From: Clostridia bacterium
Lineage (GTDB): Bacteria > Bacillota > Clostridia > Christensenellales > Christensenellaceae
Assembly (NCBI GenBank): GCA_017439085.1
Contig: JAFRTU010000010.1
Span: forward strand, 1-64,000
Length of the DNA: 64,000 nt
Reading direction: 5' to 3'
Shown here: positions 1 to 64,000 of the stretch, piece by piece
Layout: each line of letters starts with the position of its first letter
Numbering within the stretch: position 1 is the stretch's first letter
Program-made: the position numbers and the translations under genes
Notes under the pieces: generated by a model
What the model was told of the DNA's origin: nothing
Database searches by the model: none
Seen by the model: the letters and a program-made list of their open reading frames with translations, nothing else

Positions 1-774
1 GGCGTTCCGTTCGAGAACTACGCCCGTGCGACGGTATTCGAAGACGATAAATGGGTTGCCGATATTGATTCCGCCGAGGACGGAGATGTGGTTGCCTTTG
101 ATGGTCTGAACGGCGACGACTATGTGTACACCAACATTTTTGACATGCTTAAGTGGGATAGGGCGCTACGCGAGGGCAAGGTGCTTACTTCTGAGGAGCA
201 GCAGATCATGTACACCCCCGGTAGACTAAACAACGGCGAAGAGGCTGTTTACGATGAGGGCGATGGACTGGGCTACGGATTCGGATGGGCCGTCGGCCGT
301 GACGAGGAGTTTGGGCTCATCGTCAGCCACAGCGGCGGCATGCCGGGTGTTGCTACATGGTTTGAACGCTTTATAGATGCGGACAGGGTTCTTGTGATCC
401 TCTCCAACAGGGACTACAGGGATGTAAGAGCGTATTTGGGTTACTGGAACGGAATGAAAGCAATCGCAAGGGATAAGGAACCGGAGCCCATCGTGTCGAT
501 CGAGGATATTGCACTCAGAAGTGCAGATAAGACAAACTGGAATAGTTTCTGCGGCAAGTATGAGCATCCTAAGAACGCCGATTTCATTGTCGATGAAGTC
601 TTCATGAAAAACAATGAGCTTTATGCGAAAGTTATCGACGAGGATGGCGATGTGATGGAATTCAAGCTCTATCCCATCGGAGAAAACGAGTTCGGCAGGA
701 AGGGTGGTATGCTCAAGCTGACATTCGGCAATGACTGTGTGATGTACGATATTTTCACCTGCAAAAAGCGGTAA
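1..774 (+). CDS. Serine hydrolase, beta-lactamase/CubicO family (5' truncated by window)
   Basis: The reading frame is open from base 1 and ends in TAA at 772-774, so the N-terminus, with the expected SxxK nucleophile motif, lies outside the window. The visible C-terminal part has the family's late signature: a GYGFGW stretch followed by HSGGMPG, the HxGxxPG element of class C beta-lactamase-like and CubicO-type esterases/peptidases, then a strand reading VLVILSN. A distal domain of about 90 residues resembles the lipocalin-like tails of such hydrolases. The likely role is hydrolysis of a D-amino-acid peptide or ester, but the substrate cannot be told. A bidirectional terminator follows. The family call is secure; function is not. 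Confidence 0.8.
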   Translation, partial: GVPFENYARATVFEDDKWVADIDSAEDGDVVAFDGLNGDDYVYTNIFDMLKWDRALREGKVLTSEEQQIMYTPGRLNNGEEAVYDEGDGLGYGFGWAVGRDEEFGLIVSHSGGMPGVATWFERFIDADRVLVILSNRDYRDVRAYLGYWNGMKAIARDKEPEPIVSIEDIALRSADKTNWNSFCGKYEHPKNADFIVDEVFMKNNELYAKVIDEDGDVMEFKLYPIGENEFGRKGGMLKLTFGNDCVMYDIFTCKKR

Positions 775-855
775 TCCCAAAACGACATCATATTATCTGT
801 ATTACGAGATCTAACGGTACGAGGCTTTTTGTTGAAATTTCATTCCTTAACCGCA

Positions 856-892
856 AAAGGGTTGCCAGCCTAATAATGACAACCCTTTTTTT
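856..892. terminator. Bidirectional intrinsic terminator
   Basis: AAAGGGTTG and CAACCCTTT arms flank a roughly 15-nt loop. A T-run follows on the plus strand and a TTTT on the minus strand. It sits between the convergent serine hydrolase and the minus-strand membrane gene. Confidence 0.75.
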
Positions 893-930
893 CATTAAGA
901 AGACAACCTGTCACGTATTTAAAAGGAATT

Positions 931-1605
931 CTAAACGGTCAGGTCTGTTTCTGTCTTTTTTTCATCATCTTTCAACACAGCTCCGAGGAATACGGCTATA
1001 AGAAAGATATAACAGATTGTTTTCGGGAGCATCAGCATTCCGAGAATGGGCACTTCTCCTGCACCGACTGCCACGGGAATATAGAAAGCAAAAGAAAGAA
1101 GTATGTATAACCACACAAATCTGAACCTGTGCGTCTTTCTCCGATCACGGAAATACAATGCGCAGATCACGGCTCCAAGTATCACGAACGGGATGTTTCT
1201 TATGATCCCCCACGTCATATCACTGCTGTTCTGAAGCCATCCGTTCTGAGGAAAGAGGCAAAGCAAGAACCTTATTGCTGCAAAGGACCAGATCGTGATT
1301 TCAAGGGCTCTGTTTTTCTTATTCTCATAGTATCCGATCCAGATATAGAGCATCAGCACATAGAAAACAGTCATCGTCACTGATGTTATCAGTTTTCCTA
1401 TCCCGAGTGCAGATGTGATATCGGCATTTAAGAAGTAGTTCAGCACACGCGGTACAAGATGGAACGCATCACCGCATCCGAGGATCAGAGTGGCTAGCCC
1501 CATCATTCTCTCAGTATGATTCCTTCCTTTTTTCAGCATTACGCATCCGCTGACTATGGCAAACAGCAGATACAATATGTCAAATGTCGATTCGCCGTAT
1601 TTCAT
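931..1605 (-). CDS. Hypothetical seven-helix membrane protein
   Basis: A 224-residue protein with about seven hydrophobic segments and short polar loops. The start was placed at the ATG whose complement is at 1603-1605 because a GAAAGGAAAG ribosome-binding site precedes it; an upstream in-frame ATG at 1668 has no such site. Helix 2 ends in a GCGDAFHLVPR stretch that could be functionally important, and the C-terminus is charged and cytoplasmic-looking. I do not recognise a named family. It is divergent from the TMEM175-like gene across a 197-bp gap and stands alone between terminators. Confidence 0.7.
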   Translation of the reverse strand: MKYGESTFDILYLLFAIVSGCVMLKKGRNHTERMMGLATLILGCGDAFHLVPRVLNYFLNADITSALGIGKLITSVTMTVFYVLMLYIWIGYYENKKNRALEITIWSFAAIRFLLCLFPQNGWLQNSSDMTWGIIRNIPFVILGAVICALYFRDRRKTHRFRFVWLYILLSFAFYIPVAVGAGEVPILGMLMLPKTICYIFLIAVFLGAVLKDDEKKTETDLTV

Positions 1606-1740
1606 TGGTTCTTTCCTTTCGCAGTCAGTATCTTTACTAATATTATAGCCTCGGGTCTTCCTGAACACTATCGGAGCCTCCCCTAAATGGTTTCTGTATC
1701 ACTTAAATGATACTGTCCCCTGAAGTACGATTCTTATTCA

Positions 1741-1749
1741 TGTTATACT
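1741..1749 (+). promoter_or_regulatory. Extended -10 promoter for the TMEM175-like gene
   Basis: TGT followed by TATACT forms an extended -10 element 54 bp before the start codon. No good -35 hexamer is visible at the normal spacing. Confidence 0.45.
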
Positions 1750-1802
1750 TGTGCTGAGATATCTCATAAAAAAGCATTTTTCTTTTTACGAAAGGAGAAA
1801 CG

Positions 1803-2384
1803 ATGAATAAAGGAAGACTGGAAGCATTTACCGATGCACTTCTTGCCATAGCGGCAACGGTAATGGTGCTAGAACTTCATATCCCTGAGATCTCAAGTCT
1901 CAAGGGATTGACCGAACAGGCTGTCACGGTCATTGCATACCTGATAAGCTTTCTTACCATATATGCAGTATGGTATGCACATCATGGACTATTTAAAGAT
2001 GCAGAGGTGATCTCCGGAGGAGCATATATCCTTAACGGTATCTGGATAATGCTGCTCCTGTTTCTCCCGTTATTCACCGGCTGGCTCATCTCCACGAGAT
2101 ACTCCGTTTTCCCGTCAGTCCTGTATGCTGCGGACCATTTTCTTTCCATTCTGACCTTCAGCCTGCTGGAGAGGCGTCTGATAAAGGACAATCCAGGTCT
2201 TGCTCCGCAGGAGATGACCGTCATGGGCATAAATGTCAGGAAAGTCTCACTCATAATGTCGGTCGTTTCCATGGCAGGTGCCTTCATCTTCCCTCCCATC
2301 AGTCTTTATATAAGCGGGATCATGGTGATCATATCCATTATCAGCATTGCCATGGGTGATAAAAGATCTGTTGCCGGCAAATGA
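1803..2384 (+). CDS. TMEM175 family potassium channel-like protein (DUF1211)
   Basis: A 193-residue integral membrane protein. Its first helix begins GRLEAFTDALLAIAATVMVL, matching the RxxxFxDxxxAIxxTxxVL signature that lines the pore of bacterial TMEM175 channels. Five to six hydrophobic segments follow, giving the usual single-repeat bacterial length; such proteins assemble as tetramers and conduct K+. The start is supported by GAAAGGAGAAACG just before the ATG. It is a monocistronic unit with its own terminator. The family call is strong; ion selectivity is inferred from the family. Confidence 0.85.
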   Translation: MNKGRLEAFTDALLAIAATVMVLELHIPEISSLKGLTEQAVTVIAYLISFLTIYAVWYAHHGLFKDAEVISGGAYILNGIWIMLLLFLPLFTGWLISTRYSVFPSVLYAADHFLSILTFSLLERRLIKDNPGLAPQEMTVMGINVRKVSLIMSVVSMAGAFIFPPISLYISGIMVIISIISIAMGDKRSVAGK

Positions 2385-2402
2385 GTTCTGTTTCTATAGT
2401 CT

Positions 2403-2436
2403 AAAAAAACTGCATCTTCTTCGATGCAGTTTTTTG
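2403..2436. terminator. Bidirectional intrinsic terminator
   Basis: ACTGCATC and GATGCAGT arms around a short loop, flanked by A7 on the left and T6 on the right. It serves both the TMEM175-like gene and the convergent hemolysin III gene. Confidence 0.9.
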
Positions 2437-2442
2437 ATTCAT

Positions 2443-3114
2443 TTACAAAATGTATCCTATTATGCATATGTACTGGAATATGCTGCCCAGAAGAACGAAT
2501 ATGTGGAATACGGCATGCATGTAGGGGACCTTTTTACCGAGCCCGTAGAATATGGTGCCAAGCGTATAGACTATTCCTCCCATGGCGAGCCAGAAAAATC
2601 CTCTTGCAGGTATTGCTTCCACCGCCGTCCTGAACGCCAGCAGTATGCCCCATCCTGCCCCTATATATGCGATCATGGAGAAGACTCTGTATTTCTTCAG
2701 ATCTATTGCATTCAGGGTAATGCCAAGGGCTGCAAGGCCCCACTCGAGTCCCATGAGTATCCAGGCGACAGCAGGATCTGCCTCTTTTATGCAACATAGA
2801 AGGATGGGAGTATAGGTCCCTGCTATCAGGAAGAATATCGTGCAGTGATCCATTATCTGCATGACTTTCTTCGAGGTATCGGTCCTTAGCCCGTGATATA
2901 TGCTCGACATGGTATACAGGGTTATAAGCGATATCCCGTATATCACGGAAGTCACTATGCCCATTGCGTTATGATCAGAGGCGGCAACAAGGATGCAGCT
3001 GATAAGGGCAAGCACTCCGAAGGCTCCTCCTATGATATGAGAGACCATGTTGAAGATCTCCTCGCCCCTTGTATACACAGGAAGACTTCTGTCGACAAGT
3101 CTCGTTCTCTCCAT
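2443..3114 (-). CDS. trhA: Hemolysin III family membrane protein (TrhA/PAQR)
   Basis: A 223-residue, seven-helix protein of the hemolysin III/PAQR superfamily. Diagnostic features are the N-terminal EEIFNMVSHIIGG stretch, SSIYHGL in helix 2-3, a MDHCTIFFLIAGTYTP segment, and a late HxxFH-type segment (MHAVFHIF). These residues correspond to the conserved metal-binding His/Asp set of the superfamily. Bacterial members have been linked to membrane energetics and lipid homeostasis rather than true haemolysis. It starts 6 nt after the stop of the DegV gene, with AGGTGACGGG upstream, so the two are probably co-transcribed. Confidence 0.9.
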   Translation of the reverse strand: MERTRLVDRSLPVYTRGEEIFNMVSHIIGGAFGVLALISCILVAASDHNAMGIVTSVIYGISLITLYTMSSIYHGLRTDTSKKVMQIMDHCTIFFLIAGTYTPILLCCIKEADPAVAWILMGLEWGLAALGITLNAIDLKKYRVFSMIAYIGAGWGILLAFRTAVEAIPARGFFWLAMGGIVYTLGTIFYGLGKKVPYMHAVFHIFVLLGSIFQYICIIGYIL

Positions 3115-3120
3115 ATCCCG

Positions 3121-3999
3121 TCACCTGTCCCTTACAGTGCTGTCCGACTCAAAAAACAGGGCAATCGTCCCGGGACCGACATGTGAGCCGGTGACAGGCT
3201 CATAATCCACGAGCATACAGTCTTTAGGAGGCCGGTTCCTGTACAGAAGTTCCTTAAGATATAAAGCCTCCTCCTCACAGTCAGCATGAGCGATCCCTAT
3301 CACCTGCTTTTCAGGATCAACGACATAACTGTCATATCTCTCAGCCAGGGCATTCAGTACCTTTTTTCTTCCCCTGACACGTGCAAAATTCACTATCTTC
3401 CCTTCTCTGTCTCCTTTAAGGAGCGGTTTTATGTTCAGCACCTTGCCTATATATGCCATTGCACGTGAAAGTCTTCCCGTCTTCTGAAGATATGAAAGGT
3501 CATCCACAGTGAATATCTGGTACATGCAGTACCTTTCCTTCATTATCCTGTCGTATACCTCTTCGATGGTATCTCCCCTGTCTCTGTATTCAAGGGCTTT
3601 CAGAACGAACAGGCCTTCTCCAAGAGATGCCCCGAGAGTATCCAGAGTGTATAGTTTCCTGTCGGGATATTTCTCTCTTGTCAGTTTCGCCCCTGCTTCC
3701 GAGGACAGATATGATCCGCTTATCCCGGATGACATGCTTATATATAACAGATCCTGTCCCTCTTCCAGTATCTTCGAGAAGAACTCGTCATAAGTATTCG
3801 GATTGATCTGGGAAGTGGTGACGGAAAGCCCGTTCCTCATCCTTTCATAGAAAGAGCGGACCCCGAAATCGTCCACGTTGAAACATACGTGTTCTTCCCC
3901 GTCATAGTAAAAAGTGAACGGTATGACTCTGATATCATGTTCTCTTATGAATGACTCCGGCAGATTTGCAGGAGTATCGGTCGCTATAACAAAACTCAT
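3121..3999 (-). CDS. DegV family fatty-acid-binding protein (FakB-like)
   Basis: A 292-residue DegV-fold protein. Family marks are the N-terminal IATDTPANLP stretch, TSQINPNTYDEFF (the TSQPs motif region), SSGISGSY (lipid head-group binding), and a C-terminal GPGTIALFF stretch. DegV/FakB proteins bind a fatty acid and present it to the kinase FakA for acyl-phosphate formation and phospholipid synthesis; FakA is not in this window. The start has a strong AGGAGG site. It is the first gene of a two-gene unit with trhA, downstream of a plausible promoter at 4028-4057. Confidence 0.92.
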   Translation of the reverse strand: MSFVIATDTPANLPESFIREHDIRVIPFTFYYDGEEHVCFNVDDFGVRSFYERMRNGLSVTTSQINPNTYDEFFSKILEEGQDLLYISMSSGISGSYLSSEAGAKLTREKYPDRKLYTLDTLGASLGEGLFVLKALEYRDRGDTIEEVYDRIMKERYCMYQIFTVDDLSYLQKTGRLSRAMAYIGKVLNIKPLLKGDREGKIVNFARVRGRKKVLNALAERYDSYVVDPEKQVIGIAHADCEEEALYLKELLYRNRPPKDCMLVDYEPVTGSHVGPGTIALFFESDSTVRDR

Positions 4000-4027
4000 T
4001 CCTGCCTCCTAAATGTTTCTTTCAGAC

Positions 4028-4057
4028 ATTATCCTTTTTGCGCCATAAAAATGGCAA
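4028..4057 (-). promoter_or_regulatory. Promoter for degV-trhA
   Basis: Read on the minus strand: TTGCCA, 18 bp, GATAAT, 29 bp before the DegV start codon. It lies back to back with the XRE promoter. Confidence 0.45.
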
Positions 4058-4156
4058 CCTACCCTTTTTGGAAGTACAATGACCTGACTCTACGCATGGT
4101 AAAGATGGCACTCTACTATGAGTAGAATTGCCTGTATAAAGGAGTTTTTCCCCCGT

Positions 4157-4185
4157 TTGCGAGTTTTTCGTCGTTACTATATAAT
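4157..4185 (+). promoter_or_regulatory. Promoter for XRE regulator
   Basis: TTGCGA (4157-4162), a 17-bp spacer and a perfect TATAAT (4180-4185). The predicted leader is only about 20 nt and ends in a GGAGGAAGG ribosome-binding site. Confidence 0.7.
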
Positions 4186-4211
4186 TGAATGAGTGACTCG
4201 GAGGAAGGGCA

Positions 4212-4865
4212 TTGAAAGACATCAATTCGACCATAGCAAAGAACATATCCGACCTCAGGAATGCAAAGGGGCTGACCCAGGCAGAGCTTGCAGAAGGCCT
4301 CAATTATTCCGACAAGGCTGTATCGAAGTGGGAAAGAGCGGAATCGATCCCGAACATAGCGACTCTTGAAGACATAGCCGCTTTCTTTAATGTACCCATA
4401 GAGTATCTGCTGAGAGATCATACCGCTGAAGAGAATGCCGATATTGCAAATGCTCTTGAATACGATCCTTCACGCATACACACCAACAGAAAGATCATAA
4501 CCATGATGGCCATAGTGAGCGTGTGGCTCATAGCCACCTTCATATACGTAGTCCTTCACTCTCTGCCTGAAAGCATGGGACTTGAATGGCTCATATTCCT
4601 GTATGCCATACCTGTTTCTCTGATAGTGTGGCTCGTATTCAATTCGATATGGTTCTCCTCAAGGCTGAATTTCCTTATAATCTCGCTTCTCATGTGGACC
4701 GCTCTTGCCGTAATATACGTTAGTCTCAGGGTAGCGGGACTGAACCTGTGGTATGTATTCTTCCTCGGGATTCCGGGTCAGATCCTGATACTTCTCTGGG
4801 CCGGCATAAAGATCCCCGACAAGTACAATATCAAGAAGATCTATGACAGAAGGAAAAACAAATGA
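4212..4865 (+). CDS. XRE-family transcriptional regulator with four C-terminal membrane helices
   Basis: A 217-residue protein. The N-terminal HTH_3 domain (about 8-62) has the classic NISDLRNAKGLTQAELAE and YSDKAVSKWERAES segments. Four hydrophobic helices follow from about residue 95 to 205. The start is TTG, chosen because GGAGGAAGG lies directly upstream at ideal spacing and no other start fits. Membrane-tethered XRE proteins are common in Bacillota and usually act as autoregulators or stress sensors; the target here is unknown. Its stop codon lies inside the terminator stem that follows. Confidence 0.88.
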   Translation: MKDINSTIAKNISDLRNAKGLTQAELAEGLNYSDKAVSKWERAESIPNIATLEDIAAFFNVPIEYLLRDHTAEENADIANALEYDPSRIHTNRKIITMMAIVSVWLIATFIYVVLHSLPESMGLEWLIFLYAIPVSLIVWLVFNSIWFSSRLNFLIISLLMWTALAVIYVSLRVAGLNLWYVFFLGIPGQILILLWAGIKIPDKYNIKKIYDRRKNK

Positions 4866-4890
4866 CCATATCGCCTGATATGGTCATTTT
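4860..4890. terminator. Bidirectional terminator overlapping the XRE stop codon
   Basis: A perfect 12-bp stem, AATGACCATATC / GATATGGTCATT, with a GCCT tetraloop, flanked by A and T tracts. The TGA of the regulator is inside the left arm. Confidence 0.85.
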
Positions 4891-4904
4891 CGTATCATGT
4901 TTTT

Positions 4905-5369
4905 TTATAGGATCATCTCAAGTACGGTCTTCTGTACCCCGAGCCCATGATTCAGATAGAACTTTTTTGCGCCCTGATTCAGTTCCCAAACGTTAAGGGT
5001 GATATTGTAGTAGCCCTGTTCTCTTGCATACCCGGTCACATGTTCCAGGAGCGCAGATCCTATGTGCTTCCCCCTTACGTTCTCATCCACACACAGATCG
5101 TCTATATAGAGAGTCTTTATGTCTGTCAGGATATTATCGTTCAAATGCTGCTGATGTATGCAGAAACAGTACCCCTCAACTCCATTTCCGTCCTCATATA
5201 CGAATACTGGCCTGCTGTCATCCTTCAGAAGCTCTTCAAGCTCCTCCGAAGTATACTTGGTGGCGGGCCCGTTGAAAAGATCTGGTCTTCCCTCGTGATG
5301 CACCATATTCACCTGGACCAGCAGTCTCAGGATCGCCTCTATATCTTTTACGCATGCTCTTCTGATCAT
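4905..5369 (-). CDS. GNAT-family N-acetyltransferase
   Basis: A 154-residue single-domain GNAT protein. Motif A (the acetyl-CoA pyrophosphate loop) is visible as IDDLCVDENVRGKHIGSALL, and motif B as NVWELNQGAKKFYLNHG near the C-terminus. The acceptor substrate cannot be predicted; relatives acetylate small amines or protein N-termini. A GAGGT ribosome-binding site precedes the ATG. It is monocistronic and convergent with the XRE regulator. Confidence 0.9.
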   Translation of the reverse strand: MIRRACVKDIEAILRLLVQVNMVHHEGRPDLFNGPATKYTSEELEELLKDDSRPVFVYEDGNGVEGYCFCIHQQHLNDNILTDIKTLYIDDLCVDENVRGKHIGSALLEHVTGYAREQGYYNITLNVWELNQGAKKFYLNHGLGVQKTVLEMIL

Positions 5370-5456
5370 GTTTATCTACCTCATACCCTTCATTTCCGAA
5401 AATTATATCACAAGGATACCCATTATCCTTCCTCTGTGATATAATTGTTCACGGTT

Positions 5457-5532
5457 GGGGATTTAGCTCAGCTGGGAGAGCATTCGCCTCACACGCGAAA
5501 GGTCGCTGGTTCGAGCCCAGTAATTCCCACCA
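5457..5532 (+). tRNA. tRNA-Val (anticodon CAC)
   Basis: A 76-nt cloverleaf with an acceptor stem GGGGATT/AATTCCC, D-arm GCTC/GAGC, anticodon stem TTCGC/GCGAA with loop CTCACAC (anticodon CAC, reading GUG), T-arm with TTCGAGC, and an encoded CCA end at 5530-5532. A perfect TATAAT (-10) lies at 5440-5445, 11 bp upstream. A T7 run directly follows CCA, but no hairpin terminator is visible. Confidence 0.97.
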
Positions 5533-5582
5533 TTTTTTTATGCCCTTATTTCACTTTCGTTAATCGTTTAATAAAGTAACTG

Positions 5583-5611
5583 TCGACTCCCCTCTACCCT
5601 TGTGCTAATAT
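5583..5611 (+). promoter_or_regulatory. Possible promoter for the MATE exporter
   Basis: TCGACT (5583-5588), a 17-bp spacer, TAATAT (5606-5611). The -35 is weak, but spacing and distance to the gene fit. Confidence 0.35.
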
Positions 5612-5643
5612 AAATTTGATTTTTGAGGAAGAAGGTATTATCT

Positions 5644-7098
5644 GTGGATAACGATCAGAAAAACGGCATCATCGAAGAAGAGAAAAAGGAATCGAAACCC
5701 GTTCAGAACAGGATCGGACGTGACTTCACGTTTCTGCAGCTTCTGAAATTCGCATTTCCCGCAATACTTACGACCTTATTCGCCCAGCTTTTCAAGTCTA
5801 TCGACGACGGTCTTTTCGTGAGCAGATATGTAGGACCGGATGCCCTTGCCTCCATAAGCATCCTGAACCCTGTCCACAGTATCATAATGGCATTTTCACA
5901 GCTGTTTGCGGTAGGCGCCAGCACCCTTTCCGCACAGACCATGGGGAAGCACGATCAGGAGGAGGCAAAGCGCATATTCTCAAGGATAGTCGTGCTTGCT
6001 CTTACCATCGGTTCGATCATAGCAGTTCTGATAAACATATTCTGTGATCCGATCTGTCGTTTCCTCGGAGCAGATGATGAGCTCATCTCCAATTCCAGGA
6101 TATTCGTGAGGATAGTCCTTACAAACACGCCCATTACGCTTGTAACGTCAGTTTTCGGTTCATACTATTCCACAGCCGGAAAGCCCCAGATGGGACTCGT
6201 ATGCTCCATAGTCAACGGAGCCGTGAACATAATACTCGACATCATCCTGATCCCTGTGCTTCAGCTCGGAGTCGTGGGTTCTTCCCTTTCGACAGCGTTC
6301 GGCGAGCTCGCCGTGGCTGCCATAGGTTTCACGTTCTATTCGATAAAGTCACATGAGATCCATTTCGTCAAGCCACACGGAGAATTCGTGAACACCTTCA
6401 AGAGATCCTGGAGTGCAGGATTCTCCCAGTTCATAAACAGCATATCCTTCAGTGTGACCAATTTCGTTACCAACAAGACACTTCTCAGTTATCTGGGATC
6501 AAACGGCATCTCGGCCAACTCCATAATCAGTGACCTGAGGATCATCCTCAATGCAGCCTTCCTTGGATATGTCGGGTGCGTAGGACCGATAATCGCATAT
6601 AACTACGGAGAAAAGAACCCGAAAAGACTTAAGAAGATACTTACATACAACCTCAGATTCTGGTTCTTCGGTACTCTGGCGGTCACAATAATCGGTGAGA
6701 TATTCAGGAGCAGTCTCGTCAAGATCTTCTTCGGGGCAAATCCTGATCCGGAGCTCTATGCGATGACTATGAGAGGACTCACTATAGAGTTCCTTGGAAG
6801 CATGTTCACCTGCGGATGTATATTCGTCATGAGGATGTTCGTAGCCCTCGGCAATCCGAAGACCTCTTCCATTCTCACCTTCAGCAGAAACTTCATATTC
6901 AGGCTTTCCATGATGCTGCTCCTCCCATGGCTTTTCGGAGAGATCGGGATCTGGTCAGCATTCCCTATAGCGGAATTCCTGTCATTCTCCCTCGGTGCCA
7001 CGCTCGTGATACTGAACGCCAACAACTACGGTTACGGAAAGAGCGGTCTCGCACTTAAGATGTCGCCTGACCCGCCAGGGACGGAACTGAAGATATGA
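5644..7098 (+). CDS. MATE-family multidrug/cation efflux transporter
   Basis: A roughly 484-residue, 12-helix transporter of the MATE family (NorM/DinF-like). The first half has FAFPAILTTLFAQLFKSIDD and a VGPDALASISI stretch, the conserved helix 1-2 region; a second copy of the fold follows from about residue 250. It exports drugs or organic cations by Na+ or H+ antiport. I chose GTG at 5644 because GAGGAAGAAGG ends about 9 nt upstream; a TTG at 5623 in the same frame lies at the edge of that ribosome-binding site and is unlikely. The charged N-terminal tail (about 25 residues) is cytoplasmic. Confidence 0.92.
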   Translation: MDNDQKNGIIEEEKKESKPVQNRIGRDFTFLQLLKFAFPAILTTLFAQLFKSIDDGLFVSRYVGPDALASISILNPVHSIIMAFSQLFAVGASTLSAQTMGKHDQEEAKRIFSRIVVLALTIGSIIAVLINIFCDPICRFLGADDELISNSRIFVRIVLTNTPITLVTSVFGSYYSTAGKPQMGLVCSIVNGAVNIILDIILIPVLQLGVVGSSLSTAFGELAVAAIGFTFYSIKSHEIHFVKPHGEFVNTFKRSWSAGFSQFINSISFSVTNFVTNKTLLSYLGSNGISANSIISDLRIILNAAFLGYVGCVGPIIAYNYGEKNPKRLKKILTYNLRFWFFGTLAVTIIGEIFRSSLVKIFFGANPDPELYAMTMRGLTIEFLGSMFTCGCIFVMRMFVALGNPKTSSILTFSRNFIFRLSMMLLLPWLFGEIGIWSAFPIAEFLSFSLGATLVILNANNYGYGKSGLALKMSPDPPGTELKI

Positions 7099-7104
7099 TC
7101 ATAC

Positions 7105-7128
7105 GGACCGCAGTGATGCGGTCCTTTC
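7105..7128 (+). terminator. Intrinsic terminator after the MATE gene
   Basis: GGACCGCA / TGCGGTCC stem with a GTGA loop, then TTTCATT. The T-run is short, so termination may be partial. Confidence 0.65.
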
Positions 7129-7142
7129 ATTATTATTCGCAA

Positions 7143-7172
7143 TTGAAATGAAAGGCTTATGGAATATATAAT
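7143..7172 (+). promoter_or_regulatory. Promoter for PH-domain protein
   Basis: TTGAAA (7143-7148), 18 bp, perfect TATAAT (7167-7172), followed by a short leader with CGGAGGT. Confidence 0.7.
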
Positions 7173-7199
7173 AAAGATACCGAAACGGAGGTAAAAAAC

Positions 7200-7670
7200 A
7201 TGTCGAAGAAGAATAAAGCCATATTTCAAGAGACCGAACAGCCGGAGATCCTCTGGAAGGACAGGAAGCGCTGGCTCGGAATGCCTCTTACATTTACTAA
7301 ATACTCTGTCGATGAGAACAGACTGTATGTAAAGATCGGTCTATTAAGAAGTGAAGAGAATGAGCTCCTCCTATACAGAGTTCTGGATATAAAGGTTTCA
7401 AAAACACTCGGGCAGAAGATCTTCGGAGTCGGAACCGTGACTCTGTATACCGCCGATCAGAGCAACCATACCATTGCTCTCAAGAATATCAAATATCCGG
7501 ACAAGGTAAAGAGATTCATCAGCGACCTCGTAGAAAGTGAGCGCAAGGAACTCGGCCTTACGGGAAGTGAACTTTTCGGTACGGGTACAAGGTTCCAGGA
7601 GCATAATGAAGACTGCGAGCATCCAGCTCCTCCTCATGGACCCAAGCCTCCGGTACCTCCTATGAAATGA
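7200..7670 (+). CDS. Bacterial PH-domain protein (bPH/DUF304-like)
   Basis: A 156-residue protein built around one bacterial pleckstrin-homology domain (about 30-125). The hallmark is LLLYRVLDIKVSKTLGQK followed by FGVGTVTLYTAD, the strand-turn pattern of YdbS/YdbT-type bPH domains. There is no membrane helix or signal peptide; a Pro-rich tail ends in PPVPPMK. The molecular role of single bPH proteins is not well established. CGGAGGT sets the ATG start. It stands alone between its own promoter and a strong bidirectional terminator. Confidence 0.82.
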   Translation: MSKKNKAIFQETEQPEILWKDRKRWLGMPLTFTKYSVDENRLYVKIGLLRSEENELLLYRVLDIKVSKTLGQKIFGVGTVTLYTADQSNHTIALKNIKYPDKVKRFISDLVESERKELGLTGSELFGTGTRFQEHNEDCEHPAPPHGPKPPVPPMK

Positions 7671-7720
7671 CCGGATGCAACAGACCATCCCGTAAATGCG
7701 GACAGATAAAAAACTGACAA

Positions 7721-7761
7721 AAAAGCCATCCCTTACTAGTTCACCGTAAGGGATGGCTTTT
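7721..7761. terminator. Strong bidirectional intrinsic terminator
   Basis: A perfect 16-bp stem (AAAAGCCATCCCTTAC and its complement) around a 9-nt loop, with A/T tails on both sides, between the PH-domain gene and convergent ridA. Confidence 0.92.
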
Positions 7762-7777
7762 ATATTCTCCTTATTTC

Positions 7778-8149
7778 TCAGAGTTCTGCTATTACTTCTA
7801 TCTCCACAAGAAGGTTCTTGGGAAGGGTCTTTACTGCCACACAGGATCTTGCAGGCTTGTTCACGAAGTACTTTGCATAAACCGCGTTGAATGCCGCAAA
7901 ATCTCCCATGTCCTGAAGGAAACATGTTGTCTTAACGACCTTCGTAAAGTCAGTTCCGGCTTCTTTCAGCACTGCCTCCAGGTTCTTGATGACCTGTTCT
8001 GCCTGTTCCTCGATTCCTCCCTCCACTACTTCTCCGGTAGCGGGATCTATCCCTATCTGTCCCGATGTAAAAAGCAGTCCTCCCGTGATCATGGCCTGTG
8101 AATACGGTCCGATTGCGGCCGGTGCCTTATCTGTATAAACGACTCTCAT
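7778..8149 (-). CDS. ridA: RidA family enamine/imine deaminase
   Basis: A 123-residue RidA/YjgF protein of normal length. Signatures are AIGPYSQA near the N-terminus, LFTSGQIGIDPATGE, and the C-terminal VEIEVIA segment; the active-site Arg lies in NKPARSCVAV. RidA hydrolyses reactive 2-aminoacrylate-type enamines released by PLP enzymes and so protects other PLP enzymes. It is the last gene of a three-gene operon with two CobW-type GTPases, starting 16 nt after the preceding stop with AAGGAG upstream. Confidence 0.96.
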   Translation of the reverse strand: MRVVYTDKAPAAIGPYSQAMITGGLLFTSGQIGIDPATGEVVEGGIEEQAEQVIKNLEAVLKEAGTDFTKVVKTTCFLQDMGDFAAFNAVYAKYFVNKPARSCVAVKTLPKNLLVEIEVIAEL

Positions 8150-8165
8150 TTCTTTTCTCCTTATA

Positions 8166-9113
8166 TTAATAGAACGTTGCGACTTCCTGGTTCGGTACCT
8201 CTGCAGGTACGAGCTGCGTGACCTTTAATGTCGGGATCTTCTGCCCCGTCTTCTGGTTGTACTCCAGTTCGATCTTGCCCGTTACGGTGAGCCACTGCTT
8301 GTCCCTGAGGTTCGATGCATTCTTCCATCTTCCCATTATCGGCATGTACTGAATGTCCTCGACACAGCAGGTCATTACTCTTCTTCCGAAATAGAATGTC
8401 CCCTTGGGCTGGTTCCTTGCAAAGGCAACCTGTCCTTTATACTTTACCGTCTTTCCGGAATACTTCGTGGTCTCTTCACTGAGATCCCTGAAGAATATGG
8501 CGTAGTCCTCGTCCTGTATCTCTACGACGGGAGCCTCGATGTCATAGGGCAGCGGATCCTCTATCTCGTCCCTCTCCACCGAACCGTCAGTCTTCTCATA
8601 GGCGATTATGCTCCTGCGGTTTACTCCTCTAACTATCTTATGGAGAGTCATCTTGTCAATGGAGTCATCATACCTGTTGAATATGACCAGTTCTGCTCCC
8701 TGGAGCTTGTCCACTACCAGAGCTCTCATGTTGGTATTGTAATTGATGAACGTTGTGGAATCCACGAACATCATCTCCTGATATACCACCCATGTGTCAG
8801 GCAGTTTCTCATAGAGATCGTTGAACAGCATCATGCCGTTGGTCTCAAGCATGACTCTGTCAACGTCATAGCGCTTCTGAAGATCCAGAAGTTTCTGCGG
8901 AGTCACATCTTCCGGATCGTCGAATATCTCTATGTGGACATTTGACTTCTTCGGGAAACGGGATTCGTCATATTCCTCTATCCCTTCCTCGAGGACGACC
9001 ACAAGAATGGAGTCTCCGTCATTGAAACCCTCGTCTTCCAGTGTCTCCTGTATGAATTTCGTCTTTCCGGATTCAAGGAAACCGGTAAAGAGATAAATAG
9101 GTAATTCTCTCAT
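8166..9113 (-). CDS. Degenerate CobW-type GTPase fused to a DUF1980-like C-terminal domain
   Basis: A 315-residue protein in two parts. Residues 1-190 resemble a CobW/P47K G-domain: the P-loop GFLESGKT is at 11-18, but the CxCC metal-binding motif is absent, EPSG is replaced by ETNG (90-93) and the G4 motif NKxD by NRYD (146-149). Residues 200-315 carry a domain like the C-terminus of DUF1980/YcgQ proteins, including RRVMTCC (CC at 249-250) and an OB-fold-like strand pattern. YcgQ-type proteins are associated with metal-regulated membrane systems. It follows the canonical His-rich CobW gene after 7 nt, which supports a linked metal-handling role. The fusion is visible; the function is inferred. 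Confidence 0.72.
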   Translation of the reverse strand: MRELPIYLFTGFLESGKTKFIQETLEDEGFNDGDSILVVVLEEGIEEYDESRFPKKSNVHIEIFDDPEDVTPQKLLDLQKRYDVDRVMLETNGMMLFNDLYEKLPDTWVVYQEMMFVDSTTFINYNTNMRALVVDKLQGAELVIFNRYDDSIDKMTLHKIVRGVNRRSIIAYEKTDGSVERDEIEDPLPYDIEAPVVEIQDEDYAIFFRDLSEETTKYSGKTVKYKGQVAFARNQPKGTFYFGRRVMTCCVEDIQYMPIMGRWKNASNLRDKQWLTVTGKIELEYNQKTGQKIPTLKVTQLVPAEVPNQEVATFY

Positions 9114-9120
9114 ATCCTTA

Positions 9121-10266
9121 TCAGTCCATATTGAAAAGCTTCTTCAGATTATCCTCTTTGAGCTCGGAACCTATGACGCACAGTCTTCCTATGACGTCCG
9201 GATTTCCGTCCCTTATGTTGCTCTCTTCAGGTACATAGTCGAAGAATATCCACTTTCCGTCCTCTCCTGCAACAGCTCCTTTAGCACGGAGCACTATGCC
9301 GTATTCTTCTGCATTATCCAGAGCTTTGAGGGCATTCTCTATAGTCTCCCTTGAGAACTTCTTTGCAGTCTCTACTCCCCAGCTCTCAAATATCTCATCG
9401 GCATCATGTCCGTGATGATGGTGATGATGTCCTTCATGATCATGATGATGGTGATGATGTTCATGCTCCTCCTCATCGTGGTCGTGATGATGATGCTCAT
9501 GCTCTTCCTCATCGTGGTCATGATGATGATGTTCGTGCTCTTCCTCATCGTGGTCGTGATGATGATGTTCGTGCTCTTCCTCATCATGGTCGTGATGATG
9601 GTGGAGTTTCTCATGCTCTTCTGCTTCTTTTTCCACTTCTTCAGCAAGTCTCTGAAGTTCGGCTTCAAGAGTATTCTTGTGTTCCATTGCCTCGAGGATA
9701 AGCTTTCCGTCCAGTTCATCCCATGGTGTGGTGATTATGGTGGCATCCGTATTATGGGTCCTCAGAAGATCGATGACCTCCTGGATCTTGTTCTCGCTCA
9801 TATCGGCAGTCCTGCTGAGGATTATGCTGTTTGCGAACTCGACCTGATTGTTGAAGAACTCACCGAAGTTCTTCATATACATCTTTGCCTTCTTGGCGTC
9901 GACTACGGTGGTGAAACTGTTCAGGAATATCTCCTCATCTCCGAGCCTCTGTACTGCAAGGATGACATCGCTCAGTTTTCCGACTCCGGATGGCTCTATG
10001 AGTATCCTGTCCGGATGGAACTCGGATATGACCTTTTCAAGGGCTATCCCGAAATCTCCAACGAGACTGCAGCAGATGCATCCTGAGCTCATCTCGGTGA
10101 TCTCTATTCCTGCATCCTGAAGGAATGCTCCGTCAACTCCCACGTCACCGAACTCATTCTCTATCAGCACGAGTTTTTCACCTGCATATACTTCACTGAT
10201 GAGCTTCTTGATCAGTGTGGTCTTTCCTGCTCCGAGAAATCCTGAAAAAATATCGATCTTGGTCAT
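9121..10266 (-). CDS. CobW/ZagA-family metallochaperone GTPase with His-rich insert
   Basis: A 381-residue COG0523 GTPase. Walker A is GAGKTT (12-17), the metal-binding CxCC motif is GCICC (62-66), and EPSG is at 91-94. A C-terminal CobW_C domain follows a His/Asp/Glu-rich insert (222-288) made of four 12-residue repeats plus an H6 run. This layout matches zinc metallochaperones such as ZagA/ZigA/YeiR that deliver Zn(II) to client enzymes when zinc is scarce. The start was moved to the ATG ending at 10266 because AAGGAGT lies 7 nt upstream; an in-frame ATG at 10293 lacks a site. It leads a three-gene operon. Confidence 0.9.
   Translation of the reverse strand: MTKIDIFSGFLGAGKTTLIKKLISEVYAGEKLVLIENEFGDVGVDGAFLQDAGIEITEMSSGCICCSLVGDFGIALEKVISEFHPDRILIEPSGVGKLSDVILAVQRLGDEEIFLNSFTTVVDAKKAKMYMKNFGEFFNNQVEFANSIILSRTADMSENKIQEVIDLLRTHNTDATIITTPWDELDGKLILEAMEHKNTLEAELQRLAEEVEKEAEEHEKLHHHHDHDEEEHEHHHHDHDEEEHEHHHHDHDEEEHEHHHHDHDEEEHEHHHHHHDHEGHHHHHHGHDADEIFESWGVETAKKFSRETIENALKALDNAEEYGIVLRAKGAVAGEDGKWIFFDYVPEESNIRDGNPDVIGRLCVIGSELKEDNLKKLFNMD
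9460..9603 (-). repeat. Four in-frame 36-bp tandem repeats encoding HHHHDHDEEEHE
   Basis: Four head-to-tail copies of a 36-bp unit within the CobW/ZagA gene, with synonymous differences between copies; a fifth, degenerate His run follows. Each unit encodes six His in twelve residues, a probable metal buffer. Confidence 0.95.
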
Positions 10267-10302
10267 ATGTAAACTCCTTATAAAAAATCCCATTTATATC
10301 CG

Positions 10303-10330
10303 TATATATTATATTAGGAAAGGATGTCAA
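10303..10330 (-). promoter_or_regulatory. Promoter for the CobW/ZagA operon
   Basis: Minus-strand TTGACA (consensus -35), 16 bp, TATATA, upstream of the AAGGAGT site of the first CobW gene. Confidence 0.6.
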
Positions 10331-10349
10331 ACTCAATTTTCATCCTTCC
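10317..10349. promoter_or_regulatory. Possible operator: interrupted inverted repeat over the CobW promoter
   Basis: GGAAAGGATG (10317-10326) and CATCCTTCC (10341-10349) are near-perfect inverted arms 14 bp apart; the left arm overlaps the -35 of the CobW promoter. A metal-responsive repressor such as Zur would suit the genes, but the site does not match a Zur consensus I can verify. Confidence 0.35.
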
Positions 10350-10381
10350 TTATCATACACTTTCTGTCAAGTCCCCCGCCC

Positions 10382-10411
10382 TTGCAGTCATTCTTCCATA
10401 TATAATATAAT
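10382..10411 (+). promoter_or_regulatory. Promoter for the barnase-barstar pair
   Basis: TTGCAG (10382-10387), 18 bp, TATAAT (10406-10411); a second overlapping TATAAT is at 10401. The -10 is strong and the -35 weak. Confidence 0.5.
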
Positions 10412-10422
10412 CAGTCTTGAGC

Positions 10423-10438
10423 GGGCGTTAACGCGCCC
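10423..10438 (+). promoter_or_regulatory. 5'-leader hairpin/palindrome of the barnase mRNA
   Basis: GGGCG-TTAACG-CGCCC, containing the perfect 10-bp palindrome GCGTTAACGC, lies a few bases after the predicted transcription start. It could stabilise the mRNA 5' end or bind a regulator. Confidence 0.35.
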
Positions 10439-10458
10439 TCAGATGAAAGGAACGAACA

Positions 10459-11076
10459 ATGAGAAAAAGGCTTTTAGCTCTGGCTCTGGCCGTGGCCCTC
10501 ATCTTCTCGCTGATGGCCTGCAAAAAGAAGAAGGACAATGATATACCCGTAGCATCGGTATCGGTCTCTTCGGAGAAGGTATCTTCCCTGCCGGTAGAAA
10601 GTCTTCCTGTGATAGAGCCCGATGGTTCGGAGGAAATGAGCAGTCTTCCGTTATCTCCGGAACCTGACCCGTCCGGACCTGTATCCTCAGATGTCGGACC
10701 ATCCTCTGAACCGGTCCCGGATGAACCCGAGCTCGAAGAGGACGGCTACTACTATTCAAAGGAAGAGGTCGCCCTTTATCTGCACATATACGGCAGGCTC
10801 CCGGATAATTTCATCACCAAGAAAGAAGCCAAGAAACTTGGCTGGAGGGGCGGTTCCCTGGAGAAATATGCCCCGGGCTATGTCATAGGCGGAGACAGGT
10901 TCATGAACAACGAGGGAATACTGCCCAAGGGGAAGACGTACTACGAATGCGACATCGATACCCTGGGCAAGAAGAAGAGAGGCTCCAAGAGGATCATATT
11001 CTCTGATGACGGATACATTTACTACACCGAAGACCATTATGAGTCTTTCGTCCTTCTGTACGGAGGTGGACAATGA
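10459..11076 (+). CDS. Membrane-anchored barnase-family ribonuclease (lipoprotein)
   Basis: A 205-residue lipoprotein: a signal peptide with lipobox LMAC (lipidated Cys21), a Ser/Pro/Glu-rich linker of about 70 residues, then a barnase domain (about 96-205). The barnase match includes YGRLPDNFITKKEAKKLGW, the IGGD..F.N.EG..P segment and EDHYESF. Catalytic residues align with barnase: Lys121 (K27), Glu163 (E73), Arg174 (R83), Arg178 (R87) and His193 (H102), so it should cleave RNA. Its ATG is preceded by GAAAGGAACG. Its stop overlaps the start of the barstar gene. Unlike barnase it should stay tethered outside the membrane, which suggests a surface antibacterial or nucleic-acid scavenging role; that role is inference. 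Confidence 0.9.
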   Translation: MRKRLLALALAVALIFSLMACKKKKDNDIPVASVSVSSEKVSSLPVESLPVIEPDGSEEMSSLPLSPEPDPSGPVSSDVGPSSEPVPDEPELEEDGYYYSKEEVALYLHIYGRLPDNFITKKEAKKLGWRGGSLEKYAPGYVIGGDRFMNNEGILPKGKTYYECDIDTLGKKKRGSKRIIFSDDGYIYYTEDHYESFVLLYGGGQ

Positions 11077-11348
11077 AAAGAGTCTGGATAGACGGAAAAC
11101 ATATAAACGATATGGCCACCCTTCACAGGCTGGTCTCAGTCGCACTCGGCTTCCCGTCATACTATGGGAACAACCTTGATGCGTTGTATGACTGTCTCAC
11201 CGATCTGTTCGAAGAAACGGAGATAACCGTCACGAATGCTGAATACCTGAAGAAGAATCTTGAGAAGGGCGAGACCTTCCTGAGAGTACTGAAACAGGCA
11301 GCAGATGAGAATGAGGAGATAAAGGTGGACGTATTTCCAGGCGCATGA
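11073..11348 (+). CDS. Barstar-family ribonuclease inhibitor
   Basis: A 91-residue barstar homologue (bacterial barstar is about 90 residues). The inhibitory helix YYGNNLDALYDCL keeps Asp36 and Asp40, matching barstar D35 and D39 that enter the barnase active site; the position of barstar E76 is Gln75. It is cytoplasmic with no signal peptide, as expected for protecting the producer before export. ATGA start/stop overlap with the barnase gene implies translational coupling, so inhibitor and enzyme are made together. Its stop codon sits in the left arm of the terminator that the IS element later split. Confidence 0.93.
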   Translation: MKRVWIDGKHINDMATLHRLVSVALGFPSYYGNNLDALYDCLTDLFEETEITVTNAEYLKKNLEKGETFLRVLKQAADENEEIKVDVFPGA

Positions 11349-11365
11349 AAAAAGCGGAGAGTCTC
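11343..11365 (+). terminator. Left half of an intrinsic terminator split by the IS element
   Basis: GCATGAAAAAAG then CGGAGA and GTCTC. Joined to 12723-12737 across the IS it reconstitutes a CGGAGA-GTC-TCTCCG hairpin flanked by A6 and T6. The last 7 bases, GAGTCTC (11359-11365), recur at 12716-12722 as target duplication (3, 5 or 7 bp depending on where the IS end is set). Confidence 0.8.
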
Positions 11366-11401
11366 TGAACTAGTCAACAGAAAGTAGACAGTTTAAAAAA
11401 G

Positions 11402-12250
11402 TCATACAAAGCCCAATTCAGTCTTGTACTGGACTGGGCTTTTGTATTGCAACGCATATGCCGGTCGCTCATTATTGTAATATTTGATGTATGCACTAAT
11501 CATCTCTTCGGCAGAATCAAATCTTCTGTGCCATCCTTCACAATAGATTTCATCTTTGATCCAGCCATTGATTGCTTCAATCACCGGATTGTCGGTAGGT
11601 GTTCCTGCTCGCGACATAGAGTGAATTATGTTAGAATCCTTATGAGCGTTGAAAAATGCTTCGGAGGAATAGACAGATCCTTGGTCGGTGTGCAAAATGA
11701 CGGGGTATGCCTGTTCCTTTGTTTTATCCATCAAATCTTCAAGGCAACGGAAATATGGCCTTCTATCTCCAACAACATCAGTTATATGGCTGGATATGAT
11801 CTCGTTATTGAAAACATCGAGTAGATAGGTCCACTCGTAACGAAGTCCTTTGTGTTTGATCATCGTCATATCTGAAGCAATGAGCTTCATAGGGGCATCA
11901 ACGTTCCATCTTCCTCTCACTAAGTTAGGAAACTTTTTATGCTCTTGTCCCAGCTGCGGACGTCTCCAATTGTAATGACTGACCCTGGCCTTTATTCCTG
12001 CGTACTTGCAGCATTTGTGAGCCAGGTTATCTGAAAACAACCATCCGGTTTCATCTCGCACCATTTTGGCAAGACGATGGTAGCCGTAAGATCTGTGCTT
12101 GTCATGTGCTTTCTTCAGCAACTCAGTGAGCACTTCCCGATCCTGCTCATATCTGTTCTTTGTCCCTTTACGAGCAGCCCACTTGTAATAACCGGATCGG
12201 TTTACATTCATCTCGCGGCACAGTTCTGCTACAGGATATTGTTCCTTCAA
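11402..12250 (-). CDS. IS3-family transposase OrfB (DDE integrase domain)
   Basis: About 282 residues from a possible TTG, but more likely made as an OrfAB fusion: the frame stays open upstream as far as the slippery site, giving IRYYKRLEFQTIDILKEQYP, the normal OrfB N-terminus. An HTH_21-like region (SGYYKW) precedes an rve integrase core with DMT (first Asp), HTDQGSVY (second Asp) and NPVIEAINGWIKDEIY (Glu), then the YNNERP..L..KSP tail. It catalyses cut-and-circularise transposition of the element. Confidence 0.93.
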   Translation of the reverse strand: MKEQYPVAELCREMNVNRSGYYKWAARKGTKNRYEQDREVLTELLKKAHDKHRSYGYHRLAKMVRDETGWLFSDNLAHKCCKYAGIKARVSHYNWRRPQLGQEHKKFPNLVRGRWNVDAPMKLIASDMTMIKHKGLRYEWTYLLDVFNNEIISSHITDVVGDRRPYFRCLEDLMDKTKEQAYPVILHTDQGSVYSSEAFFNAHKDSNIIHSMSRAGTPTDNPVIEAINGWIKDEIYCEGWHRRFDSAEEMISAYIKYYNNERPAYALQYKSPVQYKTELGFV

Positions 12251-12255
12251 TATGT

Positions 12256-12633
12256 CTATTGTTTGGAATTCAAGTCTTTTGTAGTAACGAATTCCTTGTC
12301 GGCACCAACTCCTTTCACTGTGTACCCTTTTTTTAACCGTTCATTCTCTATTTGCAGTTTCTCCACCAACAGTATTAAACGTTCTTTCTCACTCAGAGAC
12401 TTGCTGCTATGAAGTGCAGAAAAGTGATTACCAGGATGCATTTTCTCGGGATTCAATGCTTCCTCTCCTCCTTTTCTGTATCGGTTTACCCATTGCTGTA
12501 ACGTCCCTCTAGGGATCCCTTCCTCTCTGGCAAGAGTGCATACCGGAATTTTTTCTTCCTCACACATCAACACATATTTCAAACGTTCTTCATTTGTCCA
12601 CTTTCTATTCTTTCCACCTTTTGGCCTTGCCAT
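12256..12633 (-). CDS. IS3-family transposase OrfA (HTH)
   Basis: A 125-residue protein with an N-terminal helix-turn-helix of the Tnp_1/IS3 type: RKWTNEERLKYVLMCEEEKI and a TLAREEGIPRGTLQQWVNRY recognition segment. A Leu-rich coiled region (LILLVEKLQIENERLKKG) follows, usual for multimerisation before the frameshift point. It binds the IS ends and regulates transposition. An AAGGAGGTG site precedes the ATG. The stop codon is used only when no frameshift occurs. Confidence 0.9.
   Translation of the reverse strand: MARPKGGKNRKWTNEERLKYVLMCEEEKIPVCTLAREEGIPRGTLQQWVNRYRKGGEEALNPEKMHPGNHFSALHSSKSLSEKERLILLVEKLQIENERLKKGYTVKGVGADKEFVTTKDLNSKQ
12325..12336 (-). promoter_or_regulatory. Programmed -1 frameshift site of the IS
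   Basis: Minus-strand TTAAAAAAAGGG near the end of orfA. Slippage by -1 on the A7 run joins OrfA to the OrfB frame, which is open from here to 11402 without a stop. This is the standard IS3 mechanism; frequency is unknown. Confidence 0.8.
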
Positions 12634-12715
12634 ATAATCACCTCCTTAAGCAAATCCTAACATAACAAAAGTAGACATGCTTTTTTACCATGTCTACTTT
12701 CATCTTACTAGTTCA

Positions 12716-12737
12716 GAGTCTCTCCGTTTTTTCATGC
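12716..12737 (+). terminator. Right half of the IS-split terminator
   Basis: GAGTCTC (duplicated target) followed by TCCG, T6 and CATGC. This completes the hairpin begun at 11343-11365, and the T-run is now over 1.3 kb from its left arm. Confidence 0.75.
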
Positions 12738-12790
12738 GGAAAAAGGTCGAAACTCTCTCATTTTTTCGCTGAAAATCGAGTCTTTTTCGG

Positions 12791-12819
12791 TTGACAGACA
12801 CCCCCTCTCTTGCTATCAT
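12791..12819 (+). promoter_or_regulatory. Promoter of the pyrimidine operon
   Basis: Consensus TTGACA (12791-12796), 17 bp, TATCAT (12814-12819). The predicted start near 12826 leaves only about 22 nt before the pyrC ATG, too short for a PyrR-type attenuator. Confidence 0.82.
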
Positions 12820-12847
12820 TTGATGGATAAAATTTTCAGGAGAAGAC

Positions 12848-14125
12848 ATGAAATACTTACTTCAGAACGGAAAAGCATATCTGGGAAAGGAGCTCACCGC
12901 TACGGGGATACTGATAGACGGTGACAGGATCGTTTCCATTTCCCCGGAGATACCGCTTTCCGAGGATATAAAGATAATCGACTGTGACGGATACGTCATT
13001 TTACCCGGTTTGTTAGATGTTCACGTTCATCTAAGAGAACCGGGTTTTTCATATAAGGAGACGATCGGTTCAGGCACCCTGGCCGGAGCACACGGCGGAT
13101 ATACGGACATTTGTCCCATGCCGAACCTCTCCCCCGTTCCCGACAGCCTCCCCCATCTTGAGGAGGAGCTCTCGATAATAAGAAAAGATGCCGTCATAAA
13201 CGTGCACCCCTACGGAGCCATAACCGTAAATGAAGACGGAAAAGAGCTTTCAGACATGGAAGCCATGGCCGATCACGTGATTGCATTCTCCGATGACGGA
13301 CACGGAGTCCAGTCGGACGAACTCATGAAGGAAGCCATGAGGAAGGCTGCCTCCTTAGGAAAGATGATAGTAGCCCACTGCGAAGTGAACGAGTTTTCAA
13401 AAGACGGATATATACACGATGGAGAATATGCAAGGCTCCACGGACACAGGGGGATCTCCTCCAGGAGCGAATGGGCTGAGATAGAAAGAGACGTCGAGCT
13501 GGCTCACGAGACGGGCGTAAGCTACCACATATGCCACGTATCCACCAAGGAAAGCGTGGAGATCATAAGGAGAGCCAAGGAAAAGGGCTATGACGTGACG
13601 GCTGAGACTGCTCCGCATTACCTCCTGCTCTCGGAAAAGGACCTGAAAGAAGAAGGCCGTTTCAAGATGAATCCTCCGTTAAGAGGCGAGGATGACAAGG
13701 AAGCTCTTGTAGGTGCCATAAAGGACGGCACCATAGACATGATAGCCACAGACCACGCACCCCACTCCGAAGAGGAGAAATCGAGAGGACTCGAGAAGAG
13801 TGCTTTCGGGATCACGGGTCTCGAGACAGCTTTCCCGGTACTGTATACGGGCCTCGTAAAGAAAGGCATCATCTCCTTTACAAGACTCATGGAGCTCATG
13901 CATGACGTCCCCATGGAAAGGTTTTGTATAGGAAACGAACTGAAGGAAGGCTCCGTTGCCTCCCTTACGGTATTCGACCTTGAAAACAGATATACGATAG
14001 ACCCCGGAACGTTCCTCTCCAAGGGCAGGAGCACTCCCTTCGGAGGAGAAGAGGTCTACGGAAAATGTGTGCTCACGATGGTGAAAGGCAGGATAGTATG
14101 GTCACAAGACATGACAGAAAGATAA
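12848..14125 (+). CDS. pyrC: Dihydroorotase
   Basis: A 425-residue class I dihydroorotase that closes N-carbamoyl-aspartate to dihydroorotate, step 3 of UMP synthesis. Zinc ligands are visible in DVHVHLREPG (HxH) and in the later VAHCEV and CHVSTKES segments, and the catalytic Asp is in ATDHAPHS. Length is normal. AGGAGAAGAC precedes the ATG. It is the first gene of the pyrimidine operon and overlaps carA by 28 nt. It is cytoplasmic. Confidence 0.97.
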   Translation: MKYLLQNGKAYLGKELTATGILIDGDRIVSISPEIPLSEDIKIIDCDGYVILPGLLDVHVHLREPGFSYKETIGSGTLAGAHGGYTDICPMPNLSPVPDSLPHLEEELSIIRKDAVINVHPYGAITVNEDGKELSDMEAMADHVIAFSDDGHGVQSDELMKEAMRKAASLGKMIVAHCEVNEFSKDGYIHDGEYARLHGHRGISSRSEWAEIERDVELAHETGVSYHICHVSTKESVEIIRRAKEKGYDVTAETAPHYLLLSEKDLKEEGRFKMNPPLRGEDDKEALVGAIKDGTIDMIATDHAPHSEEEKSRGLEKSAFGITGLETAFPVLYTGLVKKGIISFTRLMELMHDVPMERFCIGNELKEGSVASLTVFDLENRYTIDPGTFLSKGRSTPFGGEEVYGKCVLTMVKGRIVWSQDMTER

Positions 14126-15201
14126 CCCTTGAGGACGGGAGCGTATATACCGGAATAGGATTCGGTTCCCGTGTGACAAAGGTAAATGAGATAGTATTCA
14201 ACACTTCCATGGTGGGATATCAGGAGATCGTCTCCGACCCGTCATACACCTATCAGATGGTGGTCATGACTTATCCCCTCATCGGAAACTACGGTATAAC
14301 GGATGAGGATTTCGAGACCAGGACGCCGACTATAGGCGGCCTCATAGTCAGGGAATACAATGACCTTCCCTCCAACTTCAGGTACACGAGGACACTCTCA
14401 GAGATAATGGAAGAAAACGACATCCCAGGAATCTACGATGTGGATACGAGGGAGATCACGAGGAGCATAAGGGACCTCGGTTCCAGAAAGGTGCTCATAA
14501 GTGACATAGACGTTCCCCATGAGGAATGCATGAAGATCCTTAAAGAAACGGAGATACCGAGAGACGCCGTATCCAAGGTCAGCTGCAAGAAGATCTGGTA
14601 TTCCAAGACCTTCACCCCGAGGTTCAACGTTGTGGCCGTGGACTGCGGCATAAAACTCAACATCTTAAGGAGCCTCTCCAAAAGGAGCTGCAACATAACC
14701 ATAGTCCCCTGGAACACTCCTGCGGAAAAGATATATGAGATAAACCCGGACGGAGTCTTCTTCTCGAACGGACCTGGAGATCCTGAGGACGTTCCTGAGG
14801 TCGTCGAACTCATAAAGACCCTTAAAGGCCGTTTCCCGATATTCGGGATCTGTCTAGGGCACCAGCTCATAAGCCTCTCCTACGGGGCCAGGACATACAA
14901 GCTGAAATTCGGTCACAGGGGCGGAAACCACCCCGTCATGAACCTGGAGACCGGAAAGATAGAGATCACGAGCCAGAACCACTCCTATGCCGTCGACACC
15001 GACTCGCTTAAAGGAACGGATCTGACTCTCACCCACATAAATCTTCTGGACAGGACTGTGGAAGGAGTTTCCTGTGAACGGGACAACATCTTCAGCGTAC
15101 AGTATCATCCCGAGAGCGCGCCCGGACCGCAGGACAGCTCTTACCTGTTCGACATCTTCATAAGACATATGGAGGAATGGAAAAATGCCAAAGAGAACTG
15201 A
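14098..15201 (+). CDS. carA: Carbamoyl-phosphate synthase small (glutaminase) subunit
   Basis: A 367-residue small subunit that releases ammonia from glutamine for CarB. The N-terminal CPSase domain ([15 protein letters not shown]) is followed by a class I glutamine amidotransferase: FGICLGHQL holds the nucleophile Cys and YHPESAPGP the His-x-Glu of the triad. I placed the start at the ATG 14098-14100, which has GGCAGGAT upstream and gives the standard N-terminus; an earlier in-frame ATG at 14065 lies well inside pyrC. It overlaps carB by 17 nt. Confidence 0.96.
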
Positions 15202-18200
15202 CATAAAGAAGATCCTGGTAATAGGAAGCGGACCGATAGTCATAGGGCAGGCCGCAGAGTTCGACTATGCGGGCACCCAGGCATGCCTTGCCCTCCGCGA
15301 AGAGGGATATGAAGTCGTACTGGCAAACTCCAACCCGGCCACCATAATGACCGACAAGGCAGTTGCCGACAAGATATACATGGAACCCCTTACGCTTGAG
15401 TATCTCTCCAAGATACTCCGTTACGAGCGCCCCGACGCGGTACTGCCGGGAATCGGAGGACAGACGGGACTCAACCTCGCCATGCAGCTCGAGAGACACG
15501 GGATCCTTAAGGAATGCGGAGTCGAGCTTCTCGGCACCAGCAGCAGCAGTATAGACAAGGCGGAGGACAGAGAGCTGTTCAAGGAGCTCTGCCTCGAGAT
15601 AGGAGAGCCTATACTCCCATCAGTCGCGGTCAACTCGATAGAGTCAGGCCTCGATGCCTGCCATGAAATAGGATATCCGGTCGTAATGAGACCGGCATTC
15701 ACCCTCGGCGGTACGGGAGGCGGATTCGCAGCAGACGATGAGGAGGCTTCCTTCATACTGAAGAACGCCCTTGCACTCTCCCCCGTCCATCAGGTCCTGG
15801 TGGAGAAGAGCGTTAAGGGATATAAGGAGATCGAGTACGAGGTGATGAGAGATGCCAATGACACTGCCATCACCATATGCAACATGGAGAATCTCGACCC
15901 TGTGGGCGTCCATACGGGAGACTCCATAGTCGTGGCTCCCAGCCAGACCCTCACTAACAAGGAATACCACATGCTCCGCGACAGCGCTCTCAAGATAATA
16001 AGGGCCCTGAAGATAGAGGGAGGCTGCAACGTGCAGTTCGCTCTTGACCCGCACTCCTTCCAGTACTATCTGATAGAAGTAAACCCGAGAGTCTCAAGAT
16101 CCTCCGCTCTTGCGAGCAAGGCCAGCGGCTACCCGATAGCAATGGTCTCCGCAAAGATAGCGGTCGGGATGAGGCTCGATGAGATAATGATAGCCAATAC
16201 CCCTGCAAGCTTCGAACCCACCCTTGACTATGTGGTCACGAAGATGCCGAGATTCCCATTCGACAAGTTTGCGAATGCATATAACGTGCTCGGCACTCAG
16301 ATGAAGTCCACGGGAGAAGTCATGGCCATAGGAAGGACGATCGAAGAGAGCCTTCTTAAGGCAGCAAGATCCCTTGAGATCGGCGTGGACCACCTCTATA
16401 TGTCCAAATTCGAGGGGATCTCGAATGCAAGGCTCATGGCTACGGTGAAGGAAGGCACGAACGAGCAGATCTTCGCCATAGCACAGCTCCTCCGTCACCA
16501 TGCGGACATAGGAATGATAGCCGACGCTACGAGGATAGACATGTTCTTCCTGAACAAGATAAGGAACATAGTGGAGATGGAAGAAGAGCTCATCTCTTCC
16601 AGGCTCGATACTGAGATGCTCCGCCAGGCAAAGCGCATGGGCTTCTCCGATCCGTATATAGCAAGACTCTGGGAGGTCACGGAAGAAGATGTCTTTGAAC
16701 TAAGGAAAAAGAATTCCATATTCCCGGTCTACAAGATGATCGATACCTGCGCCAGCGAGTTTGAGAGCTATGTCCCCTACTTCTACTCGACATACGAGCA
16801 TGAGAACGAGTCGATAGTGAGCGACAGAAAGAAGATAATAGTCCTCGGCAGCGGACCTATAAGGATAGGCCAGGGCGTGGAGTTCGACTACTCCACCGTC
16901 CATGCAGTCATGACCATAAAGGAATCGGGCTATGAGGCCATAATCATAAACAACAACCCCGAGACGGTCTCCACGGACTATACGACGAGCGACAAGCTGT
17001 ATTTCGAGCCTCTTACTCCTGAGGACATAATGAACATAATCACGATGGAGAAGCCCGTAGGAGTCATAACATCTCTTGGAGGTCAGACTGCCATCAACCT
17101 CGCCGAGCCGCTATCAAAGAGAGGCGTAAAGATAATCGGCACCGACGTAGAGGCTCTGAACAAGTCTGAGAACAGGGATAATTTCGAACGCCTGACGGCA
17201 AGTCTCGGTACTCCCCGCCCGAAAGGGATCGGAGTCACCAGCATCGAGGACGGACTTAAAGCCGCAAACGAGATAGGATATCCGGTACTCGTGAGACCTT
17301 CATATGTGCTTGGCGGAAGAGCCATGCAGATAGTCTCGAGTGACGAAGGCCTCCTCACATATCTCAGAAGCGCAGTCGCAGTGAATGAGGATCAGCCGGT
17401 GCTCATAGACAAATACATAATCGGAAAGGAATGCGAGGTCGATGCGGTATGCGACGGCAAGGACGTCTTCGTACCGGGCATAATGGAGCTCGTCGAGAGG
17501 ACGGGTGTACACTCCGGAGACTCCATAAGCGTTTACCCCACCTTCTCACTCTCCGACAAGGTGAAGAGCACGATCCTCGACTATGCAAAGAGGCTGGGCC
17601 TCGGCATAGGAGTAAGGGGCCTCTTCAACGTACAGTTCATAGTGGACAAGGACGAGAACGTATACATAATAGAAGTCAATGCGCGCTCCTCAAGGACGGT
17701 ACCGTTCCTTTCAAAGGCTACCGGGTACTCCCTTGCGGACATAGGGACCAAGGTAATGCTCGGAATCTCACTCAAAGAGCAGGGACTGGATACGGGATAT
17801 CCGAAGGAAAAGGACAGGTACTATGTAAAGGTGCCTGCTTTCTCCTTCTCAAAGATAAGAGGACTCGATGCATATTTGTCCCCCGAGATGAAGTCCACGG
17901 GTGAAGCCATAGGCTATGACAAGAAGCTCACAAGGGCTCTGTATAAGGCGCTCCAGGCATCCGGGACCAGAGTCGTCAACTACGGCACAGTGTTCGTGAC
18001 ACTGGCTGATTCCGACAAGGAGGAAGCACTCCCTCTCGTAAGGAGGTTCTACGAGCTCGGTTTCAACATAGAGGCCACCGAAGGCACCGCCGCATTCCTG
18101 AAAGCACACGGGATCAAGACGAGAGTAAAGCACAAGATCTCCTCCGGAAGCAATGAGATCATCGATCTCATAAGGAGCGGATACGTGACCTACGTCATCA

Positions 18201-18358
18201 ATACCAGGGACGTCAACTCTGTTGAGAGGGAGACGGACGGATACATAATAAGGAGGACTGCAGTCGAGAACAACGTTACCATGTTCACATCGCTCGACAC
18301 GGTGAAGGTCCTTCTGGAAGTACTTGAGGAGATCACGATAGGAGTTTCCACGATCTGA
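15185..18358 (+). CDS. carB: Carbamoyl-phosphate synthase large subunit
   Basis: A 1057-residue full-length synthase that makes carbamoyl phosphate from bicarbonate, ammonia and two ATP. Two homologous halves are visible: the first begins [20 protein letters not shown] and the second [20 protein letters not shown] near residue 550, each with an ATP-grasp domain ([30 protein letters not shown]). The C-terminal MGS-like allosteric domain covers about the last 120 residues, where UMP would inhibit in related enzymes. GGAGGAATGG sets the start. TGATG stop/start overlap with pyrK implies coupling. Confidence 0.98.
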
Positions 18359-19092
18359 TGAAGAAAAGCGACTACACCATAATAGAAAACAGGCTCCTCG
18401 CGAGGAACACATATATGATGGTCCTCCGGGGAGATTCCACTCAATTCACAGCTCCCGGGCAGTTCATGAACGTATCCGTTGAAGGATTCTATCTGAGGCG
18501 CCCCATATCTGTATGTGACTGGAGCCCGTCGACAGTGACCATGATCTACAAGACCGTAGGCAGAGGAACTGAGAAGATGGCTGCCCTTAAGGAAGGAACG
18601 GTCCTTAACATCCTCACGGGACTTGGGAACGGCTATGACCTCTCCCCCTCAGGCGACCGCCCGGTGCTGATAGGCGGAGGAGCAGGCATCCCTCCCCTCT
18701 TCAGACTTGCAAAAGAACTGATAAGGGAAGGAAAGAAGCCTCAGGTGATACTCGGATACAACAGTAAGGACGAGATCTTCTTTGAAGACGAATTCATCGC
18801 CATAGGCGCGGACGTCACCGTTACCACGGCTGACGGGTCCGTAGGGATAAAGGGCTTCGTTACGGATGCACTGAAGCAGATGGAGGGACTCACATATTTC
18901 TATGCCTGCGGTCCTATCCCGATGCTGAAGGCCATCTGCACGGGAACGGATCTCGACGGACAGCTGAGTCTCGAAGAGAGGATGGGCTGCGGTTTCGGAG
19001 CCTGCATGGGCTGCACTGTCATAACTGCTTCCGGAGCAAAAAGAGTCTGCAAGGACGGTCCCGTATTCAGAAGGGAGGAGCTCGGATGGTAA
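18358..19092 (+). CDS. pyrK: Dihydroorotate dehydrogenase B electron-transfer subunit
   Basis: A 244-residue FAD and 2Fe-2S protein that passes electrons from PyrD to NAD+. The FAD-binding YLRRPISVCDW motif lies in the N-terminal half, the nucleotide-binding LIGGGAGIPPL in the middle, and the C-terminal cluster ligands in MGCGFGACMGCTV plus a later Cys (RVCKDGPVF). It marks the type 1B dihydroorotate dehydrogenase and so the NAD-linked route. It overlaps pyrD by 7 nt. Confidence 0.96.
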   Translation: MKKSDYTIIENRLLARNTYMMVLRGDSTQFTAPGQFMNVSVEGFYLRRPISVCDWSPSTVTMIYKTVGRGTEKMAALKEGTVLNILTGLGNGYDLSPSGDRPVLIGGGAGIPPLFRLAKELIREGKKPQVILGYNSKDEIFFEDEFIAIGADVTVTTADGSVGIKGFVTDALKQMEGLTYFYACGPIPMLKAICTGTDLDGQLSLEERMGCGFGACMGCTVITASGAKRVCKDGPVFRREELGW

Positions 19093-20003
19093 ACACTGAA
19101 GTAACCCTTAGCGGGCTGATGCTTTCAAATCCCGTGATCCCTGCAAGCGGAACGTTCGGCTACGGAAGAGAGTTCTCGGAACTCTATGACCTCGACATAC
19201 TCGGAAGTTTTTCCTTCAAGGGGACCACGAAGGAGCCGAGGACCGGAAATCAGGCCCCCAGGATCGCAGAGACCGAAGGAGGCATGTTGAATGCCGTAGG
19301 GCTGCAGAATCCGGGCATACATGAAGTGATAGACAGGGAGATCCCCTTCATACGGGAAGTCTTCCACAAGCCTGTGATAGCCAATATCAGCGGATTCTCC
19401 GAAGAGGAGTATGTGTATTGCTGTTCTCTCATAGACAAGGTGCCTGAAGTCGGCATCATAGAAGTGAATATAAGCTGTCCGAACGTACATAACGGAGGCA
19501 TGAGCTTCGGCACGGATCCGAAGAGTGCGAAAAGGGTCACGGAAGCGGTAAAGCGGGTCACCACCAAACCGGTGTACATGAAGCTGACCCCGAACGTCAC
19601 GGACATAGCCTCAATAGCAAAGGCCTGCGAGGAAGGCGGAGCCGACGGGATCAGCCTCATAAACACGCTCCTGGCAATGAGGATAGACCTTAAGAAGAGA
19701 AAGCCTCTTCTCGCCAACAGGACAGGAGGTCTTTCCGGAGGGGCAATATTCCCCGTCGCTTTAAGGATGGTCTATGATGTTTACGAGGCAGTGAAGATAC
19801 CCATCATAGGAATGGGAGGAATCTCTTCTGCGGAGGACGTCATAGAGATGATGCTGGCGGGAGCGACTGCAGTAGAGATAGGCGCTGCAAACCTTGTGGA
19901 TCCATATGCCTCAAGAGACATAATAAGGCAGCTGCCGTTCACGATGAAGAAACTTGGGATAGATTCCCTTTCAGAGATAATCGGAGGTGCACACAATGGG
20001 TAA
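19086..20003 (+). CDS. pyrD: Dihydroorotate dehydrogenase, type 1B catalytic subunit
   Basis: A 305-residue FMN-binding TIM barrel that oxidises dihydroorotate to orotate. [10 protein letters not shown] is the start of the barrel, NAVGLQNPG the substrate region and [10 protein letters not shown] carries the active-site Cys typical of class 1 enzymes. The phosphate-binding [20 protein letters not shown] segment is near the C-terminus. It pairs with pyrK as an alpha2beta2 complex. The start has GGGAGGAGCTCGG upstream within pyrK. Confidence 0.97.
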
Positions 20004-20694
20004 GGACGTTATAATAGCTTGCGATTTTCCGAGTATGGAGAAGACTCTTTCCTTCCTGGATCTGTTCAGAGAGGAAAAGCCATTCGTTAAGATAGGTATG
20101 GAGCTGTTCTATGCCGCAGGGCCGGAGATACTTAAGAAGATAAAGGAACGCGGACACAGGATCTTCCTGGATCTCAAGCTCCATGATATTCCGAATACCG
20201 TGAAGAGCGCTATGAAAGTGCTCTCCTCATATGATATAGACATGACGAACGTGCATGCAGGAGGAACGGTCTCCATGATGGAGGCTGCTCTTGAAGGGCT
20301 CACGGGACCCGACGGGAAGAGACCTCTTCTGATAGCGGTCACACAGCTCACCTCCACGAGCCAGGAGAGGATGGAACAGGACCTCCTCATAAGAGGAAAG
20401 ATGGAAGACGTCGTGATGCACTATGCCATGAATGCAAAGAAGGCAGGTCTCGACGGAGTCGTATGTTCTCCCCTTGAGGCAGCGGGTGTAAAGGAAGCCT
20501 GCGGAAGCGGATTCCTCACAGTCACCCCCGGAGTCAGATTTGCCGACGGAGACATAGGCGACCAGGTAAGGGTCACCACTCCTGCAAGAGCAAAAGAGAT
20601 CGGAAGCGATTACATAGTCGTGGGAAGACCGGTTACAAGGGCCGAAGACCCCGTGGAAGCCTACAGGCGCTGTATGAAAGATTTTATAGGATAA
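19996..20694 (+). CDS. pyrF: Orotidine-5'-phosphate decarboxylase
   Basis: A 232-residue class I OMP decarboxylase, the last step to UMP. The [15 protein letters not shown]-terminus and the catalytic [13 protein letters not shown] motif (Asp-x-Lys-x-x-Asp) are both present, and VTPGVRF and VVGRPVT bind the phosphate near the end. I chose ATG at 19996 with GGAGGT 7 nt upstream; a GTG 9 nt earlier lies partly inside that site. The start overlaps the end of pyrD by 8 nt. Confidence 0.97.
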
Positions 20695-20705
20695 GGAGCA
20701 AATAA

Positions 20706-21338
20706 ATGAAAAGAGAAGCTGCAAAACATCTGCTGGACATCAAGGCCGTATTCTTCAGGCCTGACGAGCCCTTCATCTGGGCAAGCGGGATAAAGAGCCC
20801 CGTATACTGTGACAACAGACTCATACTCACCTCTCCAAAGGCAAGGGATTTCATAGAGGCTGCAATAGCAAAGACGGTTGCGGAGAAATATCCCGAATGC
20901 GAAGTCCTGATGGGGACCAGCACTGCCGGAATAGCCCATGCCGCAATAGCAGGACACCTCCTCCATATGCCCATGGGATACGTCAGAGGGTCCGCAAAGG
21001 ATCACGGAAGACAGAACCGCATCGAGGGCAGGCTTGAGAAAGGCCAGAAGGTCGTAGTTATAGAAGACCTCATCTCCACCGGCGGAAGCGTCATAGAAGT
21101 CGTTGAGGCCTTAAGGGAGGCCGGAGCCAAAGTGCTTGGAATAGTAAGCATATTCACCTATGGAATGAAGAAAGGACTCGACAGGCTCGCTGCAGCAGGA
21201 GTCGAGAACACTTCCATCACCGACTTCGATACCATCGCAGAAGTGGCCGCAGAGACCGGATATATCAAGAATGAGGATATAAAGAGACTCATAGCTTTCA
21301 GGAACGATCCTTCCGATGAGAGCTGGATAGGAGCCTGA
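20706..21338 (+). CDS. pyrE: Orotate phosphoribosyltransferase
   Basis: A 210-residue type I phosphoribosyltransferase that joins orotate to PRPP. The PRPP-binding motif [13 protein letters not shown] is intact, and the flexible catalytic loop [14 protein letters not shown] precedes it. The N-terminal [13 protein letters not shown] stretch is the usual orotate-site hood. The gene follows pyrF by 11 nt with an AAGGAGC site and is 2 nt before pyrB. Confidence 0.97.
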
Positions 21339-21340
21339 AC

Positions 21341-22255
21341 ATGAAGCATCTTATAGACATAATGGATCTCTCTGTAGCAGAGATAGATGAACTCATCGAG
21401 ACAGCTCTCGATATCATAAAGGATCCTGAGAAATATCAGGACGTTTTAAGACATAAAAAGCTCGCTACTCTGTTCTTTGAGCCTTCCACCAGGACCAGAC
21501 TGAGCTTTGAATCCGCCATGCTGAGCCTCGGAGGCTCGGTACTCGGCTTTTCCGAAGCGCAGAGCAGTTCAGCTGCAAAGGGCGAAAGCGTTGCCGATAC
21601 CGTAAGAGTGGTAGGCTGCTATGCAGATATAATCGCCATGAGACACCCGAAGGAAGGAGCCCCCCTCGTGGCCTCGATGTTCTCCCCTGTCCCGATCATA
21701 AACGCCGGTGACGGAGGACACAACCATCCGACACAGACCCTCACCGATCTTCTGACCATAAGAAGGGAAAAGGGAGGCCTCGACAACCTCACGATAGGCA
21801 TATGCGGAGACCTCAAGTACGGCCGTACGGTCCACTCCCTCATCAATGCCATGAGCAGATACAGGAATATACGCTTCGTCCTCATTTCCCCTGATGAGCT
21901 GAAGGTCCCGGATTACATAATCAACGATGTCCTGAAGAAAAAGAACATCCCGTTCAAAGAGACTGCATCTCTTGAAGACTCCATGGAGGATCTTGACATC
22001 CTCTATATGACCAGGGTCCAGAGGGAGCGCTTCTTTGATGAATCGGAATACATGAGGCTTAAGGATTCCTACATTCTCACTCCCGAAAAGCTCATAAATG
22101 CCAAGAAGACTATGTCCATACTGCATCCTCTTCCGAGAGTGAACGAGATCTCTGTAGCTGTGGACAATGATGAAAGGGCCTGCTATTTCCGCCAGGTGCT
22201 GAACGGCAAGTTCATCCGCATGGCCCTCATACTGAAATTACTGGAGGTAATCTGA
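21341..22255 (+). CDS. pyrB: Aspartate carbamoyltransferase catalytic subunit
   Basis: A 304-residue catalytic chain that condenses carbamoyl phosphate with aspartate. The carbamoyl-phosphate loop [13 protein letters not shown], the SSAAKGES 80s loop and HPLPR near the C-terminus are all present. Together with the pyrI gene directly downstream (3-nt gap), it should form the regulated c6r6-type enzyme. Confidence 0.98.
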
Positions 22256-22258
22256 TCT

Positions 22259-22684
22259 ATGACAGTTGATTCCATTCAGAACGGATACGTTATCGACCAT
22301 ATAAAGGCCGGAAAGGCCATGGATATCTATAAGGCTCTGAACCTCGGAGACCTTGACTGTTCCGTTGCCATACTCATGAATGTTCCTAGTTCCAAGATGG
22401 GGAAAAAGGATATAATAAAGATAGACAAACTGATCCATCTTGATTTCACGGCACTCGGATATGTGGACCCCGGAATCACGGTGAACACCATAAACAACGG
22501 GAATGTCTCCAAGAAGAGAGCCGAGCTCCCAAGGGAGCTTAGGAACGTACTCAAGTGCAGGAACCCGAGATGCATCACCTCCATCGAACAGGAGCTGCCT
22601 CAGGTATTCAAGCTTACGGATCCCCAGAAGAGGATCTACAGATGCATTTACTGCGAGACAAGGGCGGATCAGGACGGTCAATAA
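22259..22684 (+). CDS. pyrI: Aspartate carbamoyltransferase regulatory subunit
   Basis: A 141-residue regulatory chain. The N-terminal nucleotide-binding domain gives allosteric control by CTP/ATP in known members; the C-terminal zinc domain has four Cys in a Cx4C...CxxC layout (CRNPRC and CIYC) that hold the structural Zn needed to contact PyrB. It is normally short, as here. It is followed 19 nt later by the galactokinase-like gene on the same strand, with no terminator between. Confidence 0.96.
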   Translation: MTVDSIQNGYVIDHIKAGKAMDIYKALNLGDLDCSVAILMNVPSSKMGKKDIIKIDKLIHLDFTALGYVDPGITVNTINNGNVSKKRAELPRELRNVLKCRNPRCITSIEQELPQVFKLTDPQKRIYRCIYCETRADQDGQ

Positions 22685-22703
22685 ATATATAAGGACCACT
22701 ATC

Positions 22704-23900
22704 ATGCACCCTACAGACACGGAAAGATTACAGGTCCTGTTTCAGGACCTGTTTTCATCTAAGCCGGAGGCTATAGTCTCCGCACCCGGAAGGATCGAGA
22801 TCTGCGGGAACCACACCGACCACCAGAACGGATGTGCCGTGACCGGGACCATCGATCTCGACATTTGCGGCGCTGCCGGAAGAAGGAACGATCTTAATGT
22901 AAGGCTCGTATCAAGAGAATACGGGGAAGTCATCTGTGACCTTTCCTCTCTTGATCCGGATCCTTCGGAATTCGGGACTTCTGTTTCCATAATACGCGGT
23001 ACTGCTTCACGGATAACCTCCCTCGGATATGAACTGAAAGGGTTCGATGCATATATCGAGTCTTCTATACCAATGGGGAGCGGTCTGTCATCATCAGCCG
23101 CATTCGAGATCCTCATCACAGGTATATTCTCCCATTTCTACTGCAATGATCGCATAACGAACAAAGAGGCTGCCCAGCTTTCATATGAGGTGGAAAACAA
23201 GTTCTTCGGAAAACCCAGCGGAAAACTGGATCAGATAGCATGCTCCTACGGCGGGATCTGTGCCATAGATTTCAGGAACGTCGAAACCCCTTCCGTCACC
23301 TCGGTCTCCTTCGATGCAGCGTCCCATGGCTATTCCGTCGTCATTGTGAATGTGAATGCGGATCACGCCAATCTTACCGGAGAATATGCCTCAATCAGGA
23401 AAGAGATGAATGAGATCGCAGGCTTTTTCGGAAAGGATGTTCTAAGAGAAGTGGATGAGGATTCCTTCTACAAAGCCATTCCCGAACTCAGAAAGCGCTT
23501 CTCAGACAGACATGTCATTAGGGCCCACCATTTCTTCGAAGAGAACAGACGGGCCATGGATATCAGAAAATGCTTTGAAGAAAATGACATGGACGGCATC
23601 CTTAAGATCGTTTATGAGTCCGGAAGATCATCCATTCAGAATCTCCAGAACATCTATCCTTCGTTCTCCCCTTCCTCTCAGGCCATCACCGTTGCCCTTG
23701 CCATCTCGGAAAAACTCCTTGAACACGGAAGATACGGTGTTTCAAGAGTCCACGGAGGAGGATTCGGAGGTACCATCCTCTCATTCGTCTCCCATGACAG
23801 AATTGAAGAATACCTGAAAGGCATGAAGGATGTCTTCGGCGAAGATAATGTTATCAAACTGAACATAAGACCGTACGGGTTTGCTGCACGGGATCTATAA
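22704..23900 (+). CDS. Galactokinase-family GHMP sugar kinase
   Basis: A 398-residue GHMP kinase. The galactokinase signature is at residues 29-43 as GRIEICGNHTDHQNG, whereas classical GalK has GEHTDY at the core; the ATP-binding motif is PMGSGLSSSAA and motif 3 is RVHGGGFGGT. The changed E-to-N and Y-to-H positions touch the sugar-binding region, so galactose may not be the substrate. ATAAGGACC precedes the ATG at 22704; longer in-frame readings run back into pyrI and are rejected. It is followed by a nucleotidyltransferase, which fits kinase-then-nucleotidyl transfer on one sugar. Confidence 0.85.
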   Translation: MHPTDTERLQVLFQDLFSSKPEAIVSAPGRIEICGNHTDHQNGCAVTGTIDLDICGAAGRRNDLNVRLVSREYGEVICDLSSLDPDPSEFGTSVSIIRGTASRITSLGYELKGFDAYIESSIPMGSGLSSSAAFEILITGIFSHFYCNDRITNKEAAQLSYEVENKFFGKPSGKLDQIACSYGGICAIDFRNVETPSVTSVSFDAASHGYSVVIVNVNADHANLTGEYASIRKEMNEIAGFFGKDVLREVDEDSFYKAIPELRKRFSDRHVIRAHHFFEENRRAMDIRKCFEENDMDGILKIVYESGRSSIQNLQNIYPSFSPSSQAITVALAISEKLLEHGRYGVSRVHGGGFGGTILSFVSHDRIEEYLKGMKDVFGEDNVIKLNIRPYGFAARDL

Positions 23901-23929
23901 GCCATAATACTATAAGGAGAAAGACAGAC

Positions 23930-24838
23930 ATGAGCAATAAGACTTTGCTGGTACTGGCCGCAGGGCTCGGTTCCAGATACGGCGGTATCAAGCAGATAGC
24001 TCCCATCGGAGAACACGGAGAGATTCTTCTCCACTACGCTATACATGATGCGGTCCTTGCCGGTTTCGATAAGATCGTATTCATAATCAAGAGAGATATC
24101 GAAGACGACTTCAAAAAGGCCATAGGCCCATATGCTGAAGGAAAAGCCAAAGTCGAATACACTTTCCAGGACGAGGCATATCTTCCTCAGGGATACGTGT
24201 TCCCGAAGGACAGAAAGAAGATGCTCGGTACGGTACAGGCAATACTCTCGGCAAAGGATGTCATCCATGAGCCGTTTGCGGTGATAAATGCCGATGACTA
24301 TTACGGAAGGGATGCATATGCCACCATGTCGGCTTATCTTGATGAGCTGAGAGATATGCCGAAGGATCAGGCATGCATGGTAGGATACAGGCTCATCAAC
24401 ACGATCTCATACAACGGAAAGGTCAACAGAGGAGTATGTGTCACGGATGAATCCGGAAATCTGAGCGGGTTAAGTGAGACATATGACATATTCCCCGAAG
24501 GAAAGAAGATCTATTCCGATTTCGGTACTGCCGACCAAAAAGAGCTTGATCCCGAGAGCATAGTGTCCATGAACCTGTGGGGATTCCTTCCCGAGATCTT
24601 CGGTATGATGATCCCTTATTTCGACGCATATATCGGTTCTCTTGAAGAGAACGATCTCAAGAGCGAATATGTTATCCCGACGATGATAGATGACATGATA
24701 AAAGACGGAGAACTGAACGTGAAAGTCCTCCCCTGTGATGCAACGTGGCTCGGAATAACCTATCCCACCGACAGACAGGAAGTTTCGGAGAAGCTGATCG
24801 CCCTTCAGAAGGAAGGTTTCTATCCGGAGACTTTATAA
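23930..24838 (+). CDS. Sugar-phosphate nucleotidyltransferase-like protein
   Basis: A 302-residue NTP_transferase-fold protein. The nucleotide-binding signature is LVLAAGLGSRYGGIKQ, and INADDYYG holds the metal-binding Asp pair. It resembles COG1208-type enzymes that make NDP-sugars from sugar-1-phosphates, without the C-terminal left-handed helix of GlmU or ADP-glucose enzymes. The neighbouring kinase would make the sugar-1-phosphate; the sugar and nucleotide are unknown. It lies 29 nt after the kinase with TAAGGAGAAAG upstream. Confidence 0.82.
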   Translation: MSNKTLLVLAAGLGSRYGGIKQIAPIGEHGEILLHYAIHDAVLAGFDKIVFIIKRDIEDDFKKAIGPYAEGKAKVEYTFQDEAYLPQGYVFPKDRKKMLGTVQAILSAKDVIHEPFAVINADDYYGRDAYATMSAYLDELRDMPKDQACMVGYRLINTISYNGKVNRGVCVTDESGNLSGLSETYDIFPEGKKIYSDFGTADQKELDPESIVSMNLWGFLPEIFGMMIPYFDAYIGSLEENDLKSEYVIPTMIDDMIKDGELNVKVLPCDATWLGITYPTDRQEVSEKLIALQKEGFYPETL

Positions 24839-24847
24839 GGAAGAACA

Positions 24848-25516
24848 ATGGAAAATAAAGACATATTGCGCATAATAGACCATACCATGCTGAAGGCAGA
24901 AGCATCTGAAGCCGATATAATCAGGATCTGCGATGAAGCCAAACAGTACCACGTGGCTACCGTGTTCACCCACGGATACTATACTCCTCTCGTACGCAGA
25001 TGCCTCGAGGGATCCGATGTCCGGGTGGGCGTCACTGCCGGATTCCCGTTCGGGGCACAGCCCACTAAAGTAAAGGCTTTCGAGGCCAAAACTTCGATAC
25101 TGGACGGGGCCGATGAAGTGGACATGGTGCTGAATATCGGAGCCGTAAAATCGGGAAAATACGATACGGCATATATGGACATGGCAAAAGTCAGGGAAGC
25201 CTGCGGACCCAACAGGATCCTTAAGGTCATTCTGGAAACATGTCTTCTCACCGACGATGAGATAGTCCGCTCCTGCGAGCTTGCTGTAAAAGCGGGGCTC
25301 GATTTCGTGAAGACATCTACAGGACTCTCATACGGCGGTGCAACTGTTGAACACGTAAAGCTGATGAAGAGCGTCGTCGGAGACAGGGTAAAGGTGAAAG
25401 CTGCCGGTGGTATACGTACCGTGGAACAGTGCCGTCTGATGATAGAAGCAGGGGCTGAGAGGATCGGTACGAGCAGTCTCATGAAGATAGCAGAAGAAAT
25501 AATGCAGGAGAACTGA
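24848..25516 (+). CDS. deoC: Deoxyribose-phosphate aldolase
   Basis: A 222-residue class I aldolase that splits 2-deoxyribose-5-phosphate to acetaldehyde and glyceraldehyde-3-phosphate in deoxynucleoside salvage. The Schiff-base Lys is in DFVKTSTGLSYGGAT, a second Lys in VKAAGGIRT, and EVDMVLNIGA is the usual early segment. It is the last gene of the pyr transcription unit, 9 nt after the nucleotidyltransferase and just before a strong terminator. Confidence 0.97.
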   Translation: MENKDILRIIDHTMLKAEASEADIIRICDEAKQYHVATVFTHGYYTPLVRRCLEGSDVRVGVTAGFPFGAQPTKVKAFEAKTSILDGADEVDMVLNIGAVKSGKYDTAYMDMAKVREACGPNRILKVILETCLLTDDEIVRSCELAVKAGLDFVKTSTGLSYGGATVEHVKLMKSVVGDRVKVKAAGGIRTVEQCRLMIEAGAERIGTSSLMKIAEEIMQEN

Positions 25517-25529
25517 GACCTGATAAAAA

Positions 25530-25571
25530 AGAAAAGCGTCCCGGAGCCAATGTGTTCCGAGACGCTTTTCT
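25530..25571. terminator. Bidirectional terminator ending the pyr operon
   Basis: AGAAAAGCGTC and GACGCTTTTCT arms with an additional inner CCGGA/TTCCG pairing. It lies between deoC and the convergent LTA-synthase-like gene. Confidence 0.88.
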
Positions 25572-25582
25572 ATTGCTTTATC

Positions 25583-27646
25583 CTATGCCGGAGCTTTGCC
25601 AAAGAAATACTCGCTGTTCCTTGACGGAACATCGAACAGATCGTTATACTGCAGTATCTCGTACTGTCTTACCATCTCGCTCCTCTTCATGGCCTCATTG
25701 AAGGTCATATAGTTTCCTTCCTTGTCGATGACTATCTTTGCAGACAGCACAGGGAATTCTTCGTTGAGCTTGAGAAGGAATTCGTTATACCCGGGGAGGT
25801 CAATTCCCGCAAGTTTCATCACGAAACTGCTGAGGTAATTGCAGCTCACATATTCACCAATATCAAAAGATTTATCTATTTCATAGTTGGTCCATAGTAT
25901 ATATGGCACTGTATACAGTTTTGACAAATCCTCCAGATTTTTGAGATCAAGGTCCTTGCTGAGTTCATCGAGAAAAGCATTCATGTCTCCCGGCTGATGG
26001 TCTCCGAACATCAGGATTATGGTCGGCTCATCCACCTTGCTGAAATACTCGACAAGATATTTGAATGCCTGATCCGACTGCCTCATGAGTGAAAGATACA
26101 CGGGAGCATTCTCGAATTCTTGGCTCTGATAGTCGGGAAGAGTTACCTCCACAGGGAACTTGTATCCGGGAGAATAACCGGAATGGTTCTGCATGGTAAC
26201 GTTGAAGATGAACATCCTCTCGTCCTTTTCCTTTTCATTGAACCTGTCGATCAGGAACTGGTAATTCGCCCTATCGGTTATGAGCCTGAGTCTTCCCTTC
26301 TGGGCTGTCGAAGGCCAGTCCTCAAGACTGTAGAAGGTCTCCATACCCAGAAGCGGATATACTGTCGATCTTCTCCAGCCCGTAGCATGATACGGATGGG
26401 CCCCGAACACCTTGTATCCCTGATTTGACATTACGGATGCTATAGAAGGCGTCTTCTGTTTGATTCCCTGCTGGAACGGCATATATGACCCGGGATAGAA
26501 TCCGAGGGAGCCTCCTGTCAGGAATTCGAATTCGGTATTGCATGTGCCTCCGCCTTTAATGGAGGCTATCATGTTGCCTTTTATGGTATTCTCGGTCATG
26601 CTGCTGATAAACGGGAAGACTTCTTCACTCGTCCTGAAGTCCTTTATGACCGAGAGATCCGAGAATGCCTCGTTCATAATGACTATGACGTTCGCTCTGG
26701 TATTTGCTCCCGTGTCTTCAGTGTCCGGATACTTCTCCTCTATGGCCTTGACGGTCGCTCCGGAATAGTCCTCAGGTTTCTCTATCCTGGATTTTGAGAT
26801 ATATACGAGTATCTGTACAAGCTCTCCCGCATCATTTGCTGTCGTTCTCGGATTCCAGTAATTTATGGGTAATCCCGTATATAGGAGTGCCTGAGTCATC
26901 GTGAAGGCATATGTAAGATATGTAACGACAGCAAGACCTGCGGCCTTTGCTATGAACTGAGGCATGAATCTGTCATTCCTGTAATTGAGTCCTTTAGCTA
27001 TCGCAAGAGTGAGGATGAAGGAAAGAGCTCCGAGTATGGTTTCTCCGCTGATGACATATTTCATCTGCCCTATGACCGTCATTGCCGTGCCCCATGCATA
27101 TATGTCATTAGGAAGGAAAGGAGTCCCTCTGAATATGAACACCAGATGGTTCGTGACCGCAAGGGCGAAACATATCAGGCTCCCGAACAGTACTGCCAGG
27201 GAGAATCTGTTGAATATGACGTATCCGAGCAGGTATATGACGAGGATTATCCCCCAGTTCACGAATATGCCCTGGATATGCTCCTTGATGATATCATCGA
27301 ATGCAAGGATCTCGATGCAGTAATAAGAGAAGAACCCGCATATCACGGTCATGAATATGTTAAAGGCAAGTTCTGCCTTCCTGTTGCTGAAATCAAATCT
27401 GAAAAAAGTTAAGAATCCTATGGCGAGTACATAGAGTGAAGCTATGATGAGTCTTAGATATGAGGGCTTCTCATCGACCTCCTGAATGAGCAGTGCCTTT
27501 TTCCAGACTATGAACGCACAGATCCCGGCAAACAAAACGAGATATACGAAAAAAGAAGGTTTAAAACCGATAAACCTTATTAGTCTCTGCTTGTTCTGTT
27601 CCTTCTTTTCACTATCGATGATCTGATCGTTCTCAGCCTCTGTCAT
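25583..27646 (-). CDS. LTA synthase family sulfatase-fold transferase
   Basis: A 687-residue membrane enzyme: about five helices (30-265), then an extracellular sulfatase-type domain. The catalytic set of LtaS is recognisable: metal ligand Glu326 in NEAFSDL, the nucleophile Thr368 in GGGTCNTEFEFLTG, and Asp-His in MFGDHQPGD. Such enzymes transfer glycerol-phosphate or phosphoethanolamine units to surface glycans or lipids; which one is not clear. The first 14 nt overlap the 3' end of the carboxypeptidase gene upstream, so the two envelope genes are co-transcribed. Confidence 0.9.
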   Translation of the reverse strand: MTEAENDQIIDSEKKEQNKQRLIRFIGFKPSFFVYLVLFAGICAFIVWKKALLIQEVDEKPSYLRLIIASLYVLAIGFLTFFRFDFSNRKAELAFNIFMTVICGFFSYYCIEILAFDDIIKEHIQGIFVNWGIILVIYLLGYVIFNRFSLAVLFGSLICFALAVTNHLVFIFRGTPFLPNDIYAWGTAMTVIGQMKYVISGETILGALSFILTLAIAKGLNYRNDRFMPQFIAKAAGLAVVTYLTYAFTMTQALLYTGLPINYWNPRTTANDAGELVQILVYISKSRIEKPEDYSGATVKAIEEKYPDTEDTGANTRANVIVIMNEAFSDLSVIKDFRTSEEVFPFISSMTENTIKGNMIASIKGGGTCNTEFEFLTGGSLGFYPGSYMPFQQGIKQKTPSIASVMSNQGYKVFGAHPYHATGWRRSTVYPLLGMETFYSLEDWPSTAQKGRLRLITDRANYQFLIDRFNEKEKDERMFIFNVTMQNHSGYSPGYKFPVEVTLPDYQSQEFENAPVYLSLMRQSDQAFKYLVEYFSKVDEPTIILMFGDHQPGDMNAFLDELSKDLDLKNLEDLSKLYTVPYILWTNYEIDKSFDIGEYVSCNYLSSFVMKLAGIDLPGYNEFLLKLNEEFPVLSAKIVIDKEGNYMTFNEAMKRSEMVRQYEILQYNDLFDVPSRNSEYFFGKAPA

Positions 27647-29339
27647 CTCTGTCAGTCCTTCTGCGTACGGGCCTGTTGCTGGGTCTTCTGGGCAATCCGT
27701 AATTGGATGGATTGCTTCCCCTCATTCCCGACTGGTTCGTCCTGCGTACGAGCCCACTATCGTTTCTTTCATATGAATATGAACGGACCCTCTCCCTGCT
27801 CTGAACAGGTCTCCTGGAAGTCGTATACGGATCTGCGGATCTTCCTCTTTCAGTCCGCACCGATCCTATCCTCATGGTATCCCCTTCCGGTCGTCTTGCC
27901 CCTTCAGGCCTGATCCCATACCCGGTCGGGCGGGAGCTTCTGGCTGACGCCGGTGCAGTCCTGTTTCTCTTATAGCCTCTGTTGTTAGCAACTGACGTTA
28001 TGATCATGAATATGACCACTACAGCTGCAAGAGCCGCAAAGATCCACACGTATCTCCTGAGGAGGGGCTTCTTCTCATCTGTCTTGTCTTCTATCTCTAT
28101 TACGGAGCTTACTTCCCCCTGACCTGTGAGCTTTGCATAATCTTCTTTTGTCATTATGCCCTCTGCAGAGATCAGTCTTCCGTAAAGTATGTTCTTTCCG
28201 TTGATGCTGATGTCTATGGTCCCTATCTCCACTCCTGCCTCTATAGGAGCCGCAAGAGCATTCTCGTTCCTGTGTACCTGATAGGTGATCTGGTCATAAT
28301 CCAGTGTGGAATCAAGGGTGATATATGCACTTCCGTCCTGCGTGACGGGCAGGCATCTCAGTTTCAGTTCCTCTCCGTCCACTACAGGAGCATTTTCAAC
28401 TGAAACATATATTTCCTCTCCAACGAGGTCCGTTATCGTAAGACGGACATAAGTGTCGAATCCGTAATTGAAGAGCTCTGTTGCTATCTTCCACCTGTCT
28501 ATCTCTTTCTTGGACTTATCACCGAGTATTACGGCTATAAGGCTTAATTCATTCTTCGTAGCGCTGGCGATGAGACAGCCTCCGGCATTCGGAGTCGAAC
28601 CGGTCTTCATTCCGTTCGCATAGTCATACAGGAAGGATTCGGTTATCATGCTCCCCTCGCCGTCATTTCCCATCTGTCCGAACGTATCATTGATAAGAAG
28701 ATTCGTATTATAGAGCTGCCACTGTACGGCCTTGTCTTCTGTATATACTGTGATGAACTTCGTGGAGACTATCTCTCTGAATGTCTGATTCTGGAAACAG
28801 TAGCAGGCAAGTTTTGCCATGTCCCTTGCTGTAACCATATGGTCGGGATCGTCGAGCCCGGAAGCAGTCACAAAGTGGGACCGTGTCATTCCGATCTCCT
28901 GCGCCTTCTCATTCATGAGCTTTATGAAATCCTCGACATTACCGCTAACGGCTATGGCAAGGGCAAGTGCAGCATCGTTTCCGGAACTAAGAAGAAGGCC
29001 ATAGAGAAGAGTCCTGATACTGACCTGTTGGCCTGGAACAAGGCCCATCGTGGAACCTGTGGTCTTTGCCTCCGCAGGTACGGTGATCACCTGATCAAGG
29101 TTCATTTTTTCAAGGGTCAGGATAGCTGTAAGAAGCTTGGTAGTAGATGCCGGAGCACGGATCTCGTCTGCCCCTTTCTCATAAAGGACAGCTCCGGTAT
29201 CAGCATCTATAAGGATGATGGAAGAGGCCGTCATGACTGACTCGTCTACGGTCTCAGCAAAAACGTAATATATGCAGGAAAACAGCATCATGGCTGCCAA
29301 AAGTATCAAAATGATTCTGAAAACGATCTTGTTCTGCAT
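27633..29339 (-). CDS. D-alanyl-D-alanine carboxypeptidase (peptidase S11) with long basic tail
   Basis: A 568-residue penicillin-binding protein. After an N-terminal signal/anchor, the S11 motifs are PASTTK (Ser65-x-x-Lys68), SSGND and MKTGST. It trims the terminal D-Ala from peptidoglycan stem peptides outside the cell. The usual PBP5 C-terminal beta domain is followed by a membrane helix (YVWIFAALAAVVVIF) and then about 115 residues very rich in Arg, Ser, Pro and Gly. This tail is unusual for the family and would be cytoplasmic. Confidence 0.92.
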   Translation of the reverse strand: MQNKIVFRIILILLAAMMLFSCIYYVFAETVDESVMTASSIILIDADTGAVLYEKGADEIRAPASTTKLLTAILTLEKMNLDQVITVPAEAKTTGSTMGLVPGQQVSIRTLLYGLLLSSGNDAALALAIAVSGNVEDFIKLMNEKAQEIGMTRSHFVTASGLDDPDHMVTARDMAKLACYCFQNQTFREIVSTKFITVYTEDKAVQWQLYNTNLLINDTFGQMGNDGEGSMITESFLYDYANGMKTGSTPNAGGCLIASATKNELSLIAVILGDKSKKEIDRWKIATELFNYGFDTYVRLTITDLVGEEIYVSVENAPVVDGEELKLRCLPVTQDGSAYITLDSTLDYDQITYQVHRNENALAAPIEAGVEIGTIDISINGKNILYGRLISAEGIMTKEDYAKLTGQGEVSSVIEIEDKTDEKKPLLRRYVWIFAALAAVVVIFMIITSVANNRGYKRNRTAPASARSSRPTGYGIRPEGARRPEGDTMRIGSVRTERGRSADPYTTSRRPVQSRERVRSYSYERNDSGLVRRTNQSGMRGSNPSNYGLPRRPSNRPVRRRTDRDDRG

Positions 29340-29374
29340 ATATACCTTTTCCTGAATAACTCGTGATGAATGAT

Positions 29375-29383
29375 ATTATAGCA
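29375..29383 (-). promoter_or_regulatory. Extended -10 promoter for the carboxypeptidase operon
   Basis: Minus-strand TGC-TATAAT. The -35 is not obvious. It is back to back with the promoter at 29419-29447. Confidence 0.5.
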
Positions 29384-29418
29384 TAGCTGACTTGTCAGGA
29401 ATTTACTCCCCGGCAATT

Positions 29419-29447
29419 TTAACAAATTGATAATAATCCTATATAAT
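29419..29447 (+). promoter_or_regulatory. Promoter giving an apparently leaderless mRNA
   Basis: TTAACA (29419-29424), 17 bp, perfect TATAAT (29442-29447). The ATG of the next gene starts 7 bases after the -10, exactly at the expected transcription start. Confidence 0.7.
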
Positions 29448-29453
29448 GTTCGT

Positions 29454-30275
29454 ATGGCAGAAGATATTGAGCTTACAAACCTGATAAAGAGACTCTCGGG
29501 GGATCACGCTTCACGATGCACCACAGAAGAGAAGGACCGGTTCCTTTCTTTTGTTGCGTCCGCTTATCATTGTCATTTTTCTCCGATGGAAGAAGTACGC
29601 TCTTTCCCTGGGAAAAGATGCAGGAACCTTGTGTTCGGAGATCCTGAAAAAGCCGACAGGATCTATGCTGCATACTACAGCAGCGTGAGGAGATGCTTTT
29701 TTCCGTTTACCGAATTCAGAGGAAAAGGGATCTATAACATACTGCAGTTTCTTTTCTACTGGTCTCTTCTGCTCTCGATGGTCCTTCTGATGCGGGGGCT
29801 CCTTCACTACAATCTCCCGGTGGCTTTTCTGATATGGATAATACTATGTTACATGTCATCCTTTGCATTCCCTTCGAACAACAGGCTGTCCGTGTCCAAC
29901 CTCGCCGTAATGTATCTCATTATGAAAAGAGATCCTTCCTCCTGCTATGTGTTTCTTGATAATCCTGGGCTTATCAACAACGGACTTCAGGCGTTCCTGA
30001 AGAAGCACGGGAACGGAGCCGGAAAAAAGACCATCCTCATAGACAGGATGATGTTCGGCGGAGCGCTTCTTGCTGAGGGAAAGACTCCTCCTCCTTTAGA
30101 TATGAAATTCAAAAAGTCTTCCCTTAACGTCTCCTACAGGATCAGTTCAGGGGCTTCATTCGGAGATTCGGTATTCTCTTCAAGATACAGGGACGACTGT
30201 CCCTTATATCCTGACCCGGACTTTCTGAAAAGGATTGCAGAAGACATAAGATCTCTTGGACAGCGTATCGGATGA
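29454..30275 (+). CDS. Hypothetical protein with two central membrane helices
   Basis: A 273-residue protein of no family I recognise. The first 105 residues are soluble and charged. Two adjacent hydrophobic segments follow (ILQFLFYWSLLLSMVLLMRG and VAFLIWIILCYMSSFAF), then a soluble region of about 140 residues. The topology suggests both ends are cytoplasmic around a helical hairpin. The start ATG at 29454 has no Shine-Dalgarno and sits at the predicted transcription start, so translation may be leaderless. An upstream in-frame ATT/ATA-rich start at 29427 lies inside the promoter and is rejected. It has its own terminator. Confidence 0.68.
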   Translation: MAEDIELTNLIKRLSGDHASRCTTEEKDRFLSFVASAYHCHFSPMEEVRSFPGKRCRNLVFGDPEKADRIYAAYYSSVRRCFFPFTEFRGKGIYNILQFLFYWSLLLSMVLLMRGLLHYNLPVAFLIWIILCYMSSFAFPSNNRLSVSNLAVMYLIMKRDPSSCYVFLDNPGLINNGLQAFLKKHGNGAGKKTILIDRMMFGGALLAEGKTPPPLDMKFKKSSLNVSYRISSGASFGDSVFSSRYRDDCPLYPDPDFLKRIAEDIRSLGQRIG

Positions 30276-30285
30276 AACGAAAAGA

Positions 30286-30309
30286 ACCGGCATGATATGC
30301 CGGTCCTTC
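30286..30309. terminator. Bidirectional intrinsic terminator
   Basis: ACCGGCAT / ATGCCGGT stem with a 3-nt loop. The minus strand continues TCTTTTC and the plus strand CCTTCTGTT, so it works best for rsfS. Confidence 0.75.
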
Positions 30310-30326
30310 TGTTATCTCAAAGGTAT

Positions 30327-30689
30327 TTATTCTTCAGTCTGCCCCTTATAGTTCAGATAGTTGTCCTCGGTCCTCCAGAGTCTCTCTATCTCATAGAATT
30401 TTCTCTCTTCCTTATGGAAGATATGTACCATGAGTCCTCCGAAATCGCACACTATCCAGCGGCCTTCCCTATAGCCTTCAACTCTCCTGAGTGGTATCCC
30501 GTGTTCCTTCATTGTCTTCTCTGCCTCGTCTGCAAGCATCCTCAGCATATTGGGGTTGGTTCCGCTGCAAACTATGAAGGTATCCGCAAGTATCGATGTC
30601 CTGCTGATATCTATTATGATTATATCCAGAGCTTTCCTCTCATCAAGTTTCTTGGCTACGTCCATTACTGCCTGGTCGAACTGTACCAT
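30327..30689 (-). CDS. rsfS: Ribosomal silencing factor RsfS
   Basis: A 120-residue RsfS/Iojap protein. Family marks are ALDIIIIDISRTSILADTFIVCSG, the central EGYREGRWIVCDFGG and VHIFHKEERKFYEIERLW. It binds uL14 of the 50S subunit and blocks subunit joining when nutrients are scarce. It is the last gene of the nth-obg-yhbY-nadD-yqeK-rsfS operon, 4 nt after yqeK. Confidence 0.96.
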   Translation of the reverse strand: MVQFDQAVMDVAKKLDERKALDIIIIDISRTSILADTFIVCSGTNPNMLRMLADEAEKTMKEHGIPLRRVEGYREGRWIVCDFGGLMVHIFHKEERKFYEIERLWRTEDNYLNYKGQTEE

Positions 30690-30693
30690 CTTG

Positions 30694-31263
30694 TTATCCC
30701 CTTTTCTCTAGAATGGAATTGTATAGGTCTATTGAGTTATGATGCACCATGAGACCTCTCTCAACAGTGAACACTATCGTCTGCCTCAGAGATTCCAGCA
30801 ACCCCTCATCAAGACCCTGCATCTGCTTCTCCCTTATCCTTTCCACATCATCAAACACCCTGTTCTCTTCGGTGATGTCGGCAAGATATATGATCTTCTC
30901 CAGTTTCGACATCCCCACTCTTCCCACAGTGTGATATGTGATGGCATTAAGGATATCCTCATCCTCTATTCCGAATCTCTCCCTTACAAGGACAGCTCCT
31001 ACCGGTCCGTGGAGAAGTCCCGGAGAAGAGATATATACCGGATCCATCTCTATGCCGCTTTCAGCCGCTTTCTTAAGAAGGAAGGGCTTCGGGAGCTCCT
31101 TAGCATAATCATGGAGAAGGGCTGCAACAGATGCTTTTTCCCTATCTTCATCATATACCATTGCAAGGTTTATTGCCATCTTTTCGACCCCCAAAGTATG
31201 GCGAAATCTTTTTTCGCTGAGAGCCGAACCTACGATGTTCAGAAGTTCTTCCCTGTTATACAT
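30694..31263 (-). CDS. yqeK: YqeK-type HD-domain Ap4A hydrolase
   Basis: A 189-residue HD-domain protein. The motifs are RFRHTLGVEKMA, LLHDYAK (the HD pair), SPGLLHGPVGA and HTVGR, matching YqeK, which symmetrically hydrolyses Ap4A to two ADP. I favour the ATG at 31263 (AGAAGAGG 4 nt before it) because it gives the family N-terminus; an in-frame ATG at 31278 with GGAG upstream is possible. Either start overlaps the 3' end of nadD. Confidence 0.92.
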   Translation of the reverse strand: MYNREELLNIVGSALSEKRFRHTLGVEKMAINLAMVYDEDREKASVAALLHDYAKELPKPFLLKKAAESGIEMDPVYISSPGLLHGPVGAVLVRERFGIEDEDILNAITYHTVGRVGMSKLEKIIYLADITEENRVFDDVERIREKQMQGLDEGLLESLRQTIVFTVERGLMVHHNSIDLYNSILEKRG

Positions 31264-31861
31264 AAAGCCTCTTCTCATCTATATATCTCCTGACCTCTTC
31301 AACAAGAAGCCCGGTCGTATCCTTTCCTTCCTTTATCATCCTCCGTATGTCAGTCGATGATATGTCGGGTCCGGTAAAGTCAGCGAACTCTATGTCCGCT
31401 CCGTATTCCCTTCTAAGCATATCTCTTTTTAGATAGATGTCCTCTCTGTCTCCCGGTCTCGGTATACATATGAAACGGACCATATTCACGAGTTCCGTGA
31501 ACCTTCTCCACGTCTCTATCGTGAACAGGATATCTGAACCTATGACATAGGATATATCTTCATATCCCATCTCTTTAAGAGCCGTTATGGTATCTATGGT
31601 ATAGGTATACCCTTCCCTTCTGACCTCTATGTCGGAGACTTCAGCCCCCTCTATTCCCTCTATTGTGAGCTCGCACATCCTGAGCCTGTCCTCAGGAGAG
31701 GCCATGTCAGTCTTATGAGGTGCAGTGCCAAGCGGAAGGAATATGAACCTGTCGGCATCGAGATCCCTCAGAACGTTCTCCACTACCATACGGTGTCCCA
31801 TATGAGGAGGATTAAAAGAACCTCCGTAAACTGCGGTGACCCCGCTTATTACGTCTGTCAT
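31256..31861 (-). CDS. nadD: Nicotinate-nucleotide adenylyltransferase
   Basis: A 201-residue nucleotidyltransferase of NAD synthesis, turning nicotinate mononucleotide and ATP into deamido-NAD. The HxGH-type motif is GGSFNPPHMGH, and the ISSTxIR motif is ISSTDIRRMI. Length and gene order (yhbY before, yqeK after) are standard for Bacillota. Its start overlaps the end of yhbY by 4 nt. Confidence 0.97.
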   Translation of the reverse strand: MTDVISGVTAVYGGSFNPPHMGHRMVVENVLRDLDADRFIFLPLGTAPHKTDMASPEDRLRMCELTIEGIEGAEVSDIEVRREGYTYTIDTITALKEMGYEDISYVIGSDILFTIETWRRFTELVNMVRFICIPRPGDREDIYLKRDMLRREYGADIEFADFTGPDISSTDIRRMIKEGKDTTGLLVEEVRRYIDEKRLYV

Positions 31862-32142
31862 ATCCCGTATTTGGAATCCTCTTCCTTTTTCCTGTATATC
31901 ACGAATTTCCTGCCGATCACCTGGATTGGCTCGGCATCCAGGATATCACACAGCTCTTCGATGACGTCTCTCACGTCTTCATCGCTGTTTCTGCCCACGG
32001 ATCCCTTGACCAGTTCCCTGGCCGTAAGGGCCATATTCGCATCATTGACAAGGGCTTCGGTAATTCCTTCCTTACCGACATATATCACAGGGTCCATCTT
32101 CTGAGCCAGTGATCTTAGATATGCTCTTTCCTTTCCTGTCAT
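31858..32142 (-). CDS. yhbY: YhbY family RNA-binding protein (CRM domain)
   Basis: A 94-residue single CRM-domain protein: LRSLAQKMDPVIYVGKEGIT at the N-terminus and the GRKFVIYRK strand at the C-terminus. Relatives bind pre-50S particles and assist ribosome assembly, in keeping with the neighbours obgE and rsfS. It begins 5 nt after obgE. Confidence 0.95.
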   Translation of the reverse strand: MTGKERAYLRSLAQKMDPVIYVGKEGITEALVNDANMALTARELVKGSVGRNSDEDVRDVIEELCDILDAEPIQVIGRKFVIYRKKEEDSKYGI

Positions 32143-32147
32143 AATGT

Positions 32148-33422
32148 TTACTCCACAAAATCAAATTCTTCTCCGTTCATACGGATCTCCTGTCCGTCCT
32201 TTACACCGTATCTCCGGAGAGCGTCTATTATGCCGTAATCGACCAGCAGTTTCTCGAAGTGCCTCATGGAATCCGTATCCTCCGGGTCGATCCTCTCGAA
32301 TATGAAATCGATGAGCGTTCCATTGGCCTCCACGACTCCGTCCTCTGCTGTGGTTATCTCAAAGGAGAATGCCTCATTGTAATTGCTCCACTCCTCCAGA
32401 TATCCCTCCTCCTCAAGAGATTCCGCTTCAGGGATCTCCTTTAGAGTCTCCATGATCTTCTGCATGAGTTCCTTAACACCTGCTCCGGTAACCGCTGAGA
32501 TCGGGAATACCTCTATTCCCTTAGGTTCCAGGTCCTCCCTGAGCATCTCATAACCTATATCGCTGTCGGAAAGATCCATCTTGCAGGCTACGACTATCTC
32601 CTTTTTCTCAGCCAGTTCCTGACTGTATTCGGATAGTTCCTTCCTGATGGCATAGTAATCCTCAAGCGGCATCCTTCCCTCAATTCCTGATGCATCCACC
32701 ATATGGACTATGAGCCTTGTCCTCTCTATGTGCTTCAGAAAATCATGACCTAGCCCCACTCCCTGGCTGGCTCCCTCAATAAGACCTGGTATGTCTGCCA
32801 GAATGAACCCGTCATCTCCCACGGAGACCACTCCGAGGTTCGGGCTCAATGTGGTGAAATGATAATCCGCTATCTTCGGCCTTGCAGCACTGACTACTGA
32901 GAGCAGGGTGGATTTGCCTACGCTCGGATATCCCACAAGCCCTGCATCGGCTATTGATTTTAGATCAAGGATTATCTCCCTCTCTATCGTTTTTTTACCC
33001 GGAGTCGCAAACTTCGGAGCCTGTCTGGTAGGTGTGGCAAAACGGGCATTTCCCTTTCCGCCCTTACCGCCTTTGAGGATTATCCTTTCCTCCTCAGTAT
33101 TGAAATCGGCTATTACTCTTCCGGTCTCCGCGTCTATGACCGCAGTGCCCACAGGCACCTTGATCACGACATCGGTACCGTCCTTTCCGGACATATTCCT
33201 GGCTCCGCCCTTCTCACCGTTTCCGGCACGGAAGATCTTATGGAACCGGAGATCATACAGGGTATGGAGATCTCTGGTAGACCTGATTATGATGTCCCCG
33301 CCGGTACCTCCGTCTCCTCCGTCAGGACCTCCGTTCGGAACGTATTTCTCCCTTCTGAAGCTTACGGCACCGTCTCCTCCGTTCCCTGCCTTTATATTAA
33401 GTTTTACTCTGTCGACCAGCAT
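32148..33422 (-). CDS. obgE: GTPase ObgE/CgtA
   Basis: A 424-residue Obg GTPase. The Gly-rich Obg fold fills residues 1-158 (AGNGGDGAVSFRREKYVPNG), the G domain carries GYPSVGKSTLL (G1), DIPGLIEGA (G3) and a CKMD (G4), and the C-terminal OCT domain covers the last 75 residues. It acts in late 50S assembly and links ribosome state to growth. It lies 6 nt after nth and 5 nt before yhbY. Confidence 0.98.
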   Translation of the reverse strand: MLVDRVKLNIKAGNGGDGAVSFRREKYVPNGGPDGGDGGTGGDIIIRSTRDLHTLYDLRFHKIFRAGNGEKGGARNMSGKDGTDVVIKVPVGTAVIDAETGRVIADFNTEEERIILKGGKGGKGNARFATPTRQAPKFATPGKKTIEREIILDLKSIADAGLVGYPSVGKSTLLSVVSAARPKIADYHFTTLSPNLGVVSVGDDGFILADIPGLIEGASQGVGLGHDFLKHIERTRLIVHMVDASGIEGRMPLEDYYAIRKELSEYSQELAEKKEIVVACKMDLSDSDIGYEMLREDLEPKGIEVFPISAVTGAGVKELMQKIMETLKEIPEAESLEEEGYLEEWSNYNEAFSFEITTAEDGVVEANGTLIDFIFERIDPEDTDSMRHFEKLLVDYGIIDALRRYGVKDGQEIRMNGEEFDFVE

Positions 33423-33428
33423 GTTCTC

Positions 33429-34061
33429 TCACTCTTTTTCTTTATCGTTAAGATATGGACATATCTCTTTAAGGAAGCATTCACTGCATTTCGGCTTTCT
33501 GGAAGCACATATCTGTCTTCCATGATATATGAGCCAGTGGTGTGCCTCTCCCCATTTATCTCTTTCTATTATGGCACATAGATCCCGTTCCGTGCCTTCC
33601 GGATCCTTTGCATCGGATAGTCCCAGTCTGTGGGAGACCCTGAATACATGGGTATCCACCGCAAGCCCCGGGATACCGAAGGCATTCGATAATACCACAT
33701 TGGCGGTCTTTCTTCCCACTCCGGGGAGTTTGACCAGTTCTTCCATACAGGAAGGCACTTCTCCTCCGTACTCTTCCGCTATTATCCTCGAAGCATCTAT
33801 GATATGCCTCGCCTTTACGGAATAAAAACCGCAGCTGTGTATCTCGTCCGAGACTTCGTTGAAGTCTGCATTCGCAAGGCTCTTCGGATCCGGATAATGA
33901 GCGAACAGATCCTTTGTGACTATGTTCACCCTTTCATCCGTACACTGTGCCGAAAGGATCGTGGCTATAAGGAGCTCGTATGCATTTCTGAAATGAAGCC
34001 CCGGCTTGGCGCCTTTGTAATGCTCTTCCAGCAGTTCTAGTATCTTATCTTTCCTGTCCAT
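33429..34061 (-). CDS. nth: Endonuclease III (bifunctional DNA glycosylase/AP lyase)
   Basis: A 210-residue HhH-GPD glycosylase that removes oxidised pyrimidines. The helix-hairpin-helix reads LVKLPGVGRKTANVVLSNA with the catalytic Lys in GRKTAN; the catalytic Asp is in VDTHVFRV. Four Cys at the C-terminus in a Cx6Cx2Cx5C layout hold a 4Fe-4S cluster. The ATG at 34061 is 7 nt after a perfect TATAAT and has no Shine-Dalgarno, so the operon's first gene may be leaderless. Confidence 0.96.
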   Translation of the reverse strand: MDRKDKILELLEEHYKGAKPGLHFRNAYELLIATILSAQCTDERVNIVTKDLFAHYPDPKSLANADFNEVSDEIHSCGFYSVKARHIIDASRIIAEEYGGEVPSCMEELVKLPGVGRKTANVVLSNAFGIPGLAVDTHVFRVSHRLGLSDAKDPEGTERDLCAIIERDKWGEAHHWLIYHGRQICASRKPKCSECFLKEICPYLNDKEKE

Positions 34062-34068
34062 AGATAAT

Positions 34069-34096
34069 ATTATATATGATTCTGTTCTCTACGCAA
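34069..34096 (-). promoter_or_regulatory. Promoter for the nth-obgE-yhbY-nadD-yqeK-rsfS operon
   Basis: Minus-strand TTGCGT (34091-34096), 16 bp, TATAAT (34069-34074). Only 7 bases separate the -10 from the nth ATG. Confidence 0.55.
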
Positions 34097-34116
34097 AAGC
34101 TGAGATCCATATACGG

Positions 34117-34140
34117 AAAAGACCGCCGTGGCGGTCTTTT
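34117..34140. terminator. Intrinsic terminator after the small membrane protein gene
   Basis: AAAAGACCGC / GCGGTCTTTT stem with a CGTG loop; it works in both directions and insulates the opp side from nth. Confidence 0.88.
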
Positions 34141-34146
34141 CAATCC

Positions 34147-34386
34147 TCAGTGCAGCATCCTGAAGGCCAGCACCAGTATGATGCCGAGTATCAGGATTAT
34201 GGGGCCGAATACCAGGAATGCTGAGATTATTATCGCAGGAAGATCCCCTTTCTCCATAGTCGAAGGATCGAACTTGTTCTCCTCGTCTTTGGCGTCAGGA
34301 TCGAATCCCTGGCTCTTGAGATAATCCCTGTTCTTCTCGTTCATTATCTCCATCGCCCTGTCATGTTTCTTCTTAAAGAAAAGCAT
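34147..34386 (-). CDS. Small single-helix membrane protein
   Basis: A 79-residue protein with a Lys-rich N-terminal soluble part (FFKKKHDRAMEIMNEKNRDY) and one C-terminal helix of about 25 hydrophobic residues. The start ATG ending at 34386 is preceded by GGGGGAAG. I do not recognise a family. It lies directly downstream of oppF on the same strand; the hairpin between them has a poor T-run, so read-through from opp is possible and it could be an accessory to the transporter. That link is only positional. Confidence 0.65.
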   Translation of the reverse strand: MLFFKKKHDRAMEIMNEKNRDYLKSQGFDPDAKDEENKFDPSTMEKGDLPAIIISAFLVFGPIILILGIILVLAFRMLH

Positions 34387-34405
34387 ATCTTCCCCCTTTA
34401 TCGGC

Positions 34406-34430
34406 AAACGGGACGGAATCCGTCCCGTTT
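34406..34430 (-). terminator. Hairpin at the end of the opp operon
   Basis: AAACGGGACGG / CCGTCCCGTTT with a 3-nt loop. Only three T follow on the minus strand, so termination is probably partial. Confidence 0.65.
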
Positions 34431-34434
34431 ATCA

Positions 34435-35958
34435 TCACAGATTCTTTTCGAGCATGTGATGGCATGCAACGAAATGATTCGGTCTGACCTCTTTCCACTC
34501 CGGAGTCACCATCTTGCACTCTTCCGTGCAGTACTGGCATCTCGTATGGAACTTGCATCCCTTCGGAGGATCGACCGGGCTCGGGATATCTCCCTCGAGG
34601 ATCTGGAGTTCTCTGTCTTGATTGACATCCGTGGTCGGTATGGCACCGAGAAGGGCTTCCGTATACGGATGCAGCGGATGATCGAACAGTTCCTGTGAAT
34701 CAGCCAGTTCCACCATGTTTCCGAGATACATGACTCCGATCCTGTCGGATATGTACTTGACGACGGAAAGATCGTGGGTGATGAACAGATATGTAAGGTT
34801 CTGACTCTCCTTGAGGTCGCTCAGAAGGTTTATGATCTGAGACTGTATGGAAACGTCAAGTGCCGAGACGGCCTCGTCACAGACTATGAAGTTCGGTCTC
34901 GTAGCAAGGCTACGAGCGATTCCTATCCTCTGTCTCTGTCCGCCGGAGAACTGGTGAGGATATCTGTGAACGAAATACGGTGCAAGTCCGCACATATCCA
35001 TAACATGGAGGATCTCATCCTGCATCCTCGGGCTGTTCTTCTTGAAGAATCCGTGTGAGAACAGTCCCTCTCCGATGATCTGTCCTACTGACATCCTCGG
35101 GTTCAGGGATGAATACGGATCCTGGAATATGAGCTGGAGGTCTCTTCTTAGTTCCCTCATCTCCTCAGTCGTCAGACGGGCAAGATCCACTCCGTTGTCG
35201 AGCATGCTTTCATATTTATCGAAATCCGCTTTGCCCTTTACTGTCTCCTTGAGAACGTCTGCAGCTTCGTGTTCCTTTTTAAGTTCTTCCTTTATTGATT
35301 CGATCTTTTTATCCGAAGAAGCTATCTTTTCCTTCTGAATCTCGATCTTTGAAGCGAATTTTCCGGGCTGTTCCTTTTCGTTGTATTCAAGATCCTGGAG
35401 CTGTACTTCGAGCTCATTCTTCTTTTTCTCGATCTTCTTCAGATCGGAAGAAAGATCGGCTATCTTCAGCAGCTGCTTCTGGACCTTCGGAAGATCATCT
35501 GACACTGCAAAACCTCCGACGACGCTCGAGACTTCGAACACCGCATCGTCAGCGTTCTTGTTTATTGTCCTGTATTCCTCGTTCTTCTTGAGCTGCTCAG
35601 CTTCAGAAAGAGCTTCATAGCTCGCATTGAACTTCTCTCTCTTTGCTTCAGCCTCATGCATCTTCTTTATGAGGCTCGGAAGCTTCCTTATGGTCTGCCT
35701 GTAATACGCAGGTGCCATCTCATCGATGTTCCTTCCGTAATACATGGTACGTCCGTCTGTCTGCTTGTATACCTGAAGGATCGTCCTTCCGAGGGTAGAT
35801 TTTCCGCATCCTGACTCGCCGACGAGTCCGAACGTCTCTCCTTCATATATGTCTATGCTGATACCGTCGTTGGCTTTTACGTATTTTCCGTGGCCAAGAG
35901 GGAACCACTGTTTCAGATCCTTGATCCTGAGCAGAACTTTCTTATTTTCTGACTGCAT
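34435..35958 (-). CDS. oppF: Oligopeptide ABC transporter ATP-binding protein with charged insert
   Basis: A 507-residue OppF-type ATPase, against about 310-330 for typical OppF. Walker A is GESGCGKS (47-54); the Q-loop is in QLIFQDPYSSLNPRM (279 on), the signature is FSGGQRQRIGIARSLA (337 on) and Walker B FIVCDEA. Residues about 80-260, between the first beta sheet and the Q-loop, are an extra Lys/Glu-rich segment that looks mostly helical and coiled-coil. The C-terminus has the Cys-rich CKFHTRC...C region common in OppD/F. It overlaps oppD by 17 nt and is last in the BCDF order. Confidence 0.93.
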   Translation of the reverse strand: MQSENKKVLLRIKDLKQWFPLGHGKYVKANDGISIDIYEGETFGLVGESGCGKSTLGRTILQVYKQTDGRTMYYGRNIDEMAPAYYRQTIRKLPSLIKKMHEAEAKREKFNASYEALSEAEQLKKNEEYRTINKNADDAVFEVSSVVGGFAVSDDLPKVQKQLLKIADLSSDLKKIEKKKNELEVQLQDLEYNEKEQPGKFASKIEIQKEKIASSDKKIESIKEELKKEHEAADVLKETVKGKADFDKYESMLDNGVDLARLTTEEMRELRRDLQLIFQDPYSSLNPRMSVGQIIGEGLFSHGFFKKNSPRMQDEILHVMDMCGLAPYFVHRYPHQFSGGQRQRIGIARSLATRPNFIVCDEAVSALDVSIQSQIINLLSDLKESQNLTYLFITHDLSVVKYISDRIGVMYLGNMVELADSQELFDHPLHPYTEALLGAIPTTDVNQDRELQILEGDIPSPVDPPKGCKFHTRCQYCTEECKMVTPEWKEVRPNHFVACHHMLEKNL

Positions 35959-36949
35959 TCTGTCTTTCCTCCTTGTTCGGATAATAGCACCTGATCTCCT
36001 GGGTATCGCTTATCTTCACCATCTCAGGCTCCTGCTCGCGGCACTTGTCCGTGGCATATTTGCATCTCGGTGCGAACTTGCACCCCTTAGGAAGATCCAG
36101 AGGATGAGGAACTGCTCCGGGTATGGCTTCGAGCCTGTGATTGGCCGGAGTGTCGAGCCTCGGTATGGAGACCATGAGGCCTTCGGTATACGGATGTGAA
36201 TACTTTGTTTCCGGATCGAACAGAACTCTTGCAGACACCTGCTCGACGACCTGACCGCAGTACATTACCGCGACATAGTCTGCCATCTGATTTATGACTC
36301 CGAGGTCATGGGTTATGAACAGTATGCTCGTCCCCTTCTCCTTCTTGAGGTCGTTCATCAGTCTTAATATCTGAGCCTGTATCGTAACGTCAAGAGCCGT
36401 CGTAGGCTCGTCTGCTATCAGCAGCTTCGGCTTGCAGGCAAGGGCCATGGCGATCATGACTCTCTGTCTCATACCGCCGGAGAGCTGATGGGGATACTGT
36501 TTTGCTACGATCTCAGGGTTCGGGATCCTGACGTCCTTCAACATCTCGAGGGAATGCTCCGCAGCCTCCTTCTTGGACATGTTCTGGTGTATCATGAAGC
36601 ACTCTGAAAGCTGTTTCTCAACTGTAAATACAGGATTCAGGCTCGTCATGGGCTCCTGGAAAATTACAGATATCTCGTTTCCGCGGATCTGATACATCTC
36701 GTTGTCCGATATCTTGGTAAGGTCCTTTCCGTCGAAAAGGATCTCACCGCTGTCTATATATCCGTTTCCATCGAGAAGGCGGAGTATGCTCATTGCGGAG
36801 ACGCTCTTTCCGGATCCTGACTCACCGACGACTCCCAATGTCTCTCCTTCCTTCACGGAATAGCTTACGTCATTTACTGCTTTCACTATTCCTCTCTTGG
36901 TAGTGAAGTATGTATGAAGATTCTTTATTGAAAGTAATTTTTCTGACAT
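35942..36949 (-). CDS. oppD: Oligopeptide ABC transporter ATP-binding protein OppD
   Basis: A 335-residue ATPase of normal length. Walker A GESGSGKS, the Q-loop IFQEPMTSLNPVFTV, signature LSGGMRQRVMIAMALA, Walker B LLIADEPTTALD and switch His in FITHDLGV are all intact. The C-terminal CKFAPRCKYATDKC segment follows. It pairs with OppF to power import of peptides. Unlike its partner it has no insert. It starts 12 nt after oppC. Confidence 0.97.
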   Translation of the reverse strand: MSEKLLSIKNLHTYFTTKRGIVKAVNDVSYSVKEGETLGVVGESGSGKSVSAMSILRLLDGNGYIDSGEILFDGKDLTKISDNEMYQIRGNEISVIFQEPMTSLNPVFTVEKQLSECFMIHQNMSKKEAAEHSLEMLKDVRIPNPEIVAKQYPHQLSGGMRQRVMIAMALACKPKLLIADEPTTALDVTIQAQILRLMNDLKKEKGTSILFITHDLGVINQMADYVAVMYCGQVVEQVSARVLFDPETKYSHPYTEGLMVSIPRLDTPANHRLEAIPGAVPHPLDLPKGCKFAPRCKYATDKCREQEPEMVKISDTQEIRCYYPNKEERQNAVRK

Positions 36950-36961
36950 GATCGCTCCTCC

Positions 36962-38812
36962 TTATCTTCCGCTGGCCTTAGGATCCAGTGCGTCTCTGAG
37001 GCCGTCACCTATCAGGTTGATGCAGATACAGGTGATCCCGAAGATGGCTCCGACGAATACCCAGTTCCACCAATAGTTCTGGATTATGACACTGTTGTTC
37101 GCTCCTGTGAGCATGTTGCCCCAGGTAGGTGTAGGGAGCGGAACTCCGAATCCGAGGTATGAGAGCGTAGACTCCGTCAGCATCGATGTTCCGAAAGCCA
37201 GTGTTATGGAAACGAGGCATACGCTCATGACATTCGGGATGACATGCTTGAATATGATCCTGCTCTCCTTGACACCGACCGTCTTTGCGGCGGTTACATA
37301 CTCCATCTCTCTCTGTGCCAGCATCTGTGCCCTGACGAGCGAGCAGAGTCCCGGCCATGAAAGGATACCGAGTATGACCATTATTATATACATCCTCTGC
37401 TCGACGGAGACCTTGGTCCCCATGACTGCAGAGAGGATCATTGCAAAAGGAATGAACGGCATGCTGGAGATGATCTCAGAGATCCTCATGATCGCCATAT
37501 CCACCCATCCTCCGAAATACCCTGCGATTCCTCCGAGAATGACGCCGATGATGGTCTCGATTATGACAGAGAGAGCACCGATCGTCATCGTCATCTTGCC
37601 ACCGTTTACGAGACGGGCAAACACGTCACGTCCAAGGCTGTCCGTTCCGCAGATGAAACCCTTTAATCCCCAGGTGTATATCTTACCGTTCTTGTCGACC
37701 GCATAGTTCTGGAAAGAGCCTGTGTAGAAATCGACTATGTCTGCATTTTTGACAGACTCAGGGACCGAGGCCTGCTCATATCTGTCATTTCCCCAGCCTA
37801 TGAGTTCTCCGTTCTCGAGTCTAGCCGTATAATGGAACCTTCCGCCCTTTATCTCCACTATCTTGGAAGATGTTTCGGGAACCAGGTTCTCGTTCTTGGT
37901 ATAAGCACCCCATACTATCACGGACCCGTCGTCCTTCAGTGCGGCAACGGTATTCGTGGTTGCTTCGATCGCAATGACTCCGGATTTTGCTTCTTCAGGT
38001 ATCTTCGTGACCGTAGATGAGGAGGTAGGCGTAGGAGCCACTACCTCGCCCTGATCCGTAAGGAGCACGAATGCTGCGCTCGTAAGAGCCATATCCTTTA
38101 TATGTCCCTGGAGATCGCTCTTTACCCAGAGCTCAACGAAGTTCTCGTTACCCCAGAGGTAGATGTTTCCTTCATCATCAAGTGCAGCACTGAACTGGTC
38201 AGATGCTTCTATCTTGATGATCTTGAACTTTGGTCTTCTGTTGTTTGACTGAATGTCAAGCGGAAGCCTGCACTGTCCGAGACGGTCATTTCCCCAGCAG
38301 AAGATCTTGCCGTCGGATGAGAGCGCTACGACGTGGTCTGCTCCTGCAGCGACCTTGACGATATCGGCTTCCATCACTTCATCAGGCACCTTTGCCGTGT
38401 TGACCACCTGTGATATCCTGGATTTTCCCCAGACATATACCTTTCCGGTATTGTCCACACCGACGGAATAGTTGTAGCCTACTGCTATGTCCCTGACACC
38501 GTTCTTCTGAAGGGCTGAGGGGTACTTCATCATGTTGTATCCCGGAGCAACGTTGACAAGTGTCGCGTCCTGCTCACCGAGATCCAGTACAACATAGTTT
38601 GGTGCTATGAAGACTGTCAGGGTTATGAGGATGACGATGATGAGAGCGAGTACTGCAAGCTTGTTGGAGAAGAAATTCCTGACAACGAGCCTGAAGGGGC
38701 TCTGAAGCTGCTCTTCGGCATATATGTCCATTTCCTTGTTAGGGAAAAATGCCCTTTTTATCCAGCGTATGAGGAAGAACTCTTTCTTTTTTGCTGTATT
38801 GTTGTTTTCCAT
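36962..38812 (-). CDS. oppC: Oligopeptide ABC transporter permease OppC with inserted seven-repeat RCC1-like propeller
   Basis: A 616-residue permease, about twice the usual 300. Residues 1-75 are the normal N-terminus and first helix. Residues 108-383 hold seven RCC1-like repeats, each G-x-x-x-x-x-L..DG-x-(V/I)-x-x-WG: YVWG (126), FCWGNDRLGQ (171), YLWG (218), a WG-less fourth repeat (VVAPTPT), VIVWG, LIGWGNDRYEQ and IYTWG. The canonical DppC/OppC sequence then resumes at GTDSLGRDVFARLVNGG (389), with five helices and the EAA loop. The propeller therefore lies outside the membrane, next to where OppA docks. The reading frame is intact. Repeat count and position are seen; role is inference. 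Confidence 0.95.
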   Translation of the reverse strand: MENNNTAKKKEFFLIRWIKRAFFPNKEMDIYAEEQLQSPFRLVVRNFFSNKLAVLALIIVILITLTVFIAPNYVVLDLGEQDATLVNVAPGYNMMKYPSALQKNGVRDIAVGYNYSVGVDNTGKVYVWGKSRISQVVNTAKVPDEVMEADIVKVAAGADHVVALSSDGKIFCWGNDRLGQCRLPLDIQSNNRRPKFKIIKIEASDQFSAALDDEGNIYLWGNENFVELWVKSDLQGHIKDMALTSAAFVLLTDQGEVVAPTPTSSSTVTKIPEEAKSGVIAIEATTNTVAALKDDGSVIVWGAYTKNENLVPETSSKIVEIKGGRFHYTARLENGELIGWGNDRYEQASVPESVKNADIVDFYTGSFQNYAVDKNGKIYTWGLKGFICGTDSLGRDVFARLVNGGKMTMTIGALSVIIETIIGVILGGIAGYFGGWVDMAIMRISEIISSMPFIPFAMILSAVMGTKVSVEQRMYIIMVILGILSWPGLCSLVRAQMLAQREMEYVTAAKTVGVKESRIIFKHVIPNVMSVCLVSITLAFGTSMLTESTLSYLGFGVPLPTPTWGNMLTGANNSVIIQNYWWNWVFVGAIFGITCICINLIGDGLRDALDPKASGR

Positions 38813-38822
38813 GTTCTCCTCC

Positions 38823-39842
38823 TTACTTGTCTATCCTGACTCTCGGGTCGATGAGCGTATAACCGATATCGGTGATGAGCACTCCGATAAGACCTACGAG
38901 GCAATAGAACATCTGCATGGCAAGGACAAGCTCATAGTCCGTAGAGTTAAGTCCAGTCCAGTAGAGACGTCCTGTACCGTTGAGGGCGAATGTGTTCTCT
39001 ATGACAAGAGATCCTCCTGTAAAGACTCCTATTATCCATCCCATTATGGAAGTGGAGACAGGCAGAAGCGCATTTCTCCATGCATGGCTGTAGATGACGA
39101 TCTTTTCCTTGAGTCCCTTGGCCCTTGCGGTCTTGATATAGTCCTGTGAGAGCGTATCGATCATGGCTGCCCTGACGGTCCTCGTCATTCCGGCAAGACC
39201 TGTGAATACGAGAACGAGTATCGGGAGACACATGTAATATAACCTGTCGAGAAGTTCCTGGATGCCGGTATATGTGGAACCGGGCGTCTTAGCTCCTCCT
39301 GTCGGGAAGAGTCTCAGGAGAACTGAGAACAGATAAATGAACACTATGCCGATCAGATATGTCGGGAGACTGTATCCCACGACCGTTCCGGCCTGTATGG
39401 CGCTGTCCACAGGCTTTCTTGCATGGACTGCGCAGAAGATGCCGAGAGGTATCGTGATCGCCAGAGTGATGATAGTCGAAATAATATTAAGAATGATAGT
39501 ATTCGCCATTGGGACCTTGATTACATCCACAACATCTCTCTTGAATGTTACGGAGTATCCGAAATTGCCCTGAAGAAGCCCTTCGTGTTTCCCTTTGACA
39601 TCCTTGATGAACCCCATCCACCTTGCATAACGGACCACAAGAGGATCATCAAGACCCAGTTGCTTTCTCAGAGCAAGGTATCTCTGCCTGAACTCTTCAG
39701 GTTTCAGGCTCTTTCTCAACGGTTCCAGCTGGACCATTGCAGGGTCGCTAGGTATGAGGTTGTAGATCGCAAACATCATGAAAGATACTATGAAGAAGAC
39801 TATCACAAGATATACCAGTCTCTTTAAAATATACTTTGCCAA
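38823..39842 (-). CDS. oppB: Oligopeptide ABC transporter permease OppB
   Basis: A 339-residue permease. The start is TTG at 39842 because GGAGG sits 7 nt before it and it gives the standard AKYILKRLVYLVIVFF N-terminus; longer in-frame readings lack a ribosome-binding site. Six helices, the EAA-like segment MIDTLSQDYIKTARAKGLKE and the C-terminal IDPRVRI are typical. The extracytoplasmic loop after helix 1 is somewhat long (QLGLDDPLVVRYARWMGFIK). It pairs with OppC. The gap to oppC is 10 nt. Confidence 0.95.
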   Translation of the reverse strand: MAKYILKRLVYLVIVFFIVSFMMFAIYNLIPSDPAMVQLEPLRKSLKPEEFRQRYLALRKQLGLDDPLVVRYARWMGFIKDVKGKHEGLLQGNFGYSVTFKRDVVDVIKVPMANTIILNIISTIITLAITIPLGIFCAVHARKPVDSAIQAGTVVGYSLPTYLIGIVFIYLFSVLLRLFPTGGAKTPGSTYTGIQELLDRLYYMCLPILVLVFTGLAGMTRTVRAAMIDTLSQDYIKTARAKGLKEKIVIYSHAWRNALLPVSTSIMGWIIGVFTGGSLVIENTFALNGTGRLYWTGLNSTDYELVLAMQMFYCLVGLIGVLITDIGYTLIDPRVRIDK

Positions 39843-39896
39843 AACTATTCCTCCTATGCGGAAACCATTCACAGTTATTCTGTAAACATAGATTAG

Positions 39897-39925
39897 ATAA
39901 TAACACTTATCAACCGCCAATTCAA
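39897..39925 (-). promoter_or_regulatory. Promoter of oppBCDF
   Basis: Minus-strand TTGAAT (39920-39925), 17 bp, TATTAT (39897-39902). Separates expression of BCDF from oppA. A TAAAGTGT half-site lies upstream at 39941-39948. Confidence 0.6.
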
Positions 39926-39955
39926 TATATATCAACTAAATAAAGTGTGAGTTGA

Positions 39956-39988
39956 ATGAATAATCAACCTGCGTGATTATTCATTTTT
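39956..39988. terminator. Stem-loop between oppA and oppB
   Basis: ATGAATAATCA / TGATTATTCAT, an 11-bp perfect stem with a 7-nt loop. T5 follows only on the plus strand, so it may end antisense transcripts or act as an mRNA-processing structure. Confidence 0.5.
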
Positions 39989-40063
39989 CGGTCATTTTCA
40001 GTTTATTTGATATTTATGCTGAGATATATTGAATAAACGGATCGTTCTTTTTGTCATTGTCAT

Positions 40064-40099
40064 AGAAAAAGTCTTCCCGGAATGAACCGGGAAGACTCT
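40064..40099 (-). terminator. Terminator after oppA
   Basis: AGTCTTCCCGG / CCGGGAAGACT stem with a 6-nt loop and TTTTTC after it on the minus strand, 25 bp past the oppA stop. Confidence 0.9.
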
Positions 40100-40121
40100 T
40101 CTTATTTCAGTCTTTCAGAGC

Positions 40122-42086
40122 TCAGCCAACATAGTCAGCATAAAGTATTGCTCTCTCATAGCCCCAGAACGGTCCTTCCTTATAGTTCTCTATTGTATTC
40201 GGATATACGGATACATAGATGTTGGAATAAAGAGGAACGAGCGGTAAAAGGTCATTGTACTTGACGATGAACTTCTGCCAATAGCTGAGGTATGTATCAT
40301 AGTCACCCTCTTCAACGCCGTAAACCATCTTCTTAGCAAGATCTTCAAGCTCTGCATCGAAGATATGAGGTGTATTGTAACCGTCAGCGATGAATGCAGG
40401 ATTGGTCGTAACTTCGAGGCTCTGGTCATAAGCTCCGCCGTTGAACCCTGTAGCGAGGTTGAACATGTTGTATGTAGGCACTGTGAAGTCTCCGCCTAAT
40501 CCATAAACGTCCTGACGATACAGGTAGTTAAGGAGTGTCGGGAAGTCCATCTGTGTCTCTCTGATCTCGATACCAACGTTCTTGATGTCGTCTCCGTTAA
40601 CGAGCATTGTAGAAAGAAGTTCTGCAACAGAGTTTCCGGAGGATGCCCACTTGATGACTGCAGGCATGAGGATCTTTCCGTTTACTTTTACAACGAGATC
40701 ATCATAGTACTTAGCTTCTTCTTCTGTAACTTCCTTATATCTGATCTGGCCTGAACCATCGACATAAGGTGTCCCGTCAGCATTGAGTGTGAATCCGATT
40801 GCCTTTAACAGCTCAACGGACTTGGAAGGATCCTTGTCATAAGTGTTGAGGTTCTCAGCGAGGAACTCTCTGCTGTCAGCATACATTGAGAATGCAGGGC
40901 AATATGGTCCATGAACTACGGAGCCCCATCCTTCGCAGAATGTCTTAGCGAATTCATTCCTGTCGAGGAGGTAAGCTACTGCCTGACGGAATTCTTTCCA
41001 CTGTGTAGGTCCGAAGTCGCATCCGAATGAGAAGTATCCGTAACCTGCTCTGTCATACTGTGTATAGCTGCCTTTGAACTTTCCAGTATCGATAAGGTCA
41101 AGAGCTGCGTTGACGAGTGCGCCGTCAGCGATTCCGGAATAGATCTCAACTCCGCCTGTTGTAAGGTTGTCGATAACGGTATCATCTTCTGTCTTGACGA
41201 TGATGATCTTCTGGATGGAAGGCATTCTTCCCTGGAAGTCTCCGTTATAGAGCGGGTTAGCTTCGAGTGTGATCTCATATGCGCTCTTGTCATAGGAAAC
41301 GAGGTTGTAAGGTCCAGCAGTGACTCTGTCGGATGTAGCGAACTGAGCCTTTGTGAACTGATCTCTTACGTTCTCAGCTGTGAATTCAGCGTCCTTGTTG
41401 TACATGTAAGCGCCGTCACCGTCGTCCTTTACTGACCAGCCTTTGCCGAACCAGTACTCAGTATTAGCTGCTTTGAATTGAGCATAGGTGATGTCATAGT
41501 AATATGGCAGATACTGGGTGGGCTCGCCGGTGAGTTCATTAAGGCTGTTTCCTTCAGGAAGGATGGTAACAGAGAACTTGTAATCGCCTAACAGACGGAT
41601 GCCTGCGAGCTTGTTGGTTGTTCCTTCTCTGTACTCTTTTCCGCCAGGAAGCATGTCCCATGCGCTTGAGGAAGCGCCGATCTCTTCTCCGACCTTGGAG
41701 TTAGCGAACAGTGTCATGATGAGGAAGTTCTCAGCTGTGATCTTCTCGCCATTGTTGAAAACGAGGCCCTTGTTGATCTCGATCGTGTAGGTCTTCTTTC
41801 CATCAGCGGCAACTTCTGCAGTGTGGCTCTTAACGACCTTGTCGTTCCAGATGTAGTCGCCATCAAAATTGGTAACGACTGTGCTGCAGTCATCGGTCAG
41901 CTGGATAACAGCCATATCCGTAGCGTTGTTGGAGCTGAGAGCATATGCCCAGTCGCCGTTAGCTTCGGTGTCTGTTCCGATAATGACCTGTCCCTTTGTC
42001 TGATTCTTCTTCTTGCATCCTGCTACTACCATGGTGACCATGATAACTGCAAGGGCTACGCAAAGAATTCTCTTGAAGTTCTTCAT
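40122..42086 (-). CDS. oppA: Oligopeptide ABC transporter substrate-binding lipoprotein OppA
   Basis: A 654-residue SBP_bac_5 lipoprotein, longer than the usual 530-560. The signal peptide ends in VVAGC (lipobox, Cys24). The family core is visible in the DGKKTYTIEINKGLVFNNGE segment, a DFGPTQWKEFRQAVAYLLDR helix and a C-terminal WQKFIVKYNDLLPLVPLYSN. It captures peptides for OppBC. It is separately transcribed, with a terminator before oppB, giving the excess of binding protein over permease usual in such systems. GAAAGGAAA precedes the ATG. Confidence 0.95.
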   Translation of the reverse strand: MKNFKRILCVALAVIMVTMVVAGCKKKNQTKGQVIIGTDTEANGDWAYALSSNNATDMAVIQLTDDCSTVVTNFDGDYIWNDKVVKSHTAEVAADGKKTYTIEINKGLVFNNGEKITAENFLIMTLFANSKVGEEIGASSSAWDMLPGGKEYREGTTNKLAGIRLLGDYKFSVTILPEGNSLNELTGEPTQYLPYYYDITYAQFKAANTEYWFGKGWSVKDDGDGAYMYNKDAEFTAENVRDQFTKAQFATSDRVTAGPYNLVSYDKSAYEITLEANPLYNGDFQGRMPSIQKIIIVKTEDDTVIDNLTTGGVEIYSGIADGALVNAALDLIDTGKFKGSYTQYDRAGYGYFSFGCDFGPTQWKEFRQAVAYLLDRNEFAKTFCEGWGSVVHGPYCPAFSMYADSREFLAENLNTYDKDPSKSVELLKAIGFTLNADGTPYVDGSGQIRYKEVTEEEAKYYDDLVVKVNGKILMPAVIKWASSGNSVAELLSTMLVNGDDIKNVGIEIRETQMDFPTLLNYLYRQDVYGLGGDFTVPTYNMFNLATGFNGGAYDQSLEVTTNPAFIADGYNTPHIFDAELEDLAKKMVYGVEEGDYDTYLSYWQKFIVKYNDLLPLVPLYSNIYVSVYPNTIENYKEGPFWGYERAILYADYVG

Positions 42087-42115
42087 TTTGATTTCCTTTC
42101 GTCAAAATTATTTTT

Positions 42116-42133
42116 TAAAGTGTTTACACTTTA
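42116..42133. promoter_or_regulatory. 18-bp palindrome in the oppA leader
   Basis: TAAAGTGT-TT-ACACTTTA, perfect 8-bp arms, about 30 bp before the oppA ATG and within its predicted leader. One TAAAGTGT half-site recurs upstream of oppB (39941-39948). It could be a repressor operator or an RNA hairpin. Confidence 0.5.
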
Positions 42134-42192
42134 TGGACTCATTCATGCAAAAAATGGTATGACAAAACCCGTTTATGCAAAAACTGCTTTGT

Positions 42193-42221
42193 AATTTATC
42201 ATATTCACCAGACCATGTCAA
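42193..42221 (-). promoter_or_regulatory. Promoter of oppA
   Basis: Minus-strand TTGACA (42216-42221), 17 bp, TAAATT (42193-42198). The predicted leader is about 100 nt and contains the palindrome. Confidence 0.65.
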
Positions 42222-42369
42222 CAAATAATTCGTATTTATACACACCTCTATGAACTTTAACTTTCCCCCGCACGAGTTTGATACGATAAAGTAACATTAT
42301 CCCCCATTTTGAATTTATTTCAGGGCTAAAATGTCATTTTTATATGGAAAGAGCCTAAAGTCAGATCGA

Positions 42370-42398
42370 TTGACTGATATAAATGCAATTATTATAAT
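42370..42398 (+). promoter_or_regulatory. Strong orphan promoter
   Basis: TTGACT (42370-42375), 17 bp, perfect TATAAT (42393-42398), one mismatch to consensus, with no protein gene downstream on this strand. Confidence 0.7.
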
Positions 42399-42404
42399 CA
42401 ATTC

Positions 42405-42557
42405 TTTCACGCGCTTTCCTTTGCCATTAGTATACGGCGTGTTTAAAAATACATGTGTATAGATATACCGGCTTTATTTTTGCATATTTATACCATAATC
42501 GACCAATTATGCATAAAATAAAAGCACGAAACGATCTTTCAGTTCCGTGCTTTTTCT
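42405..42557 (+). ncRNA. Candidate small non-coding RNA, about 150 nt
   Basis: Starts 7 bases after the orphan promoter's -10 and ends in an intrinsic terminator. Internal pairing is visible: CACGC with GCGTG (42409-42447 region), GTATA with TATAC, and TGCATA with TATGCA. No open frame with a ribosome-binding site exists. I do not recognise an RNA family. Confidence 0.4.
42518..42557. terminator. Bidirectional terminator (oxidoreductase operon and candidate RNA)
   Basis: AAAAGCACGAAAC and GTTCCGTGCTTTTT arms with one mismatch around a 10-nt loop; T-rich on both strands, 18 bp after the gamma-subunit stop. Confidence 0.82.
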
Positions 42558-42574
42558 TATCATTTGTTTTCGTT

Positions 42575-43111
42575 TTATCTCACTGCTTCCGCACCAGCTT
42601 CAAGAGCTCTCTCGTTTATAGGGATGAGATTTGCCTTTCTCTCTCCGAATGAGGCCCTGAGACAGTCGATCGCAGTCACTGGAGAAACCACATGGGTCTT
42701 TTCAAGTACGGCTCCGAGCATGACCATGTTTGCGACCCTGCCGTTTCCGAGATCATCTGCCAGTTTGTTGACCGGTACATAGTATACCTCTATGTCATCT
42801 CTTGTGCTCTTGAGATCTATGAGCGAACTGTTGACGAAGAGCTTTCCGCCCTTTGCAACGTTCTTTTCGTATTTCTCGAAGGATGGTCTGTTCATGACTA
42901 CGACTATGTCCGCCTGAGTTACCACCGGGCTTCCGACTTCCTCATCAGATACCACGACGCTGCAGTTTGCAGTTCCGCCTCTCATCTCCGGTCCGTATGA
43001 AGGGAGCCATGAAACGTCATAGCCTTCCTTTAATCCCGCATAGGCGATAAGCTGTCCGAGAAGAAGGACGCCCTGTCCGCCGAATCCTGCACTTATGATC
43101 TGAGTCAGCAT
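42575..43111 (-). CDS. 2-oxoacid:ferredoxin oxidoreductase gamma subunit
   Basis: A 178-residue gamma subunit (POR/KOR gamma family). It starts TQIISAGFGGQGVLLLGQLI, with SYGPEMRGGTANC as the second family mark. It works with the alpha, beta and ferredoxin-like subunits encoded directly upstream to oxidise a 2-oxoacid to its acyl-CoA with reduction of ferredoxin. It starts 1 nt after the beta-subunit stop and is last in the operon. Confidence 0.95.
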   Translation of the reverse strand: MLTQIISAGFGGQGVLLLGQLIAYAGLKEGYDVSWLPSYGPEMRGGTANCSVVVSDEEVGSPVVTQADIVVVMNRPSFEKYEKNVAKGGKLFVNSSLIDLKSTRDDIEVYYVPVNKLADDLGNGRVANMVMLGAVLEKTHVVSPVTAIDCLRASFGERKANLIPINERALEAGAEAVR

Positions 43112-43112
43112 G

Positions 43113-43850
43113 TCATACCTCCTCCTTTACGACACCAAGAGGATAATAAGGTATCATGTTCTCTTTCAGCCACTTCAGAGCTTCGACAGGAGTCTTGCCC
43201 CAGTTTGTAGGGCATGTGGAGAGGACTTCTATGAAAGTGAATCCCTTCCCCTCCATCTGATACTTCATTGCCTTCTTGATGGCGTTCTTTGCCTTTATGA
43301 TGTTCGGCACGTCATGGAGGGATACTCTCTCCACATAGCATGCTCCGTCAAGGGTGGCTATGAGCTCGCTCATCCTTATCGGAAGCCCGCAGTGCTCTCT
43401 CTTCCTTCCGTATGGGGAAGTCGTAGTGACCTGTCCTTCAAGGGAAGTAGGAGCCATCTGGCCGCCTGTCATTCCGTAAATGGCATTGTTGATGAAGATC
43501 GTAGTGACCTTTTCGCCTCTGGCAGCCGCATGGACTATCTCCGCGGTACCTATTGAAGCAAGGTCTCCGTCTCCCTGATAGCTGAATACCAGCTTGTCGG
43601 GATGTACTCTCTTTATTCCCGTGGCAACGGCTGGAGCTCTTCCGTGAGCGGCCTCCATCATGTCACAGTTGAAATAGTTATATGCGAATACGGCGCATCC
43701 GACAGGAGCGATGCCGATCGCCTTGTCCTGCATTCCGAGTTCCTCAACCGCTTCGGCCACCAGTCTGTGTGCTATACCATGGGTACAGCCCGGGCAGTAA
43801 TGGAAAGGAACGTCCGTAAGCATCTTTGTTTTTTCAAATACTACTGCCAT
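43113..43850 (-). CDS. 2-oxoacid:ferredoxin oxidoreductase beta subunit (TPP-binding)
   Basis: A 245-residue beta subunit. The TPP/Mg motif is GDGDLASIGTAEIVHAAARG followed by NNAIYGMTGGQMAPTS, and YCPGCTHG at the N-terminus is a family element. The MTGGQ.APT variant is characteristic of Vor/Kor (branched-chain or 2-oxoglutarate) enzymes rather than pyruvate ones. The alpha-subunit gene ends 1 nt upstream. Confidence 0.95.
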   Translation of the reverse strand: MAVVFEKTKMLTDVPFHYCPGCTHGIAHRLVAEAVEELGMQDKAIGIAPVGCAVFAYNYFNCDMMEAAHGRAPAVATGIKRVHPDKLVFSYQGDGDLASIGTAEIVHAAARGEKVTTIFINNAIYGMTGGQMAPTSLEGQVTTTSPYGRKREHCGLPIRMSELIATLDGACYVERVSLHDVPNIIKAKNAIKKAMKYQMEGKGFTFIEVLSTCPTNWGKTPVEALKWLKENMIPYYPLGVVKEEV

Positions 43851-43851
43851 C

Positions 43852-44916
43852 TTATTCGTGAGCCTCCTTCAATTTGATGATCTGTTCAAGGATGTCTTCC
43901 GTGCTCGGTACGAATCCTCCGAGGGTCCCGAAGAACTCCACGGGCTTCTTACCGTTTACTGCAAGTCTGACGTCCTCCACCATCTGGCCTGTGCTCATCT
44001 CTATAGTGATGAAAGCCTTTGCCGTATCTGCAGCTTTGCTGAAAGCCTCATCCGGGAACGGCCATACTGTCTTTGGTCTTATGAGTCCGACCTTTATTCC
44101 CATCTGTCTTGCCTTGTTTATGGCGCTCTTGGCTATCCTTGCGGTCGTGCCGTATGCTGCGATGATATAATCTGCATCCTCAGTGTTGTAGAGTTCGACC
44201 TGGGTCTCCCTCTCCTTTATGAGGGCATATCTCTTCAAAAGCCTCTCGGAAACGACCTTCATCTGCTCAGGCTCGATATACAGGGAGTTTATGACTGCTC
44301 TTTCTCTTGTCTTATCGTCCCAGCCTGTAGCTGCCCATGTCTTCGGAGGGAGCTCTCTCTTCTTGTAATCTGCAAACTCGACCGGTTCCATGATCTGGCC
44401 GATCATTCCGTCTCCTAAGAGCATGACGGGGATCCTGTATGTGTCGGCTATGTCAAAGCCTTCCATTACCATGTTTGCTGCTTCCTGGACCGTTGAAGGA
44501 GCAAGTACCACCAGGTGATAATCTCCGTGTCCGCCGCCTTTGGTAGCCTGGAAATAATCTCCCTGTGCCGGCTGTATGCCGCCAAGTCCCGGTCCTACTC
44601 TCATCATGTTGCATATGAGACAGGGGATCTCTGCACATGCTATATAGCTGATGCCTTCCTGCTTGAGGCTTATTCCTGGGCTTGATGACGAAGTCATTAC
44701 CCTGGCTCCGGATCCGCCTGCACCGTAAACCATATTGATGGCAGCGACCTCGCTCTCAGCCTGGAGGAACACTCCTCCCTCCTGAGGAAGTCTTCTGCTC
44801 ATATATTCCGGAATCTCATTCTGTGGAGTTATAGGATATCCGAAGAAGAATCTGCATCCGGCCTGTATAGCGGCCTCTCCTATAGCTTCGCTGCCTTTCA
44901 TTAATTTCTTAGCCAT
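43852..44916 (-). CDS. vorB: 2-oxoacid:ferredoxin oxidoreductase alpha subunit (Vor/Kor type)
   Basis: A 354-residue alpha subunit resembling proteins named VorB (3-methyl-2-oxobutanoate type). Family marks are CRFFFGYPITPQNEIPEYM, ESEVAAINMVYGAGGSGAR and TSSSSPGISLKQEG, with a C-terminal domain II containing IGLIRPKTVWPFPDEAF-like sequence. Substrate (branched-chain 2-oxoacid or 2-oxoglutarate) cannot be fixed from sequence alone. It lies 18 nt after the ferredoxin-like subunit. Confidence 0.92.
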   Translation of the reverse strand: MAKKLMKGSEAIGEAAIQAGCRFFFGYPITPQNEIPEYMSRRLPQEGGVFLQAESEVAAINMVYGAGGSGARVMTSSSSPGISLKQEGISYIACAEIPCLICNMMRVGPGLGGIQPAQGDYFQATKGGGHGDYHLVVLAPSTVQEAANMVMEGFDIADTYRIPVMLLGDGMIGQIMEPVEFADYKKRELPPKTWAATGWDDKTRERAVINSLYIEPEQMKVVSERLLKRYALIKERETQVELYNTEDADYIIAAYGTTARIAKSAINKARQMGIKVGLIRPKTVWPFPDEAFSKAADTAKAFITIEMSTGQMVEDVRLAVNGKKPVEFFGTLGGFVPSTEDILEQIIKLKEAHE

Positions 44917-44934
44917 AATCTCCTCCGCTTCCGG

Positions 44935-45141
44935 TCATCTTTCTACAGTGAATACAACATCAGGGCACATGCGTGCGCAGGAAGCGCATCCAATGCACTC
45001 ATCCATGTTGATGATACCGATCGGGTGATAACCTTTGGCATTCAGTTTTTCCCTGTTGAGTTCCAGTATATGCTTCGGGCAGACCTGAATACATAAGGAA
45101 CATCCCTTACAAGCATCTTCATTAATTGTAAGTTTTGCCAT
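44935..45141 (-). CDS. 2-oxoacid:ferredoxin oxidoreductase delta (2x4Fe-4S) subunit
   Basis: A 68-residue ferredoxin-like protein with two CxxCxxCxxxC(P) clusters: CKGCSLCIQVCP and CIGCASCARMCP. I set the start at the ATG ending at 45141, which has AAAGGATC upstream; the longer reading is hydrophobic and has no site. It carries electrons out of the TPP site. It is first in the four-gene operon, downstream of the promoter at 45180-45208. Confidence 0.95.
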   Translation of the reverse strand: MAKLTINEDACKGCSLCIQVCPKHILELNREKLNAKGYHPIGIINMDECIGCASCARMCPDVVFTVER

Positions 45142-45179
45142 GTCCGATCCTTTCTTGATTCTAAAAAATGTTATGAATA

Positions 45180-45234
45180 AGGATATCACCTAAAAAAGCC
45201 TTTGTAAACAAAAGAGCCCTTTAGGTTCGTATCC
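45180..45234 (-). promoter_or_regulatory. Promoter of the 2-oxoacid oxidoreductase operon within nested inverted repeats
   Basis: Minus-strand TTTACA (45203-45208), 17 bp, TATCCT (45180-45185). Three nested inverted repeats cover it: GGATA/TATCC (45181-45185, 45230-45234), ACCTAAA/TTTAGGT (45188-45194, 45220-45226), and TTTGT/ACAAA (45201-45212). Confidence 0.5.
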
Positions 45235-45246
45235 CTTTTTCCGTTT

Positions 45247-45933
45247 TCATGGTCTTTCATCAAGCCATGCAGGACGCATGAATATATGTATGGGAAGGAC
45301 TGGAAGATCCCCTTTGTACTCGTCAGAGAGTTCCTCTCTCATGCAGATGCATTTGATCGGGATCCCGAGATCAAAGGACACTTCACGTCCGATCTTCTCG
45401 GAATGGACCACATGCTCCATTTCCGTCTCGTAAGCCAGGTTTCCGTTTATGACTATCCTGTCCACTTCGAGAGATGCCTTGTCCATCATTTCCCTTAGAA
45501 GTCCCTTTATGGCTTCCTTGTTCTCCTGCATCGGTCTCATGGGGTTGATGACAAAGAGGAATTCACACTCTTCCCTTGCCTCCATTACGTGATCCTTTAA
45601 GAGTCCCAGCACTGCAGCGCCTACGGGATCCCCTCCCACATCAAAAACGGCATGATCGGGTTTTCTGTCAAACGGAGAGTATATCTCCGGAGGAAGGGTC
45701 GGAACATCCATCGTGGTGTTTGCGAAATCGGGCTTAACCACCTCCACTCCCGCATCCCTTAGTATCCTCTCCTTGCTCGAGGATTTGAAGTAAGGATTTA
45801 TGATGTCCATGTCTATCAGCATGGAACTTCCCAAGGATGCGTGTCTCAGGGCAAGATTGATGGCTATCTCCGTCTTTCCGCTCCCAAAGTTACCTATTAT
45901 AAATGTATATCTCTTGAAATCCAGTTTTTCCAT
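45247..45933 (-). CDS. P-loop ATPase of unknown role, oxidoreductase-linked
   Basis: A 228-residue ATPase with a Walker A of GNFGSGKTEIAINLAL and a DMDIINPYFKS segment; HAVFDVGGDPVGAAVLG resembles a Walker B/switch II as in ParA/MinD-like folds. No membrane helix or DNA-binding domain is seen. It sits between a COG2509 flavoprotein (1 nt away) and the ferredoxin oxidoreductase operon. Conserved ATPases are often found beside such operons, but I know of no proven function. Confidence 0.7.
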   Translation of the reverse strand: MEKLDFKRYTFIIGNFGSGKTEIAINLALRHASLGSSMLIDMDIINPYFKSSSKERILRDAGVEVVKPDFANTTMDVPTLPPEIYSPFDRKPDHAVFDVGGDPVGAAVLGLLKDHVMEAREECEFLFVINPMRPMQENKEAIKGLLREMMDKASLEVDRIVINGNLAYETEMEHVVHSEKIGREVSFDLGIPIKCICMREELSDEYKGDLPVLPIHIFMRPAWLDERP

Positions 45934-45934
45934 C

Positions 45935-47521
45935 TCAGTCCTCTTCTCCTCTGTAACGTGAAATGATCTCTTCCGCTATCCTGATGCCGTCAGCCGCTGC
46001 GGACACTATGCCCCCGGCGTATCCTGCTCCTTCTCCGCCCGGGAAAAGGCCCCTGATGTTGGATTCAAGACCTTCGTCCCTGATCATCCTGACCGGAGAG
46101 GAAGTCCTTGTCTCTGCTCCTATCATTATCCCCTTTGATATGAATCCAGGGATCTCTCTGTCGAATCTCATGAAGCCTCCGTCAAAACCGTCCGTTATGA
46201 ATCCGGGCAGCAGTTCCCTCATATCAGAAGATACGGTATAGGGAAGATATGAGTTTTTGAGCAGCTTCTTTGATTTCCTTCCTTTTATATAATCATATAT
46301 GTTCTGGGCAGGAGCTCCGTAGCCTCCTGCCATGAGATATGCCTTTTTCTCTATCTGTCTCTGGAAATCCACTCCCCCGAGCACTCCTCCCGACAGATCT
46401 TCTGTCTTTACTGAGACCACTATCGCAGAATCCGAGAACTCACCGTCCCTATTCATGTAGCTCATCCCGTTTACGGCCGTCATTCCCTCTTCGGTCGCGG
46501 AACAGACTATCTCTCCTCCGGGACACATGCAGAAAGAATATATGCCACGTCCCTTTTCGTTGTGCTTAAGGGTATAGCTTGCAGCGCCAAGCACGTCTGA
46601 AAAGCTTCCATACTGTCTGTCATCTATCAGTTCTCTCGGATGCTCGACTCTCACACCCACAGCGAAAGGTTTTTTCTCCATTTCGACTCCGGCTGCAAGA
46701 AGAGCCTCAAATGTATCCCTCGCCCCGTGTCCTATGGCAAGCACACAGGCAGATGTGTCTATCTGTTCAGTGATGCCGTTTTTCTCATATTCTATGCCCC
46801 TGAGCATGCCATCCCTTATGATGAGGCCTTTCAGGCGGGATGAGAACATCATTTCTCCTCCGAGCCTTCTGATCTCTGCCTTCATGGTAGAGACCACCTT
46901 TCTTATGCCGTCGGTACCAAGATGAGGTCTCTGAAGGTAGCGGATCTCTTCAGGGGCACCGAATGATGACAGGGTCTCGAGAACCAGATCGGTATAGCAA
47001 TTCCCTTTTCTGGAAGTCAGTTTGCCGTCGGAAAACGCACCGGCTCCACCTTCACCGAAGCATACGTTGCTCTCGGTATCAAGTATTCCCTCTTCCTTCA
47101 GCCTTCTGAAGTCCCGTTCCCTCTCTGATATCTCTTTTCCCCTCTCGATGAGAATGGGTCTATAGCCTTCCCTCGCCAGGAAGTATGTCGCGAAAAGTCC
47201 GCAGGGACCCGCCCCTATAACGGCTATCCTTCCCTCCGGCGTTCTGTCTCCGTGTATAAAAACGACACGGGAACCTTCCTCATCAGGTATTCCCGTGTCC
47301 TTGATGTCTGTAATATCTGTCAGATCAGGTATCTCCGCAATTATGTTATAAAGATAGGAGATATCGGTCTTCTTCCTTGCATCTATGGATTTGCGGACCG
47401 TCCTTATGTCCTTCAGATCCGAAGGGCCTATCTCGAGCCTCCGAGCCACCAGTTTCCTTAACGTTCCTGCTTCATCCTGCCTGACCGGCACGATGAGGTT
47501 ACGAACTATAACGCTTTTCAT
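45935..47521 (-). CDS. COG2509-type FAD-dependent dehydrogenase
   Basis: A 528-residue flavoprotein. An N-terminal region of about 95 residues precedes the FAD Rossmann motif RIAVIGAGPCGLFATYFLA. Further on, VCFGEGGAGAFSDGKLTSR and a C-terminal GLFPGGEGAGYAGGI segment match uncharacterised FAD-dependent dehydrogenases of COG2509. The substrate is unknown. It is encoded just upstream of the P-loop ATPase and 6 nt after ybbR, and probably shares the cdaA transcript. Confidence 0.9.
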   Translation of the reverse strand: MKSVIVRNLIVPVRQDEAGTLRKLVARRLEIGPSDLKDIRTVRKSIDARKKTDISYLYNIIAEIPDLTDITDIKDTGIPDEEGSRVVFIHGDRTPEGRIAVIGAGPCGLFATYFLAREGYRPILIERGKEISERERDFRRLKEEGILDTESNVCFGEGGAGAFSDGKLTSRKGNCYTDLVLETLSSFGAPEEIRYLQRPHLGTDGIRKVVSTMKAEIRRLGGEMMFSSRLKGLIIRDGMLRGIEYEKNGITEQIDTSACVLAIGHGARDTFEALLAAGVEMEKKPFAVGVRVEHPRELIDDRQYGSFSDVLGAASYTLKHNEKGRGIYSFCMCPGGEIVCSATEEGMTAVNGMSYMNRDGEFSDSAIVVSVKTEDLSGGVLGGVDFQRQIEKKAYLMAGGYGAPAQNIYDYIKGRKSKKLLKNSYLPYTVSSDMRELLPGFITDGFDGGFMRFDREIPGFISKGIMIGAETRTSSPVRMIRDEGLESNIRGLFPGGEGAGYAGGIVSAAADGIRIAEEIISRYRGEED

Positions 47522-47527
47522 GACGCT

Positions 47528-48820
47528 TTATCCTATGGTCACGCTGACTGTAGTGATCTCAAGGCTGATCATGTCATTCTCTATGCCTGGGATGCTCTCT
47601 ATCCTTACAGGAAGGTTGTATGCACCCGGTCCGAGTCCGGTGAGATCTACGTAGACCGAGATATCTCCCCTCTTCAGCGCTTCCACGACCGTAGTAGGTC
47701 CGGTAACATGCACATCCGTATATTTATCACGCAGTATGGCATCATATCCGTTCTCGAGATTGACTTTCTTGATCTCTATATTCTCGAATACCTTGTCTCC
47801 GGCATTCTCCTCTATCTGAACGTACAGCGTCACTTCATTGCCGGAGAGCGAACTGACTCCCGTAGGCAATTTTATCTGTGCAGTTATGAGTTTTCCCGAG
47901 CTTGCTCCTTGCAGAGAGACAGGATATATGACTATGCTGTCAATAGTGCTCAGAGCTCCGACGTTTCCGATGAGCTCGAAAGTCTCGGGATCCGGGGTCA
48001 GGTTCTTCACAGTATAGCCGTCCGCAACGTCCATGATCTGCCGTATCGATCCTTCAAGATCGAACTTGACGGTCTTCTTTGCAGAGACCTTTATGCTGGC
48101 TATGACCGAAGGAATATCCTTTCCGGAACAGTTGACACTGACCTCAGAGTTGTTCTTGTCAAGAAGTCTCGGTTCATATGCCTGAACGCTGTTCTCCTTC
48201 AGCCCGTCTATGCTTATATCCACTACTGCATGGGTGACATTTGCAATGGAGCTCTCATTTCCCTTTATGGTGATCTGGTCATTCTCAAGCACAGGTTCTC
48301 CAACGTGGAGCCCTTCTGATGCTGTTCCTGACATGACATATGATACCGGGACCGTCTTTGAACTGTATTTCTCCGCTTTAACGATCACCGTTGCAGGAGT
48401 CTTTCTCTGAACGGTCGCTCCGGAGATGGATACAGTGGTCTGTACCGTAAGTTCTGTCTCTCCGACACTGTTGATCTGGGAAAGATCCACAAATGCTCTC
48501 ACCGTATTCACGTTGATGCTCCTGTGGCTGTCCTGTCCTGCCTGTATGATGAGATCCACTTCCTTAGGGATTGAACCGGTATCGATTGTATAGCCCTGAG
48601 CAGTCATCTGTTCGATGCCGGTGATGCTTACGGGAACGGATTTTAATGTCATGGTCCTTACCGGGTTTTCGTCTGCTATGACATATGCCCAGATGAATAT
48701 GGCAAAAACAAGAGAAATGATCTTGAGCCAGGTATCCTTCTTGAAGAAGTTCAGCAGGAATCTTCCCGTTACGGCAAATGTGCTCTTAAGTTTTGAAAAG
48801 AACGTAGTCTTATTCTCCAT
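47528..48820 (-). CDS. cdaR: YbbR-domain protein (CdaR-like)
   Basis: A 430-residue protein with one N-terminal membrane helix (WLKIISLVFAIFIWAYVIA) followed by about four extracellular YbbR-type beta domains. In Bacillota, YbbR/CdaR binds and regulates the diadenylate cyclase CdaA, whose gene is directly upstream and overlaps by 11 nt. The usual third gene of this cluster, glmM, is absent here. Confidence 0.92.
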   Translation of the reverse strand: MENKTTFFSKLKSTFAVTGRFLLNFFKKDTWLKIISLVFAIFIWAYVIADENPVRTMTLKSVPVSITGIEQMTAQGYTIDTGSIPKEVDLIIQAGQDSHRSINVNTVRAFVDLSQINSVGETELTVQTTVSISGATVQRKTPATVIVKAEKYSSKTVPVSYVMSGTASEGLHVGEPVLENDQITIKGNESSIANVTHAVVDISIDGLKENSVQAYEPRLLDKNNSEVSVNCSGKDIPSVIASIKVSAKKTVKFDLEGSIRQIMDVADGYTVKNLTPDPETFELIGNVGALSTIDSIVIYPVSLQGASSGKLITAQIKLPTGVSSLSGNEVTLYVQIEENAGDKVFENIEIKKVNLENGYDAILRDKYTDVHVTGPTTVVEALKRGDISVYVDLTGLGPGAYNLPVRIESIPGIENDMISLEITTVSVTIG

Positions 48821-49652
48821 CTTTCTTCCATACCTTTCCCGCGATCTTCTTGCTGAGCCTTCCCTTTGTCACGTATATCTCCTCCAGGAGCTCATGAAGT
48901 TTCTTGATATCGAGATATCTGTCGAGCATTCCTTCATGTGCGAGAGATATGACTCCGTTTTCCTCGGAGACGATTATTATGTATGCATCCGAGACTTCTG
49001 ATAGTCCGAGACCTGCCCTGTGCCTCGTACCGAGTTCAGATGACAGATCCCTGTTGTCTGAAAGCGGAAGGAAACATCCTGCTGCGACTATCCTGTCTTT
49101 TCTTATTATCATTGCTCCGTCATGAAGAGGAGCGTTATGGAAGAAGATGTTCTCTATAAGCTCGTTTGTGATGCTTGCATCGATGATCTGCCCTGTCTCT
49201 ATCACGTCTGAGAGTCCGGTCTTGTTCTCGAAGACCATGAGAGCTCCGACCTTCTGCTTGGCCATGTTGAGGACTGCCTTCTCTATCTCTTCTATCTCCC
49301 TTGAATAATCCTTCTCCTCAGCTATGGAGAAGATGTTCAGGAAATTGTTCCTACCGACATGCTCAAGAGCTCTCCTGAGTTCAGGCTGGAACACTATGGC
49401 AATTATGAGGAGTCCTGATGAGATGAAGAGGTCAAGTACCCATGACATTGCAGAGAGTCCTATCATCTTGCATATCTGAGCCAGAATAATGAATATGCCG
49501 AGTCCTTTAAGGACCTGTGATGCTCTGGTCTTCCTTGTCAGAGACAACAGGAAATACAGTCCTGTAGCTACAAGCAGGATATCAATGGCATCCAGCAGTC
49601 TGAAATTCAGCTTGTTACTGAATATTTTTTCGATGATATCAGATATATTCAT
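48810..49652 (-). CDS. cdaA: Diadenylate cyclase CdaA
   Basis: A 280-residue cyclase that makes c-di-AMP from two ATP. Three membrane helices occupy about residues 10-90; the DAC domain has APLHDGAMII (DGA motif) and the GTRHRAGLG (RHR) motif, both intact. c-di-AMP controls K+ uptake and cell-wall homeostasis in Bacillota. A 114-nt leader from the promoter at 49773-49801 begins with a TGAACTA/TAGTTCA stem. GGAG is close to the ATG. Confidence 0.97.
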   Translation of the reverse strand: MNISDIIEKIFSNKLNFRLLDAIDILLVATGLYFLLSLTRKTRASQVLKGLGIFIILAQICKMIGLSAMSWVLDLFISSGLLIIAIVFQPELRRALEHVGRNNFLNIFSIAEEKDYSREIEEIEKAVLNMAKQKVGALMVFENKTGLSDVIETGQIIDASITNELIENIFFHNAPLHDGAMIIRKDRIVAAGCFLPLSDNRDLSSELGTRHRAGLGLSEVSDAYIIIVSEENGVISLAHEGMLDRYLDIKKLHELLEEIYVTKGRLSKKIAGKVWKKDGE

Positions 49653-49772
49653 TCTCCGTGACTCTTAAACCTCTAAAAAAAGCATCAGATACTATTCTAT
49701 TTTCGTCATGTCCGAAAATCCATATATAAATTGTGAACTATGGCACTGATTCCCAATATTAGTTCATTTTTA

Positions 49773-49801
49773 ATTGTATTCTCAGAGCCTTTCAATATCA
49801 A
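49773..49801 (-). promoter_or_regulatory. Promoter of the cdaA operon
   Basis: Minus-strand TTGATA (49796-49801), 17 bp, TACAAT (49773-49778), giving a leader of about 114 nt. Confidence 0.62.
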
Positions 49802-49853
49802 GTAATGCCTCCATGATGTGAGCCCTACAACTTATATTCCCATTTCATTTTCT

Positions 49854-50087
49854 ATGATAATTATCATTTATTTTATATTATGTTTCTTTGAAATAATGGA
49901 AGAAGATAAGGCTCTTAGAGAATTGAAGGGAAGCAATGCGGATATGGCTGCTGAAAAACAGGATTCAAAAAGAATCATTATTGTGTTTGAAAAGGATGGT
50001 ATAACAAATCGCCTGTTTATCTTTTCCAACGACAGAGAGAGTTCGATAGATTGGTTCCGTTCCCTTTCATATATAAGATACAAATGA
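49854..50087 (+). CDS. Doubtful small membrane-anchored reading frame
   Basis: A 77-residue frame: one N-terminal hydrophobic segment (MIIIIYFILCFFEIM) followed by a charged part ending RIIIVFEKDGITNRLFIFSN. No Shine-Dalgarno is visible at this ATG or the one at 49896, and codon use is far more AT-rich than the flanking genes. It could be a horizontally gained fragment or chance. Confidence 0.28.
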   Translation: MIIIIYFILCFFEIMEEDKALRELKGSNADMAAEKQDSKRIIIVFEKDGITNRLFIFSNDRESSIDWFRSLSYIRYK

Positions 50088-50127
50088 TCTCAGAAATATC
50101 GGATCACAGACAGGTTTATATTCACGA

Positions 50128-50156
50128 TTGTAATCGGTATCCTCAGATGTTATATT
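50128..50156 (+). promoter_or_regulatory. Promoter of nagA
   Basis: TTGTAA (50128-50133), 17 bp, TATATT (50151-50156), 62 bp before the start codon. Confidence 0.6.
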
Positions 50157-50218
50157 TTCATTGAAGGAGATCTCTCTTTCAGATCAGTTAACAGTCAGCA
50201 AAAAGAAAGGATCAGATC

Positions 50219-51349
50219 ATGTCAGTTATCAAGAATGCAAGGATCTTCAACGGCGAGGTCTTCACCCCGCTCACCGCAGTCAGATATGAAGGCGGCCTTA
50301 TAAAAGAACTGTATACGGCCTATGACGGAGACGATGCCATAGACGCAAAAGGTGCCATTCTCTCTCCGGGATTCGTAGACACTCATATACACGGAAGTTT
50401 CGGCACGGACGTCTTAAAGCCCGGCGGGACGGATTACATTGCGGATCATTTCCCGTCTGTCGGTACCACCTCCTACTGTCCGACGAACGCAACGGACACG
50501 TTTGAGCATATAAACGCTTTCCTCGGAGAAGTAAAGAAAGCCATGAAGAGGACCAACGGCACCAGAGTTCTCGGAGCCCATATCGAAGGACCGTTCTTCT
50601 CTGTTGCAAACAGAGGCGCTCATGCGACCCATATGCTCCAGGATCCTACCATAGAGAACTATAAGAAGATGGTAGGAGAATATGATGATGCGGTGCTGAG
50701 AGTCTCCCTTGCTCCTGAAAAGACGGGAGGCATGGAACTCATAACCTACCTCGTAAACAGAGGAAAGTATGTATCAATCGCCCACACCGACTCCATGGCA
50801 AAGGATGTGGAGGAAGCCATCGGCAAAGGAGCAACGATCTCCACCCATACTTTCAACGGGTTCTTCCCGATGCATCACAGGCAGGAAAACGGCATAGCCG
50901 CAGTGCTTACAGATGACAGGATCATATGCGAATTCATACCTGATCTCCAACACATAAACAAATATGCTGCAAGGCTCATCCTGAGATCAAAGGGCTTTGA
51001 GAAGACATTCATCTGCTCAGACGCTCTTGAGCCGGGCCAGATGGGCGACGGTATATATCAGCTTGCAGGCAGCAGGGTCACGGTGATCGACCATGTGGCA
51101 AGACTTGATGACGGAAGGCTCGCAGGATCCACGATATGCCTGCTCGACGGTATCAGGAATCTCGTGAATATAATCGGCATACCTCTTGAGAAGGCTCTGA
51201 AGCTTGCGACCATCAACCCCGCAAACTCTCTCGGTCTTACGGATATCGGCCGCATCAAGCCGGGAGCAAAGGCAGACTTCGTGCTCCTGAGCGACGATCT
51301 GGTACTGCAGAAGACCATAATCAGAGGTGTGGAAGAGTATTCGATCTGA
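50219..51349 (+). CDS. nagA: N-acetylglucosamine-6-phosphate deacetylase
   Basis: A 376-residue amidohydrolase that removes acetate from GlcNAc-6-phosphate for wall recycling or glycolysis. Metal ligands are seen in FVDTHIHGSFG, GAHIEGPFFS and AHTDSM/STHTFNGFFPMHHR. No nagB is visible beside it. AAAGGATCAGATC precedes the ATG. It is monocistronic with a strong terminator. Confidence 0.96.
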   Translation: MSVIKNARIFNGEVFTPLTAVRYEGGLIKELYTAYDGDDAIDAKGAILSPGFVDTHIHGSFGTDVLKPGGTDYIADHFPSVGTTSYCPTNATDTFEHINAFLGEVKKAMKRTNGTRVLGAHIEGPFFSVANRGAHATHMLQDPTIENYKKMVGEYDDAVLRVSLAPEKTGGMELITYLVNRGKYVSIAHTDSMAKDVEEAIGKGATISTHTFNGFFPMHHRQENGIAAVLTDDRIICEFIPDLQHINKYAARLILRSKGFEKTFICSDALEPGQMGDGIYQLAGSRVTVIDHVARLDDGRLAGSTICLLDGIRNLVNIIGIPLEKALKLATINPANSLGLTDIGRIKPGAKADFVLLSDDLVLQKTIIRGVEEYSI

Positions 51350-51364
51350 GTTTATAAAGACGAA

Positions 51365-51401
51365 AAATAGACCTGCTTACTAAAAGTAAGCAGGTCTATT
51401 T
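51365..51401. terminator. Bidirectional terminator between nagA and pfkA
   Basis: A perfect 17-bp stem (AAATAGACCTGCTTACT and complement) with a 3-nt loop. Confidence 0.93.
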
Positions 51402-51417
51402 GATTGTCATCTCTTTA

Positions 51418-52380
51418 TCAGAAGTTCATCATGTTCAGATAGTCGTTGTAAAGCTCTGTATCGAATTTTTTCTTCCTTGAAAGAGCCTTGTCTATATCTT
51501 CGTCTATGATCTTGTTGTTTCTGATGCCGACTACTCTGCCTCCCTGTCCTTCATCCAGAAGCTCTACTGCTCTGACTCCGGTCCTCATTGCGAGTATCCT
51601 GTCGAACACCGTAGGCTCTCCGCCTCTCTGGGTATAACCTAGGATGTTGCTCTTAATGTCAAGTCCGGTACGGGCCTTTATGGCAGTAGCGATCTCTTCG
51701 CTGTCTCCAGCTCCTTCAGAAAGGACTATTATACTGACTTCTCTGTGATTCTTCTTCCTCTCAAGTATGTCTTCACAGACCTTGTCAAGATCGAACTTCA
51801 CTTCTGGAACCAGGATGTAGTCGGCTTCTGAAGCGACTCCTACATGGAGCGCAACATCTCCGCAGTGCCTTCCCATGACCTCAACGACACAGATCCTGTC
51901 GTGGGAGAGCATCGAGGTCCTGATCCTGTCTATCTCTCTTGCAGCAGTGCTGACTGCAGTGTCGAATCCGAGCGTGTAATCGGTATATGCTATGTCATTG
52001 TCTATGGTTCCGGGTATTCCGACCGCAGGAACTCCGAGGTGAGTAAGTGCTCTTGCTCCCTTGAAACTTCCGTCTCCGCCAATGACAATGAGTCCTTCGA
52101 TCCCGAAATCCTCAAGTGTCTTTACGGCCTTTTTCTGTCCTTCCTCTGTCAGCATCTCAAGTGCTCTTGCGCTCTTAATGATGGTGCCGCCCTTATTTAC
52201 TATATATTCCACCTGCTGAGGAAGCAGTTCTGTCAGTTCTCCGTGAATGAGACCTGCATATCCCCTGATGATCCCGAAAACGGTCATTCCCTTGCTTGCT
52301 GCAGTACGCACCACCGAATAGATGGCTGCGTTCATGACAGGGGTGTCTCCTCCGCTTGTTAATACTGCTATTCTTTTCAT
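51418..52380 (-). CDS. pfkA: ATP-dependent 6-phosphofructokinase
   Basis: A 320-residue PFK of normal length. The N-terminus has TSGGDTPVMNAAIYSVVR (most PFKs have APG where this has TPV); GGDGSFKGA and PGTIDNDIAYTD mark the ATP-dependent, not the PPi-dependent, type. EVMGRHCGDVAL binds fructose-6-phosphate. It commits sugar to glycolysis. It has its own promoter downstream of dnaE. Confidence 0.97.
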   Translation of the reverse strand: MKRIAVLTSGGDTPVMNAAIYSVVRTAASKGMTVFGIIRGYAGLIHGELTELLPQQVEYIVNKGGTIIKSARALEMLTEEGQKKAVKTLEDFGIEGLIVIGGDGSFKGARALTHLGVPAVGIPGTIDNDIAYTDYTLGFDTAVSTAAREIDRIRTSMLSHDRICVVEVMGRHCGDVALHVGVASEADYILVPEVKFDLDKVCEDILERKKNHREVSIIVLSEGAGDSEEIATAIKARTGLDIKSNILGYTQRGGEPTVFDRILAMRTGVRAVELLDEGQGGRVVGIRNNKIIDEDIDKALSRKKKFDTELYNDYLNMMNF

Positions 52381-52444
52381 ATCGTTTCTCCAGTTTTATG
52401 CCTTTATCCGAAGATGCTGGCATGTTCCTTGTACAGGCGGTGTA

Positions 52445-52474
52445 ATTTTATCATAAAACAGTTTGTCTTTACAA
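52445..52474 (-). promoter_or_regulatory. Promoter of pfkA
   Basis: Minus-strand TTGTAA (52469-52474), 18 bp, TAAAAT (52445-52450), in the 121-bp gap after dnaE. Confidence 0.6.
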
Positions 52475-52501
52475 CCTGAAATGCCCTTAAGTACCTACTT
52501 T

Positions 52502-55500
52502 TCAGGATTTATAGTATATCCTTACCCCATCGGGACCAAGCACTTCCCTGAGCTTTCCTATCACAGTCTCATCATACCTGGTCTTCTTGAGAGAGTAGTA
52601 CTTTCCGGTGCTCTCAACTCTTACCTTTACCGGGAACCCCTCTTCAGAATTGACAGATGCCATTATCCCCATGAGTCTCTTCAGCTGTTCCCTGTCTTCG
52701 TCATTCATTATAAGGAGCATGCCTTTCACTGCAGGGCCTGTTTCGATCTTCTGTTCCGTGAAAGGTCTTCTCTCCACCGGTGCACTGTACGGGAATACCC
52801 TGTCCAGCATGAGTTCGGTCTTGTCATCGGAGACGGTGATCCTCGCCCTTATCCTCACTATCGTGTCGGTTATGAGGGAGTCCCTGTTCTTCTCGTATAC
52901 CTGCGGGAATATGAGCATGTCCATTGTTCCGGTGAGGTCCTCGAAGACGGCATTTGCCATGAGCTGCTTGGTCCTTCTGGTGTTCCTGGTCTTGATCTCG
53001 GTGAACATCCCGGCAAGTTCAACGGTCATGCCTTCTGCCTCGTCTACGGTCTCGGGGTTGTCGGTCATCTCCTTTATCTTCTCAAGATCCCATTTCTCGT
53101 TTCTCAATTCCTCTTCATACTTCTCAAGAGGATGCCCGGAGAGATACATTCCTATCTTTTCCTTTTCGAGAGCCAGCTTTTCCCTGTCTGAATACTCCGG
53201 AAGATCCGGGTATTCGACGTAGTCCTGTCTCTCCTCTTCTCCCATAAGGCTGAACAGGGACATCTGGTTCGTGTTCTTCCTCTTCTGTTCGGCCTGCAGT
53301 TTTTTGAGTATGTCAGGATAGACGCTCATCATCTGGGACCTCTTTGCTCCGAATGAATCGAGTGCTCCGGAGAGTATGAGTGCTTCTATCTGGGTCTTGT
53401 TCAGTGTTGTGATGTTCCTCTTGATGAACGAATGGAGATCTGTATATCTTCCGTTCTTCTCTCTTTCCTCTATCACTCCCTGGATGGAATCTCCTATGCT
53501 GGAAAGTGCTGAGAGTCCGTATCTTATGGACTGTCTGTCCTCCACCCTGAACTCCCTTCCGGACATGTTGATGTCAGGGGAGAGGATCCCTATGCCAAGT
53601 GCCTTGGCGCAGGATATATAGTGATACACCTTGTCAGAGGTGCCTATGAAACTGTTGGCTATGGCCGTCAGGAACTCTGCAGGATAGTAATACTTGAGAT
53701 ATGCGGTCTGATATGTCACGAATGCATACGCGCATGCGTGGGACTTGTTGAATGCGTACTGCGCGAAGTCCATCATCTGGTCAAATACGCTCTGTGCCGT
53801 TTTTTCATCCACTCCCCTCTTAAGAGCTCCGTCGACCTCCTCGTTTCCGTAAACGAATATCTGGCGTTCCTTTTCCATGACGTCCTTCTTCTTCTTCGCC
53901 ATGGCGCGCCTGACCTCATCGCTCCTTGCAAGGGAATATCCCGCCATGTCCCTCACGATCTCCATTACCTGCTCCTGATATACCATGCATCCGTAGGTAT
54001 CCTTCAGGATCTTCTCCAGCATCGGATGATCGTATCTGACCTTTGCGGGATCCTTCTTCGACTCGATATATTCAGGTATCTTGGCCATAGGACCCGGTCT
54101 GAACAGGGCTATTCCCACCATTATGTCGCTCAGGGTCTCAGGCTTCATCCTCACCATGAGGAATCTCATGCCGTCGCTCTCCAGCTGGAACACTCCCTGT
54201 GTGTTGCCGGAGGAGATCATCTCATAGACGTTCCTGTCGGCAAAATCTATATGCTGGATATCTATGTCCTTCCCGTACTCATCCTTTATCATCTTCAGCG
54301 TGTCTCTGATGACGGTAAGGGTCCTGAGGCCCAGAAAGTCCATCTTAAGGAGTCCCAGATCCTCGATGTTGTGCATGTTATACTGGGTCGTTATGCTCTC
54401 ATCCTTCTTGTTAAGGACCAGAGGCGTATAGTCGGTTATGGGGTTTGCGGAGATGACGACTGCTGCAGCATGAGTAGAGCTCTGACGGGGCATGCCCTCT
54501 ATCTTCATGGCAGTGTCGAGCCAGTTCTTTATGTCTTCCTTGGAATCGTATTCCGCTCTCAGCTGCGGTGAGTCCTCAAGGGCCTGCTCAAGGGTCTTCG
54601 TCATCTGGGGCACCATCTTGGCCACTCTGTCGGCCTCTCCGACGGGTATCCCCATCACCCTGGCGACGTCTCTTACCACCTGCTTTGCCCCGAGGGTTCC
54701 GAAGGTGATGAGCTGTGCAACGTGGTCCTTGCCGTACTTCTCTCCCACATATTCGATGACTTCGCTCCTTCTCTCGATGCAGAAGTCCATGTCGATATCG
54801 GGCATGCTGACTCTCTCGGGATTGAGGAATCTTTCGAAGAGGAGATTGTATTCCATGGGGTCGATATCGGTTATCTGAAGAGCATAAGCGACTATGCTTC
54901 CGGCGGCACTTCCCCTTCCCGGTCCGACCATTATCTTATGGTCCCTTGCGTATTTGACGTAATCCCAGACTATCAGGAAATAGTCAGTGAAGCCCATGTT
55001 GTTTATGGTGTTGAGCTCATAGTCCATCCTGTCAAGGAACTTCACGTATCCTTCGCCGTAACGCATCTTCATTCCGTCTTCCACGAGCTTGCGGAGATAA
55101 CCGGTATTGTCATATCCTTCCGGGAGCTCGTAGCGAGGCATCAGATGTATGCCCTGGACTATCTCGATATCGCATTTGTCAGCTATCTCGACAGTATTAG
55201 AGATAGCGTCGGGAACGTAGCTGAAGAGCTGTTCCATCTCTTCGGTGGATTTGATGTAGAACTCATCGGTCTCAAAAAGACCTCCCCCGTCCTCGAGAGT
55301 CCTTCCCATCTGAAGGCTCATGAGGATATCCTGGGCTCTTGCGTCTTCCTTGTTCACATAGTGGCTGTCGTTGGTGGCTATGAGTTTTATGTCGTGCTCT
55401 CTTGCCATGGATATGAGAAGAGGTATGACCATCTTCTCTTCATTGATACCGTGGTCCTGCAGTTCGAGATAGAAATCGTCTCCGAATATCTCCTTCAGTC

Positions 55501-55975
55501 TCAGCGCCAGAGCCACCGCATCCTCCGTCCTTCCCTGCAAAAGGAGCTGCGGGATATCGCCTGCGATACATGCTGATGTGCAGATTATCCCCTCGTGATA
55601 CTCTGCGAGGGTATCGTAGTCTATCCTCGGCTTATAGTAGTAGCCCTCAAGGAAACCTATGGAGCACAGTTTCATTAGGTTCCTGTAGCCCGTCCCGTTC
55701 TTGGCTATGAGTATGAGATGTCCGTATTCCCTGTTCTTCTGTGTCTTCTCGTGCAGATCGTTCACCGCATAGGCCTCAAACCCTATTATCGGCTTTATCC
55801 CCTGTCTTTTTGCGGCATTATAAAAATCTATGACACCGTACATGGCGCCATGATCCGTTATGGCTATAGCCTTCTGACCGAGGTCCTTAGCCTTCTTTAT
55901 TATGTCATTTATCCTTGCCGCTCCGTCCAGCAGGCTGTATTCACTGTGAACGTGAAGGTGAACGAAGTCTCCCAT
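52502..55975 (-). CDS. dnaE: DNA polymerase III alpha subunit DnaE
   Basis: A 1157-residue replicative polymerase. The N-terminal PHP domain begins HLHVHSEYSLLDGAARI; the polymerase core has GPGRGSAAGSIVAYAL and MPDIDMDFCIERR, which holds two catalytic Asp. Helix-hairpin-helix and OB domains follow. The start is the ATG at 55975, giving the standard N-terminus; a longer frame adds 29 unlikely residues. Bacillota have this enzyme beside PolC for lagging-strand initiation. Confidence 0.97.
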   Translation of the reverse strand: MGDFVHLHVHSEYSLLDGAARINDIIKKAKDLGQKAIAITDHGAMYGVIDFYNAAKRQGIKPIIGFEAYAVNDLHEKTQKNREYGHLILIAKNGTGYRNLMKLCSIGFLEGYYYKPRIDYDTLAEYHEGIICTSACIAGDIPQLLLQGRTEDAVALALRLKEIFGDDFYLELQDHGINEEKMVIPLLISMAREHDIKLIATNDSHYVNKEDARAQDILMSLQMGRTLEDGGGLFETDEFYIKSTEEMEQLFSYVPDAISNTVEIADKCDIEIVQGIHLMPRYELPEGYDNTGYLRKLVEDGMKMRYGEGYVKFLDRMDYELNTINNMGFTDYFLIVWDYVKYARDHKIMVGPGRGSAAGSIVAYALQITDIDPMEYNLLFERFLNPERVSMPDIDMDFCIERRSEVIEYVGEKYGKDHVAQLITFGTLGAKQVVRDVARVMGIPVGEADRVAKMVPQMTKTLEQALEDSPQLRAEYDSKEDIKNWLDTAMKIEGMPRQSSTHAAAVVISANPITDYTPLVLNKKDESITTQYNMHNIEDLGLLKMDFLGLRTLTVIRDTLKMIKDEYGKDIDIQHIDFADRNVYEMISSGNTQGVFQLESDGMRFLMVRMKPETLSDIMVGIALFRPGPMAKIPEYIESKKDPAKVRYDHPMLEKILKDTYGCMVYQEQVMEIVRDMAGYSLARSDEVRRAMAKKKKDVMEKERQIFVYGNEEVDGALKRGVDEKTAQSVFDQMMDFAQYAFNKSHACAYAFVTYQTAYLKYYYPAEFLTAIANSFIGTSDKVYHYISCAKALGIGILSPDINMSGREFRVEDRQSIRYGLSALSSIGDSIQGVIEEREKNGRYTDLHSFIKRNITTLNKTQIEALILSGALDSFGAKRSQMMSVYPDILKKLQAEQKRKNTNQMSLFSLMGEEERQDYVEYPDLPEYSDREKLALEKEKIGMYLSGHPLEKYEEELRNEKWDLEKIKEMTDNPETVDEAEGMTVELAGMFTEIKTRNTRRTKQLMANAVFEDLTGTMDMLIFPQVYEKNRDSLITDTIVRIRARITVSDDKTELMLDRVFPYSAPVERRPFTEQKIETGPAVKGMLLIMNDEDREQLKRLMGIMASVNSEEGFPVKVRVESTGKYYSLKKTRYDETVIGKLREVLGPDGVRIYYKS

Positions 55976-56093
55976 CTTCTGCCTCTTCTTCTTTAATATC
56001 TTATAGATAATCATAGCAAATATATCAGCTCGAGTACAAACGGAACCTTGCAGGTTTTTCACATCTTTCGCTCTCCGCTAATGGCTTCCGTAA

Positions 56094-56123
56094 TTGTAAT
56101 GAATGGACTTATGCTGATATAAT
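56094..56123 (+). promoter_or_regulatory. Promoter for the HAD phosphatase-hprK pair
   Basis: TTGTAA (56094-56099), 18 bp, perfect TATAAT (56118-56123), 30 bp before the start codon. Confidence 0.68.
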
Positions 56124-56152
56124 TTAGCCATATCAGGAAAGGATCAGGAAAA

Positions 56153-56959
56153 ATGGCATATAAACTTATCGCAATAGATATGGACGGCACTCTGTTCACG
56201 GATGACAAGGAGATCACCGAAAGATCCCTTAAGGCCATGCATGATGCAGAGGCAGCCGGAGCATATGTCGTGCTGGCATCCGGAAGGATGGCTGCAAACG
56301 TAAAGGAACTGGCAAAATCCCTCGGGCTCAATTCCCCTGCCATCTGCGGAGGAGGAAGCCAGGTTGTGGACAAGGACTACAATATCATCCACACCTGCTA
56401 TATTAAGCCTGAGATAGCAAAGCAGGTCATGGATACCTGCAAGGAACTCGGTCTGTATTTCCAGATCTTCGAGGACGGCAATTTCATATTCGAGAAGCAC
56501 ACCCCTTATTCCGACATATATCACGGTATAAGCGGACTGAATCCCGTAGAAGATCCGGACATATTCAAGAGAGAGGTCGTCAATACTCCGAAGATACTTA
56601 TAATAGAAGAGGCTGAAAGGCTGCAGCAGGTCCAGGAGATCCTGAAGGAGAGATTCCCGATGCTCAACATCGGCAGATCCCGCCCGACGTTCCTGGAGCT
56701 CAATAACCCCGAGGGCAACAAGGGCGTTGCTCTGAAGGTCCTGGCTGAGAAACTGGGGCTCTCACAGGATGAGCTCATAGCCATCGGAGACAACCAGATA
56801 GATGCTCCGATGATCGAATATGCCGGGCTCGGAGTTGCGGTAGGAAATGCTCTTGACGAGATCAAGGCCATCTCCCAGTATGTATCTGCAGACAACAATC
56901 ATGAGGGAGTCACCGAGGTGATCGAGAAGTTCATACTCGGACATGAATACAACGAATAA
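56153..56959 (+). CDS. Cof-type HAD-superfamily hydrolase
   Basis: A 268-residue class IIB HAD phosphatase. Motif I is AIDMDGTLFTDD with the nucleophile and acid Asp, motif II is VLASGRM, and the final motif is AIGDNQIDAPMIEYAG. Such enzymes dephosphorylate sugar phosphates or similar small metabolites, with low specificity. It lies 17 nt before hprK and shares its promoter. Confidence 0.93.
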   Translation: MAYKLIAIDMDGTLFTDDKEITERSLKAMHDAEAAGAYVVLASGRMAANVKELAKSLGLNSPAICGGGSQVVDKDYNIIHTCYIKPEIAKQVMDTCKELGLYFQIFEDGNFIFEKHTPYSDIYHGISGLNPVEDPDIFKREVVNTPKILIIEEAERLQQVQEILKERFPMLNIGRSRPTFLELNNPEGNKGVALKVLAEKLGLSQDELIAIGDNQIDAPMIEYAGLGVAVGNALDEIKAISQYVSADNNHEGVTEVIEKFILGHEYNE

Positions 56960-56976
56960 GGATTCAAAGGCACAGA

Positions 56977-57891
56977 ATGAAAAAGACCAAGATCAGAGTC
57001 AGAAAATTCATAGAGCAGCTGGGACTCATCCCCCTGTACATCGGAAAACAGGAGAGCTTTGACATCCCAATAAGCGACCCGAACAGACCCGGACTGCAGC
57101 TCAGCGGATTCTTCGAATACTTCTCCCATGACAGGGTGCAGCTATTCGGAAAAGGCGAGATGCACTATCTGAAGAGTCTGGACAGGGATGTTGCGCGCGC
57201 GAGGCTCGAACGCTATTTCAGCGGAAATATCCCATGTGTCGTGATCTCCAACGGGCAGAAGCCGGACGATATGCTTGTCGACATAGCAAGGCAGTATGAT
57301 GTTCCTCTTTTCCTCTCGAACATGGACACGATGAAGCTCTCCAACAAGATCTCCACATTCCTCGATGCAGAGCTTGCTCCCACCATAGCCCGCCACGGCG
57401 GTCTCATAGACGTATACGGAGTGGGCATACTCTTGACAGGCGAATCAGGTATAGGAAAGAGCGAGACCGCTCTTGAGCTCATAAAGCGCGGTCACAGGAT
57501 GATAGCGGACGACGTGGTCGAGATCACGAAGATCTCCGACAATACACTTGTCGGAAAAGCTCCTGACGTGATAAGACACCTCATGGAGGTGAGAGGACTC
57601 GGTCTGGTGGACATCTCCACTCTGTACGGGATGGGTTCCGTAATGGAAGCCAAGACCATAACCCTTAGGATCCATCTGGCCTCCGGAGATATTCAGGACG
57701 TGGACAGGCTAGGAGTCAACACCGAATATACCAATCTGCTCGGGATCGACATACCGAAGATCACCATCCCGGTCCGTCCCGGAAGGAACATGGCAGTCAT
57801 TATAGAAGTCGCAGCCATGAACTTCCGTCTGAAGACTATGGGCATGAGCGCAACGGATTCTCTTGACCCGGAGATACTGAGGCTCCTTTGA
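56977..57891 (+). CDS. hprK: HPr kinase/phosphorylase
   Basis: A 304-residue HprK/P that phosphorylates Ser46 of HPr and reverses it, the central switch of carbon catabolite control in Bacillota. The P-loop is GESGIGKS (155-162), His140 lies in ARHGGL, Asp in IADDVVEI, and the family signature is EVRGLGLVDISTLYG. A cognate HPr is encoded about 3 kb downstream. A terminator follows. Confidence 0.97.
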   Translation: MKKTKIRVRKFIEQLGLIPLYIGKQESFDIPISDPNRPGLQLSGFFEYFSHDRVQLFGKGEMHYLKSLDRDVARARLERYFSGNIPCVVISNGQKPDDMLVDIARQYDVPLFLSNMDTMKLSNKISTFLDAELAPTIARHGGLIDVYGVGILLTGESGIGKSETALELIKRGHRMIADDVVEITKISDNTLVGKAPDVIRHLMEVRGLGLVDISTLYGMGSVMEAKTITLRIHLASGDIQDVDRLGVNTEYTNLLGIDIPKITIPVRPGRNMAVIIEVAAMNFRLKTMGMSATDSLDPEILRLL

Positions 57892-57906
57892 TATGATCGT
57901 TATAGG

Positions 57907-57942
57907 AAGGGCTGTCCGCCAGGAGGCGGACGGCTCTTTTTT
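57907..57942 (+). terminator. Terminator after hprK
   Basis: GTCCGCC/GGCGGAC inner stem extended by GU-containing pairs to about 14 bp, AGGA loop, then T6. Confidence 0.88.
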
Positions 57943-57947
57943 GTTTA

Positions 57948-57976
57948 TTGAAGAGCCCTTTCCCATAGAGTAAAAT
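57948..57976 (+). promoter_or_regulatory. Promoter of murB-rapZ-whiA-HPr
   Basis: TTGAAG (57948-57953), 17 bp, TAAAAT (57971-57976), directly after the hprK terminator. Confidence 0.55.
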
Positions 57977-57996
57977 TGATACTGGGAGAATATGAC

Positions 57997-58911
57997 ATGG
58001 ATAAGAAACTGCTGGACATACTTGATGCTTCAGGCATCGAATATTTGGAAAATGCTCCGTTGAGCGAACTTACGACCTTCCGCACCGGCGGCAAGGCCGC
58101 TCTGGTGGTATATCCGAAGGACGAAGCCCAGACGGCAATGCTCATAGGTCTCTTCGGAAAAGAATTGACCGTCCTCGGAAACGGTTCCAACGTACTCGCA
58201 AGTGACTGCGGATATGACGGTGTCATACTCACTCTTCAGAAATACATGACATCCGTACACATTGAAGGGAACATAGTCATGGCGGATGCAGGCATCAGGC
58301 TTTCAAAACTTGTGCTGGAAACCATCAACAGCGGGCTCTCCGGTCTTGAATTTGCAGCAGGTATCCCCGGTACCCTTGGTGGCGGTATCTACATGAATGC
58401 AGGTGCCTATGACGGTACTCTCTCGGAATTCATCAGTTCTGTAAGAGCCATGGACAAAAACGGATACATACATACCATACCCGCAGAGGACTGTGCTTTT
58501 GACTACAGGCACAGCATATTCATGGAGAGGGATCTCATCATCCTCGGCTGCACATTCATTCTCCGAAAGGGAGACAGAGCCTCCTCTGTCGCAAAGGTCA
58601 ATGATCTGAATCAGAGAAGGAAATCAAAGCAGCCCCTTGAGTATCCAAGTGCAGGCAGTACCTTCAAAAGACCCAGTGGTCACTATGCCGGAGCGCTTAT
58701 TGAGGCTTCCGGACTTAAAGGCTGTACCATAGGCGGAGCCCAGGTATCCGAAAAGCATGCCGGCTTCATAATAAACAAGGGAGATGCGACTTCGAAGGAT
58801 GTTTATGAACTGATCGAACATGTCAGGAAAAAGGTCCTTGAGGATTCGGGAGTGGAACTGGAACCTGAGGTAAGGTTCCTCGGAAGATTCGATACGGAGG
58901 ATAACAGATGA
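57997..58911 (+). CDS. murB: UDP-N-acetylenolpyruvoylglucosamine reductase
   Basis: A 304-residue type II MurB that reduces UDP-GlcNAc-enolpyruvate to UDP-MurNAc. FAD-binding is seen in LTTFRTGGKA, LGNGSNVLASD and GIPGTLGGGIYMNAGAY; the catalytic Ser is in PSAGSTFKRP. The start is the ATG at 57997 with GGGAG upstream; an in-frame TTG at 57976 is in the promoter. ATGA overlap with rapZ. Confidence 0.97.
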   Translation: MDKKLLDILDASGIEYLENAPLSELTTFRTGGKAALVVYPKDEAQTAMLIGLFGKELTVLGNGSNVLASDCGYDGVILTLQKYMTSVHIEGNIVMADAGIRLSKLVLETINSGLSGLEFAAGIPGTLGGGIYMNAGAYDGTLSEFISSVRAMDKNGYIHTIPAEDCAFDYRHSIFMERDLIILGCTFILRKGDRASSVAKVNDLNQRRKSKQPLEYPSAGSTFKRPSGHYAGALIEASGLKGCTIGGAQVSEKHAGFIINKGDATSKDVYELIEHVRKKVLEDSGVELEPEVRFLGRFDTEDNR

Positions 58912-59807
58912 ACGTAACCATCATTACAGGCATATCAGGTGCGGGAAAGTCTACTGCATTAAAGGCACTTGAAGATATAGATTTCCTCTGTACTGACAAT
59001 ATACCTCCAAAGCTGATCCCGGAATTCGTAAAGCTCTGCATGGACTCCACCAATGCTCCGAGAAATATAGGACTCGCTACTGACCTCAGGGTCGGAAGCA
59101 TGTTCGATACGATATTCGACGCCATAACCGAGCTGAGAGAGATGAACATAGACCTTGACATCATATTCCTTGACTGTCAGGACAACATCCTCGTTAGCAG
59201 ATATACACAGACGAGAAGGAAACATCCTCTCTCGGGAAGCGGAAACATCCTTTCGGGAATATTCACTGAAAGAGAACGGCTCCAGAGGATCAAGGAGATG
59301 GCGACCTATGTCATTGATACCTCTACATACAGCAACAGGAAGCTCGCCTCCGTGATCCAGTCAAGATACACGAACAGTTCCGATCAGAGACTCCTCATTT
59401 CAGTCATCACCTTCGGATACAAGAGAGGTATCCCGATGGATGCCGATCTGGTGTTCGACATGAGGTTCCTGCCAAATCCTTTCTATATCGAGAAATACCG
59501 CATGAGCACGGGTCTCAATGACGATGTCAGGGATTATGTATTCAGTTTCGATGAGGCTAACTATTTCCTTGACCATCTTACTGAGATGGTAATACACCTG
59601 TCTCCGTTCTTCCTTCAGCAGGACAAGAAGCAGCTCACCATAGCCATCGGCTGTACGGGAGGCATGCACAGGAGCGTTGCCATGGGAGAAGCCCTCTATC
59701 ACAGGCTCTCCGTGCTCAACTGCAGAGTAGCCCTCGAACACAGAGACATCACTCTGGAACAGAATTCAGTAAGGGAAAGATTCCTTCCGAAAGATAAAGA
59801 GTCCTGA
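58908..59807 (+). CDS. rapZ: RNase adapter/nucleotide-binding protein RapZ (YvcJ)
   Basis: A 299-residue RapZ/YvcJ protein. The P-loop GISGAGKS is at 8-15, and the conserved C-terminal domain contains DADLVFDMRFLPNPF and IAIGCTGGMHRSVAMGE, which bind ligand in E. coli RapZ. In Bacillota it hydrolyses nucleotides and influences competence and amino-sugar metabolism. It is followed 1 nt later by whiA; the usual yvcK (gluconeogenesis factor) between the two is missing. Confidence 0.96.
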   Translation: MNVTIITGISGAGKSTALKALEDIDFLCTDNIPPKLIPEFVKLCMDSTNAPRNIGLATDLRVGSMFDTIFDAITELREMNIDLDIIFLDCQDNILVSRYTQTRRKHPLSGSGNILSGIFTERERLQRIKEMATYVIDTSTYSNRKLASVIQSRYTNSSDQRLLISVITFGYKRGIPMDADLVFDMRFLPNPFYIEKYRMSTGLNDDVRDYVFSFDEANYFLDHLTEMVIHLSPFFLQQDKKQLTIAIGCTGGMHRSVAMGEALYHRLSVLNCRVALEHRDITLEQNSVRERFLPKDKES

Positions 59808-59808
59808 T

Positions 59809-60753
59809 ATGACCGGTTCATTCTCCGAAAAAGTAAAAGAGGAACTGTGCCATGTGAATACCCGTGGAACGGCTCAGGCGGTCTCGGAGCTCGCTGGCAT
59901 AGTACACACATCGGGAAGTATCTTCCTCGGTTCCAACGGAGCCGGACTGCAGATGAGCACCGGAAACAAGAACGTGGTGAACCGGGTCTTTTCCCTTGTG
60001 GAAAAAGTCTATTCGCTGGAATGTGAGCTTTCTCAGAGTTCTTCTCAGATAATGGATATCCTCTATACCGTAAGGATACGCCCGGACAGCCTTGTTTCTA
60101 TGCTTAAGGATATGGCCGTCCCCTTCGGTCTCAGTTTCTCAGTAGACACTGATGATCCTGCGTTCAGAAAGCTCATACAGACAAGATCACAGAAGCAGTC
60201 CTATATCAGGGGTTGTCTCCTTGGCGGCGGGGTGATCTCGGATCCTGAAGCCGAATACTCCCTTGAGATCCTCTCAAGCTCCGAGGAGAGCGCCAATGCC
60301 ATACGCCAGGTGCTTTCTGAGCTGGATATCCAGGCCAGGATCTCAAAAAGGGGCGATCAGTTCAGGACCTATGTGAAGGATGTTTCATCTGTCTCAGAGG
60401 TGCTCACTCTGACAGGTGCCCATGGTGCAGTCCTCCAGCTTGAAGATATCCGTCTTGTAAGGGAGATCAGGAACAACGTCAACCGTCAGATAAACTTCGA
60501 AAATGCGAATATCGACAAGACCATCGATTCTGCTCAAAGACAGTTGCTGAACATAAGGTATATAATGGATACGAAGGGACTTGACTTTCTGTCCCCCGCT
60601 CTCAGGGAGGCAGCACAGCTGAGACTCGAGAATCCCGAAGCGACCCTACAGGAGCTCTCCCAGTTCTCAGACGGGATATCCAAGTCCGGTATCAACAACA
60701 GACTCAGAAAGATCAATTTGATCGCGGATGAGCTCCGCGATGAGAATATATAA
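59809..60753 (+). CDS. whiA: DNA-binding protein WhiA
   Basis: A 314-residue WhiA. An N-terminal degenerate LAGLIDADG-like half has SYIRGCLLGGGVISDPE; the C-terminal helix-turn-helix has LREAAQLRLENPEATLQELS and ISKSGINNRLRKI. WhiA affects cell division and chromosome segregation in B. subtilis and sporulation in actinobacteria. The last 30 codons contain a small GC-rich inverted repeat (60721-60741). Confidence 0.97.
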   Translation: MTGSFSEKVKEELCHVNTRGTAQAVSELAGIVHTSGSIFLGSNGAGLQMSTGNKNVVNRVFSLVEKVYSLECELSQSSSQIMDILYTVRIRPDSLVSMLKDMAVPFGLSFSVDTDDPAFRKLIQTRSQKQSYIRGCLLGGGVISDPEAEYSLEILSSSEESANAIRQVLSELDIQARISKRGDQFRTYVKDVSSVSEVLTLTGAHGAVLQLEDIRLVREIRNNVNRQINFENANIDKTIDSAQRQLLNIRYIMDTKGLDFLSPALREAAQLRLENPEATLQELSQFSDGISKSGINNRLRKINLIADELRDENI

Positions 60754-60771
60754 GGCCGAACGGCCTGTTTT
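60753..60771 (+). promoter_or_regulatory. Weak hairpin between whiA and HPr
   Basis: AGGCC-GAAC-GGCCT followed by GTTTTA overlaps the whiA stop. It may attenuate or protect the downstream HPr message. Confidence 0.35.
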
Positions 60772-60785
60772 ACGGGGGTAAAGAA

Positions 60786-61052
60786 ATGCTTTACAAGGAC
60801 ATTGAGATCGAGATCCCTGATGGCCTTCATCCCAAGACTTCCGTAGAGCTCACACAACTGGCAAACAGCTTTGAATCCCAGCTCCTGCTGGAGTTCGGAA
60901 ACAAAATGGTGAATGCCAAGAGCATAATGGGAATGCTTACCCTGTCCGTTCCTGCGGGTGAGACTATCACGCTTATGGCTAACGGCAAGGATGAGGAAGA
61001 GGCTGTAAAGAAGATCACAGAATTCTTTAATGATCTGACCTGCAACAATTAA
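60786..61052 (+). CDS. HPr-like phosphocarrier protein with a divergent active-site motif
   Basis: An 88-residue HPr-fold protein. His15 is kept, but the motif reads GLHPKTS where HPr has G(I/L)HARPA, so Arg17 is Lys and Pro18 is Thr. Ser46 is kept in NAKSIMG, the HprK target. It lies where Bacillus has crh (whiA-crh), though Crh lacks His15. It could be a weak PTS phosphocarrier, or mainly a Ser46-dependent regulator. GGGGGTAAAGAA precedes the ATG; a terminator follows. Confidence 0.88.
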   Translation: MLYKDIEIEIPDGLHPKTSVELTQLANSFESQLLLEFGNKMVNAKSIMGMLTLSVPAGETITLMANGKDEEEAVKKITEFFNDLTCNN

Positions 61053-61059
61053 AAACAGC

Positions 61060-61099
61060 AAAAAGTCAACCGCATCTCAGGAAGCGGTTGACTTTTGTT
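61060..61099 (+). terminator. Terminator after the HPr gene
   Basis: AAAAGTCAACCGC / GCGGTTGACTTTT, perfect 13-bp stem with a 10-nt loop, then TTTT. Confidence 0.92.
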
Positions 61100-61149
61100 T
61101 TAAGCGAATCTATTCTGAATCTGTGAACTCAGAACCGGGAGAGTACAAC

Positions 61150-61692
61150 ATGAAAGCAAAAGAGATCGCTTATATCGGGATCAATACGGCACTTATGATA
61201 ATATGCTCATGGATCTCCGTTCCTGCCGCCGTTCCCTTCACCCTTCAGACTTTTGCAGTATTTCTCATCGCGGATCTCTTCACACTAAAGATCTCGATGT
61301 GGTCCATGATGGTATATCTCCTGCTCGGTCTTATGGGATTTCCTGCTTTTTCAGGTATGAAGGGAGGAATATCGGTTCTTATGGGACCTACGGGAGGATA
61401 CATCATCGGATTCGTATTTTCGGTACTCTTTGTAGAAAAGTTAAAAAAGCCCGATTCTCTCATGGGACTTTTCATCCCTGATCTCATCGGGCTTTTTATA
61501 TGCTATCTGTTTGGTTCATTATGGTTCTTTCTTGCTTTTAAAGGACCGGATAACGGTGTCTCTGTGGTCCGGGTACTGGAGCTGTGTGTACTGCCCTTCA
61601 TCATTCCGGATACGCTGAAACTTCTTCTTGCTTCCTTCTGCAGTCAGAAGCTCAGGAGATTTACAGATCCTTCTTTTCAAGATAGTCCCTGA
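61150..61692 (+). CDS. bioY: BioY-type biotin transporter substrate-binding component
   Basis: A 180-residue integral membrane protein of the ECF S-component BioY family. VPAAVPFTLQTFAVFLIADLF and PAFSGMKGGISVLMGPTGGY are the family signatures. With a shared ECF energizing module elsewhere it imports biotin. The start is the ATG at 61150 with CGGGAGAG upstream. Its last 32 nt overlap the 3' end of the convergent aroQ; no terminator separates them. Confidence 0.94.
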   Translation: MKAKEIAYIGINTALMIICSWISVPAAVPFTLQTFAVFLIADLFTLKISMWSMMVYLLLGLMGFPAFSGMKGGISVLMGPTGGYIIGFVFSVLFVEKLKKPDSLMGLFIPDLIGLFICYLFGSLWFFLAFKGPDNGVSVVRVLELCVLPFIIPDTLKLLLASFCSQKLRRFTDPSFQDSP

Positions 61693-62107
61693 GGAAGAGC
61701 ATTGCTTCCCTGTATCCTTCGAATCCCTTTCCGTATACTGACTTTATGCATACGAGGGAAGGGTATGACACATGCCTGAATTCATCTCTGGAATAGATGT
61801 CTGACAGATGTACCTCCACGCTTGGGATGCTCACCGCCTTCAGGGCATCGAGTATCGCAACGCTGGTATGGGTATATGCGGCAGGGTTTATCACGATCCC
61901 GTCTATCTTCTCAAAATATGCTTCCTGGATCCTGTCCACGATAGCTCCCTCATGATTCGACTGGAACAGCGATACCTCTATCGCCTCCTCCTCAGCTGTC
62001 TTCTTTATGAAATCTATCAGGTCTTCGTAAGTCCTGCTTCCGTAGATCCCCGGTTCTCTTATGCCTATGAAATTGATATTAGGTCCGTTTATCACGAGTA
62101 TCTTCAT
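61661..62107 (-). CDS. aroQ: 3-dehydroquinate dehydratase, type II
   Basis: A 148-residue type II dehydroquinase of the shikimate pathway. ILVINGPNINFIGIREPGIYG (Arg and Tyr of the active site), INPAAYTHTSVA and EVHLSDIYSRDEFR (catalytic His and Arg) are all present. It is the last gene of a pheA-aroEK-aroQ unit, 3 nt after the fusion gene; its end overlaps bioY from the other strand. Confidence 0.97.
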   Translation of the reverse strand: MKILVINGPNINFIGIREPGIYGSRTYEDLIDFIKKTAEEEAIEVSLFQSNHEGAIVDRIQEAYFEKIDGIVINPAAYTHTSVAILDALKAVSIPSVEVHLSDIYSRDEFRHVSYPSLVCIKSVYGKGFEGYREAMLFLRDYLEKKDL

Positions 62108-62110
62108 GTC

Positions 62111-63340
62111 TCATTCTCCCTTAAGATGACGTATTATCTCTTCAGCCTTGTTCCTGGCGCCTTCACAGCTGACTCTGAAACCGCTCCATGAGATGTAGGA
62201 ATCCATCCTCTCTTCAGCCAGTTCTTCAAGAGGCCTTGAAAGCGATATGGGTCTCCCCTTTACGGACAGTTCATTAAGAGGTCTGTCAATGAACACCACC
62301 GTTCCGTTCTGCCTTAAAAGATCCCTGTTCTCAGCTCTCGTTACTACGCCTCCGCCTGTGGATATGATCTTTCCCGTCTTCTTGCTCAGTTCCTTCAGGA
62401 TCTCGGTCTCCAGTATCCTGAACTCTCCCTCACCGAATCTGCTGAAGAATTCCGGAATGGACATTCCCGCTCTCTCCACCAGCTCCCTGTCACAGTCTAT
62501 CTGTTCCCTGCCGAGCATCGAAGCGAGATTCTTTCCGACCGATGACTTACCGGATCCCGGCATACCTATAAGGATGATGTTCTCGGTCTCGAATATCATC
62601 TTTCTGAGTATCCTCTCCACCTCTGAGTCGGGTATCGTCGTATCCTGGAATATCTCGGACGCTCTCTTTGCCTGTGCGACCAGCATCGGAAGCCCGTTGA
62701 TGCACGGGATACCAAGGTCCATGGCATCGAGTATCAGTTTTGTCCTGAGCGGATTATAGATGACGTCTATGACCCCTTTCAGGTCTCTGAACATGGAAAG
62801 ATCGATGAGGCTCTCCCCGTTCCCGGGATACATGCCGACAGGGGTGGTGTTCACTATGATCTCAGCATCCTGATTCCTGGAGATATTCTCATAGTTGTCT
62901 TCTCCCGATCTTGAGATTATCCTTATCTCCCCTGCTCCGGCTTCCTTAAGGACGGTCCTTGCGGTCAGGGACGCCCCGCCGCTGCCAAGCACTATGGCCT
63001 TTTTTCCGGTGATATCGACTCCGAGCCCCTTTATGAGATACATGAAGCCGTCATAATCGGTATTGTCTCCGTACAGGGTGCCGTCTTCTCTTTTCTTTAC
63101 TGTGTTCACACAGCCTATGCTCTCCGCCTTTTTCGATATCTCATCAAGAAAAGGCATTACGGCCTTCTTATATGGGATCGTAACGTTAATGCCGTCAAAA
63201 TCCTTCTCCGTCATGAAGCGTGGAAGGTCTTCCTTTGCTACTTCAAAGAGCGAATAAGCATAATCTCCCAGTTCTGCGTGTATCCGGGGCGAGAAGCTGT
63301 GCCCAAGTTTTTCACCAAGCAGTCCGAACACGCCTTTCAT
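62111..63340 (-). CDS. aroE-aroK: Shikimate dehydrogenase-shikimate kinase fusion
   Basis: A 409-residue two-enzyme protein. Residues 1-245 are AroE: LGHSFSPRIH at the N-terminus, the catalytic Lys in VTIPYKKA, Asp in GDNTDYDG and the NADP loop VLGSGGASLTA. Residues 250-409 are AroK: P-loop GMPGSGKSSVGK (Walker A 259-266), DCDRELVERAG, and GGGVV. It performs two consecutive steps in one chain. ATGA overlap with pheA. Confidence 0.96.
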   Translation of the reverse strand: MKGVFGLLGEKLGHSFSPRIHAELGDYAYSLFEVAKEDLPRFMTEKDFDGINVTIPYKKAVMPFLDEISKKAESIGCVNTVKKREDGTLYGDNTDYDGFMYLIKGLGVDITGKKAIVLGSGGASLTARTVLKEAGAGEIRIISRSGEDNYENISRNQDAEIIVNTTPVGMYPGNGESLIDLSMFRDLKGVIDVIYNPLRTKLILDAMDLGIPCINGLPMLVAQAKRASEIFQDTTIPDSEVERILRKMIFETENIILIGMPGSGKSSVGKNLASMLGREQIDCDRELVERAGMSIPEFFSRFGEGEFRILETEILKELSKKTGKIISTGGGVVTRAENRDLLRQNGTVVFIDRPLNELSVKGRPISLSRPLEELAEERMDSYISWSGFRVSCEGARNKAEEIIRHLKGE

Positions 63341-64000
63341 ATTACCTCCGAATAGCTGCCGAGATACTTGAACTCCTCGGATATCTCCTCCAGCTGAGCC
63401 ATTATGTTTGAGAACCTGGCTGAATAGACAGAACTCTCTATGTCGAAATAGAACATGAATTCGAAATCCCTGTCGGGCATTGGCCTCGACTCAAGTTTCA
63501 GAAGGTTGATGTTCAGCGCATAGAACCTTCCGAGCACCTTGTAGAGTGAACCAGGCCTATGAGGGAGGGTCATCATTATGCTCGTCTTATCGGCTCCCGG
63601 ATATATCTCCATGTTCTTTGAGATACATATGAACCTGGTATAGTTGTTTCCCTTGTCCTGCACTGAGTATTCAAGACATTTAAGTCCATAGAGTTCAGCA
63701 CATGATATGGAAGAAAGAGCTGCAACATCGTTCCTGTCGGATTCTGCAACCATCTTTGCGGCAAGCGCGGTATTGGCGCAGACCACAGGTCTCGCATTCT
63801 TCATGCTTTTCAGGAACTCCGCGCTCTGGTTAAGGGCCTGTTCGTGTGAATATATCTCCCTTATGTCCTCTTTTCTGGTACCGGGCTTCACGAGGAGATT
63901 ATGGTCGATCTTGAGTCTGGTGCTCCTTATGATGAAAAAGTTGTATTTCATCATAAGATCGTATATCTGGTTCACGGAGCCTGCGGTGGAATTCTCGAGC
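63337..64000 (-). CDS. pheA: Prephenate dehydratase (C-terminal part; gene continues past the window)
   Basis: 221 residues of an open frame that runs off the right edge. The substrate-binding LENSTAGSVNQIYDLM is at its visible start, so the ATG-like GTG at 63975 is inside the gene. The C-terminal ACT domain has TLPHRPGSLYKVLGRF and ESRPMPDRDFEFMFYFD, the Phe-binding GALV/ESRP pair. It turns prephenate into phenylpyruvate. Whether a chorismate mutase domain precedes it cannot be seen. Confidence 0.94.
   Translation of the reverse strand, partial: LENSTAGSVNQIYDLMMKYNFFIIRSTRLKIDHNLLVKPGTRKEDIREIYSHEQALNQSAEFLKSMKNARPVVCANTALAAKMVAESDRNDVAALSSISCAELYGLKCLEYSVQDKGNNYTRFICISKNMEIYPGADKTSIMMTLPHRPGSLYKVLGRFYALNINLLKLESRPMPDRDFEFMFYFDIESSVYSARFSNIMAQLEEISEEFKYLGSYSEVI

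Follow-up and report, generated by a model that had tools for sequence, protein, structure and literature searches.

Opp importers, through which peptide-using bacteria feed, are textbook transporters. The closest described systems are the Dpp/Opp type I importers (E. coli DppABCDF and OppBCDF, M. tuberculosis OppABCD/DppABCD), with which the locus described here has the permease core and the five genes in common. In this family, the EAA coupling loop lies between TM4 and TM5 on the cytosolic side, and in E. coli Dpp the outer scoop that touches DppA belongs to DppB, while DppC contacts DppF and DppB contacts DppD (PMC12136057). E. coli DppC is devoid of an additional domain of the kind reported here, whereas the OppC of our locus carries a propeller of ~277 residues and its OppF a helical insert of ~155 residues. 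A domain in an outer loop of a permease subunit is found in the maltose importer, where MalF P2 contacts MalE during transport (PMC3150292). We use MalF P2 as a functional comparison only, for a possibly similar way of working, and claim no homology to the OppC propeller. It sits in a different loop and has a different fold.

The best match to the propeller among solved structures is BLIP-II (PDB 1jtd, 3qi0), which is described as a propeller of seven blades with three strands each (PMC6121496). The likeness extends to the seven three-stranded RCC1-type blades and to the loops, since the loops with which BLIP-II contacts its partner are those conserved here. However, BLIP-II is a free secreted inhibitor, whereas the OppC propeller is embedded between TM1 and TM2 and is thus not a secreted free-standing protein. 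RCC1, UVR8 and the RCC1-like domains of HERC proteins share the repeat family with it. These are eukaryotic and, as far as is known, functionally unrelated.

The window (the whole analysed stretch of 64,000 nucleotides from a Clostridia bacterium) contains a compact oppA-B-C-D-F operon with oppC in third place:

40122..42086 (-): oppA, substrate-binding protein of 654 aa with a lipobox-like VAGC read from the sequence (Pfam, sequence)
38823..39842 (-): oppB, about 339 aa from an internal TTG; the open frame reaches 39935 (Pfam, NCBIfam)
36962..38812 (-): oppC, the propeller-bearing permease subunit of 616 aa (ORF, Pfam)
35942..36949 (-): oppD, ATPase of 335 aa without insert (Pfam, NCBIfam)
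34435..35958 (-): oppF, ATPase of 507 aa (Pfam, NCBIfam, AlphaFold2)

Gaps of 10 and 12 bases separate oppB from oppC and oppC from oppD, oppD and oppF overlap shortly, and the ATG of oppC is closely preceded by the ribosome-binding site AGGAGGAG. The gene order is conserved between the window and the 80 named loci described below. The adjoining genes at 42575-44916 resemble, by reading alone, subunits of a 2-oxoacid:ferredoxin oxidoreductase, which would fit amino-acid fermentation.

The OppC protein was subjected to Pfam, NCBIfam and phmmer searches. OppC_N was found at residues 38-73 (E 3.7e-9, 36.8 bits, cut-off 23.9) and BPD_transp_1 at 423-613 (E 8.7e-34, 117.3 bits, cut-off 26.4). With both domains above their cut-offs, and with OppA, OppB, OppD and OppF encoded in the same operon, the protein is a member of the OppC/DppC family. 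Opp4C was the top-scoring Opp model, but its 297.5 bits remain below the curated equivalog cut-off of 350; this OppC is thus related to Opp4C without being a named member of it. A phmmer search against solved structures aligned residues 385-612 with E. coli OppC (8z21_B, E 6.6e-48), and the insert with chains of BLIP-II, RCC1, UVR8 and HERC. In the insert, RCC1_2 gave six significant stretches (E 1.3e-37, 127 bits, cut-off 22) and RCC1 (PF00415) an E of 1e-8, so that the RCC1-type match is far above chance; the whole-domain model PF25390 (WD40_RLD) fell slightly short, with 136 against a cut-off of 150. The elements of OppC are as follows:

38597..38662 (-): TM1, residues 51-72, inside to outside (OppC_N Pfam match; helix in the AlphaFold2 model)
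38498..38596 (-): entry linker, residues 73-105, whose start DLGEQDATLVNVAPGY corresponds, in a comparison by eye, to DQQDYTAINQGPS in the loop of the ordinary OppC of locus L167
37667..38497 (-): predicted seven-bladed propeller of the RCC1/BLIP-II type, residues 106-382 (Pfam, phmmer, AlphaFold2, Foldseek)
38426..38497 (-): blade 1, residues 106-129 (AlphaFold2)
38291..38362 (-): blade 2, residues 151-174; D159 and Q180 invariant, H160 and R177 near-invariant (AlphaFold2, conservation)
38150..38221 (-): blade 3, residues 198-221; Q206 and N222 invariant (AlphaFold2, conservation)
38033..38101 (-): blade 4, residues 238-260, without WG ending (AlphaFold2, sequence)
37907..37978 (-): blade 5, residues 279-302, shortly followed by the nearly invariant E308 (AlphaFold2, conservation)
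37790..37861 (-): blade 6, residues 318-341, with R325 and H327 (AlphaFold2, conservation)
37667..37738 (-): blade 7, residues 359-382, with Q368-N369-Y370 (AlphaFold2, alignment, conservation)
37625..37648 (-): GTDSLGRD, residues 389-396, the standard OppC segment ahead of TM2 (sequence comparison)
36965..37624 (-): permease core, residues 397-616, including the EAA-type coupling loop near 504-528 (BPD_transp_1; Opp4C best match)

A preliminary description of this DNA had proposed seven successive RCC1-type repeats at 37661-38491 (OppC residues 108-384), inserted between the first helix and GTDSLGRD, mostly ending in WG, facing outward and sufficient to close one propeller. The repeats are found at the seven blade positions listed above, six of the seven end in WG (the fourth being the exception), and the RCC1 profile search described above agrees with the assignment. 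OppC_N precedes the insert, GTDSLGRD and BPD_transp_1 follow it. The propeller is thus placed in the TM1-TM2 loop, after TM1, with the GTDxxGRD motif and the permease core retained. By eye, the flanks of a normal loop are kept on both sides, DQQDYTAINQGPS and AQHWFGTDSLGRD in L167 corresponding to GEQDATLVNVAPGY and LKGFICGTDSLGRD here. Because the EAA loop between TM4 and TM5 is cytosolic (PMC12136057), the family topology puts the TM1-TM2 loop outside, as the preliminary description had it.

The predicted fold agrees with closure as well. An AlphaFold2 model of OppC alone, computed from an alignment of 78 homologues, has seven blades of three strands each, with pLDDT mostly 90-97 in the propeller and dips to about 82-84 (whole chain: pLDDT 84.6, pTM 0.75). 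Blade 4 covers 238-252 in this model, with a weak third strand at about 257-258. When the model was submitted to Foldseek, BLIP-II came first (TMt 0.81, E 1.6e-21, 28-29% identity) and UVR8 next; the ectodomain of the plant receptor kinase ACR4 was also matched by the propeller, and the permease part matched E. coli DppC/OppC (TMt 0.70). The model thus shows a closed, BLIP-II-like seven-bladed propeller in the first outer loop of OppC. A recent duplication of blades can be ruled out, the blades being on average only 29% alike.

To determine how widespread the fusion is, the full OppC protein was used as query against 396 sampled genomes of the same order, with matches accepted at an E of 1e-70 or better. 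A propeller OppC was present in 33 of these genomes, from nine families. Most of the propeller is spanned by 31 of the 33 matches; the remaining two start inside it (residue 278-279) and lie in open frames of 673 and 711 aa. In a phylum sample of 398 genomes, 13 genomes besides the window's own contained a propeller OppC, and a scan of named genomes yielded 80 propeller loci, with record labels of Oscillospiraceae, Lachnospiraceae, Christensenella, Erysipelotrichaceae, Tissierellia and others. The named carriers, cultured isolates among them, include Hungatella effluvii DSM 24995, Falcatimonas sp. MSJ-15, Clostridium sp. KNHs205 and Clostridium sp. Cult3. The nearest named relatives of this OppC are found in Clostridia MAGs, several labelled as ruminant gut samples. 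The preliminary description had allowed for an assembly or cloning artefact; the same fusion in relatives from the order survey (33/396), the 13 genomes of the phylum sample and the 80 named loci, isolates included, refutes this, and the probability left for an artefact or a functionless passenger is negligible.

In a FastTree phylogeny of the permease segment only, 107 propeller OppCs were separated from 22 others by one branch with a support of 99. This quick tree is unrooted and the 22 others are no representative sample of OppCs as a whole; the grouping is compatible with one insertion event. Only one of six sampled relatives in the window's own genus has the propeller, which means that it is also lost or transferred.

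Purifying selection acts on the propeller. Over 56 near-relative, non-independent pairs, the propeller had a median dN/dS of 0.25 and a maximum of 0.49, against a median of 0.09 in the permease. Together with the conserved operon, this rules out a functionless passenger, for which no point in favour was found. Conservation is unevenly distributed: loops on the A-B/post-C side have a mean of 0.605 versus 0.469 on the B-C side (Mann-Whitney p 0.0007, residues treated as independent and glycines excluded), with the faces assigned from strand order and topology rather than coordinates. D159, Q180, Q206, N222 and H327 are invariant in 78 of 78 sequences and, with H160, R177, E308, R325, Q368 and N369, make up a conserved polar patch on one face. 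The BLIP-II residues that contact beta-lactamases are listed in PMC10817188; placed by hand, they fall into the A-B/post-C loops wherever the printed BLIP-II sequence covers them. Blade 7 exits only six residues before GTDSLGRD, and this junction is strongly conserved (mean 0.71). Among the OppCs of L062, L064 and L059, close relatives differ far more in the propeller than in the permease, also at synonymous sites (L062/L064: 0.74 in the propeller, 0.20 in the permease). Such raised synonymous divergence hints at recombination within oppC.

A second insert, an accompaniment of the propeller that the preliminary description does not mention, was found in OppF:

35245..35709 (-): helical-hairpin insert of OppF, residues 84-238, between Walker A and Q-loop (AlphaFold2)

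These about 155 extra residues are predicted to form a short helix (84-91) followed by helices 93-115, 126-152, 156-196 and 202-238, with pLDDT mostly 90-98 and a dip to 82 near residues 121-130 (whole OppF: mean pLDDT 90.5). With Foldseek, OppF matched chain D of 8z21/8z1v (TMt 0.90) and, more weakly, chain C. Of the 73 scorable named propeller operons, 71 have a distance of 187-247 residues from Walker A to Q-loop; in all 20 operons with a propeller-free OppC, where the insert is absent, it is 41-46. Among 20 more propeller operons, picked to cover deeper branches, the OppF distance was 138-235 in every case, and 47 in nearly all of their OppDs. The helical insert of OppF thus nearly always accompanies the OppC propeller in the same operon. 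In the two remaining named operons (L134 and L135, Tissierellia records), the distance is 49; a propeller OppC can hence occur with an OppF of ordinary length, and the two features are separable. The insert is very fast-evolving, with the highest mean distance of all segments. Since DppC contacts DppF in E. coli (PMC12136057), propeller and OppF insert are, by analogy, probably located on the same half of the importer. The arrangement of propeller and OppF arm is found in many gut and anaerobic bacteria of many Bacillota families.

In a mirror-tree analysis, propeller distances correlated with those of OppA (partial rank r 0.43, bootstrap 0.25-0.55, other subunits controlled), while the partial correlation with the protein's own permease core was near zero (-0.04, and 0.08 in the equal-column control). 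In this control, for which the columns were matched in number and in rate of evolution, the value was 0.37 for both OppA and the nucleotide-binding domain of OppF, and 0.24 for OppB; with close pairs only, OppB reached 0.29 and OppA 0.24. Because the cytosolic OppF is unable to touch the outside and yet equals OppA in the control, co-variation cannot identify a contact or partner, and the signal between propeller and OppA is suggestive and non-specific.

As possible functions, the preliminary description had named docking of OppA, a second ligand- or partner-binding module and a contact with the cell wall. As the conserved face is the one that BLIP-II uses for its partner, the evidence leans towards docking of an external protein. 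The propeller would lie outside the membrane beside the entrance of the importer, and the A-B/post-C loops, the side with which BLIP-II grips beta-lactamase, may form the docking surface. The likeliest partner would be OppA; with its lipobox-like motif it would be anchored in the membrane beside the propeller and could be kept close to the entrance so as to deliver repeatedly, much as MalF P2 acts on MalE. On the cytosolic side, and probably on the same half of the complex, the OppF hairpin may be a second docking or regulatory arm. Since co-variation does not name the partner, we infer docking of an external protein, likeliest OppA, with a probability of about 0.45 only, beside the alternatives of a receptor, a conformational element and a shield. 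The conserved pocket of the propeller could equally accept a peptide or a glycan as ligand.

The polar patch on one face would also suit a separate receptor that binds something other than OppA, such as peptides, peptidoglycan or a surface protease, and concentrates substrate at the importer. The Foldseek match to the ACR4 ectodomain points in this direction, and propellers are described as common binding scaffolds (PMC3797127). However, the sequence permits no inference of a ligand family and Pfam reports no wall-binding domain in OppC, and we regard a separate receptor as rather unlikely. The tight and conserved junction to GTDSLGRD (six residues, mean 0.71) and the positive co-variation with OppB (0.24) could instead mean that the conserved face packs on OppB or on the OppC core, where the propeller would stabilize or time the outward-facing state with no external binding; that the propeller shows next to no partial correlation with the permease core of its own protein (-0.04, 0.08) argues against such packing, which we judge improbable.

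Faster evolution than the permease (dN/dS 0.25 vs 0.09) and the hint of recombination from close pairs such as L062/L064 (0.74 vs 0.20) would suit a cap or shield on the cell surface, with phages, bacteriocins or immune pressure and not transport shaping its sequence. Still, dN/dS is below 0.5 in every scored pair, residues invariant in 78 sequences lie on one face, and OppA evolves similarly fast; a shield thus seems distinctly improbable. A wider scheme, which we regard as speculative and distinctly improbable as a whole, would be an importer regulated from two sides. In it, the outer propeller senses or captures substrate, wall or protein, the OppF arm couples the same half to a partner within the cell, and both sides together gate uptake. 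If true, a peptide importer would double as a sensor.

No paper linking RCC1 to OppC, or to an ABC permease and a propeller, was found in the literature searched, outside of which most subscription journals lie. The propeller-bearing oppABCDF operon is thus apparently a conserved subtype of oligopeptide ABC importer that is undescribed in this literature. With it, the ways in which a permease subunit could deal with its binding protein or substrate can be tested on a concrete example, and the cultured carriers could be used for experiments.

Stretches of 300-600 residues ahead of the GTD motif also occur in further OppC paralogues from this order (e.g. L161-L165), and no RCC1 or other significant Pfam domain was detected in the loops of the five that were scanned. 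In operons of this type, OppF is without the helical insert. Counting the N-terminus, the OppCs of L148-L165 have about 107 to 623 residues ahead of the motif, often with repeated FxxDGxxYxV-like units. Judging from these sequences, the first outer loop of OppC seems prone to take up inserted domains. In sister operons, long OppBs (490-581 aa in L151, L153, L158 and L159) and, in L158, an OppD with an open frame of 723 aa suggest further unrecognized extensions. Finally, one genome (G000, contig C13) encodes a second RCC1-repeat protein of 809 aa (L173, 5251-7680, (-)), with a zinc-ribbon-like start, apparent transmembrane segments and RCC1-type repeats at the C-terminus.
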